Source of the DNA: Candidatus Acidiferrales bacterium
GTDB taxonomy: Bacteria > Acidobacteriota > Terriglobia > Acidiferrales > UBA7541
Assembly: GCA_030037525.1 (NCBI GenBank)
Contig: JASHRC010000269.1
Span: 1-57,797 of the forward strand
Length of the DNA: 57,797 nt
Direction: 5' to 3'
Positions 1 to 57,797 of the stretch are shown here, piece after piece. Made by a program: the position numbers and the translations under genes. Every line of letters begins with the position of its first letter. Position 1 is the stretch's first letter. The notes below the pieces were generated by a model. That model did not search any database. It was not told the origin of the DNA and saw only the letters and a program-made list of their open reading frames with translations.

Positions 1-107
1 CGCCCTTGAGGCGTTGTCGCAACCCGATTTTGAGGGGGCTGTGCACCAAAACGTGAACCAACCCGCAGCGAGCGAATTAGGTCGTGACGGTAACTTATTG
101 AATTGAT

Positions 108-183
108 TGGTGGACGTGAGGGGATTCGAACCCCTGACCCCCTGCTTGCAAAGCAGGCGCTCTCCCAGCTGAGCTACACGCCC
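108..183 (-). tRNA. tRNA-Ala (anticodon UGC)
   Basis: On the minus strand the sequence folds as a full cloverleaf. The 7-bp acceptor stem starts GGGCGTG and contains the G3:U70 pair that identifies alanine tRNAs. The anticodon stem CCTGC/GCAGG encloses loop TTTGCAA with anticodon TGC. The T arm is GGGGTTCGAATCCCC. Discriminator A73 is followed by a genomically encoded CCA (108-110). A tyrosine integrase remnant lies immediately upstream, so this gene is a likely attachment site. Confidence 0.97.
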
Positions 184-890
184 CTCGTTTCCTTCATCCT
201 GTTGAGCAGTATACCAGTTGCCCGAACTTTTCGATTGCCCCGGCGACGGCGTTTTTCTTGGAACATTTGGAACAACTTCCTCAGGCAACACAAATCCATA
301 GCCCACGCGCCCGGCTTCGGCGAGCCTAGTTGGGAGGTCTTCTTTAAGCGCCGAATACAGTTCACCCATCTCTTTCGGCTTGTGGGCGAGCCAGAACTTC
401 CGCAGGTCTTCTTGGCACCTCTGGGCTGGTGCGCGTAGCCAAGAGTTGCGGAACCGCTTGAAGCTGTGCCATCCCATTCCTGCCTCGTACAGCCCCAGCT
501 TGGCGAGTCTCTGGTCGAGCCAATCTTCAGCGAGGTTAGCATACAGATAAGGAGTGCCGTTCTTCGTCTGCAAGATGAGCCCGGAGCTTCCGGTCACGAA
601 CTTCCGCAAATAGTCGGCGACATTGGGATGCAGGTCGATCTGCCGATACGATGCGTCGGTCTTTAGCTTCTTCTTGATGCGGGGGCGGTCCTTCATTACC
701 TGCTGCTCGACCACGATGGTGCGACCGCCGTTGACAAAGTGCCTCGCTTCGAGAGCCAACGCCTCGCTGATTCGCAAAGGTGAATCCGAGCTCAACATCG
801 TTCGGCACCGCGGCGATGAGCCGGTTCATCCGCTGCATGACCTCGCCGGGCAAACGCCAATGCTGGCCGCGCGCACAACTTCGGGGTTGG
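184..890 (-). pseudogene. Tyrosine recombinase/integrase, N-terminally truncated and frameshifted
   Basis: The catalytic half of a phage-type integrase can be read on the minus strand. From about 775 downward it contains LRISEALALE (box I Arg region), GWHSFKRFRNSWLR (box II His/Arg region) and FWLAHKPKEMGELYS, where the last Tyr is the likely nucleophile. The preceding helix (MQRMNRLIAAVPNDVELGF, about 800-850) is in a different frame, so there is an indel near 775-790. The N-terminal arm-binding and core-binding regions are missing, because the neighbouring oxygenase gene ends at 891. The frame stays open through the tRNA-Ala gene to the window edge. The gene is probably dead, a scar of an element integrated at tRNA-Ala. 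The family call is strong; the exact limits are approximate. Confidence 0.8.
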
Positions 891-1577
891 TCAGCCTTTA
901 TTGCCCAAGGAGCGCGGCGCCCATTCAATGGCCTGGTGGAGAAGCGGGACGGATTTCGCGAAGGCGCTGACGCGGTGGCGGAAGTTTTCCTTGTGTGCGT
1001 ACCATTGCGAGTCGACGTAGCAGAGTTGAACGCTCGTGCGCTTGCCTTTTTGGGGAAGGAAGCCGTGCCAGGAATGATCGCAGACGCGAAACATCAGCAT
1101 CTTGCCGAATTCCGGCGCGAATTCGAAGGCGTAGTCCTCACGATTATTGCTGCGCAGGACGCGCAAGCGGCCACGTTCATAGGGCCAGGACTCGCTGAAA
1201 CCGAGAAGGACGGTGATGATCTTGTGGGGAGAGTCCGGGTGCGCATAGCCTTCGTTGTAATGGCCGGTGGTGTTGCCCATCATGACGATGCACGGTGGGC
1301 GATGGCTGAGGTCGATATCGAATTTCTGCTCGACGAGGCGGCGGAAGCGAGGGCTGAGGAGATCTTGCATGCAGGCGGCAAAGTTAGGTCCGTAGCGCAG
1401 AGCCGCGAGCGCGTAGCTGCCGCGATGGGGAATCACAGGCGCATCCGCCAGCACGTCATTTTTCAAACGGGCGTCGATGGCTTGATCCACGAAGGCGAAG
1501 TCGTAAGGATCGTGATGCAGCTCAGCGGCACGAATGGCTTCCTCGTTCAGCATGGCAAGCGGAGCATCTTCGCGCAT
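891..1577 (-). CDS. Fe(II)/2-oxoglutarate-dependent oxygenase-like protein
   Basis: This 228-residue protein carries the double-stranded beta-helix dioxygenase signature. An HPD triad (H113, D115) follows GHYNEGYA, a distal His lies in CDHSWHGF (H168 or H171), and R180 in GKRTSVQL would bind 2-oxoglutarate. I chose the ATG at 1577 because AAGGAGAGAG lies just upstream; a longer open frame to 1661 has no such site. It lies 58 bp downstream of a second, divergent-sequence oxygenase on the same strand, so the two are probably co-transcribed. The substrate is unknown. Related small-molecule and peptidyl hydroxylases share this fold, so no specific reaction is assigned. Confidence 0.8.
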   Translation of the reverse strand: MREDAPLAMLNEEAIRAAELHHDPYDFAFVDQAIDARLKNDVLADAPVIPHRGSYALAALRYGPNFAACMQDLLSPRFRRLVEQKFDIDLSHRPPCIVMMGNTTGHYNEGYAHPDSPHKIITVLLGFSESWPYERGRLRVLRSNNREDYAFEFAPEFGKMLMFRVCDHSWHGFLPQKGKRTSVQLCYVDSQWYAHKENFRHRVSAFAKSVPLLHQAIEWAPRSLGNKG

Positions 1578-1635
1578 GATCTCTCTCCTTCTTTTTTCCA
1601 GCGTTGCCCGGCGCGGCCAAGCCGGACGGCACACA

Positions 1636-2373
1636 TCAGCCGGCACCAACGCGATAGCCATCGGGGTCTTTGCCGCGAACGCGCCGCCACCACACCTGAA
1701 ACGTAGGCACGTTGACGGTGACGATAAAGAGCTTTCGCATTGTGTTCGGGGGACATTGCAGGGGCCGCACGCCGTGCCAGGAATGCTCGGTACGCTCGAA
1801 AATCAGGCTTTCGTTTCCCCGGGGAACCAAGGAGGCGGCCACATCGAAGTCGTCGAAGTTCGGCGCTGAATGAGCCTTGAAGCGCCCCTTGTCGTCCAGA
1901 ATGAGAATCTGTCCGCCCCACTTCGTGTCCCAGTCGGCTTCGGTATTGAAATAGAAGATGTGCGTGCCGAGCTTGCGCTGCGCATCACAGTGGGGCGAGA
2001 CAGAGCAGCCTTGCCAGGCGTAATACCATTCCAGAGTAAGAATGAACTTCGGGCCGGCCTGCGGGCCAAAGATCCGGTGCAGAAACGTCTGGTAGGCGTC
2101 ACCGTGAATCTCCGCGATGAATTCCTGCCAAGGCTGAGGCAGCTTGAGGTCCGGGAGATAGTGCAGGATGTAGCGGTCATGGCTGGCTTGACCGTAAGCA
2201 CGCTTTTCGCCCACGTGCTTCTGGAATGCGGAGACCTCCGGAAGGGTCTCGCGGAGACGTTCAAAGCCTTGCGGCGCCAATGATCCGGGGAGGCTCAGCC
2301 AGGGGTAGGGTCGCTGGTTCTGGAAGATGTCGTAGGAAATTTTCTCGAGGCATTGCTGGTTCAAGTAGTTCAC
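1636..2373 (-). CDS. Fe(II)/2-oxoglutarate-dependent oxygenase-like protein
   Basis: This 245-residue protein has the motif SPHCDAQ (H128, D130) followed by GTHIFYFN, then EHSWHGVRPL (H197/H200) and R213 in TMRKLFIVTVN. That is a complete 2-His-1-carboxylate iron site with a 2-oxoglutarate Arg. The start is GTG with GAGGTGA about 6 nt upstream. It sits between the RidA-like gene (112 bp upstream) and the other oxygenase (58 bp downstream), all on the minus strand, suggesting one transcript. The two oxygenases share motif layout but little sequence outside it, so they are not a recent duplication. The substrate is unknown. Confidence 0.82.
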   Translation of the reverse strand: MNYLNQQCLEKISYDIFQNQRPYPWLSLPGSLAPQGFERLRETLPEVSAFQKHVGEKRAYGQASHDRYILHYLPDLKLPQPWQEFIAEIHGDAYQTFLHRIFGPQAGPKFILTLEWYYAWQGCSVSPHCDAQRKLGTHIFYFNTEADWDTKWGGQILILDDKGRFKAHSAPNFDDFDVAASLVPRGNESLIFERTEHSWHGVRPLQCPPNTMRKLFIVTVNVPTFQVWWRRVRGKDPDGYRVGAG

Positions 2374-2484
2374 GATTCACCTCGGCGCAGCTTCATGCCG
2401 CGAGAGCGTACGCGCGCTTCGCCCGCCGCTATAGCGAAAAGCGCCGGAGTTTTGCCGGCGGCAGTCGGCGGGGTCACAAAACGG

Positions 2485-3003
2485 CTACTTCGAACTGTTT
2501 GTCTTGGCGCGCTCGTGGCGGTCGGAGTCGAAAATGGCTATGGCCTCCATCTCGATTAATAGATCAGGCCGACACAGGATGGCCTGGATGCCGGTGGACG
2601 CCGGAAGAGGGTCCAATCCTTGCTCCTTGAAAAATTGCGTCCGAATCTCGTTGAAGGCGGCATAGTCGCGCTCGATGTCGCGCAAGTAACAGGTCGTGCG
2701 GACAACGTCCCTCCAGGTGGTGCCTTCGGCTTGGAGCAGTCCGGTGATGTTGTGGTAGGTGCGCCAGGTTTGAGCGCGGAAGTCGCCGACATGCACGGTG
2801 GCGCCGGTTTCGTCGATGCTGGCGGTACCCGAGATGAGAAGGATGGCGATGCCCTTTATGTCAAGCCGGAGGCCGCGGGAGAACGACGAGGGGCGCGGGT
2901 AATCGTACGCCTCGTTCAGAACCCTTAGATTGTGAATGGCTTTCTTGCGCATCCCGGCCTTCGGGGCCTGAATGACTTCAGCCAATTGTTCCAGTTTATT
3001 CAA
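2485..3003 (-). CDS. RidA/YjgF-family protein
   Basis: The 172-residue product has the YjgF/RidA fold. ISGTASIDETG, then TYHNITGLLQAEG and the C-terminal CRPDLLIEMEAIAIF match the trimer-forming family, in which the C-terminal Arg and Glu bind enamine/imine or ketoacid ligands. RidA proper is a 2-iminobutanoate deaminase of about 130 residues. This longer form, with a 40-residue N-terminal extension, resembles the family members found in biosynthetic or degradative clusters. The start is TTG with AAGGGG about 9 nt upstream; an internal ATG (residue 18) is possible. It probably heads a unit with the two downstream oxygenases. The exact substrate is not assignable. Confidence 0.85.
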   Translation of the reverse strand: MNKLEQLAEVIQAPKAGMRKKAIHNLRVLNEAYDYPRPSSFSRGLRLDIKGIAILLISGTASIDETGATVHVGDFRAQTWRTYHNITGLLQAEGTTWRDVVRTTCYLRDIERDYAAFNEIRTQFFKEQGLDPLPASTGIQAILCRPDLLIEMEAIAIFDSDRHERAKTNSSK

Positions 3004-3080
3004 GAATTTAACCCCTTTTATTCCACTTTAAGGGCCTAAGGATCCTCCGGCTCAGCGTCCGATCATTTGACCTGGCACGC

Positions 3081-3133
3081 TCGGGAGGGGAGGAAAAAGA
3101 ACGCCCCCTGCGGTCACCCGCAGGCCCTCCCGA
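3081..3133 (-). repeat. Nested inverted repeat, possible terminator or leader structure
   Basis: Outer arms TCGGGAGGG (3081-3089) and CCCTCCCGA (3125-3133) pair perfectly over 9 bp. Inside, CCTGCGG (3107-3113) and CCGCAGG (3118-3124) form a 7-bp stem with a 4-nt loop. On the minus strand the inner hairpin is followed by a T-rich run (GGGCGTTCTTTTTCC). It lies 390 bp after the radical SAM gene and 78 bp before the RidA-like gene. It could therefore terminate the first or act in the leader of the second. Confidence 0.5.
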
Positions 3134-3523
3134 ACATACGGTAGTATTTGGTGTCCTGAGTTTTGTGAGCCCGGTTGCCAGCCGCCGGACCAGGAGTATT
3201 GTACACGGGTTCCCAGAGCTTGCAAGAGAATCAGCGGGAAGCTCCCTCGTGGTGCGCGTGGCCGTGCCCGAATTTCCGTCTGCCTCACGAATCGCCGGGT
3301 CGAGGGCTCTAGAGGGGCATGACCTCCAACGCTCAATAATCGGTGAGGCCTTGAAGGGGAGGGCGGTGCGGACGGCGTTCGAGACGGCAAGGAGATCAAT
3401 GGCCTCCTGCGCGACAGCGCCGCCGATGGGCGGAAGGTAGCCGGACGGCAGGTAGGAAACCGATTACAGACAGTCTCGAAAGGCGAGCTGACTTGCAGTC
3501 TTCCTTTGTGAAGCGCCGCAAAC
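3134..3523. other. Intergenic region, no supported gene
   Basis: About 390 bp between the radical SAM gene and the nested inverted repeat. Open frames exist on both strands but none resembles a known family or has a credible start. Part of the minus strand (3350-3450) reads plausibly as protein and may be an old gene remnant. I see no RNA gene. Confidence 0.4.
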
Positions 3524-5173
3524 CTAGAACGTGGCGAGCCAATTGCGCCGCTCCAGAATCGTCGGCGGTTCATAAGTGTGCCCCGCCGCCAGCCGCTGCT
3601 CCTCGCGCCGACTGGTCCACAGCATTACAGGACCCAGCAGGCTTGCGGCCAGACGCGCGACGACTGGAAATTCTTCTTCGATTTGTACTCGAAGCGAATG
3701 GATCTGCTCGCTGACATGGCGATTTACTCTCTTGAGCTCGTGCTCCATGACCCAGAGTGCGGCATTGTATGCGCTGCTGACTTTCCTGATTTGACGCGCG
3801 AAGCGCTCGCGCACGCGCTGGTCCGGGTAGTCCTTGTAGCGTTGCCAGCCCTTGAAGATTGTGTCGCACATGCGAAAGAGGCTTGGTCCGTTGACCTCGA
3901 AATCCCGCCGGAACGCCCAGTCAAGGAACGTTTTCGAGTCGTCCCGCGAGATGGTCGCATGGCGGAAGTTGAACTTGAATTGGCCATGGACGTCCGCCGG
4001 GTCTATGTCTTCGAGGATGCGGCCTTCCGCCGCCAACTGCCCGTGCAGCTGTGTACCGGGCGCAGGAGTGTAGAGCATAAACTGATGAAAATCTGTGTGA
4101 TGGTCGACGGCGTCTTCGATCTCGTCGGGCAGGTTCTGCGGGGTGTGGTGTTCCAATCCGATAATGGTCGAGCCCTGGACGCGAATGCCGTTTTCGCGCA
4201 GGTCCCGCGTGAGCTGCTTCGTGTCCGCGCCCTGGAGCTTGCTGTAGGTGGAACGGAGCGACTCCAGCCCCAACCAAACCCACGACACACCGAGTTCCAC
4301 CAGTTCCTGCATCGAGTATTTCCGGATAGCGTTGGCCGAGGAGAAAACGGAGAGTTCCCAGCTCTTGCCTGCGCGCTTCATTCGTTCGAGTAGGCGTAAG
4401 GCCCGTTGACGATAGAGCAGGAAATTCTCGTCCATCACAAAGAACGAATGCACCCTCAGTTCTGCCTCGATCTTGCACATCACCTCAAACAGTTCATCTC
4501 CACTCTGGTAGAAGTTTACGAACTTTCCTTTCCCGCCAAAGAACGCTGAAGTCGTGCAGAAGTTGCAGCCGATCGGGCAGCCCACTGAAGGAATGACCGT
4601 GGCAGCGGTGCCTCCTTTTCGCTCCGGCACGCGGATTCCCATGACACGCGTCTGCAACCCTGACACGATGGGAGGATGGCGGATGGGAGCCGATGGGTCC
4701 TCTCCTAGATACCTTCGCATCCAGGAAATGCCTTCGCCCCGCACGATGTGGTCGGCATCGATCATCTCGTCTAGATTCGGTATCGAGGTCACGTGCCCGC
4801 CGACGACGATCACCGACTTCGGTGAAAGCTGCCTGATCATGCGGCACATCTCCCGGACCTTGCCGACATTGACGATGATCGAGGAAATACCGACGATGTC
4901 ATACTGGTTTCGCATGAGCTCCCGCTCAAGATCTTGCCGCCTCGGAAAGTCCAGCACGGTGCAGGGCGCGGAAATATTCTCCTGGATCATCATGATTCCC
5001 CAGGAGCGATGGAACATGCGAATGGAAAAACTGCCCTGCGCGCGGGTCACCTGATTGTGATACAGCTCCATCGGATTGATGGATCGACTTCCGAATGAAT
5101 CGTCCTGCGCGTAGGGTCCGAAGACAGAGGTCAAAAGTACTCGTGCGCGGCTTCCTTTAGAATGTGTGTCCAT
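3524..5173 (-). CDS. B12-binding-type radical SAM protein
   Basis: The 549-residue protein has an N-terminal Rossmann-like region (about 60-150, with DIVGISSIIVNVGKV and SVIVVGGHVTS) typical of cobalamin-binding domains in radical SAM enzymes. A radical SAM barrel follows, with the [4Fe-4S] ligands C199, C203 and C206 in GCPIGCNFC (CxxxCxxC). Downstream pieces (WVWLGLES, GSTIIGLEHHTP, HQFMLYTPAPGTQ) are standard barrel strands. The last 150 residues are helical and unassigned. No DxHxxG motif is visible, as in many base-off family members. Such enzymes do methylations or rearrangements; the substrate is unknown. Its gene neighbours are a truncated cyclic-nucleotide sensor upstream and RidA plus two oxygenases downstream. 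Confidence 0.88.
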   Translation of the reverse strand: MDTHSKGSRARVLLTSVFGPYAQDDSFGSRSINPMELYHNQVTRAQGSFSIRMFHRSWGIMMIQENISAPCTVLDFPRRQDLERELMRNQYDIVGISSIIVNVGKVREMCRMIRQLSPKSVIVVGGHVTSIPNLDEMIDADHIVRGEGISWMRRYLGEDPSAPIRHPPIVSGLQTRVMGIRVPERKGGTAATVIPSVGCPIGCNFCTTSAFFGGKGKFVNFYQSGDELFEVMCKIEAELRVHSFFVMDENFLLYRQRALRLLERMKRAGKSWELSVFSSANAIRKYSMQELVELGVSWVWLGLESLRSTYSKLQGADTKQLTRDLRENGIRVQGSTIIGLEHHTPQNLPDEIEDAVDHHTDFHQFMLYTPAPGTQLHGQLAAEGRILEDIDPADVHGQFKFNFRHATISRDDSKTFLDWAFRRDFEVNGPSLFRMCDTIFKGWQRYKDYPDQRVRERFARQIRKVSSAYNAALWVMEHELKRVNRHVSEQIHSLRVQIEEEFPVVARLAASLLGPVMLWTSRREEQRLAAGHTYEPPTILERRNWLATF

Positions 5174-5248
5174 AGAATGATTCCCGAGAGCGACGATACC
5201 ATTGCGAGCGGCCAGACGGGACGTCTCGGGAACGACCTTACAGAACTA

Positions 5249-5710
5249 TTACATTCGAGCAGCAGGGCCGTGCAGGGAGCCTCGCGGGGCGATCGCAGGG
5301 CGGGTCCGTCGGTGCTCCCCGACGGCAATCACTTTGAGCGCCCCATCCGGATGCTCGCGGCAGAAATTCTGGAAGTCCTTCCGCGAGATGAAGAGGACCT
5401 TCGCATCCTCTAACGCCGATGCCGCTGCCGGATAGTTACCTCCATCGAAAACCGGAAGTTCCGCAAACGAGCTACCCGGACCCTCCACGGCTAGCACTTG
5501 CTCGCGGCCTTCTGGCGACAGCTTGAAAATGCGAATCTTGCCGGACGCCACTAGAAAGAGACCCTTACAGGGGTCACCTTCGCCAAACAGGAACTCGCCC
5601 CGCTGAAAGTGTCTCGTACTGACTCGCGGAGCCAACGCGCGCAGCTCTGTCTCTGTGAGGCTTGCGAAGAGAGGTGTTTTCCGCAGAACAATTTCAACGT
5701 CTTCAGTCAT
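5249..5710 (-). CDS. Cyclic-nucleotide-binding domain protein, Crp/Fnr-like without DNA-binding domain
   Basis: The 153 residues cover a cNMP-binding beta-roll: FQRGEFLFGEGDPCKGLFLVASGKIRIFKLSPEGRE, then FAELPVFDGGNYPAAASA, then the start of the dimer helix. Crp/Fnr regulators are normally 210-240 residues with a C-terminal winged helix. Here the frame ends just after the beta-roll with an odd tail (GEHRRTRPAIAPRGSLHG), so a frameshift near 5320 has probably removed the helix-turn-helix. It may be a dead regulator or a stand-alone sensor domain. It ends 75 bp before the radical SAM start on the same strand. Confidence 0.75.
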   Translation of the reverse strand: MTEDVEIVLRKTPLFASLTETELRALAPRVSTRHFQRGEFLFGEGDPCKGLFLVASGKIRIFKLSPEGREQVLAVEGPGSSFAELPVFDGGNYPAAASALEDAKVLFISRKDFQNFCREHPDGALKVIAVGEHRRTRPAIAPRGSLHGPAARM

Positions 5711-5927
5711 CCTAGTGACCGATCACGGCTGTTCCTGCCACAACGGACAATCCCTAATCGAACGACGAGAACTTCATGAGTGCGCGGCAAGATACGCTTG
5801 CACCACGGCCGTAGGGGACAAGATTGATTCGACGCAGCAGAATTAAGGGCCAAAATAATCAGCATTCGCGTATGTGCGGAAATGACCTAATTCGCTGCAC
5901 CCATCGAGATCGAAGGGAGATATTCCG

Positions 5928-6238
5928 GTGAAAGCCGAATTTCCTAAGTGGACGAAGCAGTTTCAAAAGAGCTATCCGAATCTGGCGGGCTTTTCAAAAG
6001 CTGGGTGGAGAATGGCACAGGCCCAATGGACGCACGCGCGCGGCGGCTGGTCAAAGATCGGGATTGCTGCTGGGCATGGCTCCCAAGGCGCGGTGCGCTC
6101 CGCAGTGCGAAACGCTTTGGCCGAGGGCGTCTTACGGGACGAAATTCGCCACGCCGTTTTGCTGTCGATTACCACGATCGGTTCCCGAATGGTCAAGCGG
6201 CACTCAGCTGGACGGAAGATGTGACACACAGGAATTGA
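5928..6238 (+). pseudogene. Carboxymuconolactone decarboxylase-like (AhpD fold) gene, multiply frameshifted
   Basis: The family match switches between two frames. Frame 1 gives FPKWTKQFQKSYPNL. Frame 2 gives GPMDARARRLVKD. Frame 1 again gives GSQGAVRSAVRNALAEGV and IRHAVLLSITTIG. Frame 2 gives FPNGQAALSWTEDV at the end. Joined, these read as a CMD-family protein of about 100 residues without the AhpD CxxC pair. At least three indels are needed, so the gene is broken. It begins with GTG at 5928 after GAAGGGAG and runs convergently to the Rrf2 gene. Confidence 0.7.
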
Positions 6239-6260
6239 GGGAGTCCCAGGGCAGGCGGCG

Positions 6261-6713
6261 TCATTTGCTCCGAGCCCGCCTAGGGCGATTCAAGAGTTCC
6301 TTCTTCCTGGTCACTGCGGCAGCCATGTCGGCCAGGGTTGTGACCTCGAGATAGGTAGTCAGCTGCCTGCGAATGCTCTTCCATGTGTCGTGCAGCGGGC
6401 AGGGCGAATCATCCGAGCAGCCTTCCAAGCCCACGGCGCATTCAAGGAACTGATCCAAACCGTCCACCGCCGCGACCACATCGCGCAAAGTGATCAGTTG
6501 GGGCTTTCGGGCCAGCCGGAAACCTCCGCCGGGTCCGCTGCGCGACTCGACCAGTCCCTTGCGAACCAGCTCCTGCAATACCTTGCCGAGAACCGGCGCC
6601 GGAAGGTCTTCCGCCTTGGCGATCTTCCTTCCTTGTACCGCGCGATCGCCGGGGAACCGCGCCAAGAAGGCGAGGGCCCGAATCGCGTATTCGCATGGCT
6701 TCGAATAGATCAT
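6261..6713 (-). CDS. Rrf2-family transcriptional regulator (probable Fe-S)
   Basis: The 150-residue protein starts MIYSKPCEYAIRALAFLA, the typical Rrf2 winged-helix opening, with the wing at SRSGPGGGFRLAR. Cysteines C92, C99 and C105 (CX6CX5C) match the [Fe-S] ligand loop seen in IscR/NsrR/RsrR-type members, which sense iron-sulphur status, NO or redox. Its targets cannot be read from the sequence. The upstream stretch on the minus strand contains CTTAGGAATAAG, a short imperfect dyad that could be its own operator. The convergent neighbour is the broken CMD-like gene. Confidence 0.88.
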   Translation of the reverse strand: MIYSKPCEYAIRALAFLARFPGDRAVQGRKIAKAEDLPAPVLGKVLQELVRKGLVESRSGPGGGFRLARKPQLITLRDVVAAVDGLDQFLECAVGLEGCSDDSPCPLHDTWKSIRRQLTTYLEVTTLADMAAAVTRKKELLNRPRRARSK

Positions 6714-6954
6714 GATGGAATGCGGATTCTATTTTCCTTATTCCTAAGATCTTGTCCCTACCGAAAACTCTGTACTGATCTAGCCAGTTGAATTTGCGCG
6801 AGCTTGCCGCTAACTCGCCTGCGACATGTTCGCGATTATCTTCTCGCTGTTCCATTCGATTCGGCAAGGGTTCCCGGCCCGAGCTGCCCTCCACGCAGAG
6901 ATCCTGGCCGGTCTCTCGCCAAAACGTCATCTGCACCGAAAGCGCGGTGACTCC

Positions 6955-7302
6955 TCATTGTGAACGTGGAACGCTCAAAAGCAAATTAGGTTCGGAAGGG
7001 TCGCGGTGACGGGACAGTTGGGCAGCAGCCTGTGATCGAAGCTGACACGTATATAAGGACCGCCCAATCGGTCCCCGGACTCGGGAAATCGGCTTCCCAT
7101 ACATACGAACGCCGGCACGGTGCCAGGGGACAACAGTCTCAGGGGTGACCACGATGAGTGACTGCTTCCATTGCCGCCACAGCTGACTGAGCACAACCCA
7201 CAAGAACTTGTCCAACAGATTAAGAGCTGGCCGAGGATGGTGCCGTTTCAGCACCGCCAACTGCTGGCGGAGTACGAAGTTCTCAAGGATCAGATCCCGG
7301 CG
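6955..7302 (-). pseudogene. Transposase/integrase N-terminal fragment (integrase-core IS type)
   Basis: The minus strand reads LRQQLAVLKRHHPRPALN, then DKFLWVVLSQLWRQWKQSL and VVTPETVVPWHRAG. This matches the N-terminal part of integrase-core transposases common in Acidobacteria, in which the order is LENLALRQQL, LKR, then VVTPETVVRWHRAGF. The catalytic DDE core is absent: the match dissolves after GPIGR and the frame ends at 6955. An upstream in-frame stop at 7303 removes the N-terminus. No flanking inverted repeats could be recognised. Confidence 0.7.
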
Positions 7303-7570
7303 TTATGGAACAGGCGAACGGAGGTGACCTACAGAACGTCTGGCTCGGGAATAATGCACAAGGGACGCAATAGTGGGATTGGAGCGATTCGTCCGCCGCG
7401 AACCGCTGCGCCACATCCAGGTGTGTCTTCGGAGTTCTCGCCCTTGAAAGCGAGCCGGTCGATCCCGTGCTTTTCGCGCCGTCGTCGATTGGCCTACGTA
7501 TTGCTTATCGATGCTGCGGCAGAAGCCTAACAGATCATCCGAGGGTGAGACACGTCGGCATTACCACCGC

Positions 7571-7864
7571 TCACGCGTCCCCGTTGTAGTAGTCGTAGAG
7601 TAGGGGCGCAGTTTCGGCATCGAAATCGAATCGAATGGTGAAGAAGGACGAAAAGCTAATGTCTCGCGCGCGGCAGAGGTGCACGATCACGCGATCCGGC
7701 TGCACCTCGGTTTGATTGACGTCCCAACCCCTCTTTCGATCCAACGCGACAGTGGGAGCGCCGGGTTCATGTTCCGCATTGTGTCCGTCTTGGCAGCAGT
7801 AAACTTTGGAAAAACCACGTGGGGCTGTTGTCAGTCGGCGGTCCGAGGAAAAGTCCCGAGAAGA
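7571..7864 (-). pseudogene. Start-less protein-like frame, family unknown
   Basis: A stop-to-stop minus-strand frame reads GFSKVYCCQDGHNAEHE, then ALDRKRGWDVNQTEV, then FFTIRFDFDAETAPLLYDYY before its stop. The composition looks like real protein but there is no credible start codon. The next upstream frame (7831-8034) may be another piece of the same decayed gene. The family was not recognised and this is a low-confidence call. Confidence 0.3.
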
Positions 7865-8111
7865 TCAAACCTGCGGAAGTTCTGGTCGGTAGATCGTCCA
7901 AAGATGTCTTTTGGAAAAGCTAATGTGTGACCGGCATCACAGAATCGGCATGGGCTGCATCGTAGCTTGATCCTGCGAACTACAGCTCCCAGTGGGGTGA
8001 CTGCCCGAAAACGCACCTGATAGGTAGGAGCCATCCAATTGCTCGGTTCGGATGATCTGGCGTTGAAAGAAGGGCTACTTCAGCCGCGAGGTCAGAAACA
8101 AAACGTAAGAG

Positions 8112-8496
8112 GTGATGGTCAATGTGTCGCTGCAGGGGCCTTCACTTTTTATCATCATGTCTTTGTCTATCCTAGTCGCCGGTTCTTCCACACTGCTGTC
8201 CCAGACGCCGCTAACTACTGCTCAGGCCAAGCAAGGCGGAACGATTGTCTACGGACTCGTAGATGGAGCCACGACCCCGGCCATGGCGATGGCGCACACT
8301 CTTCGCACCGTGCAGAATATCTCGCGGCGGGGACAGGGGTTCAGCAACTACCTGCTGGATCAAACCATGGTGCAAAACAATAACGTGGGCGGCACGGGCA
8401 TGGTCGACGGCCGATGCGCCGGTGAAATCCGATCCCCACTGCTACGAATACGTGAACACGCCAAACTACTGGAAGGGAACCGACTATGTTCCCTAA
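8112..8496 (+). pseudogene. Small exported protein of unknown family, probably frameshifted
   Basis: ATG at 8112 opens a frame with a signal-peptide-like N-terminus (hydrophobic FIIMSLSILVAGSSTLL, then TAQAKQGG). Around 8400 the more protein-like reading moves to the +1 frame, ending in CYEYVNTPNYWKGTDYVP and a stop at 8496. The original frame stays open and merges into the downstream caspase gene, making one artificial long frame. The family was not recognised. The split at about 8400 is inferred from amino-acid composition only. Confidence 0.35.
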
Positions 8497-8555
8497 CGGA
8501 CGTCCTGAGGTCGAGGCGGCGGTGTCTCTCCAGCCTGCAAAGGTGGGTGCAGACC

Positions 8556-11090
8556 GTGACGCAAACAGCTAGAAGGCGGATCGCGGCTGGGAGTTGCAGA
8601 CGAATCAAAACAGTTCGCCGCAAGGTCCGTTCAGACTATCCAGGGGCCGCATTTCCTCACCGATTCGCTGAGCTTGCGTCTAGTAAGCACATCAAGTCGG
8701 ACCTAGTCGCGATCGTACTTTTGTTTTGCTTGTTTTCCGGACTTCAAGCCCGCGCGCAGACCAAGCGCGCTCTGCTCGTTGGCATCAACACGTACCAGCC
8801 TGCCGGCACTCAGGCCGAGCATCCTGCCGGCTGCACTTATGGTCGGTGCGAGCTGGGAACTTTCGAGAATCTGGACGGCGCCGTGAACGACGCCCAGGCC
8901 ATGGCTGATCTGCTCACCAGTCCGAAATTCGGTTTCCCCGCCGAAAACGTGGTTTTGCTAACGAACCCGAAGCCGCCGCGTCCCACGCCGGGAGTCGTCA
9001 TTTTGCCGGATGGGGAGACCACGCGCGACGGCATTCTTGCCGCCATGCAGAAGTACCTGGTGGATGAGCCGCAGCAGGGCGACACGGTAGTGTTCTATGA
9101 CGCGAGCCATGGTTCGCTGCGCGTGAACAGCAAAGGCAGCAAGCTCACCGTGCTGATCAACGGCGCCTATGTTCATGCGGACAGCACGCTGGTGCCATCT
9201 GACGCCTACAAGGGCGGTTATGACATTCGCGACCGCGAAATGACGCGCATCTTCAACGCGGCCCTGGACAAGGGAATCCATCTCGCCGTCATTTTGGACA
9301 GTTGCCACAGCGGCGGCATCAGCCGCGGCATCGGCGCGAACTATCGTCAGCGAAGCCTGGCTTTTGATCCGCGCGACATTGCCGAGGGGCCCGACCTGCT
9401 TCCCAATGGCCAGCCGCGGCCCGCCATCACCGAGCGGGCGGACAATCCTGCGATCGTCTTCTCCGCCGCGCAGCAGGACCAGTCGGCCAAGGAAATGCCG
9501 CCTTCGGAGGGAACAAGCGAGCCGCACGGCGCGTTCACTGCCGCTTTGCTCGAAGCTTTGCAGGCTTTGCCCGGAGGCGCTCCCGCTGCTCTCGTATATC
9601 AGCGGGTTCGAGCCGTTCTCGAAGGAGAAGATGTCCCTGACCAGGAACCCGAACTGGATGCCACTGCGATCCGGCGCCAGCAACCTCTGTTCGGAGGAAC
9701 GCCAGGTGACACAGGTGGTATCCGGGCCGCGGCTCTCTCAACCGACGAGGACGGGAATGTCCGGTTGGACATTGGCAGCATCGCGGGAATCGGAATTGGG
9801 AGCGAGTTCAAGAGCGCTGTTCCCGGACCGAACGGCCAGGAAGTTCGCCTGCAGGTCACTGGCCTCGATGGCATCGCGCGCTCGACGGCTATGGTCATCA
9901 GTTCTCCCAAGGTGAAGGTAGCTCCCGGCGAAATCTTCGAGTTGAGCCGTTGGGTTCCAGCGGAATCCGCGCCGCTGCGAATCTGGCACTGGCCTTCCAA
10001 CTTGTCGCAGGACGAGATTCTCGCCGCGGCGGCGGAGATTCGTTCGGCGGGCGTGGTTTTCGTTTCGGATCCAGCCGAAGAGTCTTGGACCCACATGCTG
10101 AGCTGGGACGGCTCGAATTGGACGCTGCAACAGGCGGGGAAAGGGGCTCCGGTCCGGCTGGGACCGAAGCCTGCTGCGAGCGTGCTGAAGGAACACCTTT
10201 CCGCGGGTTCAAAGTTGTGGGTGAATTTTCCTCCATCGCGGGACCTGGCCGCGAAACTGACGCCGAGCGATCCCGGCAGGGCGGTGCAGGCTGCGGGTGA
10301 TCTGGCCGGAGCGCAGTACGCGCTGACGGGTACTTTGACCGCCGACGGACCGGCCTATGCGTGGTTCCACAAGAGTGAGCTATCGGCCGACCCGCGCGTG
10401 CGGAGCACACCGGGGCACAGTCCCGGCTGCTCTTCAACTTCACAATACCCTGTGCGCAGCGACTGGGTGGCGGTCGGCGGCGCGGCCGGCGTGGAGACGG
10501 GCGGGGCCGCGCTGAACAAATTCGTTTCGCTGTTGGCCAAAGTCCACGGCTGGCTCGAACTTGCCGATAGCGGCGCGAACGAATCGGCAGGCGGCTACTA
10601 CTCGCTGGCTCTGGTTCCGGCATCCGGCGGCGCGCCTCTGCCCGCAGGCCAGGCCGTGCACCAGGGCGACCTTCTGAAATTGTCTTTGCAGTCCGATGAA
10701 CGCGTAGTTGAAAAGCGCTGGGTCTACATTCTGGACATTGATTGCCACGGCAAAGGCACGGTGCTGTATCCCGGCAACTACACTGAAAACCAGTTTCCAA
10801 ACGCCGCCGATACCGGCCGCCAATTTCTGCTCCCAGGCGCGCCCACGCTGCGCATCGGTCCGCCTTACGGTGTGGACACACTGATCCTGTTGAGTGCGGT
10901 TCAGCCGCTGCCCGATCCCTACCTACTGAACTTTGAGGGAGCGGCATCGCGCGGCGGGGCGCGGTCGCCGCTCGAAAAACTGCTCGGCCAGACGAGCAGC
11001 GGGACTCGCGGGTTCTCCGGTGAAGTGCCCACCAATTGGGGCATTGAGACGATTTCCATTCGCAGTATGCCAAGGGAAGCAACGCAATGA
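8556..11090 (+). CDS. Exported caspase-family (C14) protease with C-terminal DUF4384-like domain
   Basis: A Sec-type hydrophobic stretch (about 8700-8755, LVAIVLLFCLFSGLQARAQ) precedes a caspase p20-like domain that begins TKRALLVGINTYQ. The catalytic His lies in FYDASHGS (codon at 9108) and the catalytic Cys in ILDSCHSGG (codon at 9303). The long middle region is unassigned. Near the C-terminus, LLKLSLQSDERVVEKRW and YILDIDCHGKGTVLYPG resemble DUF4384, often attached to bacterial caspases. The start is uncertain: the frame is open from 8112, no ATG lies near the signal sequence, and GTG at 8547 or 8556 is the nearest standard start. Downstream genes for a Tat protein and a TPR-CHAT protein follow at 68 and 79 bp. 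Confidence 0.85.
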   Translation: MTQTARRRIAAGSCRRIKTVRRKVRSDYPGAAFPHRFAELASSKHIKSDLVAIVLLFCLFSGLQARAQTKRALLVGINTYQPAGTQAEHPAGCTYGRCELGTFENLDGAVNDAQAMADLLTSPKFGFPAENVVLLTNPKPPRPTPGVVILPDGETTRDGILAAMQKYLVDEPQQGDTVVFYDASHGSLRVNSKGSKLTVLINGAYVHADSTLVPSDAYKGGYDIRDREMTRIFNAALDKGIHLAVILDSCHSGGISRGIGANYRQRSLAFDPRDIAEGPDLLPNGQPRPAITERADNPAIVFSAAQQDQSAKEMPPSEGTSEPHGAFTAALLEALQALPGGAPAALVYQRVRAVLEGEDVPDQEPELDATAIRRQQPLFGGTPGDTGGIRAAALSTDEDGNVRLDIGSIAGIGIGSEFKSAVPGPNGQEVRLQVTGLDGIARSTAMVISSPKVKVAPGEIFELSRWVPAESAPLRIWHWPSNLSQDEILAAAAEIRSAGVVFVSDPAEESWTHMLSWDGSNWTLQQAGKGAPVRLGPKPAASVLKEHLSAGSKLWVNFPPSRDLAAKLTPSDPGRAVQAAGDLAGAQYALTGTLTADGPAYAWFHKSELSADPRVRSTPGHSPGCSSTSQYPVRSDWVAVGGAAGVETGGAALNKFVSLLAKVHGWLELADSGANESAGGYYSLALVPASGGAPLPAGQAVHQGDLLKLSLQSDERVVEKRWVYILDIDCHGKGTVLYPGNYTENQFPNAADTGRQFLLPGAPTLRIGPPYGVDTLILLSAVQPLPDPYLLNFEGAASRGGARSPLEKLLGQTSSGTRGFSGEVPTNWGIETISIRSMPREATQ

Positions 11091-11158
11091 AGCTGCAATC
11101 GCAATACTGTGTCAGCGCCAGCAGAACGATCACAAGCACAACTTGAAGGAGGACCCGT

Positions 11159-12340
11159 ATGTCCGTTTCACGCCGCCAGTTCATTGCCGAGGGCTCCGCT
11201 CTCGGAGCATTTGCCGCGCTTCTGCCCGAGCTTGCCAAAACCCCATCGGCCGCTCCTCAGGCTTCCGCGGAGGAAGCGCCGCACGACTCCTACAATTTTT
11301 GGAACGGTTTTTTCGATTCCGTCAACCCTTACAGCGCGAATCAAGGGAAGCGCGCTGGCACGCGCGGTCCGAAGGACAAGCTTCCCGACTCGGCCATCGA
11401 GACGCAGTATCTGCACTACAAGGCCGATGCCAAGCAGCTGCGCTACGCCACTGACATCGGAAAAGAAGAACTGCTCGACCACGAGGGTGACGTGGCCGTA
11501 AGCCTGGCGCTGGCGCACTACCGGCCCGGGAGCGCGGAGAAGAATGAGACCGCCTCGCAATTGCGCGTAGACACCGTTCAGATTCACCCCATGCTGAACC
11601 TTTTCTCTCCTCTTTCCTGGACGGCGATCGCATCGCTTGCTCCGGATAAGGCGGGCAACATTTCGCTGGAAAGCCTCGGTTTCCAGTCACCCAAAGCGAC
11701 TCAAGGTACCAGCAAGATCGTGCTCACAGGCGGCGTGGGAAAACTGGCGGTCAATATTTCCAAAGCCCCACACACCTCGATGTTTGTGAAAGCGCTGAAG
11801 GTCATGATCTCGGCGGCGAAGGCAGTGGCTCCCCTGGTCACACTGCCGGCGATCAGCGTGCCCGCGCTGAGCGCGTTTACCGACGTGCTAAGTTACTGGG
11901 AGGACCGGACCAAATTCCTCATGGCGGGAAACCTGACTGGCGCCGTGGCGACGCTGCAAGCCATTGAGGATCCCGACCGGGAATCCAACTTTATCGGGCT
12001 TGTCACGGGCGACTATATGATGATCCCGTTGAAGCACGTCGAGGAGCTCGGCAAGGAATTGCCGAACCTGGACCTGATTCAGGGCCACTTGGTGCGCAAA
12101 GATGCGGATCCCAACCTGCCGCTCCAGGTTCGCGCACAAAGCGCCGTGCCCAATGTGACCTACGCCTCGATGAGGGTGACTGTAAAGCCGTTGGAGAAGT
12201 CCACGGACCAGGGTGACTCCGGAGACGATAACAAGAATGAGGGGGGCGGGTCTTCCTCCGGTTCCTCCGGCAAGAAGTCAGGCTCCAGTGGAAGTTCGAA
12301 GAGCAAAGGAACGACCAAAACGACGGAAACGTCAAAGTAA
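11159..12340 (+). CDS. Tat-exported protein of unknown family in the caspase/CHAT cluster
   Basis: The 393-residue product starts with a clear twin-arginine signal (SRRQFIAEGSALGAFAALLP). AAGGAGG lies 7 nt before the ATG. The body (about 45-340) has no family I recognise: it has alternating strands, a hydrophobic helix near AVAPLVTLPAISVPALSAF, and a conserved-looking EDPDRESNFIGLVTGDYMM segment. The last 45 residues are low-complexity Ser/Gly/Lys/Thr. Tat export implies folding before transport or a cofactor. Its position between two caspase-like genes suggests it is their substrate, inhibitor or effector, which is inference only. It does not resemble gasdermin. Confidence 0.8.
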   Translation: MSVSRRQFIAEGSALGAFAALLPELAKTPSAAPQASAEEAPHDSYNFWNGFFDSVNPYSANQGKRAGTRGPKDKLPDSAIETQYLHYKADAKQLRYATDIGKEELLDHEGDVAVSLALAHYRPGSAEKNETASQLRVDTVQIHPMLNLFSPLSWTAIASLAPDKAGNISLESLGFQSPKATQGTSKIVLTGGVGKLAVNISKAPHTSMFVKALKVMISAAKAVAPLVTLPAISVPALSAFTDVLSYWEDRTKFLMAGNLTGAVATLQAIEDPDRESNFIGLVTGDYMMIPLKHVEELGKELPNLDLIQGHLVRKDADPNLPLQVRAQSAVPNVTYASMRVTVKPLEKSTDQGDSGDDNKNEGGGSSSGSSGKKSGSSGSSKSKGTTKTTETSK

Positions 12341-12419
12341 GTTCCGTTCACTTGAAAGTTGCCTGGTGCGCGAAATGGGCGCGTCAGGGTGGTGAAGACT
12401 GGATCGAGCACAACGTGAA

Positions 12420-15400
12420 ATGGAACACGTAGCCAAGACCTTCGTCCTGTTGTGCCTCATCGCCGGTCTCCTGGCGGCGCCCGCTCCGGCTGGGGCGCAG
12501 TCTCCGTCCGTGCGCGACCAGATCGCTCAACACGAGCAGAATCTAGCAGCCGCGCGGGCGGGCAATCACTCCTACTCCGAAGTCCTGGAACTGAATACCC
12601 TCGGCATTCTGTACCGCAAGAGCGGGCAAATGCAAAAGGCCTTGGAATGCTTGAACCAGGCCCTGCCCCTTGCGGAGAAATCCGGGAACAAGATCGCTCA
12701 GGCAATGGCTCTGGCTACGACGGGCAGGGTGTATACCGACCTCGGCGAGGAAGACAAGGCGCTGGAATTCCTCAACCAGGCGCTACCTCTGTGGCAAACG
12801 CTGGGGCTGCAGGAGGGCGAGGCCAGCGTCCTCGACAGCCTGGGCAGAAACTACAACGTTCTCGGACAGCGTGATGTAGCGCTGAAGTATTTGAACGAAG
12901 CGATGAGAATCTGGCACGAGGTCAACGATCTGCAGAACGCGGGCCTCCCGCTCAGGGAAAAACTCAGATTGTTGCGCGAGGGCCAAGCGCACCGTGTGAG
13001 AGGACTGAATGAGTCGCCAGCAAACCTGAGGGAGCTGCTTGGCAAGGCGGGCGAGGCGAACACACTGGACAATCTGGGAAGAACGTATTCGGATATGGGC
13101 GAGCTGCGCGAGGCTCTCGAGTATTTCAACAAGGCGCTGCCGATCTGGCGCAATGCCAATGAAGACGGCGGCGAGGCGCTCACGCTGACCAACATGGGCT
13201 TGGTTTATGACGGCCTGGGGCAGTTTCAAAATTCGCTGAAATTCTACAATCAAGCCCTCGAGATCTGGCGGCGAATTGGCAATCGGCAAGGCGAAGCAAC
13301 GACCTTGGCCGCCCTGGGCCGGATGTACCGCGATCTGGGGCAACATCAAAGTGCTATGGATTACTACCTTCAGGCGCTGCCCATCTGGCGGGACGTTGGA
13401 AACAGACGCGGAGAAGCGGTGGAACTTAGCGATATCGGCCGTGCCTATGCGGATCTGGGGCAGCCTCGCAAAGCGCTGGAGTATTGCGAGCAAGCCCTGC
13501 CGATCTTTCGGGAGACCGGCAGCCTCCGCGGCGAGGCGATGACGGTGAACAATATGGGCCGCGATCATTACGATCTGGGAGAAGCGGAAACCGCGCTGGC
13601 CCTCAACATCCAAGCGCTGGGCCTGTGGCGCCAGGTGAAGGATCGGCGCGGCGAAGCACTGGCGCTGATGACCATCGGCTGGGCCTATGGGGCATTGGAG
13701 GACAAGGAAAAGTCGCTGGCGGCGACGCTCGCCGCGCTGTCCCTTACCAAGGCATCGGGTGATACCGAGATTGAAGGCGCAATCGAGACAGCCCTGATGA
13801 TGGGGTTTCGCAAAGATAACCACCTGGAAGAAGCCATCTTCTTCGGCCTCGAAGCAGTGAACGCCTACCAGAAAATCCGAAAAAATATTTCCGAGCTCGA
13901 CAAGGACCTGCAAGCCGGATTTGCGCAGTCCAAGTCGGGAACTTACCGCGCCTTGGCGGAACTGCTGGTCGAGACCGGGCGGCTGGGTGAGGCCGAACAG
14001 ATTCTCGACATGCTCAAAGAACAAGAACTGAAAGACATTATTCCCGGAGATGCGCCGGATAGCACGGGCAAAATCCAGCCGCTGAAGTTTACCGCTGCGC
14101 AGCTAAAGGTAGAGAGCGCGATGCCGGCCCTGGAAAAGCAAGCCGTGAATCTTATCGAACTGAGCGTACAAGCGGCCGCTCTGCAATCAAAGGCTTCCCC
14201 TGCGGCCGACGACGAGGCTCAACTCAAAGGTTTGAATGCGACGATCGAGCAGGAGAGGTCGAAGATGCTGGCCCTGTTCACCGACACGATAGACGCGGAG
14301 CTGGAACAAAAGCCCGGAACGGATGAAACGCAGGCAGACGCGGCTCAAAGCTACCTGCAAAGCACGCTGACCAAACTGGGGCCGCGCGTGATGGGGATTC
14401 GCCTCCTGCTCGGCCAGGATCACGCCTATGCGATCGTAGTGACGCCCGACAAACGAAAGAAGTTTGTGTTGCAAGCCACGCCTGCGGAATTGCGTGAAAA
14501 AATCTTTGCAGCGCTGCAGGCTCTGAGACAGCAAACCGCCGATCCCAAACCGCAGTTGGCGCAACTCTATTCCATGGTTGTCGTTCCTCTCGAAGGAGCG
14601 TTGAAAAGCCTGGAAATGCTTCCCGCGACCGAGGGTCGTGCGCCGACCTTGCTTTGGTCTCTCGACGATGCGCTCCGTTACCTTCCGATGGCAGCCCTCT
14701 ACGATGGTCAGCGCTTCCTGGTTGAACGGTTCAACAACGTGCTCTTCACGCCGGAAAGTTACGGTCATATGACCGATTTGCCGCTCCTGAACGGCCCCAA
14801 ACCCAGCGCACTCGCCGCGGGCCTGTCCAAAGGCTATGGCGGACTATCAGCCCTGCCTGGCGTGCCGGCGGAGCTGGATTCGGTGGCCCACGATCCGACG
14901 TTGCCGGAATCGCATGGGCCCATGGACGGAACGGTCCTTTCCAATGACCGGTTCACGCTGGCTGCTCTGCAAAGCGAACTCGGCGGCCAAGGCTTCTCCG
15001 TCGTCCATATTGCCAGCCATTTCGTCGTGGAAACGGGCAACGGCCAGCAGCCGTTTTTGATGCTGGGCGGGAAAGACGCCGGAGAGCAGGACGGATATGA
15101 ATGGAACCTGTCCGATATGGAGAATTCTACGATTACGTTTCACGGAACGCGCCTGCTGACGCTATCGGCTTGCAGCACGGGGAAAGACTACCAATCCAGA
15201 AACGGTTTGGAGATGGACAGCCTGGGGATGATCGCCCAGCAAAAGGATGCTGAAGCGGTGCTGGCCACGCTTTGGGACGTGAATGATGCCAGCACGAGCC
15301 AGTTCATGAGAGACTTCTACAAAAGGTGGGTCAACAATCCTGCTGAAGGCAAAGCGGAGGCGCTGCGCCAGGTGCAACTCAGCTTCCTGCGCAGGAGCTC

Positions 15401-15530
15401 TGAGCCTTCGAATGCAGCTGAAAGCCGCGGAGTCGAAGCCGTACAGGACTTGCCGCCAACCGCACGCGCCGCGGGCTACTCTCACCCGTTCTACTGGGCG
15501 CCCTTCGTCCTGATCGGAAATTTTCAGTAG
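12420..15530 (+). CDS. Exported TPR-CHAT protein (caspase HetF-associated protease)
   Basis: The 1,036-residue protein begins with a Sec signal (FVLLCLIAGLLAAPAPAGAQ). About nine 40-residue tetratricopeptide repeats follow (52-448; consensus GEA..L..LG..Y..LGQ...AL.Y..QALPIWR..GN) and then a helical linker. The C-terminal CHAT domain is at about 800-1036. The catalytic His is H867 in VVHIASHF and the catalytic Cys is C918 in LTLSACSTG, with AEAVLATLWDVND following as in other CHAT proteins. Characterised CHAT proteases such as the Craspase TPR-CHAT act in the cytoplasm, whereas this one should be exported. It is the third gene of a same-strand set with a C14 caspase and a Tat protein. Confidence 0.92.
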   Translation: MEHVAKTFVLLCLIAGLLAAPAPAGAQSPSVRDQIAQHEQNLAAARAGNHSYSEVLELNTLGILYRKSGQMQKALECLNQALPLAEKSGNKIAQAMALATTGRVYTDLGEEDKALEFLNQALPLWQTLGLQEGEASVLDSLGRNYNVLGQRDVALKYLNEAMRIWHEVNDLQNAGLPLREKLRLLREGQAHRVRGLNESPANLRELLGKAGEANTLDNLGRTYSDMGELREALEYFNKALPIWRNANEDGGEALTLTNMGLVYDGLGQFQNSLKFYNQALEIWRRIGNRQGEATTLAALGRMYRDLGQHQSAMDYYLQALPIWRDVGNRRGEAVELSDIGRAYADLGQPRKALEYCEQALPIFRETGSLRGEAMTVNNMGRDHYDLGEAETALALNIQALGLWRQVKDRRGEALALMTIGWAYGALEDKEKSLAATLAALSLTKASGDTEIEGAIETALMMGFRKDNHLEEAIFFGLEAVNAYQKIRKNISELDKDLQAGFAQSKSGTYRALAELLVETGRLGEAEQILDMLKEQELKDIIPGDAPDSTGKIQPLKFTAAQLKVESAMPALEKQAVNLIELSVQAAALQSKASPAADDEAQLKGLNATIEQERSKMLALFTDTIDAELEQKPGTDETQADAAQSYLQSTLTKLGPRVMGIRLLLGQDHAYAIVVTPDKRKKFVLQATPAELREKIFAALQALRQQTADPKPQLAQLYSMVVVPLEGALKSLEMLPATEGRAPTLLWSLDDALRYLPMAALYDGQRFLVERFNNVLFTPESYGHMTDLPLLNGPKPSALAAGLSKGYGGLSALPGVPAELDSVAHDPTLPESHGPMDGTVLSNDRFTLAALQSELGGQGFSVVHIASHFVVETGNGQQPFLMLGGKDAGEQDGYEWNLSDMENSTITFHGTRLLTLSACSTGKDYQSRNGLEMDSLGMIAQQKDAEAVLATLWDVNDASTSQFMRDFYKRWVNNPAEGKAEALRQVQLSFLRRSSEPSNAAESRGVEAVQDLPPTARAAGYSHPFYWAPFVLIGNFQ
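12573..13763 (+). repeat. Nine tandem 120-bp TPR-coding repeats
   Basis: Repeats of 40 codons encode the TPR solenoid of the CHAT protein. A 36-codon insertion after the third unit (about 12940-13050) breaks the period. Units 4 to 8 are the most alike and share QALPIWR-type cores. Confidence 0.8.
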
Positions 15531-15918
15531 TCTTACGTCGTGTTCCTCTGAACGCGAATCTTCCTGGTGTAAGAGAGCAACTTTCCTGGGCCTTCGTTAC
15601 TGGGCAATCTCAGCCCTTACCGACGCCAGATCCTCTGCGCACAGTCCTTGCCCACGCCAGCCCGCTTTCCGCATTAGCGCCGTGATCCTTCAGTAGCCGC
15701 GCCCTCTGTGCTCACTGGGAAGCGTGATGCGTTCAAGTGCTTGGGGAGCGTCGAGTAATGGTCAGCATGAGTCAGCCGAGGCGTCCATATGACGACGCGT
15801 GGGCACCGCAGATGTATGTGGCGACTGAAGCAATTCCATAGCACCCGTGATCACCTGCCCCCGAGCGGCCGCGATGCGGTTCGCACAAACCGGTGAACCA
15901 AGGCCAAATTCCCCTCGC
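15531..15918. other. Intergenic region, nothing recognised
   Basis: About 390 bp between the CHAT gene and the next minus-strand gene. No family-matching frame, RNA gene or clear terminator hairpin is visible. Confidence 0.4.
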
Positions 15919-16671
15919 TCAGGGCGACATAGCTTTGATGGCGTCCTGCCTGGACCAGCCGAACAGGCGGGCGAGCTCGATCGGCGGCGCGTGCGGATCG
16001 AATTCCAGAAATTTTGTGGCGACTCTGGCGCGGGCCAGCTCCGGTGAGATGCTGGATGCGGCTGCTACTTGCTTCGGGAAGGCGCGGCATGTGAGCTCGT
16101 AGCGTCCCGAAGCCCAAGCCGCCGTTTCCTGTTGGGTGCCAAAGCGTACGGCCACAAGCCAAGACTGAAGCTCCACGATGGCCCGCTTGAAGCGCGCGTT
16201 GCCGGCCTTTGTGTCCATTTTGCAGAGGTGGCGAAGCTCGAGTGTGGCGAGCGGGCCGTGTTCTGCCAGCGCTCGCCACAGGATGCGCGCGTCGTCGCTG
16301 ATGTGTCCTCGGGAGTAGAAGCGCTGGTGGTCCTCCGCTTGGCTGGCCGACTCGCGCATGGCGAGGAAATAGGGCAGGTAGGCGAGCGAAATGAACGTGC
16401 CACGTCCGCGAAAGTATTTGCCATAGAAGACCCTGCGGCGGTGCGGCAATTCGTCCTTCCAGCGCCAGACCAGCTGGGAATCATGGTCCCAAATGATTTG
16501 GTCGTGCGGATTACGACGGGTGACGGCGTAATAGAGTGAAGGCAGGGGGACGTTTTGGACCGGGAAAAGAACGCAGTAGCCGGTCGCGTTGATGTATTGG
16601 ACGGCTTCACCGGGCGTGCGGACCCGGCGAGGCCAGCCGATTTCGTAGGCAAGCGTTGGTTTCGCGGCCAT
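15919..16671 (-). CDS. AlkZ/YcaQ-related winged-helix protein
   Basis: The sequence around WPRRVRTPGEAVQYINATGYC, then FYGKYFRGRGTFISLAYLPYFLAMRES, matches short AlkZ-related proteins of the YcaQ winged-helix DNA glycosylase superfamily, which unhook crosslinked or alkylated DNA. Later parts (HGPLATLELRHLCKM, NARFKRAIVELQ) are winged-helix modules. At about 250 residues it is shorter than AlkZ (about 400), and I do not see the QxQ active-site motif, so glycosylase activity is doubtful. I chose the ATG at 16671 (MAAKPTLAY); a longer frame to 16764 would overlap the upstream gene by 38 nt. Confidence 0.65.
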   Translation of the reverse strand: MAAKPTLAYEIGWPRRVRTPGEAVQYINATGYCVLFPVQNVPLPSLYYAVTRRNPHDQIIWDHDSQLVWRWKDELPHRRRVFYGKYFRGRGTFISLAYLPYFLAMRESASQAEDHQRFYSRGHISDDARILWRALAEHGPLATLELRHLCKMDTKAGNARFKRAIVELQSWLVAVRFGTQQETAAWASGRYELTCRAFPKQVAAASSISPELARARVATKFLEFDPHAPPIELARLFGWSRQDAIKAMSP

Positions 16672-16726
16672 CGAGAATGCAGCACGGCGCAACTGAGATA
16701 TGGCTCCGGATACGTGAGGCCCAGGG

Positions 16727-17821
16727 CTACTTCTTGGGAGGCTGGTAGAATTCGACGAAGCCACCGACGTCGGGATCGCGCATGAGAGCGACGCGGTAGC
16801 CCCCTTTCATCTCCACAATCCCATCGGATACCAGCTTTACGCCCGCACCTTGAAATCGATAGACCAGCGCATCGATGTCGGTGACCTCGAAGCCGACGTA
16901 GTTCACGCCGATGTCGGTGATGTCGTAGGGCGCGACGGTTTTGCCGCGATTCTCATATTGGACCAGCTCGAAGCGGATGCGGGCATCGCGGTCGGCAGCA
17001 AGCGGGAAGGTGCCGTTGACGATGCGAATGATGTTGCCGTGACCACCTACGGCCGAATCCAAGAAATCGCCGCTGATCCAGGGAGAGGGATTCGCGGGAA
17101 GCTGTTCGCCCATCAAAGCCCCGTAAAAGCCGAAGGCCTTATCCGGATCGACAATGACCAGCCCGACGTGATTGAAACCGGGAGGGTCGGCCGGGCGCGC
17201 GGGACGTCCGTTCATGGCGGGGGCGGGGCCACTCTGCTCGACGATCTCCACATCCATTCCGTCAGGATCGGTGATGTAGGCGATGGTGCCTTTGGTTTGA
17301 CCCGGCAGCCGGATCAATTTCCCGTCCCAGGTGCGCGGCCAAAGCATGTTGGCCGCTTTCAAATCGGACCACATTTTATCGGCGTCGGGGATGGTCAAAT
17401 CGATGTGAGTTGCGCCCGGTTCCCAGGCGGTCTTACCTGCCATCACATTGCGGCGCTCGATGCCGCGGAATTCACGCAGGTACAGCGTGAAGGGTGTTTT
17501 TTCGCCCATGTTCGTGTTGATCTGAAGCTTGGCCATGCGTGACGAGACACCCTTGGTGCCGTGGATGCGGTCCATCACCTCGTCGTTGCGCCAGGACTTA
17601 TCAACGCCGGGGACCTCGGTGAAGCCGAGCAGCTTGTAGAAGGCGACCGATTTGTCGAGGTCGGAGACCATGCGGCCGTCGAATTCCATGCCCACGACCA
17701 TGCCCTTGCTCGTCTCCAGATAAGCTTGCGGCCCGGCGCCGGTAGAGCGAGAAAAGGCCGCGACCAGGAGCGCGCCTCGAGCCAGGTAGATGCCGACCTT
17801 CGAAAAGCGCTCTCTGCCCAT
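16727..17821 (-). CDS. Double VOC (glyoxalase-fold) domain protein, exported
   Basis: From ATG 17821 (strong GGGGGAG upstream) the 364-residue protein has an N-terminal signal-like helix (GIYLARGALLVAAFSRSTGAG) and then two vicinal-oxygen-chelate modules. The first begins GRMVSDLDKSVAFYKLLGF and ends ITDPDGMDVEIVEQ. The second begins NHVGLVIVDPDKAFGFYG and ends MRDPDVGGFVEFYQP. The final Glu of each module (VEIVEQ, VEFYQ) is the usual metal ligand. The function could be lyase, dioxygenase or resistance-type binding; the substrate is unknown. A longer frame to 18040 has no ribosome site and overlaps the upstream gene. Confidence 0.85.
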   Translation of the reverse strand: MGRERFSKVGIYLARGALLVAAFSRSTGAGPQAYLETSKGMVVGMEFDGRMVSDLDKSVAFYKLLGFTEVPGVDKSWRNDEVMDRIHGTKGVSSRMAKLQINTNMGEKTPFTLYLREFRGIERRNVMAGKTAWEPGATHIDLTIPDADKMWSDLKAANMLWPRTWDGKLIRLPGQTKGTIAYITDPDGMDVEIVEQSGPAPAMNGRPARPADPPGFNHVGLVIVDPDKAFGFYGALMGEQLPANPSPWISGDFLDSAVGGHGNIIRIVNGTFPLAADRDARIRFELVQYENRGKTVAPYDITDIGVNYVGFEVTDIDALVYRFQGAGVKLVSDGIVEMKGGYRVALMRDPDVGGFVEFYQPPKK

Positions 17822-18017
17822 GTCTCCCCCTTGGTATGAGTTGCGGCTCGAGCCGAGCCCAGCTGACTTGCGGCGTATGTGTAGCATTGTTTGGAGTGAG
17901 TGTCTAGACGTCCGGATCGAGTGCAAAGAGGCCTCCGAGACGGTGGCCCTGGCACGACCGAAGACTCGGCAGGAAACCCAGCTAATCACACAACCGGATG
18001 ACCGCACGAGTTGGCGA

Positions 18018-19037
18018 TTATTTAGACGGTCCGGGAACAAAGACCCTGCTGGGGGCGCTGATCGAGACGTTGCTTTGCTCGGTGGTGACTTTGAAGTGGC
18101 GCAACTCGCCTTTTGCTTTATCAGTGGCCGCGGTTGTGAAAGTCAGGAAATACTGATTGTGGAGCACCATGTCCAGCTGATCCAGAAACGGAGTGAACGA
18201 AACGGGAGTGTCCAGGCCCTGGAAAAACGCCTGTCCTCCCGTTTCTCCGGCCAGCATGGTCAGGTTGGCTTGCGCCAATGTCAAATCGAAGGAGAAGCTC
18301 CCCATAAAGGCGACGCGGGCATAGAGGGTGTGGATAACAATGCCGCTCTTGAGGGCGCTGTCGATCGCGGCGTCGAGATCAGGGCTCTCCGGAAGGTCAC
18401 CGCGTAGCCGGTCATGGCCGTCACCGATCAGCAGAATTTCGCGTCGGCCTGCGAGCGGCTGCAATTTCTTGACTACATCGATCAGCGAAAGATAAATGCT
18501 GGTGGCGGTACCCGTGCTACCAAAAGTCACTCGGACCTTTTGCGCGACGGCGTCGTGATCGGCGCTAAACGGCGCAAGTGTAACCGTCATGCCCATACTG
18601 GCATAGAACACTCCGACCTTTGTGCCTTTGGGCTGGGCCTGGATGAAGCGGTGGAGCTCGTCAAGGTGAGGGCTGAGATCGGCCCCATCGTCGATGAGAA
18701 TGGCAAGTTCCAGCCCAGATCGCTCCCCCTGAGCCGGTACCCATTTGATGACGTCTTCGCGATGCGCCCCGGTGCGCACGACGACGTCGCTTCTGCCCAG
18801 GGCAGGTGGAGCGGAGAACTTTGGGCCCAAAACGGTGACGATCGTTGTGACCGGGACACTTCCGGAGTTGGCCTGCTCGCGCGCCGAAACCGGTCCGGGA
18901 GTGAAGGCAATGAGTGTGAATGAAGCTGTAAAAGCGAGTTTCCGAAGCAGGTCGGGGACCTTGAGCACGGCGGACAACCTCCCATGAAACGATGCAGTAG
19001 CAGCAAAAAAGGTAGCAACAGGCGCTGCCATTTGCAT
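18018..19037 (-). CDS. Exported VWFA-like domain protein
   Basis: The 339-residue protein has a leader with a hydrophobic segment (LAFTASFTLIAFTPGPVSA) and a von Willebrand A-like fold. LELAILIDDGADLSPHLDEL replaces the canonical DxSxS metal site with a degenerate IDDGADLS. LAGRREILLIGDGHDR and SGIVIHTLYA follow as later strands. The C-terminal LHNQYFLTFTT segment is typical of the acidobacterial VWFA-related family. It is probably a periplasmic or surface protein of unknown role. The start could be ATG 19037 or the internal GTG at residue 25. Confidence 0.75.
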   Translation of the reverse strand: MQMAAPVATFFAATASFHGRLSAVLKVPDLLRKLAFTASFTLIAFTPGPVSAREQANSGSVPVTTIVTVLGPKFSAPPALGRSDVVVRTGAHREDVIKWVPAQGERSGLELAILIDDGADLSPHLDELHRFIQAQPKGTKVGVFYASMGMTVTLAPFSADHDAVAQKVRVTFGSTGTATSIYLSLIDVVKKLQPLAGRREILLIGDGHDRLRGDLPESPDLDAAIDSALKSGIVIHTLYARVAFMGSFSFDLTLAQANLTMLAGETGGQAFFQGLDTPVSFTPFLDQLDMVLHNQYFLTFTTAATDKAKGELRHFKVTTEQSNVSISAPSRVFVPGPSK

Positions 19038-19121
19038 CTGTTTTAGTCAGGAGGTAAGCTCGGCCGCATCAGAACGAGCGGCGCTAACCGATCAGCCAGC
19101 CACAGCGAGAGGGGCTATTGA

Positions 19122-19673
19122 ATGCGAGCATTACGGTGCCTTTGTATGTTGACGGGTTTAAATATTCTCCTGGGCGGAACGGCCAAGGCCCTGCCCCAGA
19201 ATCGATCGGCCCAAGCGCAGGAGCCAGACCGGGCGGCGATCGAGCGAGCCGTCCAGAACTACATGGACGAATGGAATAAGCACGACGTGCACGCCGTGGC
19301 GATGACCTACACAGAGGATTGCGACTTCGTCAACAATTTCGGAACGCTGACGCACGGACGAGCAGGCATGGAGAAAACCTTTGGCCCGTTCATGACCGGC
19401 GTCTACAACGAGACCCGTCAAACGGGAAAAGTCCGCACGATCCGTTTCCTGAAGCCGGATGTAGCGGCGGTGGATGTGGACTGGGAAATGACAGGCGCGA
19501 AAAACCCGGACGGCACCATGCGGCCTACGCGCAAGGGTCTTCACAGTTTAATCATGACGAAGCAAGAGGATGGATCGTGGCTGATTGCAGTGATGCACGT
19601 TCACGAATTTACCAACACGCCGCAGCTGGCTGCGCCGCCCGGACAGCCGGTCGGCGCCATGAACAAGCCGTGA
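19122..19673 (+). CDS. Exported SnoaL/DUF4440-like (SgcJ/EcaC family) protein
   Basis: The 183-residue product has a hydrophobic leader (CLCMLTGLNILLGGTAKALPQ). A cone-shaped NTF2-like domain follows: AIERAVQNYMDEWNKHD, MTYTEDCDFVNNFGTLTHGRAG, then HSLIMTKQEDGSWLIAVMH. The family includes SgcJ/EcaC proteins named from antibiotic clusters, but most members are uncharacterised small-molecule binders. GAGAGGGG precedes the ATG. It is convergent with the next gene, with 1 bp between the stops. Confidence 0.82.
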   Translation: MRALRCLCMLTGLNILLGGTAKALPQNRSAQAQEPDRAAIERAVQNYMDEWNKHDVHAVAMTYTEDCDFVNNFGTLTHGRAGMEKTFGPFMTGVYNETRQTGKVRTIRFLKPDVAAVDVDWEMTGAKNPDGTMRPTRKGLHSLIMTKQEDGSWLIAVMHVHEFTNTPQLAAPPGQPVGAMNKP

Positions 19674-19674
19674 T

Positions 19675-19965
19675 CTACCTCCGGATCGTCACTTGGCTGG
19701 CCACATAGCAGACCACTGCCCACTGCGCTTCAATAGAAACCTCGGCGCCGGGTTTGAGCGCGCTCCTGTCTACGTGCAGGTCCTCCGGAATCCGGATCCA
19801 CACGGCGGGGCTTGTCGCCGGCTTCACATCCAGCGTGTTTCCGCTGAAGGATTGGACAACACCGGTGATTTGAACGGTGGAGGAAGAACTGTTCTGTGAT
19901 TGTGACGACAGCGGGTGCGGTGACAGCAAGACGAGAGCGATCAGCAAAGATCCGATTCGAAGCAT
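19675..19965 (-). CDS. Small exported hypothetical protein
   Basis: The ATG at 19965 has GGAGGG 4-5 nt upstream. The 96-residue product has a signal peptide (MLRIGSLLIALVLLSPHPLSSQ) and a small beta domain (VQITGVVQSFSGNTLDVKP ... LKPGAEVSIEAQW). That pattern is typical of small OB-like exported proteins. No catalytic residues are evident and the family was not recognised. It lies 57 bp downstream of the amidase gene on the same strand. Confidence 0.65.
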   Translation of the reverse strand: MLRIGSLLIALVLLSPHPLSSQSQNSSSSTVQITGVVQSFSGNTLDVKPATSPAVWIRIPEDLHVDRSALKPGAEVSIEAQWAVVCYVASQVTIRR

Positions 19966-20022
19966 GCAACCCTCCGACGCGAGCGCGAGCATTTTACCTC
20001 GCCTTTTGAACTCGGGCGCGAG

Positions 20023-21672
20023 TCAGGATTTGGAGGAGGACAGATTCACGGTCGAGAGAAACTGGGGAGGTTTCCGGTGGCGCGTGGTCTGCTCGAAGGC
20101 ATAGGCGATCTGGATGAGCTTGGGCTCACTCCAGGCGCGGCCAAAAAAGGAAATGCCCACCGGCAAACCGAAAACGAACCCGGCCGGCACGTTGATATTG
20201 GGATAGCCGGCCACGGCCGGCAGAGAGGAACTGCCGCCGGTGTCGTGGTCGCCGTCTACCAGATCGATCAGCCAGGAGGGGCCAGCGGTCATGGCGACCA
20301 GAGCGTCTAACTGATCTTTGTCCATGACGGCGTCGATTCCTTCCCTTCGCGCGAGGCGGTGATTTTTTGCAAGCGCATCGAGATATGACCGCTCGGTGAG
20401 CGGACCCTTTTTCTGGGCTTTGATGAACAGATCCTGGCCGAAGTATTGGAGTTCGCGCTCGCGCTGCGCCTGGTTGAAGGCGATGATGTCTTGGAGCGAA
20501 TGGACAGGCGCATGGCGCTCGGCAGCGAGGTAAGCGTTCAGGTCGGCCTTGAATTCGTAGAGCAGCACCTCCATCTCGGAATCCTCGAATTTCCCAAGAG
20601 AAGGAATCTCGACCGGATCGATCAGCACCGTGCCTTCCTGCTTCATTGCATACAACGCTGAGCCAAAGACGTCCGCCGCGCTTTCGGTGAAGTCGTAGGA
20701 TTTGCGCACCACTCCGATGCGAGCGCCGCGGAGCCCCGCCCGATCCAGGAATTGGGTGTAATCGGAGGGCAGCTTGGATGGCCGGGCCTGCGTTGCCGGA
20801 TCGAGGCTCAAGAGCGCTCCGAGCAGTACAGCGGCGTCCGCTACGGTGCGGCACATCGGGCCCGCCGTGTCTTGACTGTGGGCAATCGGAATGATCCCTG
20901 CTCGGCTGATGAGCCCGACAGTCGGTTTGATACCGACCAAACCGTTTGCCGAGGATGGGCACACGATCGAGCCATCGGTTTCCGTGCCGACCGCTGCGGC
21001 CGCAAGATTGGCGGAGACGGCGGCGCCTGAGCCGGAACTCGAGCCGCAGGGATTTCGGTCGAGGACATATGGATTGCGGGTCTGGCCCCCGCGACCGCTC
21101 CAGCCGCTCGATGAATGAGAGGACCTGAAATTTGCCCATTCGCTGAGATTGGTCTTGCCTAGAATGACGGCGCCGGCGGCACGCAAACGGCTCGCCACGG
21201 TCGAATCTTTCGCTGGGCTAAAATCGATCAGGGCCAAAGAGCCGGCCGTGGTCATCATGAGGTCGGCCGTGCCGATATTGTCCTTGATGAGGACGGGAAT
21301 GCCGTGAAGCGGGCCGCGGGGCCCTTTGGACTCGCGCTCGGCATCGAGAAGATCAGCAATGGAACCGGCCTCAGGATTGAGCTCGATGACGGAGTTAATG
21401 GCGGGGCCTTGGCCGTCGATCGCGGCGATGCGTCGTAGGTAGCTTTCCACCAGGGACCGCGAGGTGAACTTCCCCGACTTCATCCCGGCTTGCAGCTCGG
21501 CGATCGTGACTTCGTCGAGCTCGGACGGTTCCGGTTTTTGCCCGGCATCGCTGCCACTGCTCTCGGAAAGGCGAGGAAGCCCAAGGGAACCAGCTGCGAT
21601 GCCCGACGCGAGAAAAGCGCGCCGAGTCGTGACCAAAGACGCAGGAGTTTTGTTCGACTTTTTCTGGGGCAT
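20023..21672 (-). CDS. Tat-exported amidase (amidase-signature family)
   Basis: From ATG 21672 the protein has a Tat signal (TTRRAFLASGIAAGSLGLP) and a full amidase-signature enzyme of about 550 residues. The catalytic Lys is in PVLIKDNIG, the cis-Ser lies in CGSSSGSGAAVSANLAA, and the nucleophilic Ser is in GTETDGSIVCPSSANGLVGIKPT. These enzymes hydrolyse amides with a Ser-cisSer-Lys triad; as an exported stand-alone form it probably acts on external amides or peptides rather than on Glu-tRNA. TACAAT lies 9 nt before the ATG, suggesting a nearly leaderless mRNA. Upstream codons to 21744 are unlikely to be translated. Confidence 0.92.
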   Translation of the reverse strand: MPQKKSNKTPASLVTTRRAFLASGIAAGSLGLPRLSESSGSDAGQKPEPSELDEVTIAELQAGMKSGKFTSRSLVESYLRRIAAIDGQGPAINSVIELNPEAGSIADLLDAERESKGPRGPLHGIPVLIKDNIGTADLMMTTAGSLALIDFSPAKDSTVASRLRAAGAVILGKTNLSEWANFRSSHSSSGWSGRGGQTRNPYVLDRNPCGSSSGSGAAVSANLAAAAVGTETDGSIVCPSSANGLVGIKPTVGLISRAGIIPIAHSQDTAGPMCRTVADAAVLLGALLSLDPATQARPSKLPSDYTQFLDRAGLRGARIGVVRKSYDFTESAADVFGSALYAMKQEGTVLIDPVEIPSLGKFEDSEMEVLLYEFKADLNAYLAAERHAPVHSLQDIIAFNQAQRERELQYFGQDLFIKAQKKGPLTERSYLDALAKNHRLARREGIDAVMDKDQLDALVAMTAGPSWLIDLVDGDHDTGGSSSLPAVAGYPNINVPAGFVFGLPVGISFFGRAWSEPKLIQIAYAFEQTTRHRKPPQFLSTVNLSSSKS

Positions 21673-21952
21673 GCGCGCCCGATTGTACCAATATCTGTGC
21701 CCAAATCGGGCGGCCGAGCAGAAAGATCCAGCTGCGCGTCGCATAGCTCAATGACCACCAGCCCACCTTCGCTCCTACCACAAACATGCGCCTGGAGACT
21801 CGTCAAGCAGCGCACCATGGCCATCCGGAAGGCCGCGCATTTTGCGGCCCACACCGTTCACCTAAATGCTGCGCCCAAAGAGCAATCGCGCGTTTGAACG
21901 CACATTGTCCGCCATCCTCTTTCCGTCTAGAATGCCAGGGATCGACACGGGA

Positions 21953-23356
21953 ATGGCCCCAAAATACGCCGGAATGGGTTGCTTTTCGCGGCGTCACGCC
22001 CTTTGCTCTCTTCCTCGGACGGCGATGACCGCTACGCTGGCCCTCGTCTTGGCCCTCAGGGTTCTCCCAAATGCCCTCGCCCAATCCATTCCCGCGCAGG
22101 CGCTTGCCGCAGAGGCGGAGACGACGGGATCGATCCTTGGCCTGGACGCGTTGGTGCAGAACAAAGAATACTCCGAGCTCCAGCGTGAGCTTGTCGCGGC
22201 GAACTTGAGCGCGGACGAGCGGGCCTATTTCGAAGGCATCCTTGCCGATCGCAGCAATCAAGTCTCCCAAGCCACTCTCCTGTTGGAGAAAGTCGTTTCC
22301 GGCTTGCGCACAAGCAACCCCCATCGTGCCGCCATTGCTCTCCGCACCTTGGCGGCCGACTACTTCAAGATGGGCCGCTATGCCCAATCCGCCGATGCTT
22401 ACTTCGACTTGCTGAAGGACTTCGCCGGTGAGTTTACTTCGGCAGAACGGCAAACGATTTCTGACAATCTGCACACTTTTGAGCTTTTCCGCAACGCACC
22501 GCCCCAGACCATTTCAGGTACGCGCAAGTTCAGCGTCCCGGTCGAGCGGGACCCCACCGGCGACATCGACGTTCCCGTGGAGGCCAATGGGGTCAAGCAG
22601 TGGTGGATCCTGGATACGGGCGCCAATCAGTCCGCCATCTCGATGAGCACCGCAGAACAATTCGGCCTAGCGATTTCAAAGGGCAGCGCGAGTACCCAGA
22701 GCGGCGCGACCGGCAGTGAGATTGCTTTGAGAGCCGCGATCGTTCCGCGACTCACTCTTGGCGGCGTCACTGTGCAGAATGTCGCCACGGTGGTGATGGA
22801 CGATAAGAGCCTCGATGTCCCCGTTGGAGGGCACGGGCATTACCAGATTCAGGGGATCCTCGGTTACCCGATCCTGGCTGCACTAGGCAGCTTCACGATG
22901 ACTGGAGATGAAATGGCCTTCGCTCCAGCGGGTCCACTCTCGCCTCGCTCCACTCGGCTCTACGTCGAAGAGCTGACGCTGTTGGTCGAGGCCACGGTGG
23001 CAGGCCACGAACTTCTCTTTGGTTTCGATACCGGCGCCTCCTCGGGATCCTTTTCAGCCGCGTACTTCCGCAAGTTTCCGGACCAATTTACCTCCTTGAA
23101 ACCCCAGAAATACGGGACCGCCGGCGCTGGAGGCGGCGTGCTCTTCGTGCCTGCCTATGTCTTGCCTCAGATCGACCTCCATTTGGGTACCGCCACCGCC
23201 AGGTTGAAAGAAGTTCCTGTGTTAACCCGGGATCTCGGCGTCGATCCCCTCGATTATGTCTACGGCAATCTCGGCCAGAGCCTTCTCCGTCAGTTCGACA
23301 ATTTCACCATTGACCTCATCCGCATGCGCTTCAGCGTGGGCGAACCAGCGAAGTGA
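21953..23356 (+). CDS. Exported retropepsin-like aspartic protease with two DTG motifs
   Basis: A signal region (TATLALVLALRVLPNALAQ) is followed by a helical, TPR-like segment (LRTLAADYFKMGRYAQSADAYFDLLK). Two aspartyl-protease half domains follow: WILDTGANQSAIS (D221) and FGFDTGASSGSFS (D359). Having two DTG half-sites in one chain resembles a fused retropepsin dimer (clan AA), as in PerP-type periplasmic proteases. The start is uncertain among ATG 21866, 21953 and 22025; I chose 21953 because it gives a basic n-region. The substrate is unknown. It is divergent from the amidase gene. Confidence 0.8.
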   Translation: MAPKYAGMGCFSRRHALCSLPRTAMTATLALVLALRVLPNALAQSIPAQALAAEAETTGSILGLDALVQNKEYSELQRELVAANLSADERAYFEGILADRSNQVSQATLLLEKVVSGLRTSNPHRAAIALRTLAADYFKMGRYAQSADAYFDLLKDFAGEFTSAERQTISDNLHTFELFRNAPPQTISGTRKFSVPVERDPTGDIDVPVEANGVKQWWILDTGANQSAISMSTAEQFGLAISKGSASTQSGATGSEIALRAAIVPRLTLGGVTVQNVATVVMDDKSLDVPVGGHGHYQIQGILGYPILAALGSFTMTGDEMAFAPAGPLSPRSTRLYVEELTLLVEATVAGHELLFGFDTGASSGSFSAAYFRKFPDQFTSLKPQKYGTAGAGGGVLFVPAYVLPQIDLHLGTATARLKEVPVLTRDLGVDPLDYVYGNLGQSLLRQFDNFTIDLIRMRFSVGEPAK

Positions 23357-23376
23357 GCGGCCAGGCGGAGTCCCGA

Positions 23377-24951
23377 TTACGCGCTCTGCGCGGAGCGTCC
23401 GGCAGAATGGGCTTGGCTCACAAGCGAAACGGCGCGATGGGCGGAAAGAGCGGCACCTTCCTGCCAGCCGACCAGGTGGCTGGTGTGATCGCCCGCGAAG
23501 AAAATGGGACCATCGGGCTCGATAACGCGCTCGTACCCGGGATACATTGCTGAGTCGTTGGCGATGTGAATCCACGACCCCAGGTTGTGCGGAATGCGGC
23601 CCCAGCAGACGCATACCGGCTTCGTCAAATCGCGCGAGTGGCCCGGATGCAGGGCTTCGATCGACTGGCGGGAGACATCGAGTTTTGCGGGGAGGTCCAT
23701 GGATTCAAGGGGACTTCCATTCTCGAGATTGTAGCCGGCAACGAGGACGCCTTTGTCGGAGAACAAGCGCGCACTAGGGTACCAGACGAGGTTTACGGGC
23801 CGGTTGAGGAAGGAGATGCCGCCGTAGATGGAATACTCCTTCTCCCAGAACCGGGGGGACTCCCAAGCGATTTTGTAAGCGCCATCGTAGCTCACGCTAT
23901 CGATAATCTGCTTCACATCGGACGAGAAGTCGGCGTCGATTTTCCTCAGCAGCGAAAAGGGCAGGGTGCAGATGCAGTAGTGCGCTTCGAGGCTTTCGAA
24001 GGCGGCGGTTTTGCGATTATGGTAGGCCACGCGCACTCCTGCGGACGTCTTGCGGATCTGTTCGACCTGGCAATGGAAGCGGATCAGGTGGCCGACTCGT
24101 TCCCGAAATGCGGCCGGAATCCGGTCCATGCCCCCAATCGGCTGCAACATCGTGGCCTGCCAGGAAAACTGCTCTTCGTAGAGCATGCTTTCCCAGAGTT
24201 TGGCATCGAGAAGAGCGTGCATATCGATCGGATTGCGCACGACGCCGTCGCGATCGCCGGCTCCGGGCATGGACTTGTAGCCCGAGCGCTCCGATCCCCT
24301 GTAGAAGTAATCCGCCGAGAGATCGCCGTAAGTCCGCAGGAATTCGAGCATGCGCTGTTTGTCTTCGGTGGAAAGTTCCTGGTCGAGGGCATCGCGGCGG
24401 ATCGCTTTGGCGAGGAGTTCGGCGACATGGCCGCGCGTGTCATTGACCAATTGACGTTGCTGGACCGGCTGGCCGCCATTCATGCGATCGCTCTGCATCA
24501 AAGCGCTGCGCGAGGTGTTTACTTCCACTTCCAAAGGAATTCCGAACTGGCGGCAATAACCGAGCATGGTGAGGTGCTGTGAAGGCAAGCGCGCCGGGCC
24601 GGCATTGAAATAGTTCGGCTCATCGAAACTGCAGACTTGAGTCGTGCCATCGGTCATTTCGACGCGATTGCCGTTGCGGATGGTCCAATTGCGTCCGCCG
24701 GCGCGATCGCGCGCTTCGAGAATGACGCAGTGGTAGCCGGCTTTTGACAGCTCCCAGGCGGACACCAGGCCTGCAATTCCGGCGCCGAGGATTACAACCG
24801 TCCTCCGCTCGCCGGAGGCCGCGGCGAGGCGCGGCACGCTAGCCTCTGTCGGAGGGACCGGCAGCAAGCCCAGCGACTGCATGATCAGGTAGGTTGCCCC
24901 GAAGCCGCCGGCGCGGCCGACCTCGGCGAGAAAGTTGCGTCGTGTGGTCAC
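23377..24951 (-). CDS. Tat-exported flavin amine oxidase
   Basis: The 524-residue protein starts with a Tat signal (TTRRNFLAEVGRAGGFGATYLIM) from a GTG codon. An FAD-binding GxGxxG (VVILGAGIAGLVSAWEL) follows, then EARDRAGGRNWTIRNGN typical of monoamine/L-amino-acid oxidases. The C-terminal FAD contact is IFFAGDHTSHLVGWQEGA. The family oxidises primary amines or L-amino acids to imines with H2O2 release; the substrate is unknown. The stop lies 20 bp from the convergent aspartic protease gene. Confidence 0.88.
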   Translation of the reverse strand: MTTRRNFLAEVGRAGGFGATYLIMQSLGLLPVPPTEASVPRLAAASGERRTVVILGAGIAGLVSAWELSKAGYHCVILEARDRAGGRNWTIRNGNRVEMTDGTTQVCSFDEPNYFNAGPARLPSQHLTMLGYCRQFGIPLEVEVNTSRSALMQSDRMNGGQPVQQRQLVNDTRGHVAELLAKAIRRDALDQELSTEDKQRMLEFLRTYGDLSADYFYRGSERSGYKSMPGAGDRDGVVRNPIDMHALLDAKLWESMLYEEQFSWQATMLQPIGGMDRIPAAFRERVGHLIRFHCQVEQIRKTSAGVRVAYHNRKTAAFESLEAHYCICTLPFSLLRKIDADFSSDVKQIIDSVSYDGAYKIAWESPRFWEKEYSIYGGISFLNRPVNLVWYPSARLFSDKGVLVAGYNLENGSPLESMDLPAKLDVSRQSIEALHPGHSRDLTKPVCVCWGRIPHNLGSWIHIANDSAMYPGYERVIEPDGPIFFAGDHTSHLVGWQEGAALSAHRAVSLVSQAHSAGRSAQSA

Positions 24952-25313
24952 GTGAGGATTCGGAAGGCAGGATATACAGTCGTTCGTAGCGGGTCAAATT
25001 CGTTTTGGGTATCGGCAGCATTGACAGCTTTGCGGTGTTTTGCGGCAAGCGCACGGAAAAGCAGGAGAGAGCCTGTTGGGTTTTGTCCTTGTCCTGCCAG
25101 GTATTGCGTTTCCGCCTCCTGCGGATCCTGGCGCCACTGTCTCGGAGAGGTCGCTCCGTTGCGCGCCACCTGCGTTGGGCCTCCGGTGCGCTTGCTTGAG
25201 TAACGACACGTCAGGCGACGGGAGCGGCTAGAGCTGGGTTGGGCACCAATACGTGCCTTTCTGGCAACGCATTTACCAGGTGCCAGTCATTTCTCATTGG
25301 TGGACAATGGGAC
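24952..25313. other. Intergenic region with possible promoter for the amine oxidase
   Basis: About 360 bp. On the minus strand, CTGTATATC lies about 20 nt before the amine oxidase GTG and could hold its -10 element. No gene is supported in the rest. Confidence 0.35.
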
Positions 25314-25973
25314 ATGCTCACCGATTCGCCCCCGCGCAAGCGGGATCGCCAGGGCTTTCTCGACAGCGATCGATTACAAATGCTTCCTTTACCTCCCGAC
25401 CAGAGGCTGCCGACAATTGCTGCGACCATCGAAACTACGATGAAGGCCGGGCGAGCGACAGACGTTCGTACCGCCTGCCATGCATTTCTGGGGGCTGCCT
25501 CCGAGTTTTACGGGGTTCCCCGGTGCACGGTGCGAGTGCTCTCCGCAAGACCTTTGCGGGTGCGCGAATACTCTACAACGGAGCTGTTCGGGGACTATCA
25601 CCAGGCTGGCAACGCGATCCGAGTCTGGATGAGAACTGCTGTTCGAAAGGAAGTCACATCATTTGGTACGTTCTTGAGCACCCTATGCCACGAGTTTTGC
25701 CATCACTTGGATTTCCACCGGTTTGGATTCGGCAATTCCTGGCATACCCGCGGCTTCTATCAACGCTCGGCCGTCCTCTATCACCACGCGAAGGGCACGC
25801 CCGTTAAACAGCTCGTGTGGACACCTGCAGGTCATGGCCGCTGGCGAATCGATTGGCAGCGCACGAGTCTGAACGCAACTCCGAATCGGCTTCGAGCACA
25901 ACAAGATCGGCCTGTCCCGGTCGAATTCGCCCGCGGACTGGCGGCCCGCCGAACGCCCTCTTATCTGGATTGA
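25314..25973 (+). CDS. Putative zinc metalloprotease-like protein (HEFCHH)
   Basis: From ATG 25314 the 219-residue protein contains TFLSTLCHEFCHHLDFHRF, an HExxH zinc motif. Downstream GNSWHTRGFYQRSAVLYHH provides candidate third ligands, as in SprT-like or gluzincin-type small proteases. There is no signal peptide. The C-terminus is basic. I know similar uncharacterised proteins only by this motif. The longer frame from 25239 lacks a better start. Its last codons overlap the end of the convergent DUF5818-like gene by 13 bp. Confidence 0.7.
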   Translation: MLTDSPPRKRDRQGFLDSDRLQMLPLPPDQRLPTIAATIETTMKAGRATDVRTACHAFLGAASEFYGVPRCTVRVLSARPLRVREYSTTELFGDYHQAGNAIRVWMRTAVRKEVTSFGTFLSTLCHEFCHHLDFHRFGFGNSWHTRGFYQRSAVLYHHAKGTPVKQLVWTPAGHGRWRIDWQRTSLNATPNRLRAQQDRPVPVEFARGLAARRTPSYLD

Positions 25974-26217
25974 ACAGGGTCTTCCTCGATGTTCTGCACG
26001 TGGATTGCTTGGTTTTGTGAGTCGAGCGTGCCGGTCACCCTGACCTGCTTGCCCTCGAACCTTGCAGCCCAGCGCTGGTCGTCCAGCTGGTACCAGACTT
26101 TGTGCAACTCATCCCTCAACACAAACTTGCCGCCGTTCTGCCACCGTGCCGTTGAACGTCTGCCCCCATCGCCATATGCAACACAGCCATAGTGAGGACG
26201 ACATTGTTCAGGTTCAT
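25961..26217 (-). pseudogene. DUF5818-like exported protein gene with two frameshifts
   Basis: The C-terminal reading GGKFVLRDELHKVWYQLDDQ, then FEGKQVRVTGTLDSQNQAIHV and the stop at 25961 match the OB-like DUF5818 family. The N-terminus (MNLNNVVLTMAVLHMAMG, ATG at 26217) is in another frame. A third frame gives GQTFNGTV between them. One break lies in a GGGGG run (26163-26167) and the second just after GTV. The total length, 257 nt, is not a multiple of 3. The gene is either decayed or mis-sequenced at the homopolymer. Confidence 0.65.
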
Positions 26218-26435
26218 CACTCGTCTCCGATCTTCTAGGCTGAGCGAAAGAAAGTGGGCGCGGGGTTTCGGCGGCCAGATCTAAGCGCCTGCCGACTATG
26301 CGGGCAGCCGAGCCTCCAAAAGCTCTGCTGTTAAGCCATTGAAAACCAAGATTGGTGCTTTTCTCTGCCTCGGGAATGCGGTAGCAATTTCAAGAACGCG
26401 GAAGTTCCGGGGTACCAGAACCCGGAGATTTTTGT

Positions 26436-26762
26436 GTGCCGACAAGGCATTGGAAGAGTTTGGTCCCTGTTGACGGAGAGCGCGGGGAATACGAAATTGC
26501 TGTCGGTCACGACCCAGGCCCTTACCTGGATGCCATGATGACGTTCGCCAATGCCGGGGGCATGATTCCGGAGCAAGTGTGGGACCGGGCAGATGCAACC
26601 ACTTCAGACTTCACCTTCGGCGCAGGAACGGGAAGCGCCACGCCGCTCGCCTGGAGCATGGCCCAGTTTCTCCGCCTGGTGGTGTGTGCGCAAGAAAAAA
26701 GAATCGTCGAACAGCCCAGTATCGTCGCCCGCCATTTTCTTGTTACGGGGCCCGTCCGGTAG
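26436..26762 (+). pseudogene. Glucoamylase (GH15) C-terminal fragment
   Basis: The frame reads GERGEYEIAVGHDPGPYLDA, FANAGGMIPEQVWDRAD and FGAGTGSATPLAWSMAQFLR. This is the characteristic end of the GH15 (alpha/alpha)6 glucoamylase domain, including the Glu of PEQVWD. The preceding GIGRVWSLLT is in another frame (about 26448-26477), so an indel lies there. The remaining 600 or so residues of the enzyme are absent. This fragment should not be functional. Confidence 0.75.
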
Positions 26763-27291
26763 GAGTTAATCGGAACCGCTCTATCGAGCTACAGCTCCTT
26801 TCATCTCACCCGATCTCACTCGGCGCAGGCTCATTGCGGTCTGGAGCTTCGAGCGAACAACTACCGTATTCAGCGTATTCCGAAGACCTTTACAAGGGGT
26901 CATCCAGAGAGGGGACGATCAGAATCTGGTGCGTCCCGCCGTTGCGTTGAAGCGCGCAGCAGTCTATTGGGGAGAACCTATGACCCAGGCATCGCCAAAA
27001 CACGCTCACCGATTGAACGGGGCGCCGATGCCGGCCGACAGAACCGGCGCCGCGACAGGAGCGGTGGACACTGCCTTTCGCTCGGACGGCTGCGCAGGTG
27101 GCTTTGCCGGCCGCGAATCAATGGTCGTAACGACCACATCGTCTGCCTAGACTAGAGCTGCCGCCGGCGGCCCGCCCGCACTGGCATCTCTGAACGGCGT
27201 CGCAGCGGAGCTTCCCCAGCGGCTTGCGGAATCGAAAACCGTTGCTCAAAGATCCTCTCCGCCAACGTTCCGAAACGCAACAAGGGTAAGC
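26763..27291. other. Intergenic region, no supported gene
   Basis: About 530 bp between the GH15 fragment and a consensus promoter. Short frames occur on both strands but none matches a family I know. It is probably degraded sequence. Confidence 0.4.
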
Positions 27292-27320
27292 TTGACAACG
27301 CGAGAGGTAGGGACTATACA
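27292..27320 (+). promoter_or_regulatory. Sigma70-type promoter
   Basis: TTGACA (27292-27297), exactly 17 bp, then TATACA (27315-27320). Transcription would begin near 27327, about 23 nt before the ATG of the next gene. This is the best consensus promoter in the window. Confidence 0.75.
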
Positions 27321-27349
27321 CAAAGCTATTGCGGCACCCTTGCCGTAAG

Positions 27350-27988
27350 ATGTCTAGCAACAAGCCCGAACTCGATTGGGCCCGCCTGGCAGATCATACC
27401 CGTCTCACCCCACGCCTATCGATGGCCCGCTCCAAACGGCGACTGGAGCAAGCCGCCACCGCGCAACCGCAGGCTTACTTAAACGTGCAGGTGAACGGCC
27501 GCGAGACTTCCTATTTCGAGTGGCTCGGTGCAGGCTTCTACTGTCCGGGCCAGAGCAACACAGCAGAAAGCGGCGAAGCACTGGCTTTGCGCGAATTGCA
27601 CTACGGCTTCGATGAGCGATTTTTCTATTTGCGCGTTGATCCTCTAGCACAATCGTTCTCCACGATGTCCGAGGCGGAATTCCGGATTGCGCTTCGCGGG
27701 AGCGAAGAGTTGCGCCTACTGGTCGCAGTCGAAGCGGGTAAGGTTGCTGGATCGCTGCTGGACACGGAGGACGTTTGTATTCTGGGACCGCACGAGCTGG
27801 TACGCGCGGCTTTCGACGAAATCCTTGAAGTCTCAGTCGGACGAAGATTAGTACGCGTGGCGGGTTTGGCGTCGCTGACGCTTGAGGTAGAGCTGTGGCG
27901 CGAGGGTGTTCCAGTGGACCGGCTTCCGGCGGACGGGTCGATCGAAGTGAAGCTGGGAGCCGATGCGTTCGCGTGGCCGACGGAATGA
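27350..27988 (+). CDS. Stand-alone GH57-type C-terminal beta domain protein
   Basis: The 212-residue product resembles only the C-terminal domain of GH57-like amylase/glucanotransferase proteins: VNGRETSYFEWLGAGFY, LHYGFDERFFYLRVD, LLDTEDVCILGPHELVRAAFDEILEV and IEVKLGADAFAWP. The catalytic barrel is absent, and nothing GH57-like precedes it. It has its own strong promoter, so it may be expressed. The ATG at 27350 follows a weak ribosome site; a TTG at 27329 is in frame. It could be a truncated gene or a carbohydrate-binding module. Hsp20 follows 76 bp later on the same strand. Confidence 0.65.
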   Translation: MSSNKPELDWARLADHTRLTPRLSMARSKRRLEQAATAQPQAYLNVQVNGRETSYFEWLGAGFYCPGQSNTAESGEALALRELHYGFDERFFYLRVDPLAQSFSTMSEAEFRIALRGSEELRLLVAVEAGKVAGSLLDTEDVCILGPHELVRAAFDEILEVSVGRRLVRVAGLASLTLEVELWREGVPVDRLPADGSIEVKLGADAFAWPTE

Positions 27989-28064
27989 GTGACGCACCTC
28001 GCCCTGCCACGAAGGAAGATTTTGTTCACGGACAAAGAGACAATTGAGAAAGGAGGAATGAACA

Positions 28065-28592
28065 ATGCGAGGGCAAGAGGCTGTGAACATGTCTGGCGGA
28101 TCAGAAATACCGAAGCTCAGTTCAGGTGACCCGTTTGTTGAGCTGGCACAAGAACTCCAATCTGAAATTGCAGCGCGCGCACACGAGTTGTTCGAAGCCC
28201 GCGGAGGTGCACACGGATCCGACAGAGACGACTGGTTGCGAGCGCAGGCAGAAATACTTGTCAACGTGCCGCTGCTTGTTACCGAGACAGAAGCAGAACT
28301 GATCGTTCGCGCCGACGTGCCGGGAATCGCCGAGGACGACCTGGAAGTGCGCGTGGCGCCACGGGCGATTTGCATTATGGGCAAGCGTCGGTTGATCGAC
28401 AGTCCGGCGGGAGAACAAATTGTCTATTCGGAGCGGAGCGCCGACCGGATCTTCCGCACGCTGACCTTGCCGACTGAGGTTGACGCGCAGACGGCTGACG
28501 CCGTACTCGAGAACGGCTTGCTTGAAATCAGACTGCTGAAGGCCGCCTCGGGCAAGAAAATTCTCGTTCGCTCCAGGGCAGCTTCAGCCTAA
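28065..28592 (+). CDS. Hsp20/alpha-crystallin small heat-shock protein with DUF2934-like N-terminus
   Basis: The 175-residue protein has an N-terminal helix pair (LQSEIAARAHELFEARGG ... DDWLRAQAEI) matching DUF2934. The alpha-crystallin domain follows: ELIVRADVPGIAEDDLEVRVAPRAICIMGKR, then FRTLTLPTEVDAQTADAVLENGLLEIRLLK, including the conserved A-x-x-x-n-GLL end. These are ATP-independent holdase chaperones; the DUF2934 helices may direct assembly. AGGAGG stands 8 nt before the ATG. No CIRCE element or sigma32 promoter was recognised upstream. Confidence 0.92.
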   Translation: MRGQEAVNMSGGSEIPKLSSGDPFVELAQELQSEIAARAHELFEARGGAHGSDRDDWLRAQAEILVNVPLLVTETEAELIVRADVPGIAEDDLEVRVAPRAICIMGKRRLIDSPAGEQIVYSERSADRIFRTLTLPTEVDAQTADAVLENGLLEIRLLKAASGKKILVRSRAASA

Positions 28593-28767
28593 AGACAGTC
28601 GTGCGAGTCGGCATTACGGAACTGCCCCTTTGACTTCGAGCGGTTGGTCGGCCTCGGGGCGGTGCCCCAGCTGATCGGGGACGGTACAAATCTCAAAAGC
28701 GGCTACATGTTCCAGGTCCACTGCCCCAAGACGTTTTCAGCGAAACGCAGGATCTTCGGACTTCGCC

Positions 28768-29139
28768 TCAAGAGTAGGCGATGCCGAATCCCTTCGCCAG
28801 CATCGCCAATCGTGGGTCGGCCGTCCACAGTTTCAGGCGTCCGACAAGGGCAGACGCCAGTAGGTGCGCATCGATCCAGCTAATCCCGCGCCCATGTAGT
28901 CGGCGCTCCCGCACAAACACAACGACTTCGCTGTGAGTCACCATGGGCGCCTGATGCATTTGCTCGTAGCTGGCCAGCAGCTGCTTCCGCCCGCCCTTAT
29001 CCCCGATAAGAAGCTCTCCATACACGAAATCGTGGCCGCTGACCTCCTCGCGGCTCAAAAGGTCGTCCAGTTCAGCCGCATACGGTGCCCGGTTCGACAG
29101 GAACCGAATCCAGACCGAGGTGTCGACCAGGACGATCAT
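28768..29139 (-). CDS. PIN-domain ribonuclease, VapC-like toxin
   Basis: The 123-residue protein starts MIVLVDTSVWIRFL, with the first PIN acidic residue D6. GELLIGDKGG and GISWIDAHLLASAL (second acidic cluster) follow, then LWTADPRLAMLAKGFGI (last Asp). This is the VapC pattern of a Mg-dependent RNase toxin. A VapB antitoxin would normally lie directly upstream, but the 200 bp before the start (29140-29340) hold no frame I recognise as one. It may be an orphan, or the antitoxin may have decayed. Confidence 0.88.
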   Translation of the reverse strand: MIVLVDTSVWIRFLSNRAPYAAELDDLLSREEVSGHDFVYGELLIGDKGGRKQLLASYEQMHQAPMVTHSEVVVFVRERRLHGRGISWIDAHLLASALVGRLKLWTADPRLAMLAKGFGIAYS

Positions 29140-29535
29140 GTGGAGGAGTGCGTGGCGGATGCCGCGCGCTCACGCCGACGTGGAACGTCGCGAGCGCCTG
29201 GCTCCGATCCCCGAAGAGCACGAAGTCGCTGGTAGGCCGCCTGACGGATTAGGGCCTATTCGGGACAGTTCGGCTGCTTCTATATCTAGCGACGTGGGGC
29301 GCGCCACCGCCGTGAACACGCAAGATGTGAGATTTCCTGAAACGCGCATCATGGCGATGAGCGGTGAGGTGACCAGGTCGGTCACCGACCGGTTACACGA
29401 TCAGCAGGGTCAAAGACGTCGAGCTGGCTCGGGACACGATGGAGCGGTTCGACCGGGCACAGCAGACGCAAACGAAACGCCGTAGCGCTGACGCCGTGTC
29501 CGGCTGATGGACTCACTTACCAACCTGGGCTGACT
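29140..29535. other. Intergenic region, no supported gene
   Basis: About 400 bp upstream of the PIN gene. One plus-strand frame ending near 29507 reads VKDVELARDTMERFDRAQQ, which looks like protein but has no start or family. No antitoxin is recognised. Confidence 0.35.
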
Positions 29536-29601
29536 CCGAGCAAACTCTCCGAGCTTTGGCAGCAGAGAATTTGCTCGGAACACGAGGCGCTACGCCTCGT
29601 G
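29536..29601 (-). terminator. Tandem hairpins at the end of the membrane-protein gene
   Basis: Hairpin 1 is CACGAGGCG (29581-29589), CTA, CGCCTCGTG (29593-29601): a 9-bp perfect stem whose 3-nt loop is exactly the TAG stop codon of the gene on the minus strand. Hairpin 2 has 14-nt arms (29536-29549 and 29565-29578, one mismatch; CCGAGCAAACTCTC type). There is no T-run, so Rho-independent termination is unsure; they may act as 3'-end stabilisers. Confidence 0.55.
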
Positions 29602-30009
29602 GTAGAGCGCTGCGCCTGCAAGGCTCGCCACAATAAGTTCCGCTAACCCCACGAGCGTATCGATCCAGAATAGATTCGCTGGAGAGATTCCGCTTGCCCA
29701 GTCACCTACATTCGGCAGAACGTCCCCGATCACCCATACCCCCACGGCCGTGATGATGGCAGTCTTCGCGCCCGCGCCGTATCGCGGACGCGCAACGGCG
29801 TACATCCAGATCGCGGCGATTCCCAGCACCAGACCCTGCACCAGAAATATCGGAATGGCGCCGGGTCGCAGATGCACCGCCAGTGCTTTCATCGCCGCCT
29901 GATCCTGTGCTGCAATCACATACGTGTGAACAACGTAGTCCACCAGATCAATCACCACTCCTGCCACCAAACCCCCGAGGATGACACGGCCCCAGTTGAT
30001 CCTGCCCAT
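29590..30009 (-). CDS. Four-helix membrane protein, family unknown
   Basis: The 139-residue product has four hydrophobic segments: WGRVILGGLVAGVVIDLVDY, IPIFLVQGLVLGIAAIWMYAV, TAIITAVGVWVIGDVLPN and WIDTLVGLAELIVASLAGA. AAGGAGG lies just before the ATG. The protein resembles small inner-membrane proteins common in Acidobacteria; no function is known. Its stop codon is in the loop of a perfect hairpin. Confidence 0.8.
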   Translation of the reverse strand: MGRINWGRVILGGLVAGVVIDLVDYVVHTYVIAAQDQAAMKALAVHLRPGAIPIFLVQGLVLGIAAIWMYAVARPRYGAGAKTAIITAVGVWVIGDVLPNVGDWASGISPANLFWIDTLVGLAELIVASLAGAALYHEA

Positions 30010-30206
30010 GGTTCCTCCTTTTCAGGTAGCGCTACCGAAGGGAAAAGTGCGGACAAGGTACGGCGAAAGCCTGCTTCTGTCAATCGCGGAAAGAGCAGCC
30101 TTCAGCTCGGCTGCATTGCGGCCTTAGGGCGCGACGAAACAAAACCGCGCACCACTCTTTGTCAAACCGTCTGACAAGAGAGCTTGAACTGTAGTTCCTC
30201 GATTGG

Positions 30207-30605
30207 TCAGCTTCGGGCTGTGGATTTGTTCAGGGTCACGGCGGCGCGAACGAGAGCCTTCAACGCCTCCTCGTCCATCTTCTCACCCTCGTGGAAGTCG
30301 ATCGCACGCCTTGTGTTCCCGTCAAGACTGGAATTGAAGAGGCCCGTAGGATCTTTCAGAGCCGCCCCTTTGGCGAAGGTCATCTTCACGACGTTCTTGT
30401 AAGTCTCGCCGGTGCAGATCAATCCGTCATGCGACCATACCGGAACTCCTCTCCACTTCCACTCCTCGACGACTTCGGGATCGGCTTCCTTGACTAAGGT
30501 ACGGAGCCGGCTGAGCATCTTGCCCCGCCAGTCGCCTAGCTCCTTGATTCTCGCGTCTATCAGCTGAGAAGGAGACTTGCGTTTCTGCGACCCGCTCTTC
30601 TTCAT
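30207..30605 (-). CDS. DUF1801-domain protein
   Basis: The 132-residue protein has the DUF1801 (YdhG-like) core: IDARIKELGDWRGKMLSRLRTLVKEADPEVVEEWKWRGVPVW, KNVVKMTFAKGAALKDPTGLFN and a C-terminal helix with ALKALVRAAVTLNK. The fold binds small ligands; a biochemical role is not established. AAGGGGGAG precedes the ATG. It is cytoplasmic. Confidence 0.87.
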   Translation of the reverse strand: MKKSGSQKRKSPSQLIDARIKELGDWRGKMLSRLRTLVKEADPEVVEEWKWRGVPVWSHDGLICTGETYKNVVKMTFAKGAALKDPTGLFNSSLDGNTRRAIDFHEGEKMDEEALKALVRAAVTLNKSTARS

Positions 30606-30992
30606 GCCTGTTTCTCCCCCTTAGTCCCAAGGCTTTGATAAATGGCGGTTACCGCCACCGTACCGATTCTACCTGGACGAATCTGGGTTTGTCTGTTGGT
30701 TCGAGCTAGATTGCGTTTTGTTGACTCGACCAGCCTTTGAGAAACGTGGCTTGGGTGTCATCATTGCGGCCTTCGACGTCTCCGTTGATTCCCAAAAGGC
30801 GCATGGACGACCGATTTCGCTGGTGCGGTTGGAAGGTCAGCTAACCAGATAAGTCACGGTGTTGCGGCAGGTCTCGGGGCCTTCCGTCTGGGCTGGTAGT
30901 TGCCATGTCTTCGCCGTCCAGGCCGTTGCGCGCGACAAAGCGCCCCGCCGCCTTCCCTCGGAATGACCATTCGATATCGTTTGAGCGTCCCG
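30606..30992. other. Intergenic region, nothing recognised
   Basis: About 390 bp between two minus-strand genes. No family-matching frame, RNA gene or clear regulatory site is visible. Confidence 0.4.
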
Positions 30993-31496
30993 CTACTGCT
31001 CGGTAGGAGGAGGCTCCGGTGGCGCAATCGACGTATTCTGATCAAGCAGCAAGCGCCATTGCCCGCCCTTGTGAATCCAAACAGCGGAGCCGAGCATATG
31101 AACGACACGGGGCGCGCCGGCGGAACCTGCGGGCGGCCTAAACGCCACGTCGACCAGTCCTGAGACGATTGCGCCGCCATCGAACAGGATCACTTTCGGC
31201 TCCTTCAAATCGAACGCCGAGAGAGACCGCTGGCCGTTCCCGATCAACGCCAGTAGCTCCGACTTGTTGTGCCTGACGCCGTTGCCGTGGATGTAGAGGG
31301 CGTCCTCGGCCACGACGGCGCCAACAGCATCCGCGTTTCCAGCAACGCAGTTGTCCTGGAACTGCTTCTGCAGTTTCAGTACTTCATCTTGAGTCGTGGA
31401 TTGAGCATACACCCGCCAAGCCGCCGCGATCAGGATCACTGTGATGCTCACAACAGCCATGCGAACCACGACTTGCTGGTTTCGTGGAGCGATCAT
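30993..31496 (-). CDS. Exported DUF4440/SnoaL-like protein
   Basis: From ATG 31496 (GGGGGAA upstream) the 167-residue protein has a signal anchor (VVRMAVVSITVILIAAAWRVYAQ) and an NTF2-like domain: VLKLQKQFQDNCVAGNADAVGAVVAEDALYIHGNG and a C-terminal AVWIHKGGQWRLLLDQNT. Ligand and role are unknown. It lies 31 bp downstream of the TonB-dependent receptor on the same strand, so it may be expressed with it. Confidence 0.82.
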   Translation of the reverse strand: MIAPRNQQVVVRMAVVSITVILIAAAWRVYAQSTTQDEVLKLQKQFQDNCVAGNADAVGAVVAEDALYIHGNGVRHNKSELLALIGNGQRSLSAFDLKEPKVILFDGGAIVSGLVDVAFRPPAGSAGAPRVVHMLGSAVWIHKGGQWRLLLDQNTSIAPPEPPPTEQ

Positions 31497-31527
31497 TGCT
31501 TCCCCCAAGGTCGGGCTCCTGCCCGCT

Positions 31528-34500
31528 TCAAAAACAAAACTTCAGGGCCGCCTGGACAAGGCGGGGCGGGGCGGCGCCGATGACCTGACCAAAAGTCGGA
31601 CTGCTGATATTGCCGTTGACTGATTGCGGCCCGAAAAACTGGGTGTGATTGAAGATGTTGAAAGCCTCAAGCCGGACCTGGAGAGATTTGGATTCCCGCA
31701 GCTTGAGATTTCTCAGGAGCGCGATGTCAAAGTTGTTCATGCCGGGTCCAGAAAAGAATCGGCGTTTTGCGTTTCCGGGCGTGCCCAAGCTGTTTTCGCT
31801 GAACAGCGATGTGTTGAAGTACGGCTGCTCATTGCGAGGATTGCGGTTCAGATCGAGCGGACCAGGAGCGAAGTCCGGCTCATCGACACCGAAATTGTTG
31901 ATGCCGTTCGGTTCGGCCCCCCACAAAGAGTTGTCGCCGTAACTGACGAGCGTCACCGGCAGCCCCGTGCTGAAGCGGGTGATCCCAGAAAGCTCCCAAC
32001 CCTGCGTCCAGCGATTTGAGGCGTGGAAGAGGCCTTGGACTGGAATCTGGTAGTCATAACTGATAACGAAATTATGCCTGAGATCGAAAGAAGAAAGTGC
32101 GTAACTCAGTGAAGGATTGGTTGGGTTGACCTCTTCGCCCAAATTCGAGGAGTCGTCCATCGACTTGCCGTAAGTGTATCCGGCAGAGATCTCCAGCCTG
32201 CCACTCGTGTGGCGAAGACTCAGTTCGAGGGCGTTGTAATTGGATTCGCCAATGCTCTGCTGGAGTGTGTCGCTGCCGAAATTCGAACCGAGCGGCCCAC
32301 GCGTTCCGTTGATGACCTGTCCGGAAGCCCTCGTGAATACATTGCTCTCACCGAACGGTCCGCACGTGGGAGTGCCGGGAGCCACGTCCTGGGGCTGACT
32401 CAGGCTTAGGCAGAGCGCCGGGTTACCAGGATTCGCCTCGACCATCACCAAGAGCCGTCGCCCCTGCGTCCCCACATAGCTCGCGCTAAGGACAGTATTT
32501 GCTCCGAACTGCCTCTCGATCGACAGCATGTATTCCCTGACATAGGGAATGCGGTTGCTCGCTGCGTATCCCGGAATTCCGGTGATCGGCTCGAATTGAG
32601 ACCAGTTTATGTCTGGATTGGGATTGCTGCTCGACGCCTTTTGCGTAGCGAGTGCCACCGGAAAGGTCTGGCCCCGGTTCTGCCCTGTCGATGCAGTGAT
32701 GAACGGCGTTGCGAACAGCGGGGGTGCCGGACTCGAATAGGTGATCCCGAACGGCGCGTTGCCGGCGAGAACTCCGATCGTCAGCGCCTCGATCGAGGTG
32801 TCATAAAGGCCCAAGCCGGCCCGGACGCTCGTCTTATCGGGCCCACCGAGAATTTTGCCGAGGAGGGTGTCCGCACCGCCGCTCGGCGCGTAGGCTATGC
32901 CCACGCGGGGAGCGAAGTCGAGGTTTCCGGGAGGGGCGAGGGTTCGAGGGATTCCAGGATCGGTTGGGAACAGAATACCTGCTGGCGCGCCGGGAAAAAC
33001 AACGGAGGATTTGCCCGCTTCGAACGTCGAGATACCGTTGTTTTTTTCATACCATGATTCGATGCGGTCCCAGCGCAAACCGTAGTTCAACGTCACGCTA
33101 GGGCTTAAGCGCCAACTGTCTTCTCCATAGAGGCCCCAATATTGGTTGCGCGCGTAAAACGGCTGAAGCTGGCTCTGGTTGTACTGGCTCGGAATGCCGA
33201 GCAAGAAATCGGCAAAATCGGAGCCCGTCTCGCTACCGGTGAACAGGAAATTACCATTGAACTGGGCGATCGGATTCGTGTTGATTTGATCATAATGAAA
33301 TTCTACGCCGAACTTGACGGTGTGCCGATCCACGACTTTCGAAAGGTTGTCGACCCATTCGAACGTGTTGTTCGCCTGCCTCAGCTGATTGGCGTTGGTT
33401 CCAATCGAGAAATTGTTGAAGACGATGTTTTCAACTCCCTCGTCCTTCGGATCGAGCGGCACAATGCCTGGAGTGCCAGGGCCCGTTAGAAAGCCCTGTG
33501 ATGCCAGACTCACTCCAAGTCCCCCAACGGGCTTGCCGAGATCGTTGTAATCGCGCATGTAGCTGAAGTGGAACTCATTGACGGCGCTCAACCCGAGAGT
33601 TTTCACATCTCCGAGACTGAACAATTGCGCCTGCCCGAGATAGAGAGCATTGAACCCCGGCACGTTTGCTCCGCTCTGGGCAACGGGGTAGGGATTGTTG
33701 AGCGTGTAATCGTCGAGGAAATAGTAAGCGGTAAGCAGGCCCCAACGACCGTTGTCATCGAGCCGATAGGCACCCTTATCGTCGCGCAAGGACTCGTCAT
33801 ACGAGGAGGTCGCAAAAATGTCGGCGCCAACATCCGGTTGTGGGACGTATTGCAAAAGCTGTTTGGCCGGTGCCGACCACGCAGAGACAGGAATGAGCGC
33901 GCCGGGCAGAACGCACTGTGCTGAACTCGCGCACCCGTGAGTGAAGTAGGGTTCGCCGGGAGATACAGGATAGCCGAGCTCTTGGGACAAGAGATTCGCC
34001 CAGTACGCCCCGGTAACCGTGCCGGTGAGCGAGCTTGCGATGTCGGACAAATTGCCGGCCCGATCCTGCAAAGAAGGAACCGGAACCTGGCCGGTGTCCA
34101 CCCCCTGGGTCAAGCGAGTTCCCTGATAATCAGCGAAGAAGAAAATCCTGTCTCTTCGGATAGGGCCCCCGAAGGTGGCGCCAAACTGGTTTTGATCAAA
34201 GGTGCCGCGCGCCGGCGAAAAATAATTGCGGGCATCGAGGACGGTATTGCGCAGAAACTCAAACGCATCGCCGTGAAATTGGTTTGTTCCCGATTTGGTG
34301 ACTACATCGATCTGTCCACCGCTGTAGCCACCATACTCGGCGTTGAAACTGTTCGTCAGGATGCGGAACTCAGCGATCGAGTCAAGGTTGGGGACGATGG
34401 CCGCGGCGGAGTTCACGTCTTCCTCGACATCGCTACCGTTGACGATGAAGGCGTTGGCAAACTCCCTTTGTCCACTGATCGAAATGGTGCCTGGGTTCAA

Positions 34501-35160
34501 ATCTCCTGAGGGCGACAGGGCGCTGACTCCGACGTCTTGTTCGGTGCTGGAAGCGAGCGAGGTGGCCGGAATGACGCCGGGCTGCAGTGCAAGCAGGTCC
34601 GTATAGCTGCGGCCATTCAGCGGCACGGCAGCGACTTTCGCACCGCTGACCACTTCTCCCATTTGCGTGTCGGAGATTTCCGCGCGGACTGCGTCACTCA
34701 CCGTGATTGCCTGAGCCTGTTCGCCCAGCTCGAGAACGGCATCGACAACCACGGAACTATTTGTGTCGGCGAGGATGCCCCTCCGCAAGTAGCGCCGAAA
34801 GCCGGTCTTATCAATTGCGATGTCGTAGCGCCCGACGGGAAGATCAGGAAAGAAATAGAAGCCCTGATCGTTTGTGACAACCGTCCGCCGCACGCCTGTG
34901 TTGACGTCGGCGGCCGTGACGGTCGCGCCGGGCACAAGCGAATTGCTTGCGTCTTTCACCGTCCCGGAGATGCGTCCGCCGACTCCAGCGCAGAGGGAAA
35001 AGGCAACCCACGGCAATGTGCCCAAAACGGCGAAAAGCGTTTTGATCCAACGTTGGCCAGCGCGAAGCTGCAAGTTAAGACCGAAGCGATGTCGTTTCGC
35101 ACCACGCGACACAACCATTCGGGTTTTCTCCGAGATCGCCCTGACTGGTTCCCGCATCAT
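31528..35160 (-). CDS. Oar-like TonB-dependent receptor with CarboxypepD_reg N-terminus
   Basis: The 1,210-residue outer-membrane protein has a signal region (IKTLFAVLGTLPWVAFSLCAGVGG), a carboxypeptidase-regulatory beta-sandwich (RISGTVKDASNSLVPGATVTAADVNTG), a plug (AVPLNGRSYTDLLALQPGV ... VNGSDVEEDVN ... GQIDVVTKSGTNQFHG) and a long barrel. It ends in an aromatic residue (ALKFCF), as outer-membrane barrels do. This architecture is expanded in Acidobacteria and is thought to import large or complex substrates; the ligand is unknown. A Fur-family gene lies 145 bp upstream on the same strand, suggesting metal-linked control. The exact start is uncertain. Confidence 0.93.
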   Translation of the reverse strand: MMREPVRAISEKTRMVVSRGAKRHRFGLNLQLRAGQRWIKTLFAVLGTLPWVAFSLCAGVGGRISGTVKDASNSLVPGATVTAADVNTGVRRTVVTNDQGFYFFPDLPVGRYDIAIDKTGFRRYLRRGILADTNSSVVVDAVLELGEQAQAITVSDAVRAEISDTQMGEVVSGAKVAAVPLNGRSYTDLLALQPGVIPATSLASSTEQDVGVSALSPSGDLNPGTISISGQREFANAFIVNGSDVEEDVNSAAAIVPNLDSIAEFRILTNSFNAEYGGYSGGQIDVVTKSGTNQFHGDAFEFLRNTVLDARNYFSPARGTFDQNQFGATFGGPIRRDRIFFFADYQGTRLTQGVDTGQVPVPSLQDRAGNLSDIASSLTGTVTGAYWANLLSQELGYPVSPGEPYFTHGCASSAQCVLPGALIPVSAWSAPAKQLLQYVPQPDVGADIFATSSYDESLRDDKGAYRLDDNGRWGLLTAYYFLDDYTLNNPYPVAQSGANVPGFNALYLGQAQLFSLGDVKTLGLSAVNEFHFSYMRDYNDLGKPVGGLGVSLASQGFLTGPGTPGIVPLDPKDEGVENIVFNNFSIGTNANQLRQANNTFEWVDNLSKVVDRHTVKFGVEFHYDQINTNPIAQFNGNFLFTGSETGSDFADFLLGIPSQYNQSQLQPFYARNQYWGLYGEDSWRLSPSVTLNYGLRWDRIESWYEKNNGISTFEAGKSSVVFPGAPAGILFPTDPGIPRTLAPPGNLDFAPRVGIAYAPSGGADTLLGKILGGPDKTSVRAGLGLYDTSIEALTIGVLAGNAPFGITYSSPAPPLFATPFITASTGQNRGQTFPVALATQKASSSNPNPDINWSQFEPITGIPGYAASNRIPYVREYMLSIERQFGANTVLSASYVGTQGRRLLVMVEANPGNPALCLSLSQPQDVAPGTPTCGPFGESNVFTRASGQVINGTRGPLGSNFGSDTLQQSIGESNYNALELSLRHTSGRLEISAGYTYGKSMDDSSNLGEEVNPTNPSLSYALSSFDLRHNFVISYDYQIPVQGLFHASNRWTQGWELSGITRFSTGLPVTLVSYGDNSLWGAEPNGINNFGVDEPDFAPGPLDLNRNPRNEQPYFNTSLFSENSLGTPGNAKRRFFSGPGMNNFDIALLRNLKLRESKSLQVRLEAFNIFNHTQFFGPQSVNGNISSPTFGQVIGAAPPRLVQAALKFCF

Positions 35161-35305
35161 GGCAACGGTCGCCGGCCCTCCGGGCTGCCGATCTCCGGTC
35201 CCCGCCGTCTTGGTCTCGCGGTGGGGACCACCTCAAAGCCAACTCTGGCTAGGCTTCTTGGTCCGCCGGGTTGCGAACGTGTCGCGACCAAACGCGCAAC
35301 AGAGG

Positions 35306-35725
35306 TTAACTCGCTCGCTTCCGGCAGCGTTCGCATAAACCACCGACTTCCAAACGCACAACCCGAATCTGAAACCCGCTCCGTTTGGCGATGTCCTGCT
35401 TCAGTCTCTCGAAAGACGAACTTGCATACTCCAGGATGGCGCCACACTGGAAACAAGCTATGTGGCAGTGATCCCAATTCGTCTTGGCCTCGTAATAGTG
35501 CTTCTCGCCTTCCAGGTGCATGAGATCGAGCTCATCGATCAGCCCCAGATTCTTCAGCAGCGCAATGGTCCGATACACCGTGGCGCGGTCAACAGCGGAG
35601 TCTTTCTGCTTGGCGATTTTCAACAACGTCGCTGCATCGAGATGCCTCGGCGAGTCCTGAATGATGCTGACGAGGAGTCGCCTCTGCGCGGTCATTCGCA
35701 CACCCCGCTCGTGCAGCTCTTCCAT
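35306..35725 (-). CDS. Fur-family metalloregulator
   Basis: From ATG 35725 the protein is 139 residues, the usual Fur/PerR/Zur length: MEELHERGVRMTAQRRLLVSI, HLDAATLLKIAK and VDRATVYRTIALLKNLGLI form the winged helix. HYYEAKTNWDHCHIACFQCG and the C-terminal LCERCRKR give two CxxC zinc-site pairs. A longer frame to 35800 would place a perfect palindrome inside the coding region, so I prefer the shorter start. Which metal or peroxide it senses cannot be told. The receptor gene downstream is a likely target. Confidence 0.9.
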   Translation of the reverse strand: MEELHERGVRMTAQRRLLVSIIQDSPRHLDAATLLKIAKQKDSAVDRATVYRTIALLKNLGLIDELDLMHLEGEKHYYEAKTNWDHCHIACFQCGAILEYASSSFERLKQDIAKRSGFQIRVVRLEVGGLCERCRKRAS

Positions 35726-35770
35726 CAACGATGGCCGAGTGATGATGTGATTTCCTTTCGATCTTCCTAG

Positions 35771-35787
35771 TTGCGACTCAGTCGCAA
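35771..35787 (-). promoter_or_regulatory. Perfect 17-bp palindrome, candidate Fur-family operator
   Basis: TTGCGACTCAGTCGCAA is a perfect dyad around one central base, 46-62 nt upstream of the preferred Fur start. Fur-family proteins bind such 15-19 bp dyads and commonly autoregulate. A TTGACA on the minus strand at 35892-35897 could be the -35 of the gene. Confidence 0.65.
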
Positions 35788-35800
35788 TAATAACGGTCAT

Positions 35801-36258
35801 TGCTTTGGGCTCCCCTTTGATTCTTGTGGCGACCCTGGTTGCGACGGGATTGAAAACCGCGAGAAATAATTGGACTGTATCCCCGCAATTCTGTCAAGTC
35901 GGAATTCGCAAAAGCTGGGCCAGCGTCACCGAACGGTGCGAAACCCGCTGTGAAGGGCCATCTCGCTCGACCATGTCGGGGGCAACTGCGCTGAGGCGAC
36001 TGCCGAAAGACGGGCCACCACTTATAAACTCGGAAATCAGGCTCGCTTGAGCGGGGCTGTCCGAACGGTCTTACCTTCGAGATCCGGTTAAATCGGGCTT
36101 GGAAAGCACGCGGGCGATCCGGCAAATATCGCGAACGAGTTGGCAACGATGTGCTAGGTCACTTCGGCACTCACCGGGGCTAGGCTCGCCAGTCGACGGC
36201 GGGTGCAGAACAGTAACGCATTCCCCGAAAGAGTGGTCTAAGCAGCAGGAGGCGACCC
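35801..36258. other. Intergenic region upstream of the Fur gene
   Basis: About 460 bp. It holds a possible minus-strand promoter (TTGACA at 35892-35897, with a weak TCCAAT 17 bp on). No gene is supported in the rest. Confidence 0.4.
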
Positions 36259-36599
36259 TTGTCCAGCCCGCGAAGGGACTTTCTTAAGAACCTAGTCGCT
36301 CTAGGAGCCTTGCCGGGACTTTTCGCCCGGCCCGAAACCTTGGCCTCGCTGCTTGACCCCCAAGCCGCAAAACAGGCTCGGCATCGCGCGGATGAGGCAA
36401 GCCAGGATTTAGCGGGCATCCGGATCACCCGCTACCCCCCTTTGTGTTGCTGCCACGGATTTGGCAACTCCGCGACAACCTCTCTGCCTATGATGCAGCA
36501 TACCTCGTGCTTGCCGAACAACTGGGCGCTACGTTCATTACACGCGACCGTCGCCTGGCTTCCGCTTCGGGCCACCTTGCAAGAGTCGAGCTGATCTAG
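36259..36599 (+). pseudogene. Chimeric remnant: Tat leader joined to VapC PIN C-terminal half
   Basis: The 5' part codes for a Tat leader (SPRRDFLKNLVALGALPGLFA ...) typical of exported oxidoreductase subunits. From about 36412 the sequence is that of a VapC C-terminal half: GIRITRYPP in the same frame, then RIWQLRDNLSAYDAAYLVLA and ATFITRDRRLASASGHLARV in the +1 frame, ending at TAG 36597. The break is at a CCCCCC run (about 36435). Neither gene is complete, so this is a deletion scar. Confidence 0.65.
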
Positions 36600-36850
36600 T
36601 TCGGGCGCGACCTACCAGGTCTTTGCCAAGGGGGAGCATCGCAGGGCTGAGTGCGGGCAGCCGCTCGGTAGATCATCCCGCAGGGTCGCGGTCCCTGGAC
36701 CGCTCATGCGGAGACCCGAGTAGCTTGGCTCGATCTCTTCCTCGCCGTCCGTTGCTAGGCGTTCGACCGGGGTCGGGAATATCTGGCTCTCGCCCACGCG
36801 CAGGTTATGCCTGCGATCATAAGAGCGTCTGTGCTAGGATGAACCGCCAG

Positions 36851-37399
36851 ATGCGCGTCGTCGAAAAACGCCAGCTTCTCTCGGCCGAAGAAATTTCCCG
36901 AACCCTCAATCGCTTAGCCCACGAAATCGTGGAAAAGAGCGGGGGAGCGCACCACGTGGCCTTGATCGGCGTGCGTCGCCGGGGTGTTCCCCTCTCCCAG
37001 AGGCTGGCGGTCGCCATCAAGGGATTTGCGCAGATCGATGTGCCCGTGGGTACTCTGGACATCACGCTTTATCGCGACGATCTATCCACTATCGGCCCTC
37101 AGCCTGTGGTGCAATCCACCAACATCGATTTCGCGGTGGACAACCGTGATCTGGTAATCGTGGATGATGTCCTTTACACTGGCCGCACGATTCGCGCCGC
37201 GATGAACGGCCTGTTCGATCTGGGCCGTCCCAAACGCGTCCGGCTGCTCGTGCTGGTCGACCGTGGCCATCGCGAGCTACCGATCGAAGCTACCTTCATC
37301 GGCCAGACCATTCAGACGAGCGACACCGAGATCGTTGAGGTTCGGTTAACGGAAATCGACGGCGAGGAGCGCGTTATGCTGGTCGATCGGGTCTCCTGA
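36851..37399 (+). CDS. pyrR: PyrR bifunctional pyr regulator/uracil phosphoribosyltransferase
   Basis: The protein of about 182 residues starts MRVVEKRQLLSAEEISRTLNRLAHEI and has the PRPP loop VIVDDVLYTGRTIRAAMNG. It also has VALIGVRRRGVPLSQRL and LVLVDRGHRELPI, all PyrR hallmarks. PyrR binds pyr mRNA in response to UMP and has weak UPRTase activity. TAGGAT (36835-36840) preceded by TGC is a possible extended -10 that would start transcription about 4 nt before ATG 36851; an alternative ATG at 36839 overlaps it. That would leave almost no leader for classical attenuation. pyrB follows at 44 bp. Confidence 0.93.
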   Translation: MRVVEKRQLLSAEEISRTLNRLAHEIVEKSGGAHHVALIGVRRRGVPLSQRLAVAIKGFAQIDVPVGTLDITLYRDDLSTIGPQPVVQSTNIDFAVDNRDLVIVDDVLYTGRTIRAAMNGLFDLGRPKRVRLLVLVDRGHRELPIEATFIGQTIQTSDTEIVEVRLTEIDGEERVMLVDRVS

Positions 37400-37443
37400 T
37401 CTCCGGCCGGAACGTTCCGGAGGTATGAGACGTAAAGGAAACC

Positions 37444-38397
37444 GTGCTCGAGCGTCTGCCACATTTGCTCGGAATCGAGTCTCTGAGCCGCGAGCAAATC
37501 GAGTTCTTTCTCGATCAAGCCAAGCCCTTCCAGGAATTTCAGCTTTACCCGCTCAAGAAACTCGCTACTCTTCGCGGTAAAACGGTCGCGCTTGCTTTCT
37601 TCGAGCCTTCCACCCGCACGCGTATCAGCTTCACCACGGCCGCTTCTCGCCTCGGCGCGGACACCATGGCGCTCCAGGCGGAAGCCTCCAGCCTGAAGAA
37701 GGGCGAATCGCTCATGGATACCGTCCGCACGCTCGAAGCGATGAAGCCTGATGCCATCGTGATGCGGCACAGTTCGTCCGGAGCGCCACATTTCGTGGCC
37801 GAGCGACTGGAAATCCCCGTACTGAACGCGGGTGACGGGACGCATGAACACCCCACGCAGGCTTTACTCGATGCCCTGACCATTCGCGATCGAGCGGGCC
37901 GCCTCGAAAGCCTGAACGTGACGATTCTCGGCGACATCTTGCATAGCCGGGTGGCTCGTTCGAACATCCACCTGCTCGGCAAATTCGGGGCGCGGATCAC
38001 GCTCTGCGGTCCATCCATGTGGGTTCCGCGCGAAGTGGAAGGGCTAGCACCGCAAGTCCGACGCACATTTTCAGTGGACCGGGCGCTCGAGGGAGCCGAC
38101 GTGGTCATGACCTTGCGCGTCCAAACCGAGCGTATCCATGAGCCGGCGCTGGCTCCCGATGAATACATCGCCGGCTATCAGTTGACCCCGGAGCGCTTGC
38201 GCCGCGCGAAGCCGGATGCGCTTGTGATGCACCCGGGTCCGATGATTCGTGGCCTCGAAATCGATCCGGCCGTAGCCGACGGCCCCCAATCCTGTGTGCT
38301 CGAGCAAGTGACAAACGGTCTCGCTGTGCGCATGGCCCTGCTCTATCATCTGGTAGGCGGCCCGCCCGCCGACGCGCCCCACCCCGCAAAGGACTGA
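37444..38397 (+). CDS. pyrB: Aspartate carbamoyltransferase catalytic subunit
   Basis: The 317-residue protein has the carbamoyl-phosphate site FEPSTRTRISF (S56-T57-R58-T59-R60), KKGES at 85-89 and HPTQALLDALT (H136 to T138), then GDILHSRVARSN and HPGPMIRGLEID. It catalyses the committed step of pyrimidine synthesis, carbamoyl phosphate plus aspartate to carbamoyl-aspartate. The start is GTG with AAAGGAAA upstream. It is the second gene of pyrR-pyrB-pyrC; pyrC begins 3 nt after its stop. No regulatory subunit gene (pyrI) is present. Confidence 0.97.
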   Translation: MLERLPHLLGIESLSREQIEFFLDQAKPFQEFQLYPLKKLATLRGKTVALAFFEPSTRTRISFTTAASRLGADTMALQAEASSLKKGESLMDTVRTLEAMKPDAIVMRHSSSGAPHFVAERLEIPVLNAGDGTHEHPTQALLDALTIRDRAGRLESLNVTILGDILHSRVARSNIHLLGKFGARITLCGPSMWVPREVEGLAPQVRRTFSVDRALEGADVVMTLRVQTERIHEPALAPDEYIAGYQLTPERLRRAKPDALVMHPGPMIRGLEIDPAVADGPQSCVLEQVTNGLAVRMALLYHLVGGPPADAPHPAKD

Positions 38398-38400
38398 AAG

Positions 38401-39669
38401 ATGCCGCTGCTCGTCAGGAATGGCCGAGTGCTCGATCCTGCAGGCAAAACCGATGCCCTGCTCGATGTGCTGATTGAGGGCGACCGCATTTTGCGAGTCG
38501 GCGCGGATCTGAGGGTCAACTCCGCAGAAGTTTTCGATGCGAGTGGGCTGATCGTCGCGCCGGGATTCGTCGATCTGCATTGCCATCTGCGCGAGCCGGG
38601 CCAGGAACTCTCGGAAACGATCGAGACCGGCACGCGCGCGGCGGCCCGCGGCGGATTCACCGCCGTGTGCTGCATGCCGAACACCCAGCCGGTGAACGAC
38701 AATGCCTCGGTCACGCGCAGCATCATCGAGCGAGCCGCTGCTTCAGCCAGCGTGCGCGTGTGGCCGGTTGGAGCGGCGTCGATCGGGAGCAAGGGCGGAG
38801 CACTCGCCGAAATATCGGCAATGAAGGCGGCGGGCGCCGTCGCTGTGAGTGACGACGGCAAACCGATCGCCACGGCCCGTCTGATGCGCCAGGTCATGGA
38901 GTACTGCGATTCGCTCGGACTCCCGGTGATCGATCACTGCGAGGAACTCTCACTTTCTGCTGGCGGGGTAATGCGCGAGGGGCCGCAGTCCGTTCGTCTG
39001 GGCCTAGAGGGAATCCCCGCACAATCGGAGTCCGTCTGTGTCGCACGCGATGTGGAAACGGCGCTGCTGACCGGCGCGCGCCTGCATATCGCGCACCTGT
39101 CCACGCTCCGCTCTCTCGAATATGTACGCTGGGCGAAGCAGCGCGGGCTGCGCGTGACGTGCGAAGTCACGCCGCATCACTTCACGCTCACCGACCAAGA
39201 TGTTGGCTACGACACAAACTACAAAATGAATCCGCCGCTGGCGTCCCGCGACGACCGCCATGCCCTGATCCAAGGGCTCGCCGACGCGAGCGTGGATGCA
39301 ATCGCCACCGACCACGCGCCGCATCATCCTGCCAGCAAGGATGTGGAATTCGACCGCGCGCCTTTTGGTATCACGGGCTTCGAAACGGCACTTTCGCTCG
39401 GTCTCTCCGAACTCGTTCACACGGGCAAGATACCGTTAATGCGCCTGGTCGAACTCTTCACCGCGGGACCAGCGCGCGTGCTCGGCATCGAGCGCAAAAT
39501 CGCTGCTGGGCAGCCCGCTGATCTCACTGTTTTCTCGACCACGCACGAATGGACTTTTCGCGCCGCCCAGTCGGCCAGCAAATCGCGCAACACTCCCTTT
39601 GACGGGCGCTCGTTCCGCGGCGCTCCCATGGCCACGATCGTGCGCGGCCGCATTGTTTTTCGCCGTTAG
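38401..39669 (+). CDS. pyrC: Dihydroorotase (class I)
   Basis: The 422-residue amidohydrolase has the metal motif FVDLHCHLREPGQE (H60, H62), VSDDGKPI (class I Asp pattern), VIDHCEEL, LHIAHLST and the catalytic IATDHAPHH. It closes carbamoyl-aspartate to dihydroorotate. It is tightly linked to pyrB (3-nt gap), which fits the PyrB-PyrC complexes known in bacteria with this arrangement. Confidence 0.96.
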   Translation: MPLLVRNGRVLDPAGKTDALLDVLIEGDRILRVGADLRVNSAEVFDASGLIVAPGFVDLHCHLREPGQELSETIETGTRAAARGGFTAVCCMPNTQPVNDNASVTRSIIERAAASASVRVWPVGAASIGSKGGALAEISAMKAAGAVAVSDDGKPIATARLMRQVMEYCDSLGLPVIDHCEELSLSAGGVMREGPQSVRLGLEGIPAQSESVCVARDVETALLTGARLHIAHLSTLRSLEYVRWAKQRGLRVTCEVTPHHFTLTDQDVGYDTNYKMNPPLASRDDRHALIQGLADASVDAIATDHAPHHPASKDVEFDRAPFGITGFETALSLGLSELVHTGKIPLMRLVELFTAGPARVLGIERKIAAGQPADLTVFSTTHEWTFRAAQSASKSRNTPFDGRSFRGAPMATIVRGRIVFRR

Positions 39670-39687
39670 CCGCGCGGTCCGATTCCG

Positions 39688-40077
39688 ATGAACTCATGGC
39701 CGCCACCGCCCAACAATCCCAGCGCAAGCGACTACTTGGCTGCCGAACGTACATTCCTCGCTTGGATTCGTACCGGCATCGCCTTCATGGGGTTCGGTTT
39801 CGTGATCGCCCGCTTCGGACTATTTCTGCAGCGCCTGGCTTTCCTTTCCCCCGCCGTCGCGCCCCATCACGAGGGGCTCTCGATTTGGTTCGGCACTTCC
39901 ATGATCGTAATGGGTGTGGCCACCAATTGCTTCTCCGCATGGCACCACGTGCGCCTGGTGAGGCAGCTGAGCCAGGGCGACACCACTTTCGCCGAACCGT
40001 CCAAGCCGGCCATTGCCGTTGCCCTGGTTCTGGCAGTCGTGGGCCTGGCTCTGGCGATCTACTTAATTTGGGTCTGA
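39688..40077 (+). CDS. DUF202 (YidH-type) membrane protein
   Basis: The 129-residue protein starts with a soluble tail and LAAERTFLAWIRTGIAFMGFGFVIARFGL, the DUF202 signature. Two more transmembrane segments follow (LSIWFGTSMIVMGVATNCFSAW and AIAVALVLAVVGLALAIYLIWV). Function is unknown. It begins 18 bp after pyrC and may be read through from the pyr operon. Confidence 0.9.
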   Translation: MNSWPPPPNNPSASDYLAAERTFLAWIRTGIAFMGFGFVIARFGLFLQRLAFLSPAVAPHHEGLSIWFGTSMIVMGVATNCFSAWHHVRLVRQLSQGDTTFAEPSKPAIAVALVLAVVGLALAIYLIWV

Positions 40078-40113
40078 GCGCACCCGGGCGCGCGAGAAAA
40101 CTAGGAGGGTAAA

Positions 40114-40524
40114 ATGTGCCCGACTTCCGCATCTCCCGCTGCAAGCAACGGAATCATCCGCAAGCCTACGCAGTACTCTGTCGATCGAACGGTCGATCGG
40201 CTCAAAACGATGCTGCGCGAACAGGGCATCACTCTCTTCGCGCTTGTCGATCACAGTGGAGAGGCCGCAAAGGCCGGTATGAAGATGCCCAATACGAAGC
40301 TGCTGATCTTTGGCAACCCCAAAGGCGGAACGCCGCTCATGATCGCGGCGCCGACGATCGCGATCGATCTGCCACTGAAAATTCTCGTCGCTGAAGACGA
40401 GAATGGTCAGAGGTCGCTCTCCTACAATTCGCCAGCGTACTTGCAAGAGCGCCACGGCCTCAGCGTCGATCTTCTGCAGAATATCGCGGTTGTCGAAGCT
40501 CTGGTTGCCAAAGCTGCTGAGTGA
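40114..40524 (+). CDS. DUF302-domain protein
   Basis: The 136-residue protein has the DUF302 core: SVDRTVDRLKTMLREQGITLFALVDHSGEAAKAGMKMPNTKLLIFGNPKGGTPLM and LPLKILVAEDENGQ, with a Tyr/Leu-rich end. The fold is a small alpha/beta domain of unknown role, sometimes linked to redox or metal stress. AGGAGGG stands before the ATG. It lies 36 bp after the DUF202 gene on the same strand. Confidence 0.9.
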   Translation: MCPTSASPAASNGIIRKPTQYSVDRTVDRLKTMLREQGITLFALVDHSGEAAKAGMKMPNTKLLIFGNPKGGTPLMIAAPTIAIDLPLKILVAEDENGQRSLSYNSPAYLQERHGLSVDLLQNIAVVEALVAKAAE

Positions 40525-40577
40525 CGCGGCCGTAGAAGTGAGTGACTCATTCCCGCTCATGACCCAAAACCCTGGGA

Positions 40578-40616
40578 GCGAAATCGCCTGGCAAGGAGTC
40601 CGGGGGGCGATTTCGC
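40578..40616. repeat. 11-bp perfect inverted repeat between convergent genes
   Basis: GCGAAATCGCC (40578-40588) and GGCGATTTCGC (40606-40616) pair perfectly around a 17-nt loop. It lies between the DUF302 gene and the end of thiD, so it may serve as a bidirectional 3'-end hairpin. No T-run follows. Confidence 0.5.
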
Positions 40617-40747
40617 AGAGAGGGGCCCTCCTGGAGATGACCAAAGGTTAGCTGTCCTGCCGCTGACAGGTCGCGACCGGTATCGTCGCAGGTGTCATTT
40701 CGAGCGATGCGGATCCCACTCCGGTAAGCCACAGGCGGAAATTGGCG

Positions 40748-41647
40748 CTAGTGCGCGGTGGGTTCGGCAGCGGCGTGCATGCCGTGCTGTGGCACTTCGT
40801 GTACGCCGCGCGCAGGGGGCTCCTGATGAAAGCGGAACAGCTGGTTGACCGGCCCGGCGCCTTTGCCGGTGGGGTAGGATTTCTCGATCGCTTTGGTCAC
40901 GTAAGCCTTCGCCAGAATCGCCGCCTCACGAAGCTGCTGGCCGCAGGCGAGTTGTGCCGCAAGCGCGGAGGAAAATGTGCATCCGGAGCCGTGCGTGTTT
41001 GGGCTTTTGACGTGATCGGCGCCGAACATATCGATCCCCGCAGCGTCGCACAGCACATCGATCGGCTTTTCCAGATGCCCGCCGGTAACGATCACCGCTG
41101 CCGCGCCCATCTCGAGCAGTTTCTGACCCGCCGCTTTCATGCCGGCAACATCTTTCACCTCCATGCCGGTCAGGAGCTCGGCTTCCGGGATATTCGGCGT
41201 GATGACGCCCACACGCTTCAAAAGTTCATCCCGCAGGAATTTCAATCCAGCGGCATCGAGTAATTCGGCATTGCCGGCAGTCGGGCGCGAAATAGGATCG
41301 AGCACGACGTGCGCGAATTTGTGCGAGTCGAGGAACTCGGCGACCACTCCCGCATTCGCGCGATTCGCCAGCATTCCGATCTTGACACCTGCGAGTGTGC
41401 TGTCTTCGATGAGGGCTTCCATCTGTTCGCGTAGGACAGCCGCCGGCATCGCATGTACGGCGCGCACGCCTTGTGTGGATTGCACGGTCAGTGCAGTAAC
41501 GGCAGCGACCCCATAGCAATTGTGCGCCGCAAACGTTTTCAGATCAGCGGCGACACCTGCGCCACAAGTGGGATCGAATCCTGCGATCGTCAAGAGAATC
41601 GGGGGTGGTAGGTTGCTGTGGCCGTAGTGGTTCGTGTGCGTGCTCAA
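40748..41647 (-). CDS. thiD: Hydroxymethylpyrimidine/phosphomethylpyrimidine kinase
   Basis: The 299-residue ribokinase-fold protein has AGFDPTCGAGVAADLKTFAA, KIGMLANRANAGVVAEF, PISRPTAGNAELLDA, VTGGHLEKPIDVLCD and the anion hole GSGCTFSSALAAQLACG. It phosphorylates HMP to HMP-PP for thiamine synthesis. The start is TTG at 41647 with GGAGG about 10 nt upstream. No TPP riboswitch was found in the 230 bp before it. The C-terminal tail (HEVPQHGMHAAAEP) is unusual. Confidence 0.94.
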   Translation of the reverse strand: MSTHTNHYGHSNLPPPILLTIAGFDPTCGAGVAADLKTFAAHNCYGVAAVTALTVQSTQGVRAVHAMPAAVLREQMEALIEDSTLAGVKIGMLANRANAGVVAEFLDSHKFAHVVLDPISRPTAGNAELLDAAGLKFLRDELLKRVGVITPNIPEAELLTGMEVKDVAGMKAAGQKLLEMGAAAVIVTGGHLEKPIDVLCDAAGIDMFGADHVKSPNTHGSGCTFSSALAAQLACGQQLREAAILAKAYVTKAIEKSYPTGKGAGPVNQLFRFHQEPPARGVHEVPQHGMHAAAEPTAH

Positions 41648-41876
41648 TCGCTGCGTGCCTCCGCGCTAGGCACAAACACTGCTTGTTGATGCAACCAACA
41701 AATGCAAATTTACGCGCGTGACCGAATAGGCGCAAGAGGAAATTTTAGACGAAACAGACTTGCGCTCAGATAGCGGAGCCATTCGCGGCGGTGCGTCACT
41801 GATCGCGCGCTTTTTTTCCTGCGGCTGGCCTTTGAAGAAAGCGGACGGCAAGCGCCTGGAGCGCGTCTGGAACCGA

Positions 41877-43175
41877 TCAGGGGAAAAGGCCACGCACGAG
41901 CGTCGCATCCGCTACGCGGCCGACGGCGAGCAGATAGGCGCCCGTCCGCATATGTGCCCGGTGCTTGCGTGCCATCTCGTGCACTTCGAGGAACGCCCGC
42001 CGCATCACCGTCTCGAGCTTGGCGTTTACTTCCTCCATGGGCCAGAAGAAGCTCTGCAAATCCTGCACCCATTCAAAATAGCTCGCTGTGACGCCGCCGG
42101 CGTTCGCCAGGATATCGGGCAGCACCATGATGCCCCGCCGTGCGAGCACTTCATCCGCATGGGGAGTCGTCGGTCCATTGGCAGCTTCCGAAACAATTTT
42201 CGCCTTGATCTGTTCCGCGTTGTTCAGTGTAATCACGTTTTCCAGCGCCGCCGGTACCAGAATGTCGCACTTCATCGCCAACAGATCGTCGTTCGAGATT
42301 CGCGAGGTTCCCGGCATTCCGACCACGGTCTGAGCACGCTCCTTGTAGCGCATCGCTTTCAACGGATCGATGCCGCGCGAATTGAAGACCCCTCCGCGTG
42401 AATCGCTGATGGCAATCACGCGCGCCTTCTTTTCGGTCAAAAGCCGTGCGACCAGTGAGCCGGCATTGCCAAACCCTTGAATGGCGACGGTGGCGCCGCG
42501 CAGCGACATCTTCTTTATCTTGCACGCTTCTTCGGTGACCACCAGGCATCCGCGCGCGGTTGCCTCTTTGCGTCCTTCCGATCCGCCGATCGAAACTGGT
42601 TTGCCCGTGACCACACCCAACGTGGAGTACCCCTTGGTCATCGAGTAGGTGTCCATGATCCACGCCATGGTTTGCGGATCGGTGTACACATCCGGCGCGG
42701 GAATATCCTGCTCCGGCCCGATCACCGGAAGAATTTCCGAGGTGTAGCGCCGCGTCATGCGCTCGAGCTCGGCCTTGCTCATGCGCTTCGGGTCGCAGAT
42801 CACTCCGCCCTTGCCGCCGCCGAACGGAATATTCACCGCTGCGCATTTCCAGGTCATCCAGGTGGCCAACGCCTTCACCTCGTCCACCGTGACGTTGGGG
42901 TGATAACGAATTCCGCCCTTCGCTGGGCCGCGCGCGAGGTTGTGCTGCACGCGATAGCCCGTGAAAACTTTCACCTGCCCGTTGTCCATCTTCGTGGGAA
43001 TGGACACTTCCAGCACGCGCTTGGGCGTCCGCAGGATTTGCCGCAGGCCCGAATCGAGCTTTAGGTACTCCGCCGCGATGTCGAACTGAATTTGAGCGAT
43101 GCGATGCGGATTGAGGTCCTCGCGGGGCGCAATTCGCGGTATAGGTTGGGGAGCCGCTTTGGCCACCGTCGCCAT
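41877..43175 (-). CDS. gdhA: Glutamate dehydrogenase (Glu/Leu/Phe/Val family)
   Basis: The 432-residue protein has the substrate site GPAKGGIRYHPNV, the active-site region IPFGGGKGGVICDPK and the nucleotide fold VAIQGFGNAGSLVARLL. It fits a hexameric GDH of about 420-450 residues, interconverting glutamate and 2-oxoglutarate with ammonia; coenzyme preference is not readable. AAGGAGGTAG precedes the ATG. It is divergent from the DUF5818-like gene at 43562. Confidence 0.95.
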   Translation of the reverse strand: MATVAKAAPQPIPRIAPREDLNPHRIAQIQFDIAAEYLKLDSGLRQILRTPKRVLEVSIPTKMDNGQVKVFTGYRVQHNLARGPAKGGIRYHPNVTVDEVKALATWMTWKCAAVNIPFGGGKGGVICDPKRMSKAELERMTRRYTSEILPVIGPEQDIPAPDVYTDPQTMAWIMDTYSMTKGYSTLGVVTGKPVSIGGSEGRKEATARGCLVVTEEACKIKKMSLRGATVAIQGFGNAGSLVARLLTEKKARVIAISDSRGGVFNSRGIDPLKAMRYKERAQTVVGMPGTSRISNDDLLAMKCDILVPAALENVITLNNAEQIKAKIVSEAANGPTTPHADEVLARRGIMVLPDILANAGGVTASYFEWVQDLQSFFWPMEEVNAKLETVMRRAFLEVHEMARKHRAHMRTGAYLLAVGRVADATLVRGLFP

Positions 43176-43431
43176 CGTGCCTACCTCCTTTAAGCAGCCG
43201 ACGCACTACATCAGCGGCTTGGTGAGCGACCAGACATGTCAACTTCTCGTAAGTCTCGCGAGAATCGAAGTTTAGCGAAGCAGCCAGCGATGTCAATCAA
43301 AACCACTCAGCTAGCCAGAGGACCGTGCTGTCAGAGACAATCCCGGCTATCCGCGTGAGCTTCGAGGGACGGCCCATCTCATTGGAACAGAAGGCCTTAT
43401 GACCGAGGACTCGTCCGGATCGTCTGTCCGC

Positions 43432-43460
43432 TTGTCGCGCGGAACAGGCTGGAGTATAAG
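43432..43460 (+). promoter_or_regulatory. Candidate sigma70 promoter
   Basis: TTGTCG (43432-43437), 17 bp, TATAAG (43455-43460). The expected start near 43467 gives a leader of about 95 nt to the small exported protein gene. The rest of 43176-43561 holds no other feature I can support. Confidence 0.5.
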
Positions 43461-43561
43461 TAAAATCAGCCCGGCATGGGCGCCGAAGCTGCGCTCCGAT
43501 CCCTAGAGAGGTTTCAACAAGTCAGGTTTCCACCCGCTGGCAGCTCTGAGGAGGAATCAAA

Positions 43562-43906
43562 ATGAAGAGAGCGATGAGCCTGTTCGCACTGCTCGCCGTG
43601 CTGCTTGCTACCGTTGGCTTGGCCAGCCGAGCTGCGGACAAAGACATCTGGACCGGATGGATCAGCGACAGCCACTGCGGCGCCAAGGGCATGAATGCGG
43701 ACCACAAGACCTGCGCCGAGACCTGCGTCAAGACCACCCACGCTTCCTGGGTCTTCGTAGATTCGAAGGACAGCAAGGTCTACCAGATCCAGAATCAAAG
43801 CATTATCAACGCGGACCAGGACCTGGGGCATGAAGTCATCGTCCGCGGCCGCCTCAACGACGATGGAACGATGTCGCTCGACAAGATCACTCCGGCGAAA
43901 TCATAG
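43562..43906 (+). CDS. Exported DUF5818-like protein
   Basis: The 114-residue protein has a signal peptide (MSLFALLAVLLATVGLASRA) and a small domain with a Cys pattern: GWISDSHCGAKG, then KTCAETCVKTTHASWVFVDS, then VYQIQNQ and HEVIVRGRLNDDGTMSLDKI. It resembles the acidobacterial DUF5818 family of exported OB-like proteins. Function unknown. GAGGAATC precedes the ATG. Confidence 0.82.
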   Translation: MKRAMSLFALLAVLLATVGLASRAADKDIWTGWISDSHCGAKGMNADHKTCAETCVKTTHASWVFVDSKDSKVYQIQNQSIINADQDLGHEVIVRGRLNDDGTMSLDKITPAKS

Positions 43907-43993
43907 CTTGTCAAGGTAAGGCCTGAATCGGAATCGTGCGCGCGATGCCGGTAGGGCTCTGCACTCCGCAGCTTCTGTTCCGAGAAACCGGAT

Positions 43994-45289
43994 CTAACCC
44001 CTGTATCCCAGCGGCTCGCCATGCGGGCCGATTTTTTCGGCGCCCATGTACGGCACCAGCGCCGGCGGAATCACAATCGATCCATCCTTCTGCTGATAAT
44101 TTTCGACGATCGCGATCCACGTCCGCCCGACCGCTAGCCCCGAGCCATTGAGCGTGTGCACGAAATCGGACTTGCCGCCTTTTGGCTTGAAGCGAATTCC
44201 CGAGCGCCGCGCCTGAAACGCTTCGGTATTCGAGCACGACGAGATCTCCATGAACTCACTGCTCGATGGCAGCCACACCTCGATGTCGTAGGTCTTCGAC
44301 GAAGCGAATCCCATGTCCGCCGTGCACAGCTGCACGACGCGATGATGCAGCCCTAGCCGCTCGAGCGTTTTTTCTGCGTTGCGCACCAGCATTTCGAGCT
44401 CGTCGTAGCTGCGATCCGGGTGCGTGAACTTGAATAGCTCTACCTTTTGAAACTGGTGCTGACGCTTGAGGCCACGTGTATCTCGTCCCGCCGCGCCCGC
44501 CTCGGCGCGAAAACAGGCGGTCCATGCGCAGACCTTGATCGGCAGCAGGTCCTCATCGATCGTTTCATCGCGATAGAGATTGGTCAGCTCGACTTCCGCC
44601 GTCGGCGTAAGCCATAAATCGGTGTTCTCCAGATGAAACATCTCCGCCGCGAATTTCGGCAGCTGCCCGACGCCGGTCAGCGCCGCGGTATTGACGATGA
44701 ACGGCGGCAGAATTTCCGTGTAGCCGTGCTCGCGCGTGTGAATGTCGAGAAAAAAATTGGCGATGGCCCGTTCCAGCTGCGACCCGAGTCCCCTGTAAAC
44801 CGCGAATCTCGTCCCGGACATCTTGATCGCCGCCGAAAAATCCAGAATCCCCGCCGACTCGCCCACTTCCCAGTGCGGACGCGGCGTGAAATCAAATTTC
44901 GGCGGCGCGCCCCAGCGGCGCACCTCTACGTTGTCCTCCGAGCTTCTGCCCACCGGCACGCTCGAATGCGGGATGTTCGGAATCGTTAGCATGAATTGCC
45001 GCAGTTTTTCATCGAGTCCCCAGATGGCTGCGTTATCTTCCTTGATCTGGTCGGAGACTTCTTTCATCCGCGCGAGAATCGCCGAAGCATCCTGCTTTTC
45101 CTTCTTCAACCGCGCGATTTCCTCGCTGGCCTTGTTGCGCTCCGCCTTGAGGTGTTCGCTTTGGAAGATGAGCTTGCGGCGCTCTAGATCGATTTGGCGA
45201 AAGGTGTCCAGATCGATCGTGACGCAACGGTCGCGCGCCATCTTCTCAATCACGTCGAGGTGCTCCCGTAGGTACCCGAGATCCAGCAT
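43994..45289 (-). CDS. serS: Seryl-tRNA synthetase
   Basis: The 431-residue class II synthetase has the N-terminal coiled coil (SEHLKAERNKASEEIARLKKEKQ). Motif 2 is WTACFRAEAGAAGRDTRG. Motif 3 is NGSGLAVGRTWIAIVENYQQKDGSIVIPPAL. It charges tRNA-Ser with serine. TATTCT lies 9 nt before the ATG, so the message may be nearly leaderless. No T-box was seen upstream. Confidence 0.97.
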   Translation of the reverse strand: MLDLGYLREHLDVIEKMARDRCVTIDLDTFRQIDLERRKLIFQSEHLKAERNKASEEIARLKKEKQDASAILARMKEVSDQIKEDNAAIWGLDEKLRQFMLTIPNIPHSSVPVGRSSEDNVEVRRWGAPPKFDFTPRPHWEVGESAGILDFSAAIKMSGTRFAVYRGLGSQLERAIANFFLDIHTREHGYTEILPPFIVNTAALTGVGQLPKFAAEMFHLENTDLWLTPTAEVELTNLYRDETIDEDLLPIKVCAWTACFRAEAGAAGRDTRGLKRQHQFQKVELFKFTHPDRSYDELEMLVRNAEKTLERLGLHHRVVQLCTADMGFASSKTYDIEVWLPSSSEFMEISSCSNTEAFQARRSGIRFKPKGGKSDFVHTLNGSGLAVGRTWIAIVENYQQKDGSIVIPPALVPYMGAEKIGPHGEPLGYRG

Positions 45290-45497
45290 AAGGGCATAAG
45301 AATAGCGAAATTCCGTGCCCCTTTGTAGCCGCGGCTTGATGTGTTTGGTGAACCACCGCCACCGGGCCAGCAGCTTTTGCGGTCAGCAGGGACAAATCTT
45401 CAAATGTATGCCTTCCGGTCGGCCGGCTCGGGCCGAGCAGAAACGAAGATTCGGCGCGGATCCCGAGCCAACATCGTGAGCCAGGGTTCACCGCCGG

Positions 45498-46436
45498 CTA
45501 CAAGACGCGGAGAACAATTTTGCCGTGGGTGTGACCCTGGGCGTTGAGTTCCTGGGCGGCCCGCGCTTCGGCAAGTGGAAAAACCCTCTCGATGATGACT
45601 TTGAGCTTGCCGGAGTCGATGAGCTTGGCGATTTCGCCAAGTTGCTCGGGATTTGCCTGCACGAATGTATGCGCTGCGCGGATGCCGTGCGCGGCGGCCT
45701 TTTCCTGCGACGGCGGCGTCAGAATCGAGACGTACACACCACCCTTCTTGATGACCTGATAAGAACGCTCGGCAGTGTCGCCGGTGATCGTATCGAGCAC
45801 CGCATCGACGTTGTGGACGACATCTTCGAATTTCGTGGTCTGGTAGTCGATGGTTTCATCCGCGCCAAGCGAGCGTAAGAATTCGTGATTTTTCTTGGAG
45901 GCCGTGCCGATCACACGCGCGCCCTTGGTTTTCGCCAACTGCACGGCGAAAGACCCAACGCCTCCTGCCGCACCGTGAATCAGAACCGTCTGGCCGGCCG
46001 AGAGTCTTGCTGCGTCGAAAAGCGCCTGCCATGCCGTCAGAGCGGCCAGCGGGACCGCTGCGGCGTGGATGTGATCGATCGACTTGGGCTTGAGCGCGAC
46101 TTCGGATTCTTTTACAGCGATGTATTCCGCATAGGCTCCGTCCCTGGAGATATCGGGGCGGCTGTAAACTTCATCGCTCAGTTTGAAGCGGGAGGCGCCG
46201 GGGCCGAGCCGGTCCACCACGCCGGAAAGGTCCCAGCCGGGAATGAACGGCATTTTATAGTCGAGCCGCCCCTTCAGGAAGCCGGCACGCACCTTCCAAT
46301 CGACGGGATTCACACCGGCAGCATGCACGCGGATTAGGACTTCCCCGGGCCCGGCTTGCGGGCGAGGCGCATCTTCGTAGCGAAGTACTTCCGGACCGCC
46401 GTATTGGTGGATTCGAACGGCCTTCATTGTTGTCAT
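45498..46436 (-). CDS. NADP-dependent zinc-less quinone oxidoreductase (MDR family)
   Basis: From ATG 46436 the 312-residue medium-chain dehydrogenase has MKAVRIHQYGGPEVLRYED, GVNPVDWKVRAGFLKG, IPGWDLSGVV and the cofactor motif VLIHGAAGGVGSFAVQLAKTKGARVIGTAS. Catalytic and structural zinc ligands are missing, as in quinone oxidoreductases that reduce quinones or enals with NADPH. The frame runs upstream to 46826 but that part is not protein-like. Confidence 0.93.
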   Translation of the reverse strand: MTTMKAVRIHQYGGPEVLRYEDAPRPQAGPGEVLIRVHAAGVNPVDWKVRAGFLKGRLDYKMPFIPGWDLSGVVDRLGPGASRFKLSDEVYSRPDISRDGAYAEYIAVKESEVALKPKSIDHIHAAAVPLAALTAWQALFDAARLSAGQTVLIHGAAGGVGSFAVQLAKTKGARVIGTASKKNHEFLRSLGADETIDYQTTKFEDVVHNVDAVLDTITGDTAERSYQVIKKGGVYVSILTPPSQEKAAAHGIRAAHTFVQANPEQLGEIAKLIDSGKLKVIIERVFPLAEARAAQELNAQGHTHGKIVLRVL

Positions 46437-46767
46437 GGTTCTATCCTGGACTAGGTTTTGACACTGGGGATTGATGATACTCAAGAGAAAGGGTTTCCAA
46501 AGAGATTTCTCTTTCTGGTCTCTGAACGCCGGAGGGTGTTTGGCTCTCTCGACACAATCGCTCTGGTCGGTGCGCCCCCATGGTTGGGGCCACCTCGCCT
46601 CACAGGATGGCGCCGGAAGGCCCGGAGGCGGAAGGTATTGAAGGGGACGGCGCAAAGTGCTAACTTGCGCGGCATAGGGGGGAGGCTGTGGCTGTTCGGC
46701 AAGCCCCATCGAACGCGGCTGGGCGAGTATAGAACCAGCCGGCGGTGACGTTAGGAGGGCAACTGCC
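46437..46767. other. Intergenic region between divergent genes
   Basis: About 330 bp that should hold promoters for the quinone oxidoreductase and the membrane-anchored protein. No specific site is convincing. AGGAGGGCAA just before 46768 is the ribosome site of the latter. Confidence 0.4.
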
Positions 46768-47229
46768 ATGTTTGAGGTGCAGCAAGAAAAGGAAGGCTCA
46801 GGCGGTTTCGGGATGTGGATTGGCATCGCGGTGATTCTGGCCGTCGCGGCTGGGCTCGGATACTACGTGATGGGCTCGAGAAACAGCGCCAAGACCAAGA
46901 CCGCGTCTTTGGCCCCTACAGCGATAACCATCAACGAACCGAAGGACTTGCGCGTGGTAAGTGCGAAAATGGACAAGGATGTTACGGGCAACGTCGCGGT
47001 CTGGTCAGTCGACCTGCGCAACCTGTCGCATACCTATACCTACAAGGACATCGCGTACCAAACGACGTATCTGGCCGCTGATAACAGCGTCATCGCTCAG
47101 AACACGGGCAAGATAAATCTCAGTCTGGACCCGGGCGACGAACAAACGACGCAGTTTCGCGATCTGCTCTACCCGTCAGGCACGGCCCTGTTCAAGTTCA
47201 CTATTACCAGCGTGACGGCGAGCCAGTAG
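46768..47229 (+). CDS. Membrane-anchored hypothetical protein
   Basis: The 153-residue protein has one N-terminal transmembrane helix (MWIGIAVILAVAAGLGYYVMG) and an external beta domain (VAVWSVDLRNLSHTYTYKDIAYQTTY ... NTGKINLSLDPGDEQTTQF). It looks like a FxLYD/DUF2393-type immunoglobulin-like fold, which would predict adhesion or envelope contact, but I am unsure of the family. AGGAGGG lies before the ATG. Confidence 0.75.
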   Translation: MFEVQQEKEGSGGFGMWIGIAVILAVAAGLGYYVMGSRNSAKTKTASLAPTAITINEPKDLRVVSAKMDKDVTGNVAVWSVDLRNLSHTYTYKDIAYQTTYLAADNSVIAQNTGKINLSLDPGDEQTTQFRDLLYPSGTALFKFTITSVTASQ

Positions 47230-47337
47230 CGATCGGCGGGAGATGCGCGCGGAATTCGTGGCTGGATCCGCAAGTGCGTGGGGAGAAGGCGTATCTCCAG
47301 AGTGGCCAAGTAGTGTCGGCGGCGTGCGGCTGGGCGA

Positions 47338-48516
47338 CTAGTTCTTGGTGGCAGCCGTGTTCGCAGGTCGCTTCAGGACGAGCACGAGGATGCGGCCGTC
47401 GGAGTGAAATTCGCCGCCCGTGGCGGTTTTTGCCTGGGTGAGTGGATTTTGCGGCATGGCGTGATCGCGCGCGATCACCAAACCCGTGCTCGAAACCGTG
47501 TCGTTTACGAATTCGCGTTCGTTGTCAATCGCCGGATCGATTTTGTGCGTGACGCTATTATTGCGCTGATCACGCTCGAATCCGATATCGTGCGTCGCGG
47601 CGATGCACCACACGGTTTGCCCGGCTGCCGTGTACGGCGACTTCCACACCCGCAGATGATTTCGCGACATCACCACGCGCACCGGCTCGGCGTGCGCAAA
47701 ACCGTAATCCTGCGGACGATGGAACAGGTAGAGCGTGCTCATCGGCATCGTCAGATAGTCTTTTTTCTCAAACGAATCCAGCACCCCGGTAAGCGCCGTC
47801 TCTTTGACGGAACTATCCACCTGAACCCAGCCCGCCGCCTTGAAGGCCGCGACTAACTGGTCCTCGGTACCGAGAATCAGAACGTTGACCATGTCGCCGG
47901 GGTTGCCCTGCTGGTCGGAGACGCGCCGCGGAATTTCGTTCAGCAGCGTAGGCGTGATCGCCCGAATGGTGGCCTCCGCCGGACCTCCGACGACGGCGGC
48001 AGCGGCTTCTGAGGAACCCGCGGCGACGATTTTGATGGTGACGTGGAAGCTTCCCTCGGCCGACTGAGAGTCCTTCAGACTTTGGTTGATCCCGAGGAAC
48101 AGGCGGTTCGCAACCGGAGCGTCAAAGTCAAGAGAGCTGCCGACGAGAAACGGCTGGCCGCCGGCATCGGCGGAACCGAGACGTCCGATGAGAGCTCCGT
48201 GCCCCGCGTCCGTGACGGCGTATTCGTGAATCAAATCGGCGAAGCTGCGCGAGAGGCCGTCGGGGCCGAACGACCGCGATTTCGATTTTGACGATTGGCT
48301 GGCCGGATAGGTGATCGTCCCGGTGGCATCCAAGTGAATTTTTTCGCCGGCGCGAAGGTCGATATTCGTGTCGAGCCACTGGTGAGACGCGTCGATGTCG
48401 AATTCGTAGGATTTCGCCAAGGAGGATGCTGAGGCGTTCTGCGGAGACTGCGATTGTGCCGGAGTCACACTGAGGCAAAGAAGGGCCAGAATCGCCGCGA
48501 ATAATTTCGCGCGCAT
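47338..48516 (-). CDS. Exported LssY-C-terminal-domain protein
   Basis: From ATG 48516 the protein of about 390 residues has a signal peptide (KLFAAILALLCLSVTPAQSQ) and an N-terminal beta domain like lectin PA-IL folds (YEFDIDASHQWLDTNIDLRAGEKI). The LssY_C-like region follows: GDMVNVLILGTEDQLVAAFKAAGWVQVD, SSVKETALTGVLDS, FHRPQDYGFAHAEPVRV and VWCIAATHDIGFE. LssY is a component named in Legionella secretion loci; the role of this exported form is unknown. A longer frame to 48555 is possible. Confidence 0.8.
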   Translation of the reverse strand: MRAKLFAAILALLCLSVTPAQSQSPQNASASSLAKSYEFDIDASHQWLDTNIDLRAGEKIHLDATGTITYPASQSSKSKSRSFGPDGLSRSFADLIHEYAVTDAGHGALIGRLGSADAGGQPFLVGSSLDFDAPVANRLFLGINQSLKDSQSAEGSFHVTIKIVAAGSSEAAAAVVGGPAEATIRAITPTLLNEIPRRVSDQQGNPGDMVNVLILGTEDQLVAAFKAAGWVQVDSSVKETALTGVLDSFEKKDYLTMPMSTLYLFHRPQDYGFAHAEPVRVVMSRNHLRVWKSPYTAAGQTVWCIAATHDIGFERDQRNNSVTHKIDPAIDNEREFVNDTVSSTGLVIARDHAMPQNPLTQAKTATGGEFHSDGRILVLVLKRPANTAATKN

Positions 48517-48627
48517 AGCTTGGAGATGATAATCCGCAGGTGCGCAGGCGCGCAACCCAAGCCCAGGCGTGCACCCGCATGCGGCGGGCGGAAGGCAAGG
48601 CAGCAGCTTGAAAGAATCAGCCAGGTC

Positions 48628-49284
48628 TTAGGGGGGCATGGATTGAACAAAGGAATGTGGGTGAACCGGAAGGCCTACCCAGGCGTTCATCAATCCCATC
48701 CATTCGCGGACGACCGAGTATGTGTCCCGGGTGTTGCGCCACCAGTGATCTTTGTCAAACGGGTCCTGGAATGCTGCGCGCACGATCGCGGTTGGCTGAT
48801 CGCCGACAAGCTTGCGCCACAACACTTTCACGCGGCGCGTGTGCTCGGGCGACGTGACGATAATCACGGTGGTCTGTTCTTTGCGGCGCATTTCGCGGGC
48901 GATTTCCACAACTTCTTGTTGGGTATCCACGATTTTCTCCGGGAGCACCCGTACGGCCGCTTCGGGAACACCGCTGTGTAGCAGAACCTGGCAATTGAAA
49001 TAATCCTCGCCGAGATACTGAATGCCCATTGCCCGGAGCTGATCGGTGGGGGTGTCCGGTCGGCTAACCCACACCTCGTGGGCCTCGCCGAGGCGAAAAA
49101 GCCGTGCGGCTTCTTCCGCCCGCCACGGCATGCCACCACTCAAAACGACGATAATGTCGGCCGAGCGAAGGGGGTCCTGGCGGATCAGCCAGCGACCCGC
49201 CCCGCGAACAGCCACTAGAGGCGCCGTAACAAGCGCAATCAGAACGATCAGGGCGGCGAGCGGAAGCGAGAACCGGCGAGTCAT
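48628..49284 (-). CDS. YdcF/DUF218-type membrane-anchored protein
   Basis: The 218-residue protein has an N-terminal anchor (LAALIVLIALVTAPLVAVRG) and the DUF218 Rossmann-like domain: ADIIVVLSGGMPWRAEEAARLF, YFNCQVLLHSGVPEAAVRVLP and VIIVTSPEHTRRVKVLWRK. The family includes SanA and ElyC, envelope proteins linked to peptidoglycan or vancomycin tolerance. It starts 11 bp after the FAD oxidoreductase stop, so the two form an operon. Confidence 0.85.
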   Translation of the reverse strand: MTRRFSLPLAALIVLIALVTAPLVAVRGAGRWLIRQDPLRSADIIVVLSGGMPWRAEEAARLFRLGEAHEVWVSRPDTPTDQLRAMGIQYLGEDYFNCQVLLHSGVPEAAVRVLPEKIVDTQQEVVEIAREMRRKEQTTVIIVTSPEHTRRVKVLWRKLVGDQPTAIVRAAFQDPFDKDHWWRNTRDTYSVVREWMGLMNAWVGLPVHPHSFVQSMPP

Positions 49285-49295
49285 ATCGCCATCAG

Positions 49296-50621
49296 CTATT
49301 GGGCAGGCTTGTCAATCGCGTTGCTTCGCATCAGTAGTCCGCGCAGCCCGAGCAGAACCAGGCGCGGCTGGCGGAGGCAAACGCGCCAGAGAAGCTGCCA
49401 GGCTTCATCGCGCGTGGATTCGCCAAGCGACTTCTTGGCGGAATCGTTTAAGAGGTCTACGAGACGGCTGTAATCCGATTGCTGGAAACGGTGCAAGGAG
49501 CGGCGCAGCAGCAGGTGAAAATCGAGCTCCCGGCGCAGGTTTCGCAGCACGCGGCTCGATCCGCCATTCAGGATGGCCTCGGCGACGCCAAGAGCGCCGC
49601 GGAATCCGGTCACGACGCCTCCGACGGTGGACACCTTTACCTGCGCGGCGGCGTCGCCCACCAGATAGACAGAGCCGTTGCCCAGTTGCCTGCGCACGGG
49701 CACCCAGCGTTTGTAAACCGGAATTCGAGCGCCCTGGAATTCCAGGGCATCGAGCCTGCGTTTTTCGAGAAATCGTTCGAGGCGCGACCGGGTTTCCGGG
49801 CCGGACTCACCAATCATGCCCAGGGCACCGCGCGTCGAAGACTCCGGAATCAGCCAATAGAAATAGGGAGTGTCCTGGGGGACAAACCAGACACGCACCG
49901 TATCGGGTGCCATATCCGCCGGCAGGCGGACGATCGCCTGCACGAGCGGAACTGTTTCGAGCGGCGCCCAGCCGGCAGCGCGTGCTACGCGGCTGGCCGC
50001 GCCGTCGCCACCAACCACTGCCTCCGCTCGAACGGCCTCCTGGCAGCCGTCGACGCAACGCTCCACTTCAATGGACAGGCCGTTTTCGCTTTCGCGGAGA
50101 GTGTGGAAACGATGGCCAAGGTCAATGCGTGCTCCCGCCCTCTCTGCCCGGGCCGCTAGCGCTTGAATGAGCCTGCGCCGCTCGACAACAAAATCGGGAT
50201 TCTTAAGAGCAATCGTCGCCGCGCGCCCATCCGTGTAGAGTTCGAAGCGGCGAATCCGATTGAGAATGGCGGGTTCGGCGGCACGCCCCAAAATCGTGCG
50301 CATGCGCTCGGTAACAATCAGCGTACGCTCGGCCGGCTCGAGGACCTCGATGCGTTCGAAGACGCGCACAAAGACGCCTCGCTCTGCGAGCAGCGCGGCC
50401 GTGAATAGTCCTGCCGCCGACCCGCCAATCACCGCGACGCTTCGAGCTTCCCCTGGACTGAAAATGGACTGGTCTCCTCTGGCTGCCCTGCTTCTCGAAG
50501 CAGCCCGTGCACGAACTTGTGGCTGGAAAGCGAAACCTAAGGATTGCCGCGGATTTGCCCTCGCGCCATTTTGGGCAGAAGCAAATCCTTCGCCCCGCGT
50601 CGAAGTATATCTTACGGGCAT
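49296..50621 (-). CDS. FAD-dependent oxidoreductase (geranylgeranyl-reductase-like)
   Basis: After a variable N-terminus the FAD fold begins at RSVAVIGGSAAGLFTAALLAERG. GGDGAASRVARAAGW and YLVGDAAAQVKVSTVGGVVTGF follow; the last matches the GDAAGQVKxTTGGG pattern of geranylgeranyl-reductase-type enzymes that reduce isoprenoid chains or hydroxylate aromatics. The start is uncertain: ATG 50621 gives an N-terminus unlike the family, while an ATT at about 50470 has GAGGAG about 8 nt upstream. YdcF-type protein follows 11 bp downstream. The substrate is unknown. Confidence 0.8.
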   Translation of the reverse strand: MPVRYTSTRGEGFASAQNGARANPRQSLGFAFQPQVRARAASRSRAARGDQSIFSPGEARSVAVIGGSAAGLFTAALLAERGVFVRVFERIEVLEPAERTLIVTERMRTILGRAAEPAILNRIRRFELYTDGRAATIALKNPDFVVERRRLIQALAARAERAGARIDLGHRFHTLRESENGLSIEVERCVDGCQEAVRAEAVVGGDGAASRVARAAGWAPLETVPLVQAIVRLPADMAPDTVRVWFVPQDTPYFYWLIPESSTRGALGMIGESGPETRSRLERFLEKRRLDALEFQGARIPVYKRWVPVRRQLGNGSVYLVGDAAAQVKVSTVGGVVTGFRGALGVAEAILNGGSSRVLRNLRRELDFHLLLRRSLHRFQQSDYSRLVDLLNDSAKKSLGESTRDEAWQLLWRVCLRQPRLVLLGLRGLLMRSNAIDKPAQ

Positions 50622-50774
50622 TTCTCCGCCAACGAAACCGGTCAATTCCCCCGCAGTGAGAAGAGGCTCAGCCAGAGGCACAGTACCAGCGGTCGCGGGC
50701 TGATCAAGGTGAACCCCACAAACGGTCGCTGTCGCCCGAATGCGCTGTGCTAGGATGCACGCCGGGGAAATGTC

Positions 50775-51014
50775 ATGGGGAAAGTCGTTATTGCACCGCA
50801 CATGCGGCTGCAGGAATGGGTCGCCGAAGAGAATGGATATTTCAGAGAAGAAGGGCTCGATTACGAATTTCGCGAGGCACTGCCTTCGGCCGAAGGGCGC
50901 GGGCAACATCTGGGCGACAGGGTTGGCGCCTTCCAGACCTTCGAAAAAGGACGCGGCTCCGACATCGGCTGCGCCTGCTACGAGAATTCCTGCGTCTCGC
51001 TAAACTCGAAGTAG
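50775..51014 (+). pseudogene. NMT1-like substrate-binding protein, N-terminal fragment
   Basis: The frame reads IAPHMRLQEWVAEENGYFREEGLDYEFREAL, then GAFQTFEKGRGSDIGCAC. This matches the start of NMT1/ABC-type substrate-binding proteins (about 300-350 residues). It stops at residue 79 (YENSCVSLNSK) where the family continues with HWTVNMAA. GGGGAAA precedes the ATG. Only the first quarter is present, so it is a remnant. It lies 76 bp before the ETF oxidoreductase gene. Confidence 0.7.
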
Positions 51015-51090
51015 CCAAACAAAAGGTTGCTCCATGCGACTCGTGCTTGGTATCTCTCTTGTTTTATTCGAGTTCTGCTAGGATTTTGCC

Positions 51091-52758
51091 GTGGCCATCG
51101 AACGCGAGAAGCTCGAAGCCGATGTGCTGATCATTGGCGCGGGGCCGGCAGGGCTTTCCTGCGCCCTGCACCTCGCAAACCTGATTGAGCGGCACACCAA
51201 GCAAAACAAGTCGCCCGCGCTTTCCGCTGAAAACATTTACGTCCTCGAAAAGGGCCGCGAAATTGGCTCGCATCAACTCTCGGGCGCGATTCTGGACCCC
51301 TCTGCGCTGGGCGAGCTCGTTCCCGGTTTTGAGGAATCGGCGCCGCTCGATACGCCAGTCACCGTCGACGCCGCGTACTATTTCACCGAAACCGGCGCGC
51401 GCAAGCTGCCCTTCACTCCCCCGCCCTTGCGCAACCACGGCAATTACGTCGTCTCTCTGAACAAGCTCGTCAAATGGCTCGGCGGACTGGTCGAGAAGAA
51501 GGGCATCAACCTTTTTACGCAGTTTGCGGGGCGAGAGCCGATCTACGCAAGAGATGGGATCGGCGGGGTCATCACCGAAGACAAAGGCGTCGATAAAAAC
51601 GGACGGCCGAAGGACAACTTCACGCCCGGCTACGAACTCCGCGCGAAAGTGACGGTGCTGGCCGAAGGGCCCCGCGGCTCTGTCGCTAAAGAGCTGATCG
51701 GGCGGCTCAAACTGGAAGGGCTCAATCCGCAGGTTTACGGGATCGGCATCAAGGAGCTGTGGGAGGTGCAGCCGGGCCGCAGCCAAACCGGCTATGTGGC
51801 GCACACGTTGGGATGGCCCTTCGGATCCCACATGTACGGCGGCGGATGGATTTACGGCTTGCGCGACAATCGCGTATCGATTGGCACGGTGGTCGGACTG
51901 GAATACAAAAACCCGCTGTTCGATCCGCACGAGGCGTTTCAAAGGTTTAAGACCCACCCGTTTGTGAAAAGGATTCTGGAAGGCGGCAAGCTTGTTCGTT
52001 ACGGGGCGAAGACGGTTCCCTACGGCGGCTGGTATTCGATGCCGCGCCCGTACTTCGATGGTGGTCTGATCATCGGGGATTCAGCGAGCCTGCTCAACTC
52101 CCAGCGCCTGAAAGGCATCCACACGGCGATCAAGAGCGGAATGTTGGCGGCCGAAACGATCTATGAGGCGCTTTGTGCCAGCGACACGTCGGCCGCAAAA
52201 CTCGCCGTTTATCAGCAAAAGATTGAGCAGAGCTGGGTGAAAAAAGAGCTATGGGCGGTGCGCAACTTCCATCAGGGGTTTCGCCACGGATTGTGGAGGG
52301 GACTGCTGTACGCCGGGTTTCAGTCGGTTACCGGAGGGCGCGGGCTGGTCGATCCCCTGCGCACGCAGCCCGGATACAAAGACTACCGGAAACTGAACCG
52401 CGGCCAGGAGCTCGTCGACCAATCCGGGCGTTTTAAAGGCGACGGCAAGCTGACATTTGATCGCCTCACCGACGTCTATCATTCCGGAACGCGGCATGAC
52501 GAGGACCAGCCGTGCCATCTAAGGGTCATCGAGCCGAGTATCTGCATCGAGCGGTGTATCCGCGAATATGGCAACCCCTGCCAGTATTTTTGTCCTGCGG
52601 CGGTCTACGAAATGGCGACCGAAAATGGTGTTCCGAAACTCAAGATCAACGCCGCAAATTGCGTCCACTGCAAGACCTGCGATATTGCCGATCCCTATCA
52701 GGTGATTCAGTGGGTGCCACCGGAAGGTGGCGGAGGCCCCAACTACGAAGGAATGTGA
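51091..52758 (+). CDS. Electron transfer flavoprotein-ubiquinone oxidoreductase
   Basis: The 555-residue protein has the FAD motif ADVLIIGAGPAGLSCALHLANL, GYVAHTLGWPFGSHMYGGGWIYG and GLIIGDSASLLNSQRLKGIHTA. The C-terminal [4Fe-4S] ferredoxin-like end is CIERCIREYGNPCQYFCPAAVYE then NCVHCKTCDI. It moves electrons from ETF (fatty-acid and amino-acid oxidation) to quinone in the membrane. TAGGAT ends 6 nt before the GTG start, so the mRNA would be leaderless. No etfAB genes are in the window. Confidence 0.96.
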   Translation: MAIEREKLEADVLIIGAGPAGLSCALHLANLIERHTKQNKSPALSAENIYVLEKGREIGSHQLSGAILDPSALGELVPGFEESAPLDTPVTVDAAYYFTETGARKLPFTPPPLRNHGNYVVSLNKLVKWLGGLVEKKGINLFTQFAGREPIYARDGIGGVITEDKGVDKNGRPKDNFTPGYELRAKVTVLAEGPRGSVAKELIGRLKLEGLNPQVYGIGIKELWEVQPGRSQTGYVAHTLGWPFGSHMYGGGWIYGLRDNRVSIGTVVGLEYKNPLFDPHEAFQRFKTHPFVKRILEGGKLVRYGAKTVPYGGWYSMPRPYFDGGLIIGDSASLLNSQRLKGIHTAIKSGMLAAETIYEALCASDTSAAKLAVYQQKIEQSWVKKELWAVRNFHQGFRHGLWRGLLYAGFQSVTGGRGLVDPLRTQPGYKDYRKLNRGQELVDQSGRFKGDGKLTFDRLTDVYHSGTRHDEDQPCHLRVIEPSICIERCIREYGNPCQYFCPAAVYEMATENGVPKLKINAANCVHCKTCDIADPYQVIQWVPPEGGGGPNYEGM

Positions 52759-52784
52759 GGCTCGGCCTCGGTACGCAAACCTGC

Positions 52785-53969
52785 CTAGCTGCCGCCGAAA
52801 ACGCGCTTCAGAGCAGCCCAGAAACCGCCCTTCTTTCTCTTGGACTGCGCGGGGGCTTGAGCTCCCGCAGGCGGAGGTTGATTTGAGGTGACGGGCTTTT
52901 CGCCAAGGGCATGCTCGAGGGCGGTGGCAAATTCGGGAGCCTCGACGTGCCCGGAAAACTGCCATTCCGGCGAAACATGGGCTTCGCGGATCAGCAGCAT
53001 GGCCTCCGGCGAAGGCCCGGGCGGGGGCAAAGGCGTTGTGGAGGAGAAAACCAGGGCCGGAACCGCGGAGATCTGGCTCGCAATAGAGGAAGGCGGGGCA
53101 GCGGGACCTTCGAACTTCGCCGATGCCGCGAGCGGGTGGCCTTGATTGGCATGCTCGAGGACGCTGTATTGAAGGCCTGGCGCGGGCTCAAGTTCCGGCC
53201 GGACCCGCAACTGCGGCAAGACCGAGCCCGGCAGGGCAACCACAGGCGCAGCGGTTGAGGGAGGCTGCGGCGCGACCTCTGCCGGAGCAATGGTTGCAAA
53301 TTCGGGAACGGCAGTGGCCGGTTGGGCGTCGGGCTTGTCGGCAAGGCACTGACAGGTCCCTGGCGTGCCTGCAACAGGCAACAACTGGCCGCCATTCAGA
53401 AAAAATTCACCCGCCTGGGGCACAATGATCTTTTCACCGCTGAACTGATGTTCCAGCTGGACCGCGCCGCTTGTGGCAAGCACGCAGAGGGAATCGTCAA
53501 GGCTCAGGCCGACGGTCAGGTCGCGCGAGCCGCCACTGATGTCGATCGGTGTGCCGACGATGGTCGGAGTGAAAACGCGCAGTGAGGTGTCGGGCGGCAG
53601 CTCGGCGCGCACGCGCCCAAAATTCAGGGCCAGCGTGATCGCGTTGCCCGAGAGCAGAACGGTGAACTTGGCCGGGCCGCATATTTCAACCTTGCCGCCG
53701 GCAAAAAGCGTCATGCGCGCCTTGCCGGAGTGAACCGTCACCACATTCCCGCTGGCCACGTCGAGGCCCTGAGAGGCTTCGGTGCTGACTCGGATTCCGT
53801 CTTCCACCGAAACGTCTTTGCCCTCGATGCGGCCAACCGCACTGGTTGGCGTATCCCCCGCACATGCCACAGCCGGAGCGATCAGGATTGCCGCAAGGGA
53901 AAGCAGGACCGCAGCGAGTGCTCCGCACCGAGCAGTCGAGTGGGCGGGGAATCGGAATGGCGTCGGCAT
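52785..53969 (-). CDS. Exported FecR-like protein with Pro-rich tail
   Basis: The 394-residue protein has a signal peptide (LAAVLLSLAAILIAPAVACAG), a FecR-type beta domain (VVTVHSGKARMTLFAGGKVEICGPAKFTV ... LRVFTPTIVGTPIDISGG) and a long Pro/Ala-rich linker, ending in a basic amphipathic tail (KRKKGGFWAALKRVFGGS). FecR domains sense or anchor envelope signals. Its start codon lies 22 bp from that of the divergent acyltransferase, with a shared TATA-like box between them. Confidence 0.78.
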   Translation of the reverse strand: MPTPFRFPAHSTARCGALAAVLLSLAAILIAPAVACAGDTPTSAVGRIEGKDVSVEDGIRVSTEASQGLDVASGNVVTVHSGKARMTLFAGGKVEICGPAKFTVLLSGNAITLALNFGRVRAELPPDTSLRVFTPTIVGTPIDISGGSRDLTVGLSLDDSLCVLATSGAVQLEHQFSGEKIIVPQAGEFFLNGGQLLPVAGTPGTCQCLADKPDAQPATAVPEFATIAPAEVAPQPPSTAAPVVALPGSVLPQLRVRPELEPAPGLQYSVLEHANQGHPLAASAKFEGPAAPPSSIASQISAVPALVFSSTTPLPPPGPSPEAMLLIREAHVSPEWQFSGHVEAPEFATALEHALGEKPVTSNQPPPAGAQAPAQSKRKKGGFWAALKRVFGGS

Positions 53970-53991
53970 CGAACCGCTATACTATACAGTA
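53970..53991. promoter_or_regulatory. Bidirectional -10 box between divergent genes
   Basis: Within 22 bp, TATACT (53978-53983, plus) ends 8 nt before GTG 53992, and TATAGT (53986-53981 on the minus strand) ends 11 nt before ATG 53969. Symmetric TATA-type elements can drive both directions. No strong -35 is seen. Confidence 0.6.
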
Positions 53992-54828
53992 GTGGACAAC
54001 GCGACCCAATCGAACCGAGCCGTGGCTGCTGCGAATGCGCAAACGCATGCCATTCGACTGCAGCGCCTTTCGCTCTGGCGGCGCATCGAGCTTCCCGTAA
54101 TCGCGTGGTCTGTATATGGAATTCTCCGACTGATTGGCCCTACGCTGCGCACCGAAGTGATCGGCGTGCACAACGCCATTCAAATTCCGCGCGGCGGCGA
54201 GCCGGCGATTGGCGCCTTCTGGCACCGCTGCATTTTTCCCGCGGCCTGGATTTGGCGCAATCGCGGAATCGTGGTGCTGAATACGGTCAACTTCGATGGG
54301 CAGTGGACCAGACGCGTGATCGAACGGCTAGGCTTTCGAACCGCGCAGGGCAGCTCGACACGGGGCGGAATCGAGGGCCTGACGGCGATGACCACGCACT
54401 TAGAGGCGGGCCACCACGTGGCGTTCACGATCGACGGACCGCGAGGACCGCGATATGTTGCCAAACCGGGACCGGTGATTCTGGCACGTCGAACCGGCCG
54501 CCCGATTTCGGTTTTTCACATCGGGGTCGAGCGCGGCCACACCTTCAAAAAGGCATGGGATCTGTTCTGTGTGCCGTATCCTTTTTCGCGAACCGTGATG
54601 TTTGTTGCGCCGCCCATCCGGGTGCCGAGCGATGCAGACAACAGCACCATAAAACGGAAACAGGAGGAAATGCAGGCTGCGCTTGAGCGCGTGCGCGATC
54701 TGGCAGAAAGCTGGTTCCACTTAAGCGCGGAAGAGCAAGACCAACTTCGCGACCAATGGCGCGAACCGCGACTGGCCGCCAGTTTGCGCACCATCGCAGC
54801 TTCCCGCTCTGGGCTCCAGGCCCCGTAA
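53992..54828 (+). CDS. Lysophospholipid acyltransferase-like protein (DUF374/LpxL type)
   Basis: From GTG 53992 the 278-residue protein has an N-terminal helix (WRRIELPVIAWSVYGILRLIGPTLRTEV). The acyltransferase motif is IGAFWHRCIFPAAW (in place of HxxxxD), followed by VAFTIDGPRGPRYVAKPG and LARRTGRPISVFH. DUF374 proteins resemble lipid A and lysophospholipid acyltransferases. The substrate could be a lipid A precursor or a lysophospholipid. It ends 4 bp from the convergent protease gene. Confidence 0.85.
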   Translation: MDNATQSNRAVAAANAQTHAIRLQRLSLWRRIELPVIAWSVYGILRLIGPTLRTEVIGVHNAIQIPRGGEPAIGAFWHRCIFPAAWIWRNRGIVVLNTVNFDGQWTRRVIERLGFRTAQGSSTRGGIEGLTAMTTHLEAGHHVAFTIDGPRGPRYVAKPGPVILARRTGRPISVFHIGVERGHTFKKAWDLFCVPYPFSRTVMFVAPPIRVPSDADNSTIKRKQEEMQAALERVRDLAESWFHLSAEEQDQLRDQWREPRLAASLRTIAASRSGLQAP

Positions 54829-54832
54829 ACGC

Positions 54833-55972
54833 TTAGGCCTGGCCGAGTTTTACCTTCACATCGATTTTTTTGCCGTCGCGCAGGATGGTCAGCGTGACGG
54901 TGTCCCCCGGCGACGCGCGATTGAGCATGAGGCTGAGGTCGGTCGGGCTGGTGACCTCTCGTCCGTCAATGGCTACGAGCACATCGCCGCCGATCGTCAG
55001 CTGCTGCAATCCGGCCAGGACTGTTTTCGTACCCCCGCGAATTCCCGCCCGCGCCGCAGGTCCCCCCGCCGTAACGCGCTCGATCAGGATGCCGTGCTGA
55101 ACGGAGAGGTGCAACGCGTCTGCCAGATCCGGCCAGATGGCCCGGCCTTCGACGCCCAACGTCGCGCGGCGAACCCGGCCTTGGGTAATCAAGTCGTTGG
55201 CTACGCGGCGAGCCGTGTTGATGGGAATGGCGAAACCAATGCCCGCCGTTGTGCCGCTGGGCGCATAGATCGCGCTGTTGATTCCAATCACTTCTCCGCG
55301 CGTGTTGAGTAGCGGGCCGCCAGAATTTCCGCGATTGATCGCAGCATCGGTCTGGATGGCTTCGTCGATAAACGTGTTGTCGTCAGTCTGCACGGTGCGC
55401 CCGAGCGAGCTCACCACGCCGGTGGTCAGCGTGCTTTGAAAGCCAAAGGGATTGCCGATGGCCAGAACGCGTTGCCCCACCAGCAGATTGCGTGAATCAC
55501 CGAGCGGCAGCGGCGTCAGCTTGTGTGTGCCGGGGTCAATCTGTATCAGGGCAATGTCGTTGCGCGTGTCTGCGCCGACGTACTTGGCCCTGAAGTGCGA
55601 CTGATCGCCGAGGGTGACTTCGATCGTCTGAGCACCCTCTACGACGTGATAATTCGTCAGGATGTGGCCGGCGGTGTCGATCACAAAGCCCGATCCTGCC
55701 CCCTCCACCGGTACGGCGTTGAAAAAGAAGTCGTACTCGACGGTGCGCGTCACGATGTTCGCGACGGCCGGCGAGGCCTGCTTGTATATGCGAACATTTT
55801 CTGCCTCGGTGGGATCGAGGCTGACCTCGGAATTCGCCGGCAGGGGCAGCGCGCTCGCCGTTGTGGCGACGCGTTGGCCATAGCGCGATCCGGCCCAGTA
55901 GGCAGCCAGTCCCACCATCAAGCCGAGAGCCAGCAACCGAATCGCGCGCCGAGGATGTTGTGCTTCGGCCAT
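54833..55972 (-). CDS. Do-like (HtrA) serine protease with PDZ domain
   Basis: From ATG 55972 the protein has a membrane anchor (IRLLALGLMVGLAAYWAGS) and a trypsin-like domain with H109 (ILTNYHVVEG), D139 (TRNDIALI) and S217 (GNSGGPLL). One PDZ domain follows (GILIERVTAGGPAARAGIRG ... DVLVAIDGREV). It is a periplasmic quality-control protease of the DegS/HtrA type with a single PDZ. It lies at the end of the folD-coaE run on the same strand, 75 bp after coaE. Confidence 0.94.
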   Translation of the reverse strand: MAEAQHPRRAIRLLALGLMVGLAAYWAGSRYGQRVATTASALPLPANSEVSLDPTEAENVRIYKQASPAVANIVTRTVEYDFFFNAVPVEGAGSGFVIDTAGHILTNYHVVEGAQTIEVTLGDQSHFRAKYVGADTRNDIALIQIDPGTHKLTPLPLGDSRNLLVGQRVLAIGNPFGFQSTLTTGVVSSLGRTVQTDDNTFIDEAIQTDAAINRGNSGGPLLNTRGEVIGINSAIYAPSGTTAGIGFAIPINTARRVANDLITQGRVRRATLGVEGRAIWPDLADALHLSVQHGILIERVTAGGPAARAGIRGGTKTVLAGLQQLTIGGDVLVAIDGREVTSPTDLSLMLNRASPGDTVTLTILRDGKKIDVKVKLGQA

Positions 55973-56047
55973 CGCCAGCGATTCTCCGATTCTACAGCCA
56001 ACCAAACCGCTCGAAGAGCCATTTCGCCTACCCATTGAAACGCGCGG

Positions 56048-56668
56048 TCATTCAGAAATGTTTCGCAGGGCGGCAATCTGCCTGAACTTTGCAACGAGCG
56101 CATCGACCTCCCGCTCGGTCTGTTCGATCGTTCCCGAGCAGTCGATCACGTCATCCCCCAGGCCGCGCTTTTCATCAATCGGCATTTGCGAGGCAATCCG
56201 GCGCTCGGCCTGCTCGGCTGTTAAGCCACGGGTCGTCAGACGCTCGATCTGTTGCTCGGGACGGCACCAGCACACCACGACCCGATCGAAGTTCCTCTTT
56301 GCTCCCGCTTCGAGGATCAGCGCTGCGTCTTCAAACGCGAAGTCAGGACCGCCGGGCCGGTCCAGTGCCGAAAACCATCCCGCGGCAATTTGCTGGATTC
56401 GCGGATGAATGATTTGATTCAAGCGCGCGCGCTTTACCGAGTCGGCGAAGACGATCGCGCCGAGCGCTCGTCGATCGACCGTCCCGTCGGGCGTGAGAAT
56501 TCCGGCACCGAATTCGCGCACCACTTCGTCGTACGCCGCCTGGTCCGGTTCCAGAAGCTCGTGGGCGAGAACGTCTGCATCGAGGACCTGGCAACCGCGC
56601 GCGCGCAGCATGGCCGCCACGGTGGATTTTCCCGAGGCGATTCCGCCCGTCAGGCCAATGCGCAACAT
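56048..56668 (-). CDS. coaE: Dephospho-CoA kinase
   Basis: The 206-residue P-loop kinase has LTGGIASGKSTVAAML, LDADVLAHELLEPD and IIHPRIQQ, typical CoaE motifs, catalysing the last step of CoA synthesis. The ATG overlaps the folD stop by 1 nt (TGATG), so translation is probably coupled. HtrA lies 75 bp after it. Confidence 0.96.
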   Translation of the reverse strand: MLRIGLTGGIASGKSTVAAMLRARGCQVLDADVLAHELLEPDQAAYDEVVREFGAGILTPDGTVDRRALGAIVFADSVKRARLNQIIHPRIQQIAAGWFSALDRPGGPDFAFEDAALILEAGAKRNFDRVVVCWCRPEQQIERLTTRGLTAEQAERRIASQMPIDEKRGLGDDVIDCSGTIEQTEREVDALVAKFRQIAALRNISE

Positions 56669-57615
56669 CAGATGCGCGAAGACGCGACCGCCGGGGCGCG
56701 CGCGCCGCGCCGCAGCCGTGCCGCCCTGACCGTGTTGCTCATCAGCATGGCGATGGTGAGCGGGCCAACGCCACCCGGCACGGGCGTATAGGCGCCAGCG
56801 ACTTCGACCACTTCGGGATGAACGTCGCCGGCGAGAATCGATCCCTTGGTGCGGAAGGATTCAAGCTTGGCAGGGAATTTGGCGAAGATACGCTCGGCCT
56901 CCGCCGCATCCTTCACCACGATCTGTCCCACGTCGATCACCGTTGCGCCCGGGCGCACAAAATCGGGCGTGACCAGCGCCGCTTTGCCGATGGCCGCGAC
57001 GATGATATCGGCGCGTCGCGCGATCCCCGCCAGATCCTTGCTCTTCGAGTGGCAGATCGTAACGGTCGCGTTGGCGTGCAGGAGAAGCAGAGCCATGGGC
57101 TTGCCCACGATGTCGCTGCGGCCAATGACCACTGCGTTTGCGCCCTCGATGGGAATGTTGCTGCGGCGCAGAATTTCCATTACGCCGGCGGGCGTGCAGG
57201 CCACCAGCGCGGGGCGCCCGGCAACCAGACGGCCAACGTTGACGGGATGAAAGCCATCGACGTCTTTGTCTGGAATCATGGCGTCTAAAATTTTCTTGGA
57301 ATCGATCTGCTTGGGGAGCGGCATCTGCACCAAAATGCCGTCCACATCGTCGCGGTGGTTTAGCTCATCGACTAGCGCGAGTAGCTGTTCGGTGGTGGTC
57401 GAAGCGGGCGGTGTCATGTGGAAACTCGCCAGACCCAGTTTTTCGCAGGCCGCAATTTTGCTGTTGACGTAGAGCTTCGAGGCAGGATCCTCACCCACGC
57501 GCACCGCCGCAAGTCCCGGGCGAATTCCGGCCGCGGCGAGCGCGGTGATTTCCGCCTCAAGTTCGGAATAGATTTGGTCACGTATGGCGTTGCCGCTGAG
57601 AATGCGCGCCGACAA
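56668..57615 (-). CDS. folD: Bifunctional methylenetetrahydrofolate dehydrogenase/cyclohydrolase
   Basis: The 315-residue protein has the active-site YVNSK motif (LYVNSKIAACEKLGL), QMPLPKQID, HPVNVGRLVAG, IGRSDIVGKPMALLLL and PVPGGVGPLTIAMLMSNT. It interconverts methylene-, methenyl- and formyl-THF with NADP. I chose TTG at 57615 because AAGGAG stands about 7 nt upstream; an in-frame ATG at 57669 adds 18 residues that do not fit the family. It is translationally coupled to coaE. Confidence 0.96.
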   Translation of the reverse strand: MSARILSGNAIRDQIYSELEAEITALAAAGIRPGLAAVRVGEDPASKLYVNSKIAACEKLGLASFHMTPPASTTTEQLLALVDELNHRDDVDGILVQMPLPKQIDSKKILDAMIPDKDVDGFHPVNVGRLVAGRPALVACTPAGVMEILRRSNIPIEGANAVVIGRSDIVGKPMALLLLHANATVTICHSKSKDLAGIARRADIIVAAIGKAALVTPDFVRPGATVIDVGQIVVKDAAEAERIFAKFPAKLESFRTKGSILAGDVHPEVVEVAGAYTPVPGGVGPLTIAMLMSNTVRAARLRRGARAPAVASSRI

Positions 57616-57745
57616 TGGATGCTCCTTGCATGAATTTGACGTGCGCCGGAATCCCAAATCATAACACATGCGACTGGAGCCCCGCTGCGAGCGGCCGGGG
57701 AATCGCCGTTGTACAATGTTGTCCGGGTGAGAACGGAAGTCATAG

Positions 57746-57797
57746 ATGATTTTCCGAGAAATCTCCGAACGCAGGCAGCTCGAACAGGCGATGCGCG
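57746..57797 (+). CDS. Start of a gene cut by the window edge
   Basis: ATG 57746 follows GGAAG by about 7 nt and opens MIFREISERRQLEQAMR before the window ends. TACAAT at 57710-57715 could be its -10. It is divergent from folD. Too short to identify. Confidence 0.45.
   Translation, partial: MIFREISERRQLEQAMR

Follow-up and report, generated by a model that had tools for sequence, protein, structure and literature searches.

The window, that is, the whole 57.8-kb stretch of DNA analysed, starts at the first base of contig C79 (G000:C79:1) of a 4.2-Mb assembly in 286 contigs. An intact tRNA-Ala(TGC) gene is encoded on the minus strand at 108..183 (ARAGORN; Rfam RF00005, 71.2 bits) and, as the contig ends at base 1, only 107 bp of its 3' flank are present. 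This is the single Ala(TGC) copy found in the assembly, which is 93% complete and may lack rRNA-linked tRNAs; the other alanine tRNAs found are CGC and GGC, and the window holds no second tRNA copy or half. On the same strand, with its 3' end toward the tRNA 5' end, lies the catalytic-domain remnant of a tyrosine integrase (256..798) that lacks its N-terminal half. The remnant matches PHROG_1 (E 5.7e-9) and is 64% identical over 181 aa (window 798-256, E 1e-73) to the intact integrase of locus L102, which bears out the catalytic-domain integrase that an earlier note on this DNA had placed beside tRNA-Ala. Identity to the integrase of L104 reaches 80% over 135 alignment columns. The catalytic R, K, H, H and Y positions are all present, the second Arg (HxxR) being Lys, likewise in the intact L102 and L103 enzymes. 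Intact family members match Pfam PF00589, with L102 just below its cut-off, and the window fragment itself gave no Pfam integrase match. Searches of phage records, and of genome contigs with the window protein alone, returned no matches.

Integrase similarity ends at 798 and was found in no frame upstream of that position. The earlier note had described an N-terminus replaced by the oxygenase gene and a body frameshifted near 780; the loss is real, while the supposed frameshift reads as truncation near 798. The neighbouring 2OG-Fe(II) oxygenase gene (891..1661, minus strand; Pfam PF13640, E 6.8e-7), whose 3' end abuts the truncated integrase, ends at 891. Within the integrase C-terminus, the direct repeat GTTCCAAATGTTCCAAG (258..274, minus strand) codes for a VPNVP motif and may be an arm-type integrase site. 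Similar tandem repeats (TTGGACGGAAGTTGGACGG) occur in the P' arms of L103, L105 and L141, possibly also as arm-type sites.

The usual account of integrases has them replace the 3' part of the target tRNA gene, the host keeping its own promoter. Here the integrase lies at the tRNA 5' end and not at the usual 3' end, which is the informative point of the locus and one that the earlier note passed over. The anticodon stem-loop CCTGCTTTGCAAGCAGG (141..157, minus strand) is nearly self-complementary and is the probable crossover core (att), as tRNA halves in relatives break there. The tRNA 5' half (146..183, minus strand) would then have been supplied by the element, judging from relatives in which an integrase is followed by a 5' half alone and then by the P' arm. 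Alignment of integrase tails from L102, L104, L105 and L109 identifies the segment between the two genes (184..255, minus strand) as what was once the tail and stop-codon region of the integrase gene and is now the upstream segment and putative promoter of the tRNA. It contains a -10-like box, TATACT (208..213, minus strand), recognized by its match to the consensus and starting 30 bp before the tRNA.

Protein searches of the genus and of 399 genomes from the class supplied homologues, whose surroundings we then compared. At loci with a full tRNA, the 3' end of the integrase gene lies beside the 3' end of an oppositely oriented tRNA in 32 cases and beside the 5' end of a tRNA on the same strand in 15, including the window; two more integrases, at least 600 bp from a tRNA, show neither geometry. 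When half tRNAs are counted as well, 65 of 72 integrase ends carry a tRNA half, which is an antisense 3' half (3'-type, the usual plan) in 42 and a sense 5' half (5'-type) in 23, namely the window and 22 relatives. The distance from the integrase stop to the middle of the anticodon has its mode at 66-68 bp in both types alike, and a second group at about 55-60 bp is shorter by about one helical turn. The 5'-type joint recurs at tRNA-Ala(TGC) in L102, L109 and L117 and also at Arg, Asn, Gln and Val tRNAs. This bears on the possibility that a chance deletion or rearrangement brought an integrase fragment from elsewhere up to the tRNA, so that its position is meaningless. The truncated gene and the lack of a far att end would suit such an event, but the same joint, spacing and orientation at all these tRNAs largely refute it, and we regard it as highly unlikely.

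Two tRNAs, Asn in L137 and Val in L156, have an integrase on both sides. The window's own genome holds a tRNA-Asn with an adjoining 5'-type integrase remnant on G000:C188 (L073:8424-8708 and L073:10972-11403); about 2.4 kb from it, a tRNA-Asn 3' half follows an integrase remnant of the 3'-type. In the same genome, a lone tRNA-Ala-like 3' half close to a contig end (L004:219-256, G000:C78) is a sign of another displaced half. Nearly all named relatives in public assemblies come from acidobacterial metagenome genomes, the closest being soil bins named 'Acidobacteria bacterium isolate gp2'. One 5'-type integrase with tRNA-Ala, L197, is on a contig binned as Verrucomicrobia, pointing to cross-phylum transfer or misbinning. 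Among viral contigs, the matches with a well-placed tRNA half beside the integrase (L253, L256 and L257) are all 3'-type, and relatives in large phages show no tRNA half beside the integrase.

The earlier note had also drawn attention to an integrase frame running open through the tRNA to the window edge. Such a frame exists: 266 codons of the minus frame 798..1 lack a stop, of which about 181 are integrase and the other 85 comprise tail, tRNA and flank. With the tRNA kept and the flanks shuffled, however, these 85 codons stay open by chance with P ~0.07, and a second minus frame is likewise open from the tRNA to the window edge. Integrases whose gene spans attP, those of SSV and Mx8, are known (PMC4383910), and the long open frame could be taken to mean that this integrase, too, truly runs through its tRNA. 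Yet the stop lies 30-34 bp before the tRNA in most relatives and 21-60 bp before it in all other 5'-type relatives examined, and the window gene is itself truncated, the stop that relatives have near the tail being lost according to the tail alignment. The relatives' stops and the chance openness thus rule out an integrase frame extending through the tRNA, a reading to which we assign a negligible likelihood; the open frame is not a feature of the locus.

How a 5'-type integrase comes to stand before its tRNA can be followed in relatives. In L103, L105 and L154 the integrase gene is followed by a gap of about 33 bp and a tRNA-Ala 5' half that breaks off in the anticodon loop, beyond which comes an arm specific to the element (TAAGTGCCGCATCTGGTGTCGCTTAC...); the L104 sequence ends just inside this arm. 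Since the same arm also follows antisense tRNA-Pro 3' halves in L141 and L146, one attP plan is common to 5'- and 3'-types. Whole 5'-type islands are present in G216. On contig C11, the native promoter and tRNA-Arg(TCT) 5' half lie at 155813-155851, the integrase and full tRNA lie at 161244, and the two halves are identical in 39 of 39 positions; contig C27 has the same layout at tRNA-Arg(ACG), with halves identical in 40 of 40. At the empty sites of G260, G099 and G035, the native upstream region found at the far end in G216 is contiguous with an uninterrupted tRNA. In these islands, the native promoter and 5' half are displaced to the far end, and the integrase tail and a new 5' half rebuild the tRNA. 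The 5.5-kb island on C11 (G216:C11:155813-161320; L171:15813-20000 and L172:1-1320) carries an AbiEi antitoxin and AbiEii toxin, a defence-type cargo.

A comparable arrangement occurs in L104, the nearest relative of the window, where one 5' half follows a -10-like box of its own (TTAGAAT, at 1703); about 3 kb further on (about 4685), an integrase remnant with TATAAT precedes a second 5' half; a PIN-domain gene adjoins this remnant. Relatives of the same geometry as the window are thus whole or partial islands with displaced tRNA halves, and the claim of an old integration site stands. The window has the remnant, the orientation and the box position, and the relatives show the like arrangement with displaced halves; that the window's own 5' half is element-derived is what these relatives suggest.

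We consider it highly probable that the locus is the decayed integrase-proximal end of an element integrated at the anticodon loop of tRNA-Ala(TGC), with the 5' half replaced. Directly after its integrase gene, the element would have carried a promoter together with a duplicate of the tRNA 5' half. On integration, the element's 5' half would have been joined to the 3' half of the host gene, while the native promoter and 5' half moved to the element's other end. Subsequent decay would have removed the N-terminal half and the stop codon of the integrase gene; the far end would have been lost or would be absent from the assembly. The last 70-odd bases of the integrase tail would have been retained because they now drive the tRNA.

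Allowing up to 10 mismatches over 38 nt for a displaced tRNA 5' half and up to 7 mismatches for a known far-end (P') arm, we found neither in the 57.8-kb window; none was found elsewhere in the assembly. The bounds of an island can therefore not be drawn, and we class the window locus as a remnant rather than an island. The earlier note had looked instead to an ordinary island at the tRNA 3' end, with cargo from 0.9 to 8 kb and perhaps to 15.5 kb, and had proposed to check for a repeat of the tRNA 3' end further downstream. No such repeat exists in the window, and it would concern the wrong half, as this type of element displaces the 5' half. Speaking for such an island, 19 genomes of the same genus lack oxygenase B except for weak matches. 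Against it, a 3'-type element would not leave its integrase at the 5' end of the tRNA, where this one lies; neither a 3'-half nor a 5'-half repeat lies downstream, and GC is flat, with no composition shift. This reading is very unlikely. Cargo status for the genes at 0.9-8 kb is possible but unproven, the absence of oxygenase B from those 19 genomes, weak matches apart, being set against flat GC and the lack of an att site, and nothing favours the extension to 15.5 kb. More distant relatives have the pair of oxygenase B and RidA at sites away from tRNA-Ala, with no tRNA nearby. Further into the window lie genes for a caspase-fold (Peptidase_C14) protein (8112-11090) and a TPR-CHAT protein (12420-15530). 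In the comparison at tRNA-Ala that had also been proposed, G016 and G023, whose tRNA-Ala is 96% identical, share no detectable flank with the window, and no empty site for this locus was found.

Where the 5' half is replaced, the tRNA seems to gain its new promoter from the end of the integrase gene, as judged from promoter boxes that are consensus matches. A -10-like hexamer 20-36 bp before the tRNA edge is present in 13 of 22 5'-type sequences vs 0 of 42 3'-type sequences (Fisher p 4e-8; 14% and 9% in shuffles), counting distinct sequences and allowing at most one mismatch; some loci are close relatives, so these p-values are optimistic. In L104 the box is TATAAT, 28 bp before the tRNA, compared with TATACT in the window; the 5'-type relatives L119, L156 and L160 have no good -10-like box. 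On this reading, the window promoter would be in use and would have been kept by selection.

On a tree of 58 integrase sequences, the 5'/3' label needs 7 changes, at least 6 of them forced by well-supported branches, and 5'-type integrases as a single clade are rejected (p-AU 5.6e-8). The window integrase groups with 5'-type tRNA-Ala relatives, and its 11-member clade includes L057, from the same genus, which is 3'-type at tRNA-Ala(TGC). The near-palindromic anticodon stem-loop makes such a flip of halves plausible. We think it probable that the family has a fixed attP plan: the integrase stop lies about 67 bp from an anticodon core that is nearly palindromic, and the half on the integrase side is exchangeable; lineages would flip between 3' and 5' halves, and the integrase tail would be kept as a host-tRNA promoter after the death of the element.

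Integration with the 5' half is known and rare. In the Islander survey, 159 of 3919 islands (about 4%) have a 5' tDNA fragment; as here, the element restores the 5' half and displaces the native one, and many att sites are anticodon-centred (PMC4383910). By comparison, 23 of 65 ends are of this kind in the one half-switching family described here, a contrast that is indicative only as the methods differ. Zhao and Williams 2002 is cited in PMC6563490 among 5'-distal cases. The pTN3-like archaeal integrases resemble the 5'-type in using the tRNA 5' half as attB and in leaving the rebuilt tRNA cut off from its own promoter and expressed from that of the integrase, an arrangement called 'seldomly encountered in bacteria' (PMC8371274; PMC5495485). 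Their hosts are archaea, whereas the present family is bacterial. In pTN3, moreover, attP lies inside the integrase gene, which is split on integration, while here the gene is left intact, its end lying about 67 bp short of the anticodon. An attP inside the integrase, as in pTN3 or SSV, is ruled out for this family by the relatives' integrases, which stop before the tRNA half. The classical anticodon-loop integrases, as PMC8371274 summarizes them from Williams 2002, also have their crossover in the symmetric anticodon stem-loop, at various tRNAs, and follow the 3'-half plan to which most members of the present family keep; in contrast to that account, part of the family uses the opposite half at the same integrase-to-core spacing. 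We found no account of a family that switches between the two halves in the literature searched, which includes few subscription papers.

Some seven switches with the geometry kept would mean that polarity is set by the tRNA half that sits beside the symmetric core and not by the integrase fold. Island finders that expect the integrase at the tRNA 3' end will misread 5'-type sites. On this evidence, a mobile element could put a host tRNA under its own transcriptional control, with its promoter staying behind after the element decays. If this is true, the only Ala(TGC) tRNA found in the window's genome would depend on a promoter made from the tail of an integrase gene.
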